Positions 1-26,609 of a DNA stretch of 26,609 nt are shown here, piece after piece (position 1 is the stretch's first letter; each line of letters begins with the position of its first letter). Made by a program: the position numbers and the translations under genes. The DNA lies in the IMG/VR virus record IMGVR_UViG_3300011113_000395, positions 1 through 26,609 of that record; one strand, 5' to 3'. The notes beneath the pieces were generated by a model. That model was not told the DNA's origin. It ran no database searches and saw nothing but the letters and a program-made list of their open reading frames with translations. The stretch is from a virus.

Positions 1-720
1 ATACACACCCTTAGCAAGACCAGGGAAGCGATAGTACAGACGATCAAGCGTCATCGTGTTCGCATAAGTTTCTGCCTTATCCAGTTTGAACAGGGAAGAA
101 GACGAACCGAATGGTTGACTGGAGAAGTTACCAGAACGCAGACGAGTCTTGAGCAGATCCTTACCAGTGAAGGAAGTATCAAAACTCAGGCGGAGGTCAT
201 AGTTGAAAGCAGTGTTGCCGACATTGCTGCTATTAGCAAGACGAGCACCGTCTACACCACCCAGAACAAAGGTTGCTTCACCCTTGAGTTTGGTAGTGGT
301 GGAGAACTGCATTGCTTCCAGAGTGCCGATTTTCTTTTCAGCAGAAGCAACACGACCGCGAAGAACACCCAATTCTTTTGCAAAATCATTTGCAAGACGA
401 TTAAGTTCTTCAGTATTTTCAGTTACACGCTCAAGGCAAGCATTCAGAAGAGCTGCTGCCTCAAAACGGGTCATTGCTTTTCCACCAAGGAAAGTGCTGT
501 TCTCATACCCAGCAACACAACCGTATTTTTCAACGAGGTTGCTGAGTGCCTGATAAGCCCAATCGGTGGGTTTTACATCAGACAGTTGTGTGACGCTTGT
601 AACCTGCTCATTGGAAGTATATTGGTTGACTGCTGCCATATTAAGATCTGCGGCATTTGCAGCAACAGGAGCAACCATTCCCAGAGCAACAGGTGCAAGC
701 ATCAGTTGTTTGAGTTTCAT
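1..720 (-). CDS. SLH-domain / OprB-type cyanobacterial outer-membrane porin (partial, N-terminal 240 aa)
   Basis: The open frame runs from ATG at 720 to the left edge without a stop, so the C-terminal part lies outside the window. Residues 1-23 form a signal peptide ending in VAANA-AD. Residues about 40-95 look like an S-layer homology domain: SDVKPTDWAYQALSNL, then YGCVAGYENSTF, then AMTRFEAAALLNACL. A short coiled coil (about 97-125) and the start of a beta-barrel (FSTTTKLKGEATFVLGG onward) follow. This order is that of cyanobacterial iron-uptake or general porins, in which the SLH domain binds the cell wall and the barrel spans the outer membrane. It lies downstream of the tRNA cluster with its own promoters. 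In a cyanophage it is probably a host-derived auxiliary gene. The substrate, and whether the barrel is complete, cannot be told from this part. Confidence 0.85.
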   Translation of the reverse strand, partial: MKLKQLMLAPVALGMVAPVAANAADLNMAAVNQYTSNEQVTSVTQLSDVKPTDWAYQALSNLVEKYGCVAGYENSTFLGGKAMTRFEAAALLNACLERVTENTEELNRLANDFAKELGVLRGRVASAEKKIGTLEAMQFSTTTKLKGEATFVLGGVDGARLANSSNVGNTAFNYDLRLSFDTSFTGKDLLKTRLRSGNFSSQPFGSSSSLFKLDKAETYANTMTLDRLYYRFPGLAKGVY

Positions 721-834
721 AAAAGTTTGTTTTTAGTACTAAACGGCATTTTACACAAGGTTTAAATATACTAAACCTTAGGTATTATGGGTCACATAAT
801 GGTGCGAGTAATTGGGGCACCCGTTATGCGGCAT

Positions 835-842
835 TATTTATA
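835..842 (-). promoter_or_regulatory. T4-like late promoter before the porin gene
   Basis: The minus strand reads TATAAATA, an exact match to the T4 late consensus. It lies 114 bases before the porin ATG. The leader between them can form hairpins, including one from AAGGTTTA and TAAACCTT around 760-782. Confidence 0.6.
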
Positions 843-882
843 GTGTCTTAATCAAATCTTAAAAGAAGATTAAGTTAACGGT

Positions 883-912
883 ATCATAACATTACTGTAT
901 CAGATGTGTCAA
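883..912 (-). promoter_or_regulatory. Sigma70-type promoter before the porin gene
   Basis: On the minus strand TTGACA (907-912) and TATGAT (883-888) are separated by 18 bases. That is a near-consensus host-type -35/-10 pair, as used by early cyanophage genes. It lies between tRNA-Gly and the late promoter, so the porin may be expressed both early and late. Confidence 0.6.
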
Positions 913-938
913 CTAAGATTTGGTTAAGGTTTTTAAAA

Positions 939-1010
939 AGCGGAGTATCGGAATCGAACCGACGACATCTAACTTGGAAGGATAGCGTTCTACCGCTGAA
1001 CTAACTCCGC
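939..1010 (-). tRNA. tRNA-Gly (anticodon TCC)
   Basis: The 72-nt cloverleaf has acceptor GCGGAGT paired with ACTCCGC, T-arm GTCGGTTCGATTCCGAT and anticodon loop CTTCCAA. It reads GGA. No CCA is encoded. It is the last tRNA of the cluster in transcription order. Confidence 0.93.
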
Positions 1011-1014
1011 AATG

Positions 1015-1064
1015 GTGGGGATTTACCCAGCCTCAGGTTTCCCTTCACAGGCACGGAACCCCAC
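1015..1064 (-). other. Structured non-tRNA element between tRNA-Gly and tRNA-Thr
   Basis: An outer 6-bp stem (1015-1020 with 1059-1064, GTGGGG/CCCCAC) encloses about 38 bases with further short pairings (GCCT/AGGC). It has no T-arm and no anticodon arm. It could be a processing structure, a small RNA or a decayed tRNA. I do not recognise the family. Confidence 0.35.
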
Positions 1065-1096
1065 GCACTTCACTTCACACGGACATTTGAAGTATA

Positions 1097-1118
1097 TGAC
1101 ATAATGAGTATTATGTCA
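1097..1118. other. Perfect 9-bp hairpin 5' of tRNA-Gly/after tRNA-Thr
   Basis: TGACATAAT and ATTATGTCA flank a GAGT tetraloop. There is no T-run on either side, so it is more likely an RNA processing or stability element within the tRNA transcript than a terminator. Confidence 0.4.
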
Positions 1119-1120
1119 AG

Positions 1121-1192
1121 AGCCCCCGACAAGATTCGAACTTGCGACCAGCGGTTTACAAAACCGCTGCTCTACCACTGAGCTACAGAGGC
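1121..1192 (-). tRNA. tRNA-Thr (anticodon TGT)
   Basis: The 72-nt cloverleaf has acceptor GCCTCTG/CGGGGGC with G-U pairs, D-arm TAGCTCAGTGGTAGAGCA, anticodon loop TTTGTAA and T-loop TTCGAAT. It reads ACA. Confidence 0.93.
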
Positions 1193-1220
1193 AACAAGCA
1201 GGGGTGATCAATCCCCCTGA

Positions 1221-1236
1221 CCTAAGAGAACTTAGG
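1221..1236. other. 6-bp hairpin with tetraloop in the tRNA spacer
   Basis: CCTAAG and CTTAGG flank AGAA. Next to it GGGG and CCCC (1201-1216) can also pair. Both are in the 84-base spacer between tRNA-Thr and the T-arm-like element. Confidence 0.3.
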
Positions 1237-1275
1237 ATTTAGTATGGTTTCCAGTAGCCATTCTTATCCCCCATA

Positions 1276-1380
1276 AGGAAGATGTAGGTATCGAACCTAC
1301 AAAGGACAGATCCTAACGGAACTGCTGGGAATTTCACCCAGAACCAAGTTTAGAAGATCCAGACATTTCCAGATCTTCTA
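1276..1380 (-). other. T-arm-containing structured element (tRNA-like or other ncRNA)
   Basis: Read on the minus strand, the element opens with a perfect 8-bp hairpin (1373-1380 with 1351-1358, TAGAAGAT/ATCTTCTA). CTGGG-TGAAATT-CCCAG follows, then a stem-loop CAGTTCC-GTTA-GGATCTG with one mismatch. It ends in a canonical T-arm, GTAGG-TTCGATA-CCTAC, followed by ATCTTCC. The 3' ATCTTCC can also pair with AGAAGAT at the 5' end (six of seven), which would close a tRNA-like acceptor stem and compete with the first hairpin. No normal D-arm or anticodon arm is visible. It may be a degenerate tRNA, a tmRNA-like fragment or an unrecognised structured RNA. Confidence 0.4.
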
Positions 1381-1381
1381 A

Positions 1382-1453
1382 CTCCCCCGACAAGATTCGA
1401 ACTTGTGACCAATCGATTAACAGTCGATAGCTCTACCGCTGAGCTACAGGGGA
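1382..1453 (-). tRNA. tRNA-Asn (anticodon GTT)
   Basis: The 72-nt cloverleaf has acceptor TCCCCTG/CGGGGGA, anticodon stem ATCGA/TCGAT around loop CTGTTAA, and T-loop TTCGAAT. It reads AAC and AAT. Confidence 0.93.
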
Positions 1454-1460
1454 ATATAGG

Positions 1461-1534
<74 letters not shown>

Positions 1535-1571
1535 ATGAGACAATCATAGCAATTACTGCTCAGATTGTCAA

Positions 1572-1645
1572 TGGGAAATCCTGGACTCGAACCAGGCACC
1601 TCACGATTATCAGTCGTGCGCTCTAACCAACTGAGCTAATCTCCC
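1572..1645 (-). tRNA. tRNA-Ile (anticodon GAT)
   Basis: The 74-nt cloverleaf has acceptor GGGAGAT/ATTTCCC, anticodon loop CTGATAA in stem ACGA/TCGT, T-loop TTCGAGT and discriminator A. It reads ATC and ATT. Confidence 0.93.
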
Positions 1646-1648
1646 ATA

Positions 1649-1721
1649 TGGGTTTGGTCGGGCTCGAACCGACGACTTACAGGTTAAAAGCCCGCTACTC
1701 TACCAACTGAGTTACAAACCC
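1649..1721 (-). tRNA. tRNA-Lys (anticodon TTT)
   Basis: The 73-nt cloverleaf has acceptor GGGTTTG/CAAACCC, anticodon loop CTTTTAA, T-loop TTCGAGC and discriminator A. It reads AAA and AAG. It lies 3 bases from both neighbours. Confidence 0.93.
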
Positions 1722-1724
1722 AAG

Positions 1725-1807
1725 CGGAGGATGTTGGATTCGAACCAACGGAGGTTTTACCCTCACGGTTTAGCAAACCGCTGCATTAACCGCTCTGCCA
1801 ATCCTCC
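1725..1807 (-). tRNA. tRNA-Ser (anticodon GCT)
   Basis: The 83-nt class II tRNA has acceptor GGAGGAT/ATCCTCC, anticodon loop TTGCTAA and a long variable arm (GAGGGTAAAACCTC). It reads AGC and AGT. It is the first tRNA of the cluster. Confidence 0.93.
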
Positions 1808-1827
1808 CCGAGAGGAACCTCAGTATA

Positions 1828-2220
1828 TCAGTCCTTGGGGCAGTCGTCAACCCAAGGGGCACAGATTCTCATTTCCCCACCAAGCAGTTTCTGTGCCTCA
1901 CTGCCGTCTGGTGCTTTTTCCACATATTTAGGTTTCTTTATGGTCGCATTGATAATGCGATCATATTCAGGTGTGACCTCATCAATCGCACGATCGACAT
2001 CACGTTTGATTCTTCTATTCAGTTTTTCAGGATCTTTAATTACAAACTCGTTAAGTATTGTACCTGGAAAATATTTTCTTTGGACCTCATCTAACAGGTC
2101 CCAAAGTCCACTTTCAGATACTCCTGTGCATTGAGAGAGTGCTGCAATAATAGATGATAATACAATTCCTATTATAGCATATTGTTTTATATCAGGTTTC
2201 TTCTTACCGAAGTTAAACAT
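1828..2220 (-). CDS. small membrane-anchored phage protein, function unknown
   Basis: I do not recognise this 130-residue protein. ATG at 2220 is preferred; a GTG six codons upstream (2238) is possible but lies inside a hairpin. After a basic N-terminus (FNFGKKKPDIK) a single membrane segment covers about residues 14-31 (AIIGIVLSSIIAALS). The remaining 100 residues are charged and hydrophilic and carry two cysteines near the C-terminus (ICAPWVDDC), so a periplasmic or cytoplasmic domain on one anchor is likely. It follows the tail-lysozyme-like gene, behind its own late-type promoter, and runs into the tRNA cluster. No Shine-Dalgarno is visible before the ATG. The hairpin at 2222-2243 ends one base from it. 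Confidence 0.65.
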   Translation of the reverse strand: MFNFGKKKPDIKQYAIIGIVLSSIIAALSQCTGVSESGLWDLLDEVQRKYFPGTILNEFVIKDPEKLNRRIKRDVDRAIDEVTPEYDRIINATIKKPKYVEKAPDGSEAQKLLGGEMRICAPWVDDCPKD

Positions 2221-2221
2221 A

Positions 2222-2243
2222 GGGGAGTTCTGCAGCACTCCCC
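2222..2243 (-). other. Hairpin immediately before a start codon
   Basis: GGGGAGT (2222-2228) and ACTCCCC (2237-2243) form a perfect 7-bp stem with an 8-base loop. On the minus-strand mRNA its base is one base from ATG 2220. It follows the promoter at 2246-2253, so it would be the 5' end of that mRNA. It may also end transcription from upstream. Confidence 0.45.
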
Positions 2244-2245
2244 CG

Positions 2246-2253
2246 TATTTATT
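2246..2253 (-). promoter_or_regulatory. T4-like late promoter (AATAAATA)
   Basis: The minus strand reads GAATAAATAC eight bases after the stop of the lysozyme-like gene and 26 bases before the next ATG. It differs from the T4 late consensus at its first base. Confidence 0.5.
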
Positions 2254-2261
2254 CTATTGTG

Positions 2262-2879
2262 TCAAACTTCTACCGTGATCAGTCGGGATGCATAATCATG
2301 TGCATAAGATGTACGGGCACCATGATGCCCCCAACCAATCCAACTATACGCATAGTCCATGTAGCGATTAATTGATTTACCAGGAGTTTTCATCTTCTCC
2401 TCAATATCTTGCCACTGGACCTCATTGGTCAGATAACGAAGTTGCGTGTGAATGCTTGATGGGGAACCACCAAACTTTCTAGCAAAATCACCCAATCCAT
2501 AATATCTGTTGGCAGATGTCCATTGAATCAGTCCGTAACCGCCGTAGCAATTACGCCAACTGGTTCTGCTACCACCTTCACAAATGTTAGGAACAAAAGT
2601 TGATTCCTGACGAATGTTACCCATGATGGTAGCAAGGGCGTTTCTGTCTTTAATTCCAATGTTCTGGAAATATTCCAGAGCTACATTTTCATTTTCATTA
2701 CACCCTTTACAAATTAGCCTTTTCTCTTTAGGTTTTTCGGGAGCAACCTCGCGGATTGCTGTCTTCTCAACTACGGGGGGCGGAGGTCCGTCCATTTTGT
2801 AGTTTATGAATGGCAGTGTTGCCGTACTGGTTGTAACCGTTGCCAGAAGAGGCAGGGCTACAGTAAAGAATTGTTGCAC
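2262..2879 (-). CDS. phage tail lysozyme-like muramidase with N-terminal hydrophobic segment
   Basis: This 205-residue protein probably cleaves peptidoglycan during entry or release. Residues 1-24 are hydrophobic (FFTVALPLLATVT), like a signal or anchor. A Pro-rich linker (31-52) and a Cys pair (CKGC, 57-60) follow. The catalytic-type domain (about 66-200) has NIRQESTF with the candidate catalytic Glu92, CYGGYGLIQWTSANRY (111-126), and SWIGWGHHGA. The GYGLIQW signature is typical of the phage tail lysozyme family. The start is GTG at 2879, the first start codon after an in-frame TGA in the leader, and it lacks a clear Shine-Dalgarno. Met29 is an alternative that would remove the hydrophobic segment. 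A late-type promoter lies about 145 bases upstream. Confidence 0.75.
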   Translation of the reverse strand: MQQFFTVALPLLATVTTSTATLPFINYKMDGPPPPVVEKTAIREVAPEKPKEKRLICKGCNENENVALEYFQNIGIKDRNALATIMGNIRQESTFVPNICEGGSRTSWRNCYGGYGLIQWTSANRYYGLGDFARKFGGSPSSIHTQLRYLTNEVQWQDIEEKMKTPGKSINRYMDYAYSWIGWGHHGARTSYAHDYASRLITVEV

Positions 2880-3021
2880 TAGGTTAAATTGAACTCGACA
2901 TCCGTATAGGGAAAGCGCACTTCCCTCTTCTCAGAGGGCAGACCCCACGGCTCTAATGGTCACATCAATGACTCATAACAGAAAACCCACCATAATAGTG
3001 GGTTTGTTCATAATAAGTTAA
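2880..3021 (-). promoter_or_regulatory. Structured leader of the lysozyme-like gene
   Basis: Between the CTAAATA box at 3022 and the GTG at 2879 lie an 8-bp hairpin (2983-2990 with 2998-3005, AAACCCAC/GTGGGTTT) and a 6-bp hairpin with a tetraloop (2923-2928 with 2933-2938). A GGGAA/TTCCC stem partly overlaps the second. A leader this long is unusual beside the short leaders elsewhere in the window. The 8-bp hairpin could also end plus-strand transcription. Confidence 0.4.
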
Positions 3022-3028
3022 TATTTAG
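3022..3028 (-). promoter_or_regulatory. Late-type promoter (CTAAATA), leftward
   Basis: The minus strand reads CTAAATATTAAC. Together with 3064-3070 on the plus strand it forms a divergent promoter pair in the only leftward/rightward switch of the window. Confidence 0.5.
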
Positions 3029-3063
3029 GTTTTGTCAAGTGTACCAATTTTAAAACTGGTTTA

Positions 3064-3070
3064 CTAAATA
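3064..3070 (+). promoter_or_regulatory. Late-type promoter (CTAAATA), rightward
   Basis: ACTAAATAAG lies 24 bases before ATG 3095 and probably drives the four-gene plus-strand operon 3095-5091. Confidence 0.5.
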
Positions 3071-3094
3071 AGCTAGGTTATTATCTTTAGAACA

Positions 3095-3556
3095 ATGAAA
3101 AAGCTTCTTCTAGCCTTTTCGTTATTCTTCACTACTCCTGCTTTTGCTGGTGAAATTACACATAAAATCGTTGATTCCGTACAATTAGGCGTTCAGGGTG
3201 CAGCGGTACAATCATCTAGAGTCGGTGGGCAATATGCCGTCTCTGGTACTAATATTAACGTAACAACTCTTGGTGGAGTTGGTTCCGCTGGTTCTTATGC
3301 AATCAACACCAATGGTTCAGCATTTTCTTTCAGTGAATCCTCAATTACTGCTGATACAGTTGTCACCACTCAGTCGGCAGCTTCTGGAACAATTGCTGCT
3401 CCCAACCTTTATAGCAACTCTACTACTCAGTTAGGTGGAGATAAAGGTTCTCTTGCAGGTACTCTGAGCTCAACTGGAGTTCCTACCATCACTGCTGGTG
3501 GTCCTGGAAGCACTGGTACAGCACAAAGAACCGTTGAATTGAGCGTATTCAAGTGA
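3095..3556 (+). CDS. exported Ser/Thr/Gly-rich protein, paralogue A
   Basis: This 153-residue protein has a clear signal peptide (KKLLLAFSLFFTTPAFA, cleavage before GEIT). The mature part is rich in Ser, Thr, Gly and Ala with no Cys. It has a repeated beta-like pattern: YAVSGTNINVTTLGG, then YAINTNGSAFSFSESSIT. The next gene repeats these two motifs (YTVTGTNIN and YTIQTQGAPFQFSETHLT), so the two are paralogues. It opens the plus-strand operon behind a late-type promoter and overlaps the next gene by 4 bases. It is likely periplasmic, outer-membrane or virion-surface. I recognise it only as the kind of secreted hypothetical protein found in cyanomyoviruses. Confidence 0.75.
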   Translation: MKKLLLAFSLFFTTPAFAGEITHKIVDSVQLGVQGAAVQSSRVGGQYAVSGTNINVTTLGGVGSAGSYAINTNGSAFSFSESSITADTVVTTQSAASGTIAAPNLYSNSTTQLGGDKGSLAGTLSSTGVPTITAGGPGSTGTAQRTVELSVFK

Positions 3557-3915
3557 GACATATAACTCTCGGACTGGTTGCAGTCTTGGGAGTTATGTCT
3601 CCTTCATACGCTGGACCAGTAACTCCCAACTTTACAAGTGGGACAATTACTTCTGAGACTAAAACTCGCACTGAAGTGATTGAAGTTATCAAACAAATAG
3701 AATATACCACTGGGACATCTTATACAGTCACTGGTACTAATATCAACATCCCTGGGACACCTGGCCCAGGAGCGAACTACACAATTCAAACGCAAGGTGC
3801 TCCGTTCCAGTTTAGTGAAACTCACTTGACTCCTGGAATTGCGAAAGAAACATTGATAGATCGCAAAACGGTAGAGGAATCTACCACAAACTCATTATCG
3901 GTCTTTACGCAATAG
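3553..3915 (+). CDS. exported beta-rich protein, paralogue B
   Basis: This 120-residue protein starts at a GTG overlapping the previous stop (GTGA), so it is probably translationally coupled. Residues 1-20 form a signal peptide (LGLVAVLGVMSPSYA, cleavage before GPVT). The mature chain carries TYTVTGTNIN-like and YTIQTQGAPFQFSE motifs matching its upstream neighbour. A charged stretch (KTRTEVIEVIKQIEY) takes the place of that neighbour's Gly-rich segment. It ends in NSLSVFTQ, close to the neighbour's VELSVFK. Its 3' end overlaps the next reading frame. The function is unknown; co-expression suggests the pair form one envelope or virion structure. Confidence 0.75.
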   Translation: MRHITLGLVAVLGVMSPSYAGPVTPNFTSGTITSETKTRTEVIEVIKQIEYTTGTSYTVTGTNINIPGTPGPGANYTIQTQGAPFQFSETHLTPGIAKETLIDRKTVEESTTNSLSVFTQ

Positions 3916-4448
3916 TATTTGCTTTACCAGCAACTGCTCAACAAGCACCGTCTAATACAAACATAGCAGGACCCTCAGCATCTGCGACTGGTAATGTTAC
4001 TAACCAGGCAGTACAGGTGCTTCAGGGTCCTTTTGCTGTGAATACTTATGGTTCTGGTGTGTCTTGTCAGGGTCCAACACTGAACTTGCAAACTTTTGGA
4101 TACAATAGTCTATCCAACAATAGTGACCCCACCACATTTCAACAGAACTCAATCAACGCAGGACTCTCTGCTGGGTTCTCTGTGCCCCTGGACGGGTCTT
4201 TTCAGGAATTATGTAAGGCAAGGGTGAGAACGGAAATAACCAGGCAGCAGGCGGAGGCAGACAAGGCACGACTTGATTTTGAGTTGGTTCGTCTTCTCAA
4301 GTGTGGTGAGGCAATCAAGTCTGGTATCTCATTCCATCCAAATAGTCCATACGCAAAAATATGTGCTGATGTAGTTGTTAAGTATCCAAATGTACAGGAT
4401 GTAGCCAATGGAAATAAAAATAATCAGTCCGCCAGCCGTAAGAATTGA
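3879..4448 (+). CDS. exported protein lacking a standard start codon
   Basis: The open frame continues upstream of the first GTG (4017) and encodes a good signal peptide, LIIGLYAIVFALPATAQ, at about 3891-3941. Between the preceding in-frame TGA (3816) and this segment there is no ATG, GTG or TTG. The only candidates are ATC at 3879, just after AGAGGA, and ATT at 3894. The ATC start gives 189 residues. The mature chain holds QVLQGPFAVNTYGSG, a Cys-containing segment, then a charged helix (ARVRTEITRQQAEADKARLD) and two late cysteines. It overlaps paralogue B upstream and the Pro-rich gene downstream. It may use a rare start, depend on frameshifting from the upstream gene, or carry a start-codon mutation or sequence error. 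Confidence 0.65.
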   Translation: MYHKLIIGLYAIVFALPATAQQAPSNTNIAGPSASATGNVTNQAVQVLQGPFAVNTYGSGVSCQGPTLNLQTFGYNSLSNNSDPTTFQQNSINAGLSAGFSVPLDGSFQELCKARVRTEITRQQAEADKARLDFELVRLLKCGEAIKSGISFHPNSPYAKICADVVVKYPNVQDVANGNKNNQSASRKN

Positions 4449-5091
4449 CGGACCACCGATCATTCCTACAATAGAACCTCCTGTTACAAGAAGAGCAGAG
4501 CGATCAGTAGCACACGGATTACAACTTCCAATCATCAATATTCCTGACCCAACCTTAAACTATCCAGTCATTGATGTTCCAACTCAAGAAGAGTTTGATG
4601 CTGCGGTGAGAGCAGAACAACAAAAACAACAACAAGAACAGGAAGAAAAAACTAGAGGACTACCTGATAGTAAACCTATCATTCCGCAAGTTCAGATTCC
4701 TCAAGAATCAATACAAGAAAAGATAATCAAAGAAACCAATACACCAACAACAAATCTAGGAGTGCCCGTTATTGAAGTACCAATCGTCGGAGAAATCCCC
4801 GTCCCACCTAAAGAGCAGGTTATTCTTGCTGGCACCACTGCTACTGCTTCTGTTGCTGCGGCTCTTGTTGGGAAATCTGTGGTGGAATGGTTGGTGAATA
4901 AAATGAAACCAATTGTTCAACAGATACTTGTAAGGGGTAAGAAACTCTTGAGTAGAGATCTTACCCCATATGAACTTCAGATATACTTTGCTTTTGAGAA
5001 AAGTCAGTCTCTAAAGAAAGTCAATAAGTTACTCAAGAAAGAACAGAAGAAAGATAAACAAAGGCAGTATAAAGAGTTTCACGAGAAGTGA
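4408..5091 (+). CDS. Pro-rich membrane-anchored protein, last gene of the plus-strand operon
   Basis: This 227-residue protein starts at an ATG 41 bases inside the previous gene. Residues 1-65 are Pro/Ile-rich (ISPPAV, PPIIPTIEPPV, IPDPTLNYPVIDVP). A Gln/Glu coiled-coil stretch follows (about 66-83), then a second Pro/Val-rich region. One membrane segment covers about 140-157 (ILAGTTATASVAAALVG). The C-terminal 60 residues are strongly basic (KKLLKKEQKKDKQRQYK). A tether crossing a membrane with a cytoplasmic basic tail fits, but the function is unknown. It ends directly against the convergent nuclease gene: TGA at 5089-5091, the opposite stop at 5092. Confidence 0.75.
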   Translation: MEIKIISPPAVRIDGPPIIPTIEPPVTRRAERSVAHGLQLPIINIPDPTLNYPVIDVPTQEEFDAAVRAEQQKQQQEQEEKTRGLPDSKPIIPQVQIPQESIQEKIIKETNTPTTNLGVPVIEVPIVGEIPVPPKEQVILAGTTATASVAAALVGKSVVEWLVNKMKPIVQQILVRGKKLLSRDLTPYELQIYFAFEKSQSLKKVNKLLKKEQKKDKQRQYKEFHEK

Positions 5092-5505
5092 TTACTTCTT
5101 ACGCTTTGCATCCAGTTCAGCAAAGTTCTTGACCTTAGTTCCACCATCATAATTCCAAGCATACCCTTCAGCAATCATCTGATCGTTGAGTGATGTTGGT
5201 TCATCATTGATAAACAAGTGTCCGATGATTCTACCATACTTCTCTGTAGAATCTGGAAGTTCAGTCTTGATTAGAATGTTTTTAGCGCCTTCACAACGAT
5301 GCTTCAGCCATTCTTTTGATTCAAGTCCGTATTTCTTTTCGTTTGCATCTGCAGTACGCGATTCTGGTGTATCTACACCTGCAAGGCGAATTCTTTTTGC
5401 AAGTGAAATATCAAAACCCAAATCAATATCAGCATCAATAGTGTCGCCATCTACTACCTTATGAATCTCACGGATTCTGTAGATATAAGGATCTCTATCA
5501 GCCAT
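5092..5505 (-). CDS. thermonuclease-like (SNase family) nuclease
   Basis: This 137-residue protein has the staphylococcal nuclease fold pattern: VVDGDTIDADIDLG (17-30), RIRLAGVDTPES (38-49), KYGRIIGHLF (89-98) and LNDQMIAEGYAW (106-117). Candidate active-site residues are Asp19, Asp21, Arg40, Glu48 and Arg92, which match the Asp/Arg/Glu/Arg set of the family. It would cut DNA or RNA in a Ca2+-dependent way. There is no signal peptide, so it probably acts in the host cytoplasm, perhaps on host nucleic acid. Its ATG overlaps the upstream stop as TAATG, indicating coupling with the 70-aa membrane protein. Confidence 0.88.
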   Translation of the reverse strand: MADRDPYIYRIREIHKVVDGDTIDADIDLGFDISLAKRIRLAGVDTPESRTADANEKKYGLESKEWLKHRCEGAKNILIKTELPDSTEKYGRIIGHLFINDEPTSLNDQMIAEGYAWNYDGGTKVKNFAELDAKRKK

Positions 5506-5717
5506 TAGAAAGGTAATTTAAACTTCTCAGTATTTAGTTTCGAAATAGGTAATTTTTCAAATGCCTTATTAACTTGATTCTCAACAACCTTGCCAACAAA
5601 CTGTTCTGGATTATTGAGAATTGCCTCTGCTTTTTTATAAGTTACATAAGCACCATAACAAAGTGCTCCACTAATTGCCAGACTCGTCGCTGACAGAATG
5701 ATTGCTAGGTTCTTCAT
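5505..5717 (-). CDS. small single-span membrane protein
   Basis: This 70-residue protein has an N-terminal membrane segment (residues 3-26, LAIILSATSLAISGALCYGAYV) and then an amphipathic charged tail (KKAEAILNNPEQF). It lies in a chain of overlapping genes, with ATGA to the lipase upstream and TAATG to the nuclease downstream. The function is unknown. It could anchor or localise a neighbouring enzyme. Confidence 0.7.
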   Translation of the reverse strand: MKNLAIILSATSLAISGALCYGAYVTYKKAEAILNNPEQFVGKVVENQVNKAFEKLPISKLNTEKFKLPF

Positions 5718-6310
5718 TTCAGTAATTTCTCAATAGATTTGTAATAATAGACAGCATTATGATCTTCTACACCATCAAATTTCTTATCATCAGCATCTTC
5801 CAAATGAATCTCTGGATGAGTGTGAACGTATCCATTGATATAAGGTGGAGTTTTAGGAACAACATCATCACCATGAACAAAACGAAGATGCTCTACATTC
5901 TTTAGTCTTTCTCTCAAACCTCTACCACCTGGACGAGGAGATCCAATTGTGATAATTGCTAGGTCTGGTGCAGACTTAAGCATAAGGTCAGCAACGACAG
6001 TCGCAGTCGCACCACCAAGAGAGTGTCCTGCAAGAATCAGTTTTCTACCCTTCTCAAGGGACTCAAAATTTAATACCAATTCCGTGATCGTTCGGGTAGC
6101 ATTATCCTTAAATCCTCTATGAGTGTCTTCACTGCGGAATAAAAATTTTAGATTAGTTGCCCAGTCTGATGTTTCATTGGTTCCTTCAATTGCGAGGATA
6201 CAATATCCAGGAATACTCTTATCTACAATGAAATCATTCTTATCAGCATAAACATCAACACAATTTTTAACTGCCTTCAGAATCACTTCTGTGGGTAGTG
6301 TCGTGTTCAT
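5714..6310 (-). CDS. class 3 lipase (alpha/beta hydrolase)
   Basis: This 198-residue protein has the full lipase-3 signature. The oxyanion strand is ILAIEGTN (38-45) and the nucleophile elbow is LAGHSLGGA with Ser97. The acid is in HGDDVVPKTP (Asp148 or Asp149) and the His in VEDHNAV (His184). TIGSPRPG, the usual strand after the elbow, is also present. It should hydrolyse ester bonds in lipids. There is no signal peptide, so access to membranes would be from the cytoplasmic side or after lysis. It is coupled to small membrane proteins on both sides. The 50-aa membrane protein overlaps its start by 44 bases. A lipase within lysis-type genes suggests membrane damage or lipid recycling. Confidence 0.88.
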   Translation of the reverse strand: MNTTLPTEVILKAVKNCVDVYADKNDFIVDKSIPGYCILAIEGTNETSDWATNLKFLFRSEDTHRGFKDNATRTITELVLNFESLEKGRKLILAGHSLGGATATVVADLMLKSAPDLAIITIGSPRPGGRGLRERLKNVEHLRFVHGDDVVPKTPPYINGYVHTHPEIHLEDADDKKFDGVEDHNAVYYYKSIEKLLK

Positions 6311-6419
6311 CTTTCATCTCCTCGTTTGCTAACCGTAGTATATAGTAAATGATATACAATACAAAGATAAGTCCTGGAACAAGAATTGCCATTACTCCCC
6401 AGGGAAAATCTTGAGGCAT
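6267..6419 (-). CDS. 50-aa single-span membrane protein overlapping the lipase
   Basis: ATG at 6419 overlaps the upstream stop (TAATG). The peptide begins MPQDFPWGVMAILVPG, has a hydrophobic span at about residues 8-28 (LIFVLYIIYYIL) and a charged tail, and ends at 6267 after overlapping the lipase start by 44 bases. The overlap, the coupling signal and the transmembrane pattern support a real gene. Its function is unknown. Confidence 0.65.
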   Translation of the reverse strand: MPQDFPWGVMAILVPGLIFVLYIIYYILRLANEEMKDEHDTTHRSDSEGS

Positions 6420-7165
6420 TAGAACTTACCTTCTACACAATAATCCGCTTTTTTATTTGGCGCATATTCCTTATGACCTTCTTGTGGTTTCATCCATCCA
6501 CATCCAATCAACCATTCCATCGTCATCGGAGTGGGTCTTACCTGCTCCCAGAGTGGTCCTTTCGCACACATCTCTAGGTGCTTTGCCGTTTGACCTAACT
6601 GTTCTTCTGCCCAGTTCGCATCTGCTTCCCAAGGCACAGCACGGCTTTGACCCATAGACTCATAAGAAAGCCTTGTGGTCTTCATTACCCAAGATGGTAT
6701 TTCAGCATCTTGATGAACCTGTGCCATAAATGCTGTTTCTATTCCACCACCCATACAGTCCTGAACAACGTGCCATCCTTCGTGACGTAGTGTTCCTAGA
6801 AACTCTCTTGGGTCTTTGAGTAACTCTTCATTTATAAAGAGACGGTTATACTTTGGTTTATATAACCCTACTGTTCTTGGTGTGAAATATCTAGGTGGAG
6901 CAATATAAACACCAACATTGACTTTCTCTAATCCTACTAAAATACGCTTGACTTCTTCTCTGAATGGGTCAAGTTCTTTTGCTTTGAGTAATTCTGATTC
7001 TGATGTAAGTTTCTCAACACCTTCAGTACATTCTAATAGAATCATACAACCCATCGCTGCCAAACTATATGGAGGTACAGTTGGTTGTTTCTTTACTATT
7101 TTTTCAGCACTTGCGGGAAGAACTAAACTTAATGATAGACCGATTGCCGTGAGGAGTTTTTTCAT
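6419..7165 (-). CDS. exported HExxH zinc-metallopeptidase-like protein
   Basis: The start at 7165 is chosen because GAGGGACGAGA precedes this ATG and a signal peptide follows at once (KKLLTAIGLSLSLVLPASA, cleavage before EKI). The frame is open 27 codons further up. The 248-residue product contains LRHEGWHVVQDC, with a His128-Glu129-x-x-His132 zinc motif, and a downstream EADANWAEEQ that could hold the third ligand. Six further cysteines suggest disulfides in the periplasm. It probably cleaves envelope proteins, or is a peptidase fold used for binding. It overlaps the 64-aa gene upstream by 4 bases and the 50-aa gene downstream. Confidence 0.7.
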   Translation of the reverse strand: MKKLLTAIGLSLSLVLPASAEKIVKKQPTVPPYSLAAMGCMILLECTEGVEKLTSESELLKAKELDPFREEVKRILVGLEKVNVGVYIAPPRYFTPRTVGLYKPKYNRLFINEELLKDPREFLGTLRHEGWHVVQDCMGGGIETAFMAQVHQDAEIPSWVMKTTRLSYESMGQSRAVPWEADANWAEEQLGQTAKHLEMCAKGPLWEQVRPTPMTMEWLIGCGWMKPQEGHKEYAPNKKADYCVEGKF

Positions 7166-7356
7166 TCTCGTCCCTCTTGATGATGTATCCAAACTTTCAA
7201 ATCTTTTACATACTTTCTTAAGGTTTCTGCTTGTAATAGGTGCCACTCTTCTTGTGTATCTAGATACAGTCTCATATGATTATCAACAGCATCTAGACAC
7301 TTTTTAATTACAGGATTCCAAGGCTCCCGAATCGGAGTGTTCCACTCTCGTGGCAT
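7162..7356 (-). CDS. small hydrophilic protein, unknown
   Basis: This 64-residue protein is rich in Trp, His and charged residues (REWNTPIREPWNPVIKK, then a predicted helix with QEEWHLLQAETLRKYVKDL). It has no membrane segment. It lies between the Lys-rich 35-aa gene and the exported metallopeptidase, overlapping the latter by ATGA. I do not recognise it. Confidence 0.65.
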   Translation of the reverse strand: MPREWNTPIREPWNPVIKKCLDAVDNHMRLYLDTQEEWHLLQAETLRKYVKDLKVWIHHQEGRE

Positions 7357-7362
7357 AATACC

Positions 7363-7470
7363 TCACTTTTTTTTACCACCGTTTTTTGCTTTGTTCGCCG
7401 TCGCATTTCCTTGGTTCTGCTTTTTATTATTAGCAGAACCTTTCTTGCCTTTGTTTGCGGATTTTGCCAT
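7363..7470 (-). CDS. 35-aa Lys/Asn-rich basic peptide
   Basis: ATG at 7470 overlaps the upstream stop as TAATG. The product is almost wholly Lys, Asn, Gly, Ala and Gln (AKSANKGKKGSANNKKQNQ...GGKKK), disordered and very basic. It could bind nucleic acid or acidic membranes. Coupled translation supports it as a gene. The low complexity gives no family. Confidence 0.6.
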   Translation of the reverse strand: MAKSANKGKKGSANNKKQNQGNATANKAKNGGKKK

Positions 7471-7799
7471 TATGCTCCACCTGTGCGGGGTTGAACTTGA
7501 CCTTCTTCCAGTGCTTCAACTCTTGCTTCAAGAGTTGCTTCAGGTGCTGGAGGTGTTGGAGGTGTTTCTACAACTTCTTCTCTGCGAGGCTCTTCTTCTT
7601 TTTTCTCATCCTCATCACCACCTTTCTTCATAGTATTAATACCAAAGGTAGCAGCAGAGGCAGTGAATACTGTCGCAATAAAAGTGGGGTCCATCTTAGA
7701 TAGAGCCCCAGCATAACTTGCGGTGAGAAGTGCGGCAGACCAACCCAAAATCGCAATACGAATAACTTGTCCCATAGCGTTTTCTTTTTTCTTATCCAT
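7470..7799 (-). CDS. holin-like two-span membrane protein
   Basis: Two hydrophobic helices (about residues 11-33, IRIAILGWSAALLTASYAGA, and 37-55, MDPTFIATVFTASAATFGI) are separated by a short turn. A charged Glu/Lys/Pro-rich C-terminal tail follows (KKGGDEDEKKEEEPRREE). At 109 residues the size, two spans and charged tail fit a class II holin. The gene lies among lytic enzymes and behind a late-type promoter. No experimental holin signature can be read from sequence, so holin is an inference. Met9 is an alternative start. Confidence 0.7.
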   Translation of the reverse strand: MDKKKENAMGQVIRIAILGWSAALLTASYAGALSKMDPTFIATVFTASAATFGINTMKKGGDEDEKKEEEPRREEVVETPPTPPAPEATLEARVEALEEGQVQPRTGGA

Positions 7800-7824
7800 C
7801 AGTTCCGTGTGATGAAGTCTGTCT

Positions 7825-7848
7825 TATTTAGGTTTTTAGAACCTAAAC
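7825..7848 (-). promoter_or_regulatory. Hairpin overlapping a late-type promoter
   Basis: CTAAATA on the minus strand (7825-7831) lies at the end of a perfect 8-bp stem, TTTAGGTT/AACCTAAA (7828-7835 with 7841-7848). The hairpin also covers the last codons of the 616-aa gene. It probably combines 3' end formation for that gene with the promoter of the holin-like gene. Confidence 0.45.
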
Positions 7849-9686
7849 TTAACATTTGCGGCAACAGAGTTATTAGTAACTCCGTTATTTACACCATGAG
7901 AACCTTCAACAATTAACAGTTCTTTATAGTCAACAGAGGCAGTTACACCATAAGAACTATCAGTTGCATAAGCACCTTCTACACTGACGCCAAAGAGATC
8001 TTTCTTCTTACCACCAAAACGAGTCTCTAACTTAAGACCTGCTTCACCAACATGTGTGGTGTTATCAGATGCAGCAACAACTCTTGCAGATTCTGGAGAT
8101 CCAGATTCAGTATATGCATTTCTACTTACATTCTGAACCGTGTGTCCAATAAATGGTTTGATGTTCTTAGTTAAGTGTAGATAGAGTCTATTAGAAACCC
8201 ACCACTCTGAACCAGTTGTTTCACCAGCATTATTGAATGTACCCTCAACTGTTCTGTTGTAGTTATATTTGCTGTTTGCAATTGCAGCATTTGTATTCAG
8301 AGTCAGTGTGTTGCCGTGGAATGTATTAAAGATTCCATGAACACCTTTGGTCTGTTGTGTGCTTGAGTCAACACCACGAAGGTTTATGTTGACTTGATTA
8401 TACTGGTAACCAACAGTCCAACCTTTGGATAAATCTACCTCAAAACCACCACCGAAAATCTTAGAGTCAGCAGAATATCCATCAGCATTATAAGACTGAA
8501 CGAATCTATTGTTCTCAAATACTCTGAGTTTCTGTTTTGTTCTGGTAGGTTCGTGATTTAAAAGTCCATTGATACCATCATTAACACCATCAAGAACTTC
8601 TAGTTGGTCAATACGTCCAAAATAATCTCTGGAGGCATATGCAACATCAACTGTTGCTGCTCCAGTTGTGACTGAAGTTGGTGTTCCGTCAGTATAAACT
8701 TGTGTATAAACGGGTGTGGTTGTAGTTGTAGTTGTGGTATATGCATTAACTTTTTGTCTACCACCACTTTCAGATGCTGTATGCTGCACCGTAGAAACAG
8801 GAACAACATTATAAGTTCTGGTTCTAACCCAATCAATTACGTTAGTCTGAGTAACAACTGTTGTTCCAGCATTATCATCAGTGGTAACTGAAGTTACAAC
8901 TGGTGTTCCATTCGTTGTAGTGGTAGAACCATCACTCCAAGTTGTTACTGTAACTGGAGTTGTGGTGGTTGTAACTGTGGTTGTTGGAATGGTTGTTACT
9001 GAAGAATCAGTGTAATGAGTTTCAGTTTGATTTCCATTAGCATCAGTTCCCATTACGTGACGATGAGGAGAACCATTTACAGTTCTGGTTCCATAAGTTG
9101 TTGATGTAGTAACAATGGAGTTTCCAGGAGCAGTTGAGGTAACTGTTGGAGGTGGAGGTGTTCCTCCAGTTTCATAAATGTCCAGAATACCATTTTGGTT
9201 AGCATCACCAGAAAGTGCTGCTGCTGAAAGACTTACGGTACTGGATAGGATAACATTATCCATAGGCATCCAGTTGACTGTTGGAGACCCAGCGGCATTA
9301 TATGTAAACTGATAATCACCAGCGGCAAGTCCAGTGAAAGTTACACCCTGCCAAGTGGATGATACCTGACTATTGCTTCCATAAGCAACGAGTTGTGATC
9401 CGTTAGAAGTAAAATAGTTTGTACCATCAATCAGTCCATCTGGTTTTGTTGCTGAAAGTAAAGTCCAATTGACGGTTGTTGGTGCAAAACTAGTTCCGTT
9501 GATACCTTGTAGAGTTAAAGTACCTTCGTTAAAAGTGGTTCCAGGATGCCAGTTACCATACCAGAAAGTAACCGATCCACCACCCCCACCAACATATCCA
9601 ATAGAGTTGGTGTGTGCTAATGCTGCTGTTGGTGCTCCCATCAAAAGAGCAGACGCTACAGCAAGCGCCCTCGTAGCGTAAGACAT
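7836..9686 (-). CDS. exported 616-aa protein with predicted C-terminal outer-membrane beta-barrel (autotransporter-like)
   Basis: A signal peptide (residues 1-24, ALAVASALLMGAPTAALA) is followed by a beta-rich N-terminal domain with SVTFWYGNWHPGTTF. Then come an EF-hand or dockerin-like loop, GDANQNGILD, and a long Thr/Val-rich linker (about 175-345) with runs such as TTTTTTTTPVYTQVYTDG. The last 270 residues alternate polar and aromatic residues, e.g. GWTVGYQYNQVNINLRGV and LFGVSVEGAYATDSSYGVT. They end in AANVKFRF, a terminal aromatic residue typical of barrels assembled by BAM. This layout matches an autotransporter or large outer-membrane protein. In a phage it could change the infected cell's surface or be a virion protein. 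A late-type promoter lies about 145 bases upstream. Confidence 0.75.
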   Translation of the reverse strand: MSYATRALAVASALLMGAPTAALAHTNSIGYVGGGGGSVTFWYGNWHPGTTFNEGTLTLQGINGTSFAPTTVNWTLLSATKPDGLIDGTNYFTSNGSQLVAYGSNSQVSSTWQGVTFTGLAAGDYQFTYNAAGSPTVNWMPMDNVILSSTVSLSAAALSGDANQNGILDIYETGGTPPPPTVTSTAPGNSIVTTSTTYGTRTVNGSPHRHVMGTDANGNQTETHYTDSSVTTIPTTTVTTTTTPVTVTTWSDGSTTTTNGTPVVTSVTTDDNAGTTVVTQTNVIDWVRTRTYNVVPVSTVQHTASESGGRQKVNAYTTTTTTTTPVYTQVYTDGTPTSVTTGAATVDVAYASRDYFGRIDQLEVLDGVNDGINGLLNHEPTRTKQKLRVFENNRFVQSYNADGYSADSKIFGGGFEVDLSKGWTVGYQYNQVNINLRGVDSSTQQTKGVHGIFNTFHGNTLTLNTNAAIANSKYNYNRTVEGTFNNAGETTGSEWWVSNRLYLHLTKNIKPFIGHTVQNVSRNAYTESGSPESARVVAASDNTTHVGEAGLKLETRFGGKKKDLFGVSVEGAYATDSSYGVTASVDYKELLIVEGSHGVNNGVTNNSVAANVKFRF

Positions 9687-9828
9687 AAGAATCCTCTATG
9701 ACTCAGTGTGTACTAAACGAAACAGACCGAAGTTTGTTTAAAAAAAGTAAAGTATTCACCAAGTCTTAGAGGACTCGGGCTATGTAGATTCAGACCAGTT
9801 AAGATCAAGAATCAGTTATGATTGAAAC

Positions 9829-9835
9829 TATTTAG
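9829..9835 (-). promoter_or_regulatory. Late-type promoter (CTAAATA)
   Basis: The minus strand reads CTAAATAGTTTC, starting at the base after the endolysin TAA. The leader to ATG 9686 is about 140 bases and holds short hairpins (AATCA/TGATT around 9810-9824). Confidence 0.55.
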
Positions 9836-10504
9836 TTATCCCTTCTTCCAGGATTCACCTTCTGCTTTTCTTCTACGTGCAAGACCTGCTTCAACATTAG
9901 AACCAGGATTGCGGTAGAGATATAAAGCATCGGGAACTAAATCCCATTCTTTATTCTTTAGGCGTTTAGTAATAGTATTAAAGTTATCGCCACCGTAAAA
10001 AGCGGCACCAAGATTATAAGCAAAGCTGAGCAAAGCTCCTCTTTTTCCATCTGACATTTCACTCCAATGTGGGATTTTTCTGAGTGCAGGAAGAAACTCT
10101 TTCTTGCACTGTTCAATCAGCAGTTCATCTGCTTCTGCTTGAGTTAGGGTATCACCCATCTTAAATGCCGAACCATCCTTCTTACGGGTGGATCCCCAAC
10201 CAATTGTGATTGGAAGTCCACCAGTCAGAGGATCTGGATATGCCTTTAAATGGCATCCCTCAAACTCCTTGATCAATTTGATGCCCATTTGAGGAACATC
10301 ATCACCACCTGTTACAGGAGCTGCAGCAGCAGGGGTTGCTGGTGCAGCACTAGTCTTTTTTCCGCGAAAGAGCTCCGCCCACTCTACGTTATCTTCCAGA
10401 TATTTAACAGGAAGATTATCTTCTAACCATTGAACTGCTTTAACATGATTAGGATTTCTTTCATCATAGAACTGAAAGAAATTATGAAGATCGATTCTTG
10501 CCAT
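9836..10504 (-). CDS. endolysin, GH24 (T4-type) lysozyme with N-terminal shared module
   Basis: ATG at 10504 follows GGAGGACAAA and gives 222 residues. Residues 1-50 are a module (DLHNFFQFYDERNPNHV, AVQWLEDNLP) also found at the start of the C39-like peptidase gene. An Ala/Pro linker (about 52-66) follows. The GH24 domain then has IKEFEGCHLKAYPDP and LPITIGWGST. Candidate catalytic residues are Glu82, Asp91 and Thr100, which match the Glu/Asp/Thr set of T4 lysozyme. It cleaves the MurNAc-GlcNAc bond of peptidoglycan. No signal peptide is present, so it needs a holin, perhaps the two-span protein at 7470-7799. The module may direct it to the virion or wall. Confidence 0.9.
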   Translation of the reverse strand: MARIDLHNFFQFYDERNPNHVKAVQWLEDNLPVKYLEDNVEWAELFRGKKTSAAPATPAAAAPVTGGDDVPQMGIKLIKEFEGCHLKAYPDPLTGGLPITIGWGSTRKKDGSAFKMGDTLTQAEADELLIEQCKKEFLPALRKIPHWSEMSDGKRGALLSFAYNLGAAFYGGDNFNTITKRLKNKEWDLVPDALYLYRNPGSNVEAGLARRRKAEGESWKKG

Positions 10505-10637
10505 TTTGTCCTCCGAAATTTGGAAAGTATATATTAAACAATTCACTTGCTTCTTTATGCTTACCGTGGTTGGTAAGTTTTTTGACTTCTTCTAAAATTT
10601 TTGCTTTAAATTCAGTCGAAAATTCTTCCCCATCCAT
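10482..10637 (-). CDS. 51-aa small charged protein between the two lytic enzymes
   Basis: AGGAGG precedes two consecutive ATGs (10640 and 10637); the second has the better spacing. The product is helical and charged (EEFSTEFKAKILEEVKKL, then GKHKEASELF) and ends NGKNRSS. It overlaps the end of the peptidase gene and the first bases of the endolysin, so the three are translated together. Its C-terminus matches that of the small gene before the peptidase (both end RSS), because both overlap the DNA coding for the shared module. Confidence 0.6.
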   Translation of the reverse strand: MDGEEFSTEFKAKILEEVKKLTNHGKHKEASELFNIYFPNFGGQNGKNRSS

Positions 10638-11283
10638 CATTGCCTCCTGGACACCAGCGGTGCTTAAGCATTGCCTTTGTATAAATGGTTTTCTTACCAT
10701 TTGTTACTGGTCCAGTATAGTTGTCATTGCATGAACCATATGGATCATTAACATAATATCCTTTACCATCTGGAGTTTTACCAATTACAACACACATGTG
10801 CCCACCAGTAGGTGCAGATAGAGGACCACGGTGCAGGATACCAATAACGACAGGTTTCCCAGCATCGAGACTTTTATCAACATCAGCAAAAGAAAGATTG
10901 TAACTAAAGTGTGACTTAACTCCATAAGCTGCCAGAACTTTTGTCTGGACGGCATGATCGGTTGTATCACCAATCTCAAATACTTTCTTAACATACTCAT
11001 CATCGCCTTTAATGCTTCCTGGCTTGAGGAAAGCAAGACACATAGCACATGACGAACTATTGCAAGTTCTATGTGCATCTCTGTAGTTGTCTACTTGATT
11101 GAAATATGGAACATCAAGTACTGCTGGAGTTGGTGGTTTTGTTCTGTAGATACCAATCCAATCAGTCTCTGCATCATCTAGGAATTGAGCGGGAAGGTTA
11201 TCCTCCAACCATTGTACCGCTGCTACATGATTATCATTCTTCTCATCATAAAATTTAAAAAAGTTATGAAGATCTAGAGTCAT
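10612..11283 (-). CDS. C39-like (papain-fold) peptidase with N-terminal shared module
   Basis: This 223-residue protein starts with the same module as the endolysin (DLHNFFKFYDEKNDNHV, AVQWLEDNLP, residues 3-31). After a Pro linker comes a C39-type domain: LDVPYFNQVD with Gln63, then RTCNSSSCAMCLA with Cys74 as the likely nucleophile. GGHMCVVIGKT carries His162, and YYVNDPYGS carries Asp180. The Cys/His/Asp order is that of bacteriocin-peptidase-like or NlpC-like peptidases. It probably cuts peptide cross-links in peptidoglycan, complementing the endolysin, or processes a protein. It sits between two small genes that overlap it. Its late-type promoter is the one before the GIY-YIG gene. Confidence 0.78.
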   Translation of the reverse strand: MTLDLHNFFKFYDEKNDNHVAAVQWLEDNLPAQFLDDAETDWIGIYRTKPPTPAVLDVPYFNQVDNYRDAHRTCNSSSCAMCLAFLKPGSIKGDDEYVKKVFEIGDTTDHAVQTKVLAAYGVKSHFSYNLSFADVDKSLDAGKPVVIGILHRGPLSAPTGGHMCVVIGKTPDGKGYYVNDPYGSCNDNYTGPVTNGKKTIYTKAMLKHRWCPGGNDGWGRIFD

Positions 11284-11467
11284 GTTCTTCTTCTCCTATG
11301 AATTCCAGTGAAAAAATATCATGTTCTTCAATGTTTGGGTTCAACCATTCGCTAAATTCTGATTTAATAGCAAAAGCGTCATCATAATCTTTTTCTTCAC
11401 ATAGAGTATGAATACGGTCAACTGCCCAATCATGTGATTTCTTGAGAGTCTTTTCTAAGGTTTCCAT
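11264..11467 (-). CDS. 67-aa small charged protein before the C39-like peptidase
   Basis: ATG at 11467 follows AAGGATT and lies inside the end of the nuclease gene. The frame is open further up but without a better start. The product is acidic and helical (TLEKTLKKSHDWAVDRIHTL, EEKDYDDAFAIKSEFSEW) and ends EEHDSRSS. It overlaps the peptidase start by 20 bases. Position, size and C-terminal end match the 51-aa gene before the endolysin. Confidence 0.6.
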   Translation of the reverse strand: METLEKTLKKSHDWAVDRIHTLCEEKDYDDAFAIKSEFSEWLNPNIEEHDIFSLEFIGEEEHDSRSS

Positions 11468-11885
11468 AGAAATAATCCTTACGCATATAGCGTCCAAGTA
11501 TATTGGAATTATAATACGCAGGTTCTCCTGTGTCAAGAGACTCTGTCAACACATTATTTAGGAAAAGTTGTTTGGTTTCTTCGAAGTTGCATTGTCCTTT
11601 TGTTTTGTGGAGGCTAAGGATTGTTCTGCTAAACGCATTCTTTCCCCAAAGCTTAACGTCATCTTTGAGCTCAGGACAGGAGCCGTAATATGCTTTCCAA
11701 TCGGACTCTGACTTAACTTTTCTAGATTTTCCTCTTGGTGTGCGGAAAGACCAGAAATACTTTCTACCAATATAACTACGACCAGTTTTATCGCAGTGTA
11801 TATGATAAACAAAACCAAAATTATCTTGAATATCAGAAGACTCAAAAATTTCCCCATTGAATCTCCAAGGGTTTTCATAGCTCAT
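11430..11885 (-). CDS. GIY-YIG-like nuclease
   Basis: This 151-residue protein has FGFVYHIHCDKTGRSYIGRKYF (23-44), a divergent GIY-YIG pair (VYH...YIG) with Arg41 following. Further on are SDWKAYYGSCPELKDDV, AFSRTILSLH and CNFEETKQLF, where Glu could be the metal ligand. Similar free-standing proteins occur in T4-like phages as putative endonucleases. Whether it acts as a homing nuclease or in DNA processing cannot be told. It has a late-type promoter (GATAAATA) just upstream and overlaps the 67-aa gene. Confidence 0.65.
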   Translation of the reverse strand: MSYENPWRFNGEIFESSDIQDNFGFVYHIHCDKTGRSYIGRKYFWSFRTPRGKSRKVKSESDWKAYYGSCPELKDDVKLWGKNAFSRTILSLHKTKGQCNFEETKQLFLNNVLTESLDTGEPAYYNSNILGRYMRKDYFYGNLRKDSQEIT

Positions 11886-11907
11886 ACTAAAGAACTTTAT
11901 GAGCTAT

Positions 11908-11914
11908 TATTTAT
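11908..11914 (-). promoter_or_regulatory. Late-type promoter (ATAAATA)
   Basis: The minus strand reads GATAAATAATAG, 22 bases before ATG 11885, in the gap after the terminator at 11945-11973. It probably drives the nuclease, peptidase and endolysin genes. Confidence 0.55.
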
Positions 11915-11944
11915 CTTTCAACCTTAGCAAAGCGATTCTAGCAA

Positions 11945-11973
11945 TAAAAAAGCACCCCTGTCAAGAGGTGCTT
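11945..11973 (-). terminator. Rho-independent terminator after the 533-aa gene
   Basis: On the minus strand AAGCACC (11967-11973) and GGTGCTT (11950-11956) form a 7-bp stem, extended by CTT/GGG-type pairs, and are followed by a T-run (11945-11950). It lies 20 bases past the stop at 11994. Confidence 0.8.
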
Positions 11974-11993
11974 AGGATTATGTTAGAATTTAA

Positions 11994-13595
11994 TCACTTA
12001 CCGTGCTTTGCACGAAGACCTTTTAAAACAGCACCCGCTACTTTTTCGCCACGCTCCTCTGATCCGTAACGCTCACCTGCTTCCTTAGCAATTTTCCCAA
12101 ATCCCTTTCCAGGTAAACCAAGATCTTCACCCTTTCTTGCCTTTTTGGCAGAATAAGACTTTCTCTTTGCCTCAACAATGCTCTGAATCATTTCAGAATT
12201 CATCTCAGTCATTAAGTAATGAGCTTCTTTCACTGTTTCTGCCTGTTCAGTATCAAATAGATACTCAAGAACTAAATCATAAGCATCATATTCGTAAGAT
12301 GCACTAACTGTTTGCTTTTGTGCTTCTGCTTGTGCTTGTGCTTTTCTTCTTCTCTCTTGTTCGGCAGCGAGAGCAGTTCCTGCAGGTGCTGGTTTGTTGA
12401 GTTCTTCTGGTTTATTAAACTTCTCAACATCCTTTCTTACACTAGTGATGTTAGCACCAGTTACATCCTGACCCTGCTGTCTCATTTGAGATGCTTTTTG
12501 CATATCTCTTAATTCAGCAGCCTGTTGAGACATTGTGCTCTGCCCTGCTGGTTTTGCTGCAGGTTCTGTCTTAGGCTTAGCAGGTGCTACTGCAGGTTGA
12601 GTTGGTTTAGCAGCAATTGTATTGGTTGCCTTTACCTCAGGAGCAGCTGCTGCAGGGGTTGGTTTTGCAGGAACGGTTGCTTTTGGTGCAACATTTTTTG
12701 AACCTTGAGCAATGACTTGTGCTCTAGTTTGACCTTTTTGTACTTCTGCAGATTTACCGCCACCAGCTTTGAATAGTGCTTCTGTACCTCTTTTTTGAAT
12801 ATCTGCAGCAGTTAGTTTGGGGTCTTTTTTCATTGCTGCAGCACCGCCACCAGCGGCAAAAGCAGTTTTACCTCCTAATGCTGCAGAAGCATTGAATTTT
12901 GCTTTGTCACCCGTTGGTGCAGTTTTAGCAGCAGGGGCTCCTCCTCCGCCGCCAGCAAGTGCCTGAACTGCTCTCATACCACCTTCAAAAGCAGCACCAC
13001 CTAAGACAGCTTTTCCAGCAAGTTTAGCTGCACCTGCTAACTTGCCGCCAGCACCGCCTGGGAGCTTATTTAAAGCACCTGTTGCAACGTTTTTAATATT
13101 AGAAATTGCACCACCAATAGCACCCTTAGCGCCTTGTAGAGCGCGTCCAATTGCAGGTCTAACAACAGCACTTGCCTTTGCGCCTTGCTGAGCAACTCTA
13201 GTAGCAGCGGTTCCAGCTGCTTTTAAAGCTCCTCCTGCTCTAGCTAACATACCCGTTTTTTGAGCAAATTGAGCACCTTTTACAGCAGCTTGACCAATTC
13301 TGAGGGCAGCTCCAAGAATTTCATCCAACTGTTGCATCTGCTCTTCAATATATTCTTCAGAAACAACACTTTCAATAAGCAAAGTTCCTTCAACAATTGC
13401 AAAAATATCTTCAGCAATTACTTCATTATCAACATTAGCAAAATACTCAAGAACATCAATAGCGGTATGTCCTTGAGAAATTAATGCATATGCTACGGTT
13501 TCAAAAATTTCTTGTTCTAATGATTCTTGGGGAGAATATACAGCATTATATGCTCCCATCATATTACGAACTTCAGTTGCTGTAATTTTAGACAT
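11994..13595 (-). CDS. Ala-rich low-complexity virion-associated protein
   Basis: This 533-residue protein has three parts. The N-terminus (1-95) is acidic and helical (SKITATEVRNMMGAYNAVY, many Glu). The middle is very long and Ala/Gly/Lys/Pro-rich (about 100-420) with repeats such as ALKAAGTAATR and PAKPTPAAAAPEVK. The C-terminal domain (about 425-533) ends in a basic helix-rich segment (KSYSAKKARKGEDLGLPGKGFGKI, then ERYGSEERGEKVAGAVLKGL, RAKHGK). The C-terminal AVxxxLRAxHG motif recurs at the end of the 509-aa protein at 20367. Its own late promoter and terminator point to a late, probably virion-internal protein. The enzymatic role, if any, is unknown. Confidence 0.75.
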   Translation of the reverse strand: MSKITATEVRNMMGAYNAVYSPQESLEQEIFETVAYALISQGHTAIDVLEYFANVDNEVIAEDIFAIVEGTLLIESVVSEEYIEEQMQQLDEILGAALRIGQAAVKGAQFAQKTGMLARAGGALKAAGTAATRVAQQGAKASAVVRPAIGRALQGAKGAIGGAISNIKNVATGALNKLPGGAGGKLAGAAKLAGKAVLGGAAFEGGMRAVQALAGGGGGAPAAKTAPTGDKAKFNASAALGGKTAFAAGGGAAAMKKDPKLTAADIQKRGTEALFKAGGGKSAEVQKGQTRAQVIAQGSKNVAPKATVPAKPTPAAAAPEVKATNTIAAKPTQPAVAPAKPKTEPAAKPAGQSTMSQQAAELRDMQKASQMRQQGQDVTGANITSVRKDVEKFNKPEELNKPAPAGTALAAEQERRRKAQAQAEAQKQTVSASYEYDAYDLVLEYLFDTEQAETVKEAHYLMTEMNSEMIQSIVEAKRKSYSAKKARKGEDLGLPGKGFGKIAKEAGERYGSEERGEKVAGAVLKGLRAKHGK

Positions 13596-13621
13596 TTCTT
13601 TCTTTTAGTTTTCTATAATTT

Positions 13622-13654
13622 TATTTATAAAAAAAAGAGGGTGCTAAGACCCTC
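13622..13654 (-). terminator. Terminator fused to a late promoter before the 533-aa gene
   Basis: On the minus strand GAGGGT (13649-13654) and ACCCTC (13637-13642) form a 6-bp hairpin followed by eight T. The last T begins TATAAATA (13622-13629), an exact T4 late consensus 27 bases before ATG 13595. One 33-base stretch both ends the nrd operon and starts the next gene. The stop codon of the 46-aa gene lies in the hairpin. Confidence 0.8.
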
Positions 13655-13793
13655 ATTTAACATCATCATTAGTTTTACCTAACCATTCTTTTTCGTAATC
13701 AAAATCTCCAAAAAGGAAATCATCATATTCTGCTGCTTGTCGATAAGCATCTAATATTGCAGTTTTATCCCACTCAAAGTTGGAATCCTGCAA
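13653..13793 (-). CDS. short acidic protein after nrdB, start uncertain
   Basis: The reading frame overlaps the end of nrdB and continues past it for 120 bases to TGA 13653. No ATG lies near; TTG at 13793 gives 46 residues and GTG at 13826 is an alternative. The product is acidic and aromatic (NFEWDKTAILDAYRQAAEYD, then FLFGDFDYEKEWLGKT), which looks like real coding sequence. It is the last gene before the terminator. The function is unknown. Confidence 0.5.
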   Translation of the reverse strand: MQDSNFEWDKTAILDAYRQAAEYDDFLFGDFDYEKEWLGKTNDDVK

Positions 13794-14916
13794 AGGAGTC
13801 TTTGGTAACGTCTTGTTTAATTCCACCAACGATGTAGGATTCCACTTCTGTTTCTTGTGGGGCAACTTGAAGACCCTTTGAAGAAATCCAGTGCTCTGTC
13901 CAAGGTAGTGGATTATTTTTTGCGGGAATGTCATAAAGTGGTTTCAGTCCAATTGCTTTCATTCTACGGTTCGCAATCCATTCAACATATTGCTGTAGCA
14001 ATTTGTCATTGAGTCCAATCATCGAACCATTTTTAAACAGATATTCTGCCCAAAGTTTTTCTTGGTTTACAGCGTTCTCAAAGGTTTTATAAATCCACTG
14101 CTCCTCTTCTTTGGCAATTTGTGCCATCTCAGGATCATCACCCTCTTTCCACTTGTTCATAATATTCTGAGTGATAACCAAATGCTGGTTCTCATCACGA
14201 GCGATCAGTGAGATGATTTTTGCACTTCCTTCCATAAGCTTGAGCTCGCCAAACGCAAAACTACAAGCGAAGCTGACGTAAAAGCGAATACCTTCAAGAA
14301 TATTAACGTTTGCAACTGCTCTGAAAAGTTTTCTTTTGAGTTCATACCTTGCTTCTTGTGCGTAAGGAACTTGTTCCAAAGCATGGACCCACTCATTTGA
14401 ATTATCATAATGATGGGCACTATTGATGAAATCATTATATGCCTGAGTGACACTCACGGCACGTTCCATAATACGATCATCTTTTAAAATCGTATCAAAA
14501 ATTTCAGATGGGTCTGAATAAACATTCTTGATGATATAAGTGTAAGAACGAGAATGGATCATCTCCATAAACTCCCACACTTTCATACATGCTTCCAGTT
14601 CAGGCAGTGAACAATATGGCGCGAACGCCATTCCAGGTCCACGACCCTGAACTGAGTCCAGCATCACCTGATACTTCAGATTGCTGGTAAAAATGTGCTT
14701 TTGCTCTGGGCGTAGCATATGATAGTCGCTACGATCTTTTTGAAGAGATACCTCTTCGGGTCTCCAGAAGTAACCCAGTTGCTGTGTTGTTAGTTTATCG
14801 AAAATTGGATACTTGTAAGAATCGTATCTTTGTATTCCTAATGGTTGTCCAAAAAACATTGGTTGCTTTTTGGTATCTACTTCATGAGAGTTAAAAACGG
14901 TCATTGATTCGACCAT
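13774..14916 (-). CDS. nrdB: class Ia ribonucleotide reductase small subunit
   Basis: NrdB makes the tyrosyl radical needed by NrdA to reduce ribonucleotides to deoxyribonucleotides. ATG at 14916 is chosen because GGAGGG lies 7 bases before it; a GTG 14 codons up (14958) is possible. The 380-residue product has FMEMIHSRSYTYIIKN with metal ligands Glu118 and His121 and radical Tyr125, and LIARDENQHL with Glu242 and His245. KKQPMFFGQPLGIQRYD near the start is typical of T4-like NrdB. It overlaps nrdA if the GTG is used. It supplies dNTPs from host RNA turnover for phage DNA synthesis. Confidence 0.96.
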   Translation of the reverse strand: MVESMTVFNSHEVDTKKQPMFFGQPLGIQRYDSYKYPIFDKLTTQQLGYFWRPEEVSLQKDRSDYHMLRPEQKHIFTSNLKYQVMLDSVQGRGPGMAFAPYCSLPELEACMKVWEFMEMIHSRSYTYIIKNVYSDPSEIFDTILKDDRIMERAVSVTQAYNDFINSAHHYDNSNEWVHALEQVPYAQEARYELKRKLFRAVANVNILEGIRFYVSFACSFAFGELKLMEGSAKIISLIARDENQHLVITQNIMNKWKEGDDPEMAQIAKEEEQWIYKTFENAVNQEKLWAEYLFKNGSMIGLNDKLLQQYVEWIANRRMKAIGLKPLYDIPAKNNPLPWTEHWISSKGLQVAPQETEVESYIVGGIKQDVTKDSFAGFQL

Positions 14917-14938
14917 CGATTTACCCTCCAAACCTGTC

Positions 14939-17236
14939 TTAAATCTTACAAGACTCACAATCTTCCTCCTCTGAATCTAGAATATCGGAAATTAAATTCT
15001 CAAGAGACTGACGGGTTTCTTCAACCTCATCATTCTTCATGTCGTGTGTATTTTGGTAATAGCTGGTTTTCCAGCCGTACTTATATGTAGTCAAAAGGTC
15101 CTGCGCCATTACTGAAGTAGGAACTTCATTATCTGGGTAATTTTCTGGATTATAGGACCAGTTTCCAGAAATCGCTTGATCAAAGAACTTTTGCATAACA
15201 GCAACAATATGAATATAACCGCGATTGCTAGGCATATCCCACAGCAGCGTATAGTTGTTCTTAAGTGTTTGATACTGGGGAACAATCTGCTTGAGTGGTC
15301 CCTTCTTCGACTTCTTAATGGACAAGTATCCGCGAGGTGGTTCGATTCCATTGGTTGCGTTTGACACAACGGAACTGCTCTCCGATGGCATCTGTGCGGA
15401 CAGTGTTGAGTTCCGTACCCCGTATTGTAAAACCTGTGCTCTAAGACCTTCCCAATCATATTTCAATTCGTTCGGAACGATTTCATCAACGTCTTTCTTG
15501 TAAGTATCTATGGGAAGAATACCCTGCCCATACTTAGTTCTGTGTGAATATTCACACGCACCCTTTTCTTTGGCAAGATCAACCGTTGCTTGAATCAGAT
15601 AATACTGGAATGCCTCAGTCAGATCGTGTACCAGTTTCCAGGCACCAGGATCATCATAGTGCTCTCCGTGTTTGGCGAGATAATGGGCAAGACCAATAAA
15701 TCCTACCCCAAGTGAACGACGTGCTCTGGTGGCGATTTCTGCTGCTCTGACGGGGTATCCTTGAAAATCAATGAGCTCATCAAGGCTCCTAACAGCAAGA
15801 TCGCAAAGAACTTGAAGATCCTCAAGATCCCTGATTTTGCCAACATTGACAGCAGAAAGAATGCAAAGAGCAATTTCACCATCGGTATCATCAATATGCT
15901 GTAAAGGTTTGGTTGGTAGCGTAATCTCTTGACAGAGATTGCTCATCTCAACTTTATCAATAAATGATGAGTGAGAATTACAGTGATCAATATTCATAAT
16001 GTAAATACGACCAGTCTCTGCACGTTCTTTCAAGAGTGAAAGAAATAATTCTTGACCGCCAATAGTTTTTCTTGCAACAGACTCATCTCGTTCATAACGT
16101 ACATATAACTCGTCAAATCCATCAGTGCCAAAAGCATCATACAAGCCAGGAACATCGTGGGGAGAGAAGAGTGAGATGTCTTCGTTGCGGATGAATCGTT
16201 CATAGAACAGTTTAGAGATTTGGATACTATAGTCTAACTTACGAACACGATTATCCTCGGTTCCTTTGTTATTTTTTAATACTAGGATATCTTGGATTTC
16301 TTGATGCCAGATAGGAAAGTGGACTGTAGCTGAACCACCTCTGATCCCGTTTTGAGTGCAGCATCGTACAGTTGCCTCAAACTTTTTAAGGAAGGGGACA
16401 ACGCCTGTGTGCTGTACCTCTCCGCCTCTGATTTTACTGTTGATGCCACGGATGCGACCTGCGTTGATACCGATACCCGCCCTTTGTGCAACATATCTGC
16501 CAATAGCCATATCGCTAGTAAAGATACTATCGAGGGTGTCATCAACATCAACAAGGACACAGCTAGCGTATTGTCTAAGTGGCGTTCGCACTCCCGCCAT
16601 GATGGGGGTTGGAATGTTGATTTTGTGTTTTGAGATTGCATCGTAGTACTTCCTAACGTAATCTAAACGTGTTTCCTTAGGATACTTGGAAAAGATAGTT
16701 GCAGCAATCAAAAGGTACATAAACTGTGGCGTTTCATAAAGTGCCCCAGTGCTTCTGTCTTGCACGAGGTACTTATCAACGACCTGACGTAAACCTGCAT
16801 AAGTGAACAGATAGTCACGGCTATGATCAATGAACGACTGAAGTTTTTCAAACTCTTCATCAGAATACAGTGATAGGATCTCTGGATCGTATACTCCTCT
16901 GCCCACACAACGCTCTACATGCTGCTTCACAGTGGGGCAATCGTAGATACGACCAAACAACTGCTTACGAAGGGCAAACAGCAGCAGACGGGCAGCAACG
17001 AACTGATAATTGGGGTGGTCCAGATCAATCAGGTCAGAAGCAGAACGAATCAGAATCTCCTGAATTTCTGCAGTGGTAATACCATCATAAAATTGGATTC
17101 CAGACTGCATCTCAACCTGTGATGCAGATACGTTTGCGAGGTCTTTACATGCCTCTTCCACCATAACGTGGAGTTTATTTAAATCAAGGGGTTCAGTTTT
17201 ACCATTTCTTTTGACGACTTTCGTTCCGTTGCTCAT
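14939..17236 (-). CDS. nrdA: class Ia ribonucleotide reductase large subunit
   Basis: NrdA binds substrate and carries out the radical reduction. The 765 residues begin with an ATP-cone-like segment (KVVKRNGKTEPLDLNKL, 7-23, with TAEIQEILIRSASDLI). Cys226 (RQYASCVLVD) and Cys458 (ALCILSA) are the redox pair. MSNLCQEITLPT holds the catalytic Asn433, Cys435 and Glu437. The C-terminus ends DCESCKI, the Cys760/Cys763 pair that exchanges with glutaredoxin or thioredoxin. No residue of the active set is missing, so the enzyme should be functional. ATG at 17236 overlaps the primase stop by 4 bases and follows GGAAGA. Confidence 0.97.
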   Translation of the reverse strand: MSNGTKVVKRNGKTEPLDLNKLHVMVEEACKDLANVSASQVEMQSGIQFYDGITTAEIQEILIRSASDLIDLDHPNYQFVAARLLLFALRKQLFGRIYDCPTVKQHVERCVGRGVYDPEILSLYSDEEFEKLQSFIDHSRDYLFTYAGLRQVVDKYLVQDRSTGALYETPQFMYLLIAATIFSKYPKETRLDYVRKYYDAISKHKINIPTPIMAGVRTPLRQYASCVLVDVDDTLDSIFTSDMAIGRYVAQRAGIGINAGRIRGINSKIRGGEVQHTGVVPFLKKFEATVRCCTQNGIRGGSATVHFPIWHQEIQDILVLKNNKGTEDNRVRKLDYSIQISKLFYERFIRNEDISLFSPHDVPGLYDAFGTDGFDELYVRYERDESVARKTIGGQELFLSLLKERAETGRIYIMNIDHCNSHSSFIDKVEMSNLCQEITLPTKPLQHIDDTDGEIALCILSAVNVGKIRDLEDLQVLCDLAVRSLDELIDFQGYPVRAAEIATRARRSLGVGFIGLAHYLAKHGEHYDDPGAWKLVHDLTEAFQYYLIQATVDLAKEKGACEYSHRTKYGQGILPIDTYKKDVDEIVPNELKYDWEGLRAQVLQYGVRNSTLSAQMPSESSSVVSNATNGIEPPRGYLSIKKSKKGPLKQIVPQYQTLKNNYTLLWDMPSNRGYIHIVAVMQKFFDQAISGNWSYNPENYPDNEVPTSVMAQDLLTTYKYGWKTSYYQNTHDMKNDEVEETRQSLENLISDILDSEEEDCESCKI

Positions 17237-18204
17237 ATTTTCTTCCAGTTGTTAAACTTAATTTTTGCTTCTAAACCTGAGTGAGTATTTAATTTTATCA
17301 CATCCATAACATTAAGTCCAGCGAGCACCATATCATTGATGTCTTTTTGGACTATGCTAGTTGGCCAAATGACGATTCGTTGTCCTCTGGAGATGGTAGA
17401 GGCATAGCGGGAGACGATTTCGGAATTTCGTGGTTCGTTATCATAGATCCACACACAATTACTGATACCCCACTTATTAAGATCAGCATCAGCTCCGCAC
17501 ATAGCAATCGAGTTTGGAATGAAAGTTGAGTCGAATGGACCCTCCGTAACATAAACTGTCTCCTCCTTATTGATTTTTTCAAGTCCATAGATTTTTGGTA
17601 CATCATCGTAAAGCATCACGGTAATATATTTAACAGGGTTAGGTCCTAGTGCTCTCCCCTGAAAACCAATCAAGTTACTTTCAGTATCATACATTGGTAT
17701 AATAATGCGACTCTCATCCCTACCGATAGTGTCAAACGTAACTTTTTGAGCGTTTGTCCACTCCTTAAATTTGTTAGCAAAATAAAACTTTTCGGGATCA
17801 AGGCGCCTTTTTTCTAGATATTCTCTGGCAATTTGTACTTCTGATGCTTTTGGCAAATCCAGTTTCTTTTTAAAGACTGGTTTAGTGAACTCAAACTTTG
17901 GTTCTTCGACAACGAAGTTTTTTCCAGTGTGCCCTTCCTTAAACTTTTCCATTGTGTACTGCTTATACAGTACGGCATCAATCTCTTTGAGAAAATTATT
18001 AAAAGACATACTAGCGCCACAATTATGGCACTTGAAGTTGGTATTGTTCTTTACAGGATACAAATATCCCCTCGTCTTGTTCTTGTTCTTCTGGGAGTCC
18101 CCACAGATAGGGCAGCGGAAGTTGTAGAGATCCGACTTGACCCTTTTAAATTTTTGCAAGCGTGATGAAACGAGTCCAATGTACTTGGAATCAACAAAAT
18201 CCAT
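17233..18204 (-). CDS. 61: DNA primase, T4 gp61-type
   Basis: This primase makes RNA primers at the replication fork with the gp41 helicase. An N-terminal zinc ribbon has CPICG (Cys31, Cys34) and CHNCG (Cys59, Cys62). The TOPRIM catalytic core includes YVTEGPFDSTF (Glu221) and VWIYDNEPRN (about 262-270), in line with the Glu and DxD-type acidic residues of TOPRIM. The 323 residues are close to T4 gp61 length. It is followed by nrdA in a 4-base overlap. Helicase lies 8 kb upstream in the same direction. Confidence 0.93.
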   Translation of the reverse strand: MDFVDSKYIGLVSSRLQKFKRVKSDLYNFRCPICGDSQKNKNKTRGYLYPVKNNTNFKCHNCGASMSFNNFLKEIDAVLYKQYTMEKFKEGHTGKNFVVEEPKFEFTKPVFKKKLDLPKASEVQIAREYLEKRRLDPEKFYFANKFKEWTNAQKVTFDTIGRDESRIIIPMYDTESNLIGFQGRALGPNPVKYITVMLYDDVPKIYGLEKINKEETVYVTEGPFDSTFIPNSIAMCGADADLNKWGISNCVWIYDNEPRNSEIVSRYASTISRGQRIVIWPTSIVQKDINDMVLAGLNVMDVIKLNTHSGLEAKIKFNNWKKI

Positions 18205-18217
18205 TATAAAGAAGATA

Positions 18218-18631
18218 CTACTTCGCTCTTTCTATTGTAGCAGGAGCAGGAGTGGGAGTCAATAGAGTTTTCATTACTGGAATAATATTAATCGCTATTA
18301 AAACAGCAGCAATGATTGCCCCAAACTGCCATCTAAACTTTTTAAGATCTTCGACTACTTTTTCTAATGATTCAACTCTTGTAAGAATTGTTTTATAATC
18401 TTCTTTATTTTCGTCTTTTAAATCGTCTATCATTCTAACAATCAGTTCATCGTTTCTTATACTTTGTTCTATTCTTTCATCGTGCTTCGCAAGAATCGTG
18501 GCAATTCTTGAGTTACCCTCAGAGATCTTATCGACCGCAGATTCTAACTTTGCAAGCATTTCGCGGGATAGGTCTTCATAAATGCCGAGTTTAGATTCAA
18601 GAACCGCTAATTTTGGATCTTGTGAGAACAT
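18218..18631 (-). CDS. coiled-coil protein with C-terminal membrane anchor
   Basis: This 137-residue protein is mainly coiled coil (about 5-100: LAVLESKLGIYEDLSREML, DLKDENKEDYKTILTRVES). A membrane segment near the C-terminus (about 103-125, FGAIIAAVLIAINIIPVMKTL) and a short Pro/Ala tail follow. Similar tail-anchored coiled coils are common unassigned genes in cyanomyoviruses. It could be a membrane scaffold or a spanin- or hemolysin-like lysis helper, but nothing specific shows this. Confidence 0.7.
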   Translation of the reverse strand: MFSQDPKLAVLESKLGIYEDLSREMLAKLESAVDKISEGNSRIATILAKHDERIEQSIRNDELIVRMIDDLKDENKEDYKTILTRVESLEKVVEDLKKFRWQFGAIIAAVLIAINIIPVMKTLLTPTPAPATIERAK

Positions 18632-18632
18632 C

Positions 18633-18845
18633 TTACTTTCTCTTTTTCTTTGAGTTTATAAGGGCAGATTTATAAGGAGGTGGTAGTCTTCTAGCAACTT
18701 TACTCCTACCATCAAATTTCATAACCTTATCATATCCAGCAACAGGACCTTTTGGTTCAGCGGCTCCTGTAAACCCACCAGCCCCAACAACCATTCCTTC
18801 TTCTTTAAGAGTCCTGATGATAGAAATAATTTTATCGATATCCAT
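18633..18845 (-). CDS. conserved small basic T4-like cyanophage protein
   Basis: This 70-residue protein has a helical start (DIDKIISIIRTLKEEG), then MVVGAGGFTGAAEPKGPVAG and FDGRSKVARRLPPPYK, and ends SKKKRK. The GGFTG and RSKVARRLPPPY pattern is one I associate with small proteins beside structural genes in T4-like cyanophages. The function is unknown. It overlaps the upstream gene by 1 base. Confidence 0.65.
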   Translation of the reverse strand: MDIDKIISIIRTLKEEGMVVGAGGFTGAAEPKGPVAGYDKVMKFDGRSKVARRLPPPYKSALINSKKKRK

Positions 18846-19216
18846 TAGATTGACTGCAATATGTTAAGGCAATTCTGATCTGGTTTTATAAAATGTATCT
18901 GTGATCTTGGATATTCAGGAATTCGATGTAAGAATACTAAAAAACTTTTTATAGATGGCCAAAGATCCTTTTCCAAATTGTAAAACAACAAAGGAACAGC
19001 TGCATCATCAAAGACATTGAATAAAACAGTCAGGTGATTAAGAATCAAGTGAGTCTTAAGAACACCTGTGTTTTTATATCTTTTCAGCAACCTTTTCACA
19101 TACTTAATTCTTTTCAAATCATCCTCAAAATCTTCTCTAGTAAGAGCTTGAGGATTATTATAGAATTTTATGGCAAATAATAAGTAATTATTTTCATTCA
19201 ACTCATCAAATCTCAT
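18845..19216 (-). CDS. conserved helical phage protein, unknown
   Basis: This 123-residue all-helical protein has RFDELNENNYLLFAIKFYNN, DDLKRIKYVKRLLKRYKNTG, LILNHLTVLFNVF and LWPSIKSFLVFLHRI. The pattern resembles a conserved hypothetical protein of T4-like phages. There is no membrane segment and no catalytic motif. It lies between a structural-type gene and two small genes, 11 bases after the former. Confidence 0.65.
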   Translation of the reverse strand: MRFDELNENNYLLFAIKFYNNPQALTREDFEDDLKRIKYVKRLLKRYKNTGVLKTHLILNHLTVLFNVFDDAAVPLLFYNLEKDLWPSIKSFLVFLHRIPEYPRSQIHFIKPDQNCLNILQSI

Positions 19217-19227
19217 ATCAAATCATA

Positions 19228-20064
19228 TCATGCTTTTACTGTTAAACCTGTAGTACCTAAACCAACGTTAGCAACGCCAAGTGAATTAACTCCACCACCT
19301 GCTCCACCAATTCCACGAATAATATCTGAAGTGAAGGTTGTTACAATACCTGCACCATTGCAAGCATCAGTAATAACTCCAACAACAGGGCGGGTCATAT
19401 CAATCTTAAGAATTGTACCAATACCCGAAGATCCTGCCCCACCAGCACCAAATCTTGGTGTAGTAAATGCAAATGCAATTCTGTTACTGATTTGACCGTT
19501 GAAACTAGTATTCTTAACAAGACTACCAGCAACCGAATTAACTCCAACTGGTAAATAATTAAAGACTGTGGATCCATTAGCAAATGATGCTGCAGTTGCA
19601 ACAAAGTTTGTTGAAATTGTACCAGTTACAGCATTATATCCATTAACAGCAATTGTTGCTCCAGCACTACAGAACACCAATTCGTTGAATACTAAGTGAA
19701 CGTATCCTGTTGCTCCAGTTGAAATACCCACAGTTGCTCCAGCACCAACTCCAATTGGATTTGATCTGCCTGGCTCTTCAAAGAAAACCGCAACTGGTTG
19801 TGCAAGTCCAGATCCTTGTCTTGCCCCTAGGATATCTGAAGCAGATCCAGTTGAAAGACCAGCAACAGGAACGATAACTTCATCATAATAATTTGTCGAA
19901 AGACCCGATTGCTCAACAGTGCCGTATCTTCTATATACCCAACCGCGATTATCTGCAAACGCATTATGAGGTGTATTGTTTCTGTCAGCATTGCTAAAAT
20001 GCTTTGGAATATTATATCCGTTCGCTGCAGTTTCAGTGGTTGTAGAAATGCCCCAAAGTGACAT
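19228..20064 (-). CDS. virion structural protein (cyanomyovirus type)
   Basis: This 278-residue protein starts SLWGISTTTETAANGYNIPK, with DRNNTPHNAF, RGWVYRRYGT and TNYYDEVIVPVAGL. The rest is Gly/Ala/Ser/Thr-rich and beta-like (GVGAGATVGISTGATGYVHL, ending GLGTTGLTVKA). This matches a class of cyanomyovirus structural proteins. The exact virion position is not known to me. An exact late promoter (20095-20102) lies 30 bases upstream. Confidence 0.72.
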   Translation of the reverse strand: MSLWGISTTTETAANGYNIPKHFSNADRNNTPHNAFADNRGWVYRRYGTVEQSGLSTNYYDEVIVPVAGLSTGSASDILGARQGSGLAQPVAVFFEEPGRSNPIGVGAGATVGISTGATGYVHLVFNELVFCSAGATIAVNGYNAVTGTISTNFVATAASFANGSTVFNYLPVGVNSVAGSLVKNTSFNGQISNRIAFAFTTPRFGAGGAGSSGIGTILKIDMTRPVVGVITDACNGAGIVTTFTSDIIRGIGGAGGGVNSLGVANVGLGTTGLTVKA

Positions 20065-20094
20065 GTTTTTTACCTATAATTCTTTTTCTATTGA

Positions 20095-20135
20095 TATTTA
20101 TAAAAAAAAGAGACCTTTAGTTTTAGGTCTCTTTT
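20095..20135 (-). terminator. Terminator fused to a late promoter before the structural gene
   Basis: AAAAGAGACCT (20106-20116) and AGGTCTCTTTT (20125-20135) form a perfect 11-bp stem with an 8-base loop. On the minus strand it is followed by a T-run that becomes TATAAATA (20095-20102). Same design as at 13622-13654. The symmetric A/T flanks could also stop plus-strand transcription. Confidence 0.82.
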
Positions 20136-20153
20136 CTCAATAATGATTAAATC

Positions 20154-20333
20154 TCAAGGTGTTAAATCCTTTGCCCCTTTATCCTTGAGTGCTTTTTGTG
20201 CTTGAAGGAGAATGAGTGAAAGAATGCCGTTTGATTTTACCTTTGGGTTTGCTCCAAGTGCTTCCGAAACTGCAAAAAGAACAGTTGCGATAAGAGTTTG
20301 ATTAGCAAGACACCAAGCGATTACTGCTGACAT
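20154..20333 (-). CDS. 59-aa membrane protein
   Basis: ATG at 20333 follows a strong GGAGG five bases upstream. The peptide has a hydrophobic first half (SAVIAWCLANQTLIATVLFAV, 2-22) with a second hydrophobic stretch (GILSLILLQAQ) and a basic tail (KALKDKGAKDLTP). It lies in the 300-base gap between the 509-aa gene and the structural gene, with its own late-type promoter upstream and a terminator downstream. The strong expression signals suggest an abundant late product. It could be a virion or holin-like protein. Confidence 0.75.
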   Translation of the reverse strand: MSAVIAWCLANQTLIATVLFAVSEALGANPKVKSNGILSLILLQAQKALKDKGAKDLTP

Positions 20334-20363
20334 AATAACCTCCGTGTGAAGAGTATCCTGGAA

Positions 20364-20370
20364 TATTTAT
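20364..20370 (-). promoter_or_regulatory. Late-type promoter (ATAAATA) overlapping a stop codon
   Basis: The minus strand reads GGATAAATATTCC. Its TAA is also the stop codon of the 509-aa gene (20367-20369). It lies 31 bases before ATG 20333. Confidence 0.55.
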
Positions 20371-21896
20371 CCCTGACGACCCTTACGAGTACGCATACTT
20401 GCCTTAACAGCATTATCACCATGCTGTGCTCTTAGGTTAGCAACTACAGCATTAAATGCATCATCTGCATTTCCAGTTGGTTTCTTTTTAGGTCCAGTCT
20501 GTGCTACAGATCTATTGGGATTTCTACCTCCAGCATATCTGGATGGACGATCCATCCCCTTTTCCTCTTGCTCACGATCTCTTCTTCTATCAGATTCTTC
20601 TTCTGCGATAGTTTCTTCAGAAGCAATCATCACAATAGGATTTTTTTCTCCCATTGCTCTGAGTTTATTTTTAATCATTTCAATTTTTGCAAAATCTCCT
20701 CTCTTATCTCTTTCTTTAGTTGAAGGAGATTCGCAAGATTCGCCATTCTCTTTCTCTTCTTTTTGAACTTTCTTTGGAATTCCTTCGTGCTTAGTTTTAG
20801 CAAAATCACGGATCTTCTTCTCACTCATTGTATCAACAATCTTAAGAACTTCATCACTTACTTCAGATCTTGGAGTTTGTCCTCTTTTGACTGAAAGAGC
20901 AAGTCCAAAGAGTTTTTGCTGTTGCTCACTTTCTGCTTTTTCTTGGATGAGTTTTTCTTGCAAATTAACTGCATCAATGAATTTTTTAATAGCAACAGAC
21001 TCTCTACGAGTGCCAACTGTTGGATCATTTGGCATGACCGTTACAACTGGTTTGGATCCTTTGTAATTATTTACTTTCTCACCTGTAATTTGCTTTTTAT
21101 TTTGCCCTTCGGTGCTATCAGTTCCATCAGCAAGAAACTCTTCATCAACCTTTGCCTTTCCTTCAATTGCTGCACCAATCGCCTTACGACGCTTCATAAG
21201 ATACTTATCACTTGGATCATTAGGCTTACCATTATTATTAATATCAGCATCTTCTTTTCCAACAGCATCAAGACCTTTACCAGACGCTACTGCTGCGGTT
21301 TGCTTACCTTGCTTCCTTTCTCCTTCATATGGCTTGCCATACTCAGCAGCCATCTTATCTAACATTTCAACTGATTTGATATTTGGATTTGCTCTCAGTT
21401 GATTGATTTTTTCACGAGTAGCATATCTATAATAAGTCTTATTCGTATTTTTATCTGTAACTCTTACGTGATATTTTCTTTCTGGAGTTGCCTTTAATTC
21501 TTCAAGATACTCTTCTGTTGCATCTACTAAATTAGATTTTTCACCGAGGACAAATACACGATATAAAGACTCAGCCAAAGAGTTTGTGGCTAGATCTTTA
21601 ATATTATAATCTTCGGATAGTCCCGCTTTAACTGAATTTCTTTCAGCTGGAGATAACTTACTGTTCTTCATAAAATCAGCAAACGCCTGCATTAAAGGAA
21701 TCTCTTCTCTTCTAGCTCTATAACGAATATCGTAAATTGCCTGCTTGATTCTTTTTAAAGACTTATCTTTTGGATCAGACTCAGATCCACCAGATTCCTT
21801 TTCTTCCTTATCAGATTTTTCTGGAGCTGCTTGTGGACGAGCTTGCATAGCAGTTCCTTTGCGAGAAGGTAATTCTTCAAAAATATTTTTACTCAT
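20367..21896 (-). CDS. charged low-complexity virion-associated protein with Ca-loop-like motif
   Basis: This 509-residue, strongly charged protein is Lys/Glu-rich throughout. A helical region lies at about 45-150 (SLKRIKQAIYDIRYRARREE, LMQAFADFMKNS). A YHVRVTDKNTNKTYYRYATR beta segment (about 141-160) follows. Then comes DADINNNGKPNDPSDKYLMK (about 216-235), whose Asp/Asn spacing resembles an EF-hand or dockerin loop. The C-terminus is basic (MDRPSRYAGGRNPNRS, FNAVVANLRAQHGDNAV). The AVxxxLRAxHG motif matches the end of the 533-aa protein. No enzyme domain is evident. It is likely packaged or a scaffold-like component. Confidence 0.72.
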   Translation of the reverse strand: MSKNIFEELPSRKGTAMQARPQAAPEKSDKEEKESGGSESDPKDKSLKRIKQAIYDIRYRARREEIPLMQAFADFMKNSKLSPAERNSVKAGLSEDYNIKDLATNSLAESLYRVFVLGEKSNLVDATEEYLEELKATPERKYHVRVTDKNTNKTYYRYATREKINQLRANPNIKSVEMLDKMAAEYGKPYEGERKQGKQTAAVASGKGLDAVGKEDADINNNGKPNDPSDKYLMKRRKAIGAAIEGKAKVDEEFLADGTDSTEGQNKKQITGEKVNNYKGSKPVVTVMPNDPTVGTRRESVAIKKFIDAVNLQEKLIQEKAESEQQQKLFGLALSVKRGQTPRSEVSDEVLKIVDTMSEKKIRDFAKTKHEGIPKKVQKEEKENGESCESPSTKERDKRGDFAKIEMIKNKLRAMGEKNPIVMIASEETIAEEESDRRRDREQEEKGMDRPSRYAGGRNPNRSVAQTGPKKKPTGNADDAFNAVVANLRAQHGDNAVKASMRTRKGRQG

Positions 21897-21914
21897 TGGA
21901 AGACTGATAATTAC

Positions 21915-23228
21915 TTACTTTTTCCTATACTTATTTATGAAATCTTTTATGTAAGAAGTTTGCCCTGCTGCAAGATTTTCAGATCCACGTTCAGAACCTG
22001 GAGTTTTCTCCAATACGTTCATAAAATATCCACCAGTACCCACTAAAGTATTTGGTTTCCCAGGAGCTCTCATTTTTTTATCCATTTTCTTTTCTTGATA
22101 TGTTTCTGTTACGTCTTTGATCCAAGACTTAAACATAATATGATCCTCAGTGACACAAATCAAGTAATTAGTTCCTCGACGAATAATACGACCAATTAAA
22201 CCAGTGTTTAAGTTTTCAACAAGTTGCCCAATATCAAATATTGTTTTATTGAGGTAATTTTCTCTTAAAGTCTGAGCATCAAATTTAGGAGCAATCTCCC
22301 AAACATTCCAATTTTCCTGAATACCCATAGAAGCACGAACAGTATCAAAAATTGCACGTGCTTCTTTTGGTTTCATTTCTGGAGGCATTCCAGAGCGAAA
22401 AGTTTTAAAATCACCCTCAGCAGCAGCAAGTCTCATTCTTGATGCAGAAAGTCCTTCAACACCTTCAGAATCTGGATCTCTATCTCCAGCAGAAACTACT
22501 TCAATATTGTCAAACTGATAAAGATTATTATTATAATTATTAGCAAGTTTATCAAACTCTTTGACTCTATCGGCACCACCAACAATTCTTACATTTGCAT
22601 ATCCATCATTATGTGCTCTTTTTAGAACATCAAAAATAGTTTTTGTATTTGCATCATTTATAATCCTCTCACTATGTTGAGGAAACATTTGACGCATCAC
22701 AGAAATTTTAGTATCAGGATCTAGCGGATTCTTTTTAGGATCTTGACTACGTGATGGCACAATCATATAATCACTACCTTCCTGTTCTGCTGATGCAGCA
22801 GCAGTATCCATTAACTGCAGATGACCTAAATGCGGTGGATTAAAACGTCCAAAAGCAATCGTAAGAGTTCCTTTTGTTTTTTCAACGGGCAAGAAGTTTT
22901 GTGGTGGTGCTTCTTGTGCCTGTTGTTCTGGTGCTGGTGGTTGCTCTACTGGTGTTTGCTGTGCTGATTGTTGCGCTAACGCTGGATCTTGAAAGGTTGA
23001 TCCAGATACATTTTTTTCCAATGGAGTTTGATTTGGATCTTTTCCACCAATACTTTGACGCTTATTGAAAAATACTAATTTACCTTTAACGGTTTTTGCT
23101 ACAAATTCTCCAGTCCTTCGATCTCTCCATCCACCATGTCCATCAGTTTCAAGATTCATTCTTGCAGCTTGTTGCGATGCAAGACTTGCAGTTGCTTCTG
23201 ATAAAAATTGTAAAAAGTTTTTCATCAT
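21915..23228 (-). CDS. nucleotidyltransferase-domain protein, probably virion-associated
   Basis: The N-terminus MKNFLQFLSEATASLASQQA is followed by a short beta domain (GGWRDRRTGEFVAKTVKGKL) and a Gln/Pro/Ala linker (about 85-112). A cytidylyltransferase-like domain runs from about 118 to 300. It has TIAFGRFNPPHLGHLQL with the HxGH motif at 133-136 and a C-terminal GLSASRMR (259-266) in place of the family's SxTxxR. Such domains transfer a nucleotide to a phosphate, as in NMN adenylyltransferase or CTP:glycerol-phosphate enzymes. The last 130 residues are unrecognised. Two consecutive ATGs (23228, 23225) overlap the upstream stop. The substrate cannot be read from sequence. Confidence 0.78.
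   Translation of the reverse strand: MMKNFLQFLSEATASLASQQAARMNLETDGHGGWRDRRTGEFVAKTVKGKLVFFNKRQSIGGKDPNQTPLEKNVSGSTFQDPALAQQSAQQTPVEQPPAPEQQAQEAPPQNFLPVEKTKGTLTIAFGRFNPPHLGHLQLMDTAAASAEQEGSDYMIVPSRSQDPKKNPLDPDTKISVMRQMFPQHSERIINDANTKTIFDVLKRAHNDGYANVRIVGGADRVKEFDKLANNYNNNLYQFDNIEVVSAGDRDPDSEGVEGLSASRMRLAAAEGDFKTFRSGMPPEMKPKEARAIFDTVRASMGIQENWNVWEIAPKFDAQTLRENYLNKTIFDIGQLVENLNTGLIGRIIRRGTNYLICVTEDHIMFKSWIKDVTETYQEKKMDKKMRAPGKPNTLVGTGGYFMNVLEKTPGSERGSENLAAGQTSYIKDFINKYRKK
21932..21939 (-). promoter_or_regulatory. Late-type promoter (CATAAATA) inside the end of a gene
   Basis: The minus strand reads CATAAATAAG within the last codons of the nucleotidyltransferase gene, 36 bases before ATG 21896. 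It probably serves the 509-aa gene. Confidence 0.45.
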
Positions 23229-23455
23229 CTACAGATTTGTGGGATTATTTCCTTTTCGTTTGCAACTATGTACTTCAACGTATTTGTTCTCATTTGTTTA
23301 TATTTATTCATCATCACATCTGACTTACATAATGATATCTTTTTATCGAATGTAAAATACACATGTGCCAAAAAATCATTGTATCTTTGATTTTTTGCTT
23401 TGGAAGATGATTCGAAAGAAGAAATAATCTCTAAAACTGCTGGATCTATTTTCAT
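23225..23455 (-). CDS. small helical protein, unknown
   Basis: This 76-residue protein is mostly helical and basic (DPAVLEIISSFESSSKAKNQ, YNDFLAHVYFTFDKKISL, NKYKQMRTNTLKYIVANEKE). It has overlaps with both neighbours (ATGA with the 397-aa gene, TGATG with the nucleotidyltransferase gene), so it is cotranslated. An AATAAATA box inside it (23301-23308) may serve the next gene. I do not recognise it. Confidence 0.62.
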   Translation of the reverse strand: MKIDPAVLEIISSFESSSKAKNQRYNDFLAHVYFTFDKKISLCKSDVMMNKYKQMRTNTLKYIVANEKEIIPQICR

Positions 23456-24645
23456 AATTGAAATCCTAATTTGTCTGATTTTGCATCGTATCCATTTTTA
23501 GATCTCAGCTTTACGAGACCAATAGAAGAAGCACCAACTGCTTGCTGAGCGGTAAATTCTGGAATTTTAGTATTTGGATTAATTGACAATTTAACAAAAA
23601 CAATTTCTTCAGCAAGAGCATCTTTAATCATATTTGTAAATCTAGCACTATTTGTTCTAGAGTATTCAACAATCTTTTTCTCACAAACATAAGATAATTG
23701 CATTAAAGATGGTTTCACATTTTTTGGCATCACACTTAAACGAGAATCACCTTTAATCAATTCCTTGAAGGGTTCTGTATTTTGAACAATTCTATTAACA
23801 GTAGAAATAGATGCGGCGGCTGCCTGCTCACTAATTTTACCAATAAGCATTGCTCCAATAAATGGACCATTCAACATACTATTATTATTGATTGCATCAA
23901 GAACTTTAAATTCTACTGTATTTTGATATTTTTTAAAAAGTGTTGGTGTTTGTTTTATTTTAGTTACAATGTAATCTACTTTAAGAGGATTAGAAGTTCC
24001 CGTTGCTTTTGCGGAGATAGGTATTCTTTTTCCATCTGTTCGAATCAAATAATAATCTAACAATGGTTCTGTTGTACTCGTTGGAATAAAAATCTTAGAG
24101 GTAGCACCAATTCCAAGACCTAATTTATTTAATAGACCTCTTTTAATACAATGAATTGGTCCAAGCACTTCACCAAAGTATTTGATAATATCAGCAAGTG
24201 GAAGTTCTTTGGCATCATATCCAGTAAAATCTGCAGTACCAACATCCGAAAAAGAAACGAGATCTAAAAGATATGATTGCAAATCTCCTTTTATATCACT
24301 CCTCTTTATAATATTTTGTTTAACCAATCTAATATATTCAGAAATGCCATATTCAATTCCAACTATCCCAAAAGATTGTGGTTGTAAATTAACTACACCT
24401 AATGATTTTGGTTTTGTTAGATTATCTACGTTTGTATAAACAACATTTTGCCCATACTTTACAGCGACTCTTGTGTGAGATTTTGATAACGAATCAATGT
24501 AAATCACACTTGTACCTGCTGGTAAATTACCTATAGATCTATTTTCATTCAAATTATAAAATGGGGAGGTTTTTTTAACTACAGTTGGTCGATCAGATCC
24601 TCTCCAATTTTTGTTCCAATTATCTACTCCTTTACTTGCCGCCAT
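23452..24645 (-). CDS. 397-aa conserved-type phage protein, possible nuclease fold
   Basis: I do not recognise this 397-residue protein with confidence. Its N-terminus (DNWNKNWRGSDRPTVVKK, then a beta-rich SH3-like stretch with GTSVIYIDSL and TRVAVKYG, about 38-75) suggests a small binding domain. The centre contains TEPLLDYYLIRTDGKRIPIS followed by AKATG (about 191-215). Its D...SxK spacing is reminiscent of a PD-(D/E)xK nuclease site, which is tentative. The C-terminal third is mixed helix and ends NGYDAKSDKLGFQL. A late-type CTAAATA box lies 13 bases before the ATG. The tRNA-Leu gene abuts that box. Confidence 0.6.
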   Translation of the reverse strand: MAASKGVDNWNKNWRGSDRPTVVKKTSPFYNLNENRSIGNLPAGTSVIYIDSLSKSHTRVAVKYGQNVVYTNVDNLTKPKSLGVVNLQPQSFGIVGIEYGISEYIRLVKQNIIKRSDIKGDLQSYLLDLVSFSDVGTADFTGYDAKELPLADIIKYFGEVLGPIHCIKRGLLNKLGLGIGATSKIFIPTSTTEPLLDYYLIRTDGKRIPISAKATGTSNPLKVDYIVTKIKQTPTLFKKYQNTVEFKVLDAINNNSMLNGPFIGAMLIGKISEQAAAASISTVNRIVQNTEPFKELIKGDSRLSVMPKNVKPSLMQLSYVCEKKIVEYSRTNSARFTNMIKDALAEEIVFVKLSINPNTKIPEFTAQQAVGASSIGLVKLRSKNGYDAKSDKLGFQL

Positions 24646-24657
24646 GGCTTTTAATTT

Positions 24658-24664
24658 TATTTAG
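24658..24664 (-). promoter_or_regulatory. Late-type promoter (CTAAATA) abutting tRNA-Leu
   Basis: The minus strand reads CTAAATAAAATT directly after the 3' end of tRNA-Leu (24665). Only 12 bases separate it from ATG 24645, so the mRNA leader would be a few bases and has no Shine-Dalgarno. Confidence 0.5.
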
Positions 24665-24744
24665 TGCCCAAGAGAGGACTCGAACCTCCACGCCGAAGCA
24701 CATGATCCTAAGTCATGCGTGTATACCAATTTCACCACTTGGGC
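24665..24744 (-). tRNA. tRNA-Leu (anticodon TAG)
   Basis: The 80-nt class II tRNA has acceptor GCCCAAG/CTTGGGC, anticodon stem CATGA/TCATG around CTTAGGA, and a short variable arm (TGCTTCGGCG). Its T-loop is TTCGAGT and its discriminator A. It reads CTA. Confidence 0.93.
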
Positions 24745-24749
24745 AGTAT

Positions 24750-24770
24750 TCACTATTTGCGAATAGCGAA
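24750..24770. other. Hairpin between tRNA-Leu and tRNA-Ala
   Basis: TTCACTATT and AATAGCGAA flank TGCG. Eight of nine pairs form. There is no T-run, so it is probably a processing signal in the two-tRNA transcript. Confidence 0.4.
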
Positions 24771-24843
24771 TGGAGAATAGCGGACTCGAACCGCTGACAT
24801 CCTGCTTGCAAAGCAGGCGCTCTACCAACTGAGCTAATTCCCC
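24771..24843 (-). tRNA. tRNA-Ala (anticodon TGC)
   Basis: The 73-nt cloverleaf has acceptor GGGGAAT/ATTCTCC, D-arm TAGCTCAGTTGGTAGAGC, anticodon stem CCTGC/GCAGG around TTTGCAA, T-loop TTCGAGT and discriminator A. It reads GCA. It begins two bases after the oxygenase stop. Confidence 0.93.
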
Positions 24844-24845
24844 GT

Positions 24846-25478
24846 TTAAAATTGTTTCCAATGTTGGTTCGGAAGCAATCCCGATTCATAGTTTAGCACA
24901 TCTTCCTTTAATGTCAATACCACATCACCAGCAATACACATTCTGTTAGATCCTCTTGTACTTGAAGTATAATGAGTAATTTTACCAGGAAAAATAAGTA
25001 AAGTTTCTGGAAGAGGTTGTACTCTATAAATTAAACTGTTTATGCCATCTCTCTCTTTACAAAAGGAAAAAGCATCTCCAAACCATTCATTTGGATTATC
25101 AAATTTAAAAAATAGAGGATCATTATTTTCAACATTCAAATAATACACATAACTGATATGTGAACAAGAATGATGATGTGGTGGAACATTGAATTTTGGA
25201 TCACAAACTGTGTACCAAGATTTAACAAAATTTAAATCGCATTTACTCACATCAAAACTAAAGAGATTCATGTATTCTTCAATTTTGATCTTAACTTGCT
25301 TAAAAAATGGTGCAAATTTAGGATCTTGATGAAGAAGAACCTTTCCATTTAGTTCTCCAGTTATTAAACCAGTACTACTATCAAAAGAATGATCTTGATA
25401 GTACTTTATCAGTGTTTTTCTAAATCCAGGAATAGTGGTTTCACAAACAACTAATGGAGAAAATGCGTTAACTCTCAT
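24846..25478 (-). CDS. 2OG-Fe(II) oxygenase
   Basis: This 210-residue protein is of the kind common in cyanophages. VPPHHHSCSHISYVYYLNVE (98-117) supplies the first His ligand (among His101-103) and the usual hxYYL strand. LLIFPGKITHYTSSTRGSNR (160-179) supplies the second His ligand (His169) and the 2-oxoglutarate-binding Arg179. FKFDNPN and CIAGDVVL complete the double-stranded helix pattern. It uses 2-oxoglutarate and O2 to oxidise a substrate, which cannot be named. A possible link to host nitrogen or carbon status is known only by analogy. ATG at 25478 overlaps the 61-aa gene by 4 bases. Confidence 0.82.
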   Translation of the reverse strand: MRVNAFSPLVVCETTIPGFRKTLIKYYQDHSFDSSTGLITGELNGKVLLHQDPKFAPFFKQVKIKIEEYMNLFSFDVSKCDLNFVKSWYTVCDPKFNVPPHHHSCSHISYVYYLNVENNDPLFFKFDNPNEWFGDAFSFCKERDGINSLIYRVQPLPETLLIFPGKITHYTSSTRGSNRMCIAGDVVLTLKEDVLNYESGLLPNQHWKQF

Positions 25479-25660
25479 ACACCTAAAACAGCGCCGAGAT
25501 CAGCATCAATATCTTGAATTACAGCACGGATGTCTGCAATACGAGGAGGAACACTTACCTCATCATAAGTATATCCTTTTTGAGCATCAAAAAGAACTTG
25601 GCGAACTGCAGCAGCAGAACGAGCATCCATTTTAACTGTTACTTTTTTTTCTTTAGTCAT
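25475..25660 (-). CDS. small conserved-type protein
   Basis: This 61-residue protein has a basic start (TKEKKVTVKMDARSAAAVRQ), a Val-rich segment and an acidic helix (IADIRAVIQDIDADLGAVLG). It overlaps mazG upstream and the oxygenase downstream by 4 bases each. No family is recognised. The coupling suggests a role with these nucleotide and metabolic genes. Confidence 0.65.
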   Translation of the reverse strand: MTKEKKVTVKMDARSAAAVRQVLFDAQKGYTYDEVSVPPRIADIRAVIQDIDADLGAVLGV

Positions 25661-26073
25661 CGGTCATCAGCAGCACGGTTTTCAGAGAAGTAAACATCAA
25701 AAGCACCTTCAGGATAACGCTTGAGAAGTTTTTGCACATTTTTAGCAACCACATCATCAAGGGTCACTTCAAGTGCCATACAAGCTTGAGCAACATACCA
25801 CATAATATCACCCAGTTCGATAATCATATGCTCACGATTATCTTCGGTATAAGGTTTACCTTGGAAAATCATTTTTTTAACAATCTCCATAAACTCACCA
25901 CCTTCGGCATTAATACCAACAGCAGCAGTCAGGAGTCGTTCAATATTAGCACCCTTTTCATCTAGTGCAACAAGACGATCAGAAAGAGAAAGAAAGTCTT
26001 TGGATGCATCGGAAGTTACAGCATCCACAAACTCAGCGTACTTATCAAAATCAACGTGTTTAGCGGTTTCCAT
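25657..26073 (-). CDS. mazG: MazG-like nucleotide pyrophosphohydrolase
   Basis: This 138-residue protein carries the MazG metal-binding pattern: EGGEFMEI (Glu57, Glu60, Glu63) and ELGDIMWYV (Glu86, Asp89), with helical flanks. It hydrolyses NTPs or dNTPs to monophosphates. In cyanophages MazG is proposed to affect host ppGpp or to recycle nucleotides. It overlaps the helicase stop by 1 base, so it is translated after it. The single-domain length is typical of phage MazG. Confidence 0.9.
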   Translation of the reverse strand: METAKHVDFDKYAEFVDAVTSDASKDFLSLSDRLVALDEKGANIERLLTAAVGINAEGGEFMEIVKKMIFQGKPYTEDNREHMIIELGDIMWYVAQACMALEVTLDDVVAKNVQKLLKRYPEGAFDVYFSENRAADDR

Positions 26074-26609
26074 TAAAATTTAAATCCTTCAAACGACTTT
26101 TTAGGTTTCTTGTCTTCGTAATCATTATACTCGTCTTCTTGTCCAGAGTCAAGTATATCCTTCTGGGCAGTTTGTTCACAATCATAGAGACGCATTTTAG
26201 CACGATCAATACCCACAATGAAACGTTTGTAGATTGTTGGGTCATTATATCGGTTCTTGAGTTGCTTTACCATAATCTGTCCCAACTGTTCAAGCTCTTC
26301 AGTGCTAATAAGGGCAAACATAAGATCAGCAGTAGCAGGCAAACCAAAGGACTCTGAAGTATCAGTAAGTTCAACGTCACTATTACCATAACCTGAACGA
26401 GTGGTCTGAGTAGCGGAGACAATTGGGACATTAAACTCCACTGCGAGCCCCCTAAGTTCCTCAGCAATTGCCTTGATATACGAATATGAATTGACAGAAA
26501 GGTTTGACTTATACCTGCTGGAAGCACATATATTAAGGTAATCAATGAAAATAATATCAGGTCTAAATGACTTCTTAAGTGAAAGTTCATTAAGCAGTGC
26601 CTTAAAGTG
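26073..26609 (-). CDS. 41: replicative DNA helicase, T4 gp41 type (partial, C-terminal 178 aa)
   Basis: The frame is open to the right edge, so the N-terminal part lies outside. FRPDIIFIDYLNICASSR is the Walker B strand of a DnaB-like RecA fold. YIKAIAEELRGLAVEFNVPI, VSATQTTRSGYG and LPATADLMFALIST are the usual following motifs (H3-like Gln and the arginine-finger region). The C-terminal tail is acidic and basic (GQEDEYNDYEDKKPKKSFEG), as in T4 gp41, where it contacts other replication proteins. It unwinds DNA ahead of the fork and works with the gp61-type primase at 17233-18204. Confidence 0.92.
   Translation of the reverse strand, partial: HFKALLNELSLKKSFRPDIIFIDYLNICASSRYKSNLSVNSYSYIKAIAEELRGLAVEFNVPIVSATQTTRSGYGNSDVELTDTSESFGLPATADLMFALISTEELEQLGQIMVKQLKNRYNDPTIYKRFIVGIDRAKMRLYDCEQTAQKDILDSGQEDEYNDYEDKKPKKSFEGFKF

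What the first reader, a model, noticed from the sequence alone, without database searches (positions are those of the whole stretch)
7836..9686. 616-aa autotransporter-like outer-membrane protein in a phage
Signal peptide, surface-type beta domain, Ca-loop, Thr-rich linker and a C-terminal barrel ending in FRF match the plan of an outer-membrane protein inserted by the host BAM complex. With the porin it makes two predicted outer-membrane proteins in one phage, which suggests active remodelling of the infected cell surface.
Basis: partly seen in the sequence, partly recalled or inferred. Interest (0 to 1): 0.76.

Follow-up and report, generated by a model that had tools for sequence, protein, structure and literature searches.

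The report
Phage-borne autotransporter, an optional cassette
A virus of freshwater picocyanobacteria carries a bacterial-style autotransporter (a protein that threads its own head through the outer membrane onto the cell surface) as an optional gene slotted into its lysis cassette, with three exchangeable heads, which suggests that the virus redecorates the surface of the cell it is killing.

Summary
The C-terminal 272 residues are a genuine type Va autotransporter translocator. AlphaFold2 gives a lumenal-type helix plus 12 strands (pLDDT 87, pTM 0.82). The best structural match is NalP (Z 29.7, rmsd 1.9 A over 254 residues), then EstA, EspP and Hbp, so a trimeric fibre is not supported. Close phage relatives pass Pfam PF03797, although the window's copy is below detection. 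The N-terminal domain is 45-59% identical to heads of proteobacterial proteins that also end in PF03797 barrels. The window comes from a freshwater kyanovirus lineage (Synechococcus phages DSL-LC02/LC03). In 58 of 109 loci the gene lies exactly between lysozyme and a small holin-like gene; in 51 it is absent and those genes are nearly adjacent, two of them with deletion scars. It is therefore an accessory, dispensable cassette, yet under purifying selection. Three unrelated heads (55/35/8 of 98 proteins) are exchanged on one barrel family. Most likely it is displayed on the infected cell's surface late in infection; its ligand and benefit are inferred, not shown. The predicted porin is real but cut by the window end.

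The parts
7836..9686 (-). 616-aa autotransporter gene (whole ORF, ATG start, stop at 7836-7838)
   Evidence: family of 98 unique complete proteins; purifying selection
9615..9686 (-). Sec signal peptide, residues 1-24 (ALA|HT cleavage site)
   Evidence: sequence; similar pattern in all head types
9159..9614 (-). head (passenger module A), residues 25-176, HTNSIGY...FWYGNWH domain
   Evidence: 45-59% identity to heads of bacterial autotransporters
9171..9206 (-). Ca-binding-type loop DANQNGILDIYE, residues 161-172
   Evidence: sequence; not fully conserved in relatives
8655..9158 (-). Thr-rich stalk, residues 177-344, modelled as long beta strands
   Evidence: AF2 (block pLDDT mostly 70-93); total protein length varies 531-879 aa between relatives
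8565..8606 (-). helix preceding the barrel, residues 361-374 (equivalent to the lumenal helix of autotransporters)
   Evidence: AF2
7839..8528 (-). 12-stranded outer-membrane beta-barrel (translocator), residues 387-616, C-terminal Phe
   Evidence: AF2; Foldseek; VIA-align; PF03797 hits of relatives
9829..9835 (-). CTAAATA, late-promoter-like motif between lysozyme and the autotransporter
   Evidence: motif class in PMC1524935; present in only 9 of 69 relatives within 200 nt
7825..7831 (-). CTAAATA between the autotransporter stop and the holin-like gene
   Evidence: in 158 of 174 loci, not made non-redundant
9836..10546 (-). lysozyme/endolysin (upstream neighbour of the cassette)
   Evidence: Pfam PF00959 79 bits
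10612..11283 (-). C39-like peptidase / endolysin
   Evidence: PF13529 59 bits, phrog_10051 endolysin
7470..7799 (-). 109-aa protein with two hydrophobic segments, holin candidate (downstream neighbour)
   Evidence: N-terminal half matched in 440 cyanophage records; PHROG families of unknown function; holin role inferred
1..720 (-). SLH/por_somb-type cyanobacterial porin, incomplete at the window end
   Evidence: NF033921 213 bits

Best explanation
The gene encodes a monomeric (type Va) autotransporter carried by a T4-like freshwater cyanophage as an optional cassette inside its lysis module. Proposed steps: (1) late in infection the protein is made with a Sec signal peptide and exported; (2) the host Omp85/BAM machinery inserts its 12-stranded barrel in the outer membrane; (3) the Thr-rich stalk and N-terminal head pass through the barrel and are displayed on, or shed from, the infected cell; (4) the displayed head changes what the cell surface binds. 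The likeliest benefit is masking or competing for the adsorption surface (less superinfection and less loss of progeny on the dying cell or its debris), or protection against grazing. Shown here: gene, family, fold, position, optionality and head exchange. Inferred: export, insertion and timing (from anatomy, gene position and promoter-like motifs). Speculative: the ligand and the benefit.
For: Fold: helix plus 12 strands, pTM 0.82; Foldseek top hits are all autotransporters (EstA 4e-12, NalP 1e-11); NalP Z 29.7, rmsd 1.9 over 254 residues, EstA 28.3, EspP 25.7; the best non-autotransporter is 18.3. Family: 13 of 41 phage relatives hit PF03797, best 1.8e-17; L038 scores 51 bits against a cut-off of 26; DSL-LC03's own barrel 33 bits. 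Origin: module A heads in proteobacterial proteins that end in PF03797 barrels (L089 202, L151 197, L152 134, L093 110, L092 99 bits; L090 47.6 bits only). Position: between lysozyme and holin-like gene in 58 of 109 loci; absent with those genes nearly adjacent in 51; scars in L220 and L221; one copy in each of 6 large positive records and none in 4 large negative ones. Head exchange: 3 unrelated heads; 12 changes on the barrel tree where 2 would suffice. Precedent: surface alteration of infected cells against superinfection or grazing was proposed for P-SSM2 LPS genes and S-PM2's S-layer protein (PMC2984593).
Against: No expression, fractionation or virion data. The window's own copy has no PF03797 match at E 1. 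No ligand or enzymatic motif was found in any head. Whether freshwater picocyanobacteria accept a type Va substrate is untested. A promoter-like motif upstream of the gene itself is present in only a minority of relatives.
Confidence: 0.68

Rival explanations
1. It is a lysis factor: the barrel acts at the outer-membrane step of lysis, replacing or helping a spanin.
For: It always sits between lysozyme and the holin candidate where present; lysis needs an outer-membrane step in Gram-negative hosts; no spanin was recognised nearby (the only Rz-like hit, E 0.09, is to the holin candidate).
Against: 51 of 109 close relatives have the same lysis genes without it, and two show deletion scars, so it is not needed for lysis. 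Exchange of unrelated heads fits a binding or display role better.
Confidence: 0.15
2. It is a virion protein (fibre or decoration) with a coincidental barrel-like C terminus.
For: Thr-rich repetitive proteins are common in tail fibres; virions were not examined.
Against: Sec signal peptide; closed 12-strand barrel with an autotransporter-specific match; bacterial homologues with the same head and a PF03797 barrel; dispensable in relatives.
Confidence: 0.04
3. It mainly secretes or sheds its head as a soluble or adhesive factor (for example clumping cells or binding particles) rather than altering phage adsorption.
For: Many type Va proteins release their passenger or act as adhesins (general knowledge); the stalked head is adhesin-like.
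Against: No protease site or adhesin motif was identified; the same data fit surface retention.
Confidence: 0.13

Closest known systems
Type Va (classical) autotransporters, Pfam PF03797; structures NalP, EstA, EspP, Hbp
   Same: Signal peptide, N-terminal passenger, helix and 12-stranded C-terminal barrel with terminal Phe; NalP Z 29.7, rmsd 1.9; relatives pass PF03797.
   Different: Encoded by a T4-like phage inside a lysis module, with three exchangeable heads on a Thr-rich stalk; window copy below PF03797 detection.
Bacterial HTNSIGY-head autotransporters (L089, L090, L092, L093, L151, L152)
   Same: Head 45-59% identical where compared and the same head-to-barrel order.
   Different: Barrels only remotely alike (profile E 2e-7 and 6e-7 in a 4-sequence search, L089 and L090); linkers differ (Big_5 Ig-like domains in L092/L093).
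'Autotransporter outer membrane beta-barrel domain-containing protein' of Synechococcus phage DSL-LC03 (WJZ47857) and hypothetical protein WJZ48311 of DSL-LC02
   Same: Direct orthologues, 57-62% identical, same C39-lysozyme-autotransporter-holin order.
   Different: Annotated in the record only; the genome paper does not mention it (PMC10611076).
'Autotransporter beta-domain' proteins of uncultured Caudovirales (BFVD A0A6J5R861, A0A6J5L9T3, A0A6J5KUW0)
   Same: Same barrel fold in a phage protein (Foldseek 2e-12 to 3e-9).
   Different: Only 15% identical; other proteins, whose context was not studied here.
Cyanophage surface-altering genes: S-PM2 S-layer-homology protein, P-SSM2 LPS genes
   Same: Proposed to change the infected cell's surface against superinfection or grazing (PMC2984593).
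   Different: Different proteins; no autotransporter.

Membership tests
Type Va autotransporter (PF03797) | C-terminal 12-stranded beta-barrel translocator with preceding helix | tested here: met
   AF2 pTM 0.82, helix plus 12 strands; NalP Z 29.7 rmsd 1.9 over 254
Type Va autotransporter (PF03797) | Sequence match to PF03797 (the profile used for T5aSS in TXSScan, PMC4793230) | tested here: inconclusive
   Window copy has no hit; 13 of 41 members of its family hit, several above the cut-off
Type Va autotransporter (PF03797) | N-terminal Sec signal peptide and passenger on the same chain | tested here: met
   By reading the sequence: MSYATRALAVASALLMGAPTAALA|HT and head 25-176; no signal-peptide predictor was available
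Type Va autotransporter (PF03797) | C-terminal aromatic residue (beta-signal for BAM) | tested here: met
   Ends VKFRF, F616 invariant in A1
Type Va autotransporter (PF03797) | Passenger actually displayed or secreted through the barrel | not testable with these tools
   Needs fractionation and surface labelling
Trimeric autotransporter / trimeric phage fibre | A few strands per chain, barrel or fibre completed only by three chains | tested here: not met
   A single chain forms all 12 strands
Spanin / essential lysis protein | Required member of the lysis cassette | tested here: not met
   Absent from 51 of 109 otherwise equal cassettes, with deletion scars in two; lysis function itself not tested
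Moron-like accessory cassette | Gene present or absent between two genes that are adjacent in relatives | tested here: met
   58 with and 51 without; flanking genes 18-24 nt apart in most empty sites

The most novel reading that the evidence does not exclude
A phage lineage has domesticated a bacterial autotransporter as a display platform with interchangeable heads (three unrelated heads on one barrel family) for redecorating infected cyanobacterial cells, possibly together with a cyanobacterial-type porin. It would be a type V secretion protein dedicated to infected-cell surface remodelling in lytic infection, of a kind the cyanobacterial host may itself lack.
Probability: 0.35. Interest if true: 0.75.

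Novelty: new variant of a known kind. Interest (0 to 1): 0.58.

Why it matters
Phages that rebuild the surface of the cell they are killing are usually discussed for lysogens (LPS-modifying or outer-membrane morons) or through carbohydrate genes. Here is a well-defined secretion protein, common in freshwater cyanophages, optional in otherwise equal genomes, with natural head exchanges and natural deletions. That makes a direct comparison possible: matched phages with and without the cassette, assayed for superinfection, readsorption, lysis and grazing.

Tried and rejected
Barrel profile against 84,980 bacterial and archaeal species genomes: no relative (the pattern prefilter makes this a weak negative). 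Pfam, NCBIfam and PHROGs with the window protein itself: nothing. PDB by sequence: only EstA at E 0.048, suggestive but not relied on. Barrel against plasmids: none. Heads B and C against phage records: none; head B shows a weak partial similarity to NCBIfam NF038132 (24-30 bits, cut-off 90), not enough to name it. Stalk hits to PARP, TonB and DNA polymerase subunit models are low-complexity artefacts. The trimeric-fibre reading was rejected on the single-chain 12-strand model. Two profile comparisons were mis-framed and failed.

Full report
Observation. The ORF 7836-9686 is real but lies on the minus strand. It encodes 616 residues: signal peptide (1-24), beta-rich head (25-176, closing with a DANQNGILDIYE loop), Thr-rich stalk (177-344) and C-terminal domain (345-616) ending in VKFRF.

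Family. One scan of IMG/VR gave 179 encoding relatives, and a scan with the barrel profile 293, of which 80 were kept each time. Among annotated phages only the Dishui Lake Synechococcus phages DSL-LC02 and DSL-LC03 match; both are Kyanoviridae with psbA and psbD near the gene. The paper on these genomes does not mention the protein. Ninety-eight unique complete proteins were collected. Purifying selection acts on head, stalk and barrel (median dN/dS 0.14, 0.22, 0.11).

Fold. With an alignment of 41 family members, residues 345-616 are predicted with pLDDT 87.4 and pTM 0.82 as one helix and 12 strands. Foldseek's top hits are all autotransporter translocators. VIA-align gives NalP Z 29.7, rmsd 1.9 A, 254 residues; EstA 28.3; EspP 25.7; Hbp 24.8; AIDA-I 24.3; the best other barrel 18.3. 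The full-length model, although uncertain between domains (pTM 0.47), also finds the autotransporters first. At sequence level the window's protein is not seen by Pfam, but 13 of 41 relatives are (best 1.8e-17), L038 at 51 bits against a cut-off of 26 and DSL-LC03 at 33 bits.

Origin. The head, but not the barrel, finds bacterial relatives in GTDB genomes. They include a 559-aa alphaproteobacterial MAG protein, a 476-aa protein on a 423-kb Legionellales contig and 902-aa Hydrogenophilales proteins, whose heads are 45-59% identical and which end in PF03797 barrels. Two more came from a sample of 398 genomes of the phylum of G002, both with PF03797 barrels (197 and 134 bits). The phage protein therefore belongs to a bacterial autotransporter lineage by head and architecture. 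An acidobacterial protein has the head with a TIG domain and no barrel.

Position and optionality. In every sufficiently long locus the order is C39 peptidase - lysozyme - autotransporter - holin-like gene (lysozyme was not detected in L043). Anchoring independently on lysozyme and on the holin-like gene gave 109 loci with both: 58 carry the autotransporter between them, 51 do not, and the genes are then almost adjacent. Four large negative records (98-177 kb) have no copy anywhere; six large positive records have exactly one. Two empty sites keep scars: in L221 the alignment to the window jumps from 9679 to 7881, leaving the start and the last codons of the gene; in L220 it jumps from 9822 to 7883. 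The gene is thus gained and lost as a unit and is not required for lysis.

Head exchange. Three unrelated heads occur, A (55), B (35) and C (8). On a barrel tree the head label needs 12 changes where 2 would suffice, and strongly supported branches alone force several. Total length varies from 531 to 879 aa.

Timing. A CTAAATA motif lies in the spacer between the autotransporter and the holin-like gene in 158 of 174 loci, and in the window another directly follows the end of lysozyme. CTAAATA is a putative late promoter in the T4-like phage Aeh1 (PMC1524935), and NATAAATA in S-PM2 (PMC2984593). Late expression is therefore plausible but not shown; in the whole window the motif is not significantly enriched (8 against 5.1 expected).

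Mechanism. Sec export, BAM insertion and passenger display follow from established knowledge of type Va autotransporters. The benefit is inferred. Surface alteration of infected cells against superinfection or grazing has been proposed for other cyanophage genes (PMC2984593). Head exchange and dispensability fit an interaction at the surface better than a mechanical lysis step.

Porin. The por_somb-like porin is confirmed. It accompanies the autotransporter in all 6 large IMG/VR positive records and is full-length in none of 4 negative ones, but it is absent from DSL-LC02/LC03 and present in S-SRM01, which has no detectable autotransporter. Co-occurrence may reflect kinship.

Novelty. Phage proteins annotated as autotransporters already exist in databases (DSL-LC03; three BFVD entries), but in the searches made here no paper was found that describes them. 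What is new is the defined family, its place as an optional cassette in the lysis module, its bacterial relatives and its exchangeable heads.

Noticed in passing
window 1-720 (-): Cyanobacterial por_somb-type porin with SLH region, cut by the window end; related phage porins in S-SRM01 (75% identical), partial matches in S-CREM1 and S-PM2.
   Followed up: partly
window 9836-11283 (-): C39-like peptidase and lysozyme are tandem genes that share a related N-terminal segment (DLHNFFxFYDExNxNHVxAVQWLEDNLP), as if one bipartite endolysin had been split or duplicated.
   Followed up: no
window 5714-6310 (-): Class 3 lipase/esterase (PF01764, 66 bits) near the lysis module; present in only some relatives.
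   Followed up: no
window 6419-7246 (-): 275-aa protein with an apparent signal peptide, phrog_591, unknown function, in most autotransporter loci.
   Followed up: no
window 3095-5091 (+): Plus-strand cluster of small, apparently secreted proteins (phrog_564, phrog_650/DUF6322, phrog_848) conserved next to the lysis region.
   Followed up: no
L220:4870-4960, L221:4900-4990: Deletion scars of the autotransporter gene, with only the ends of the gene left.
   Followed up: yes
L025, L043, L068, L082: The block downstream of the holin-like gene is inverted relative to the window, while autotransporter and holin-like gene stay together.
   Followed up: no
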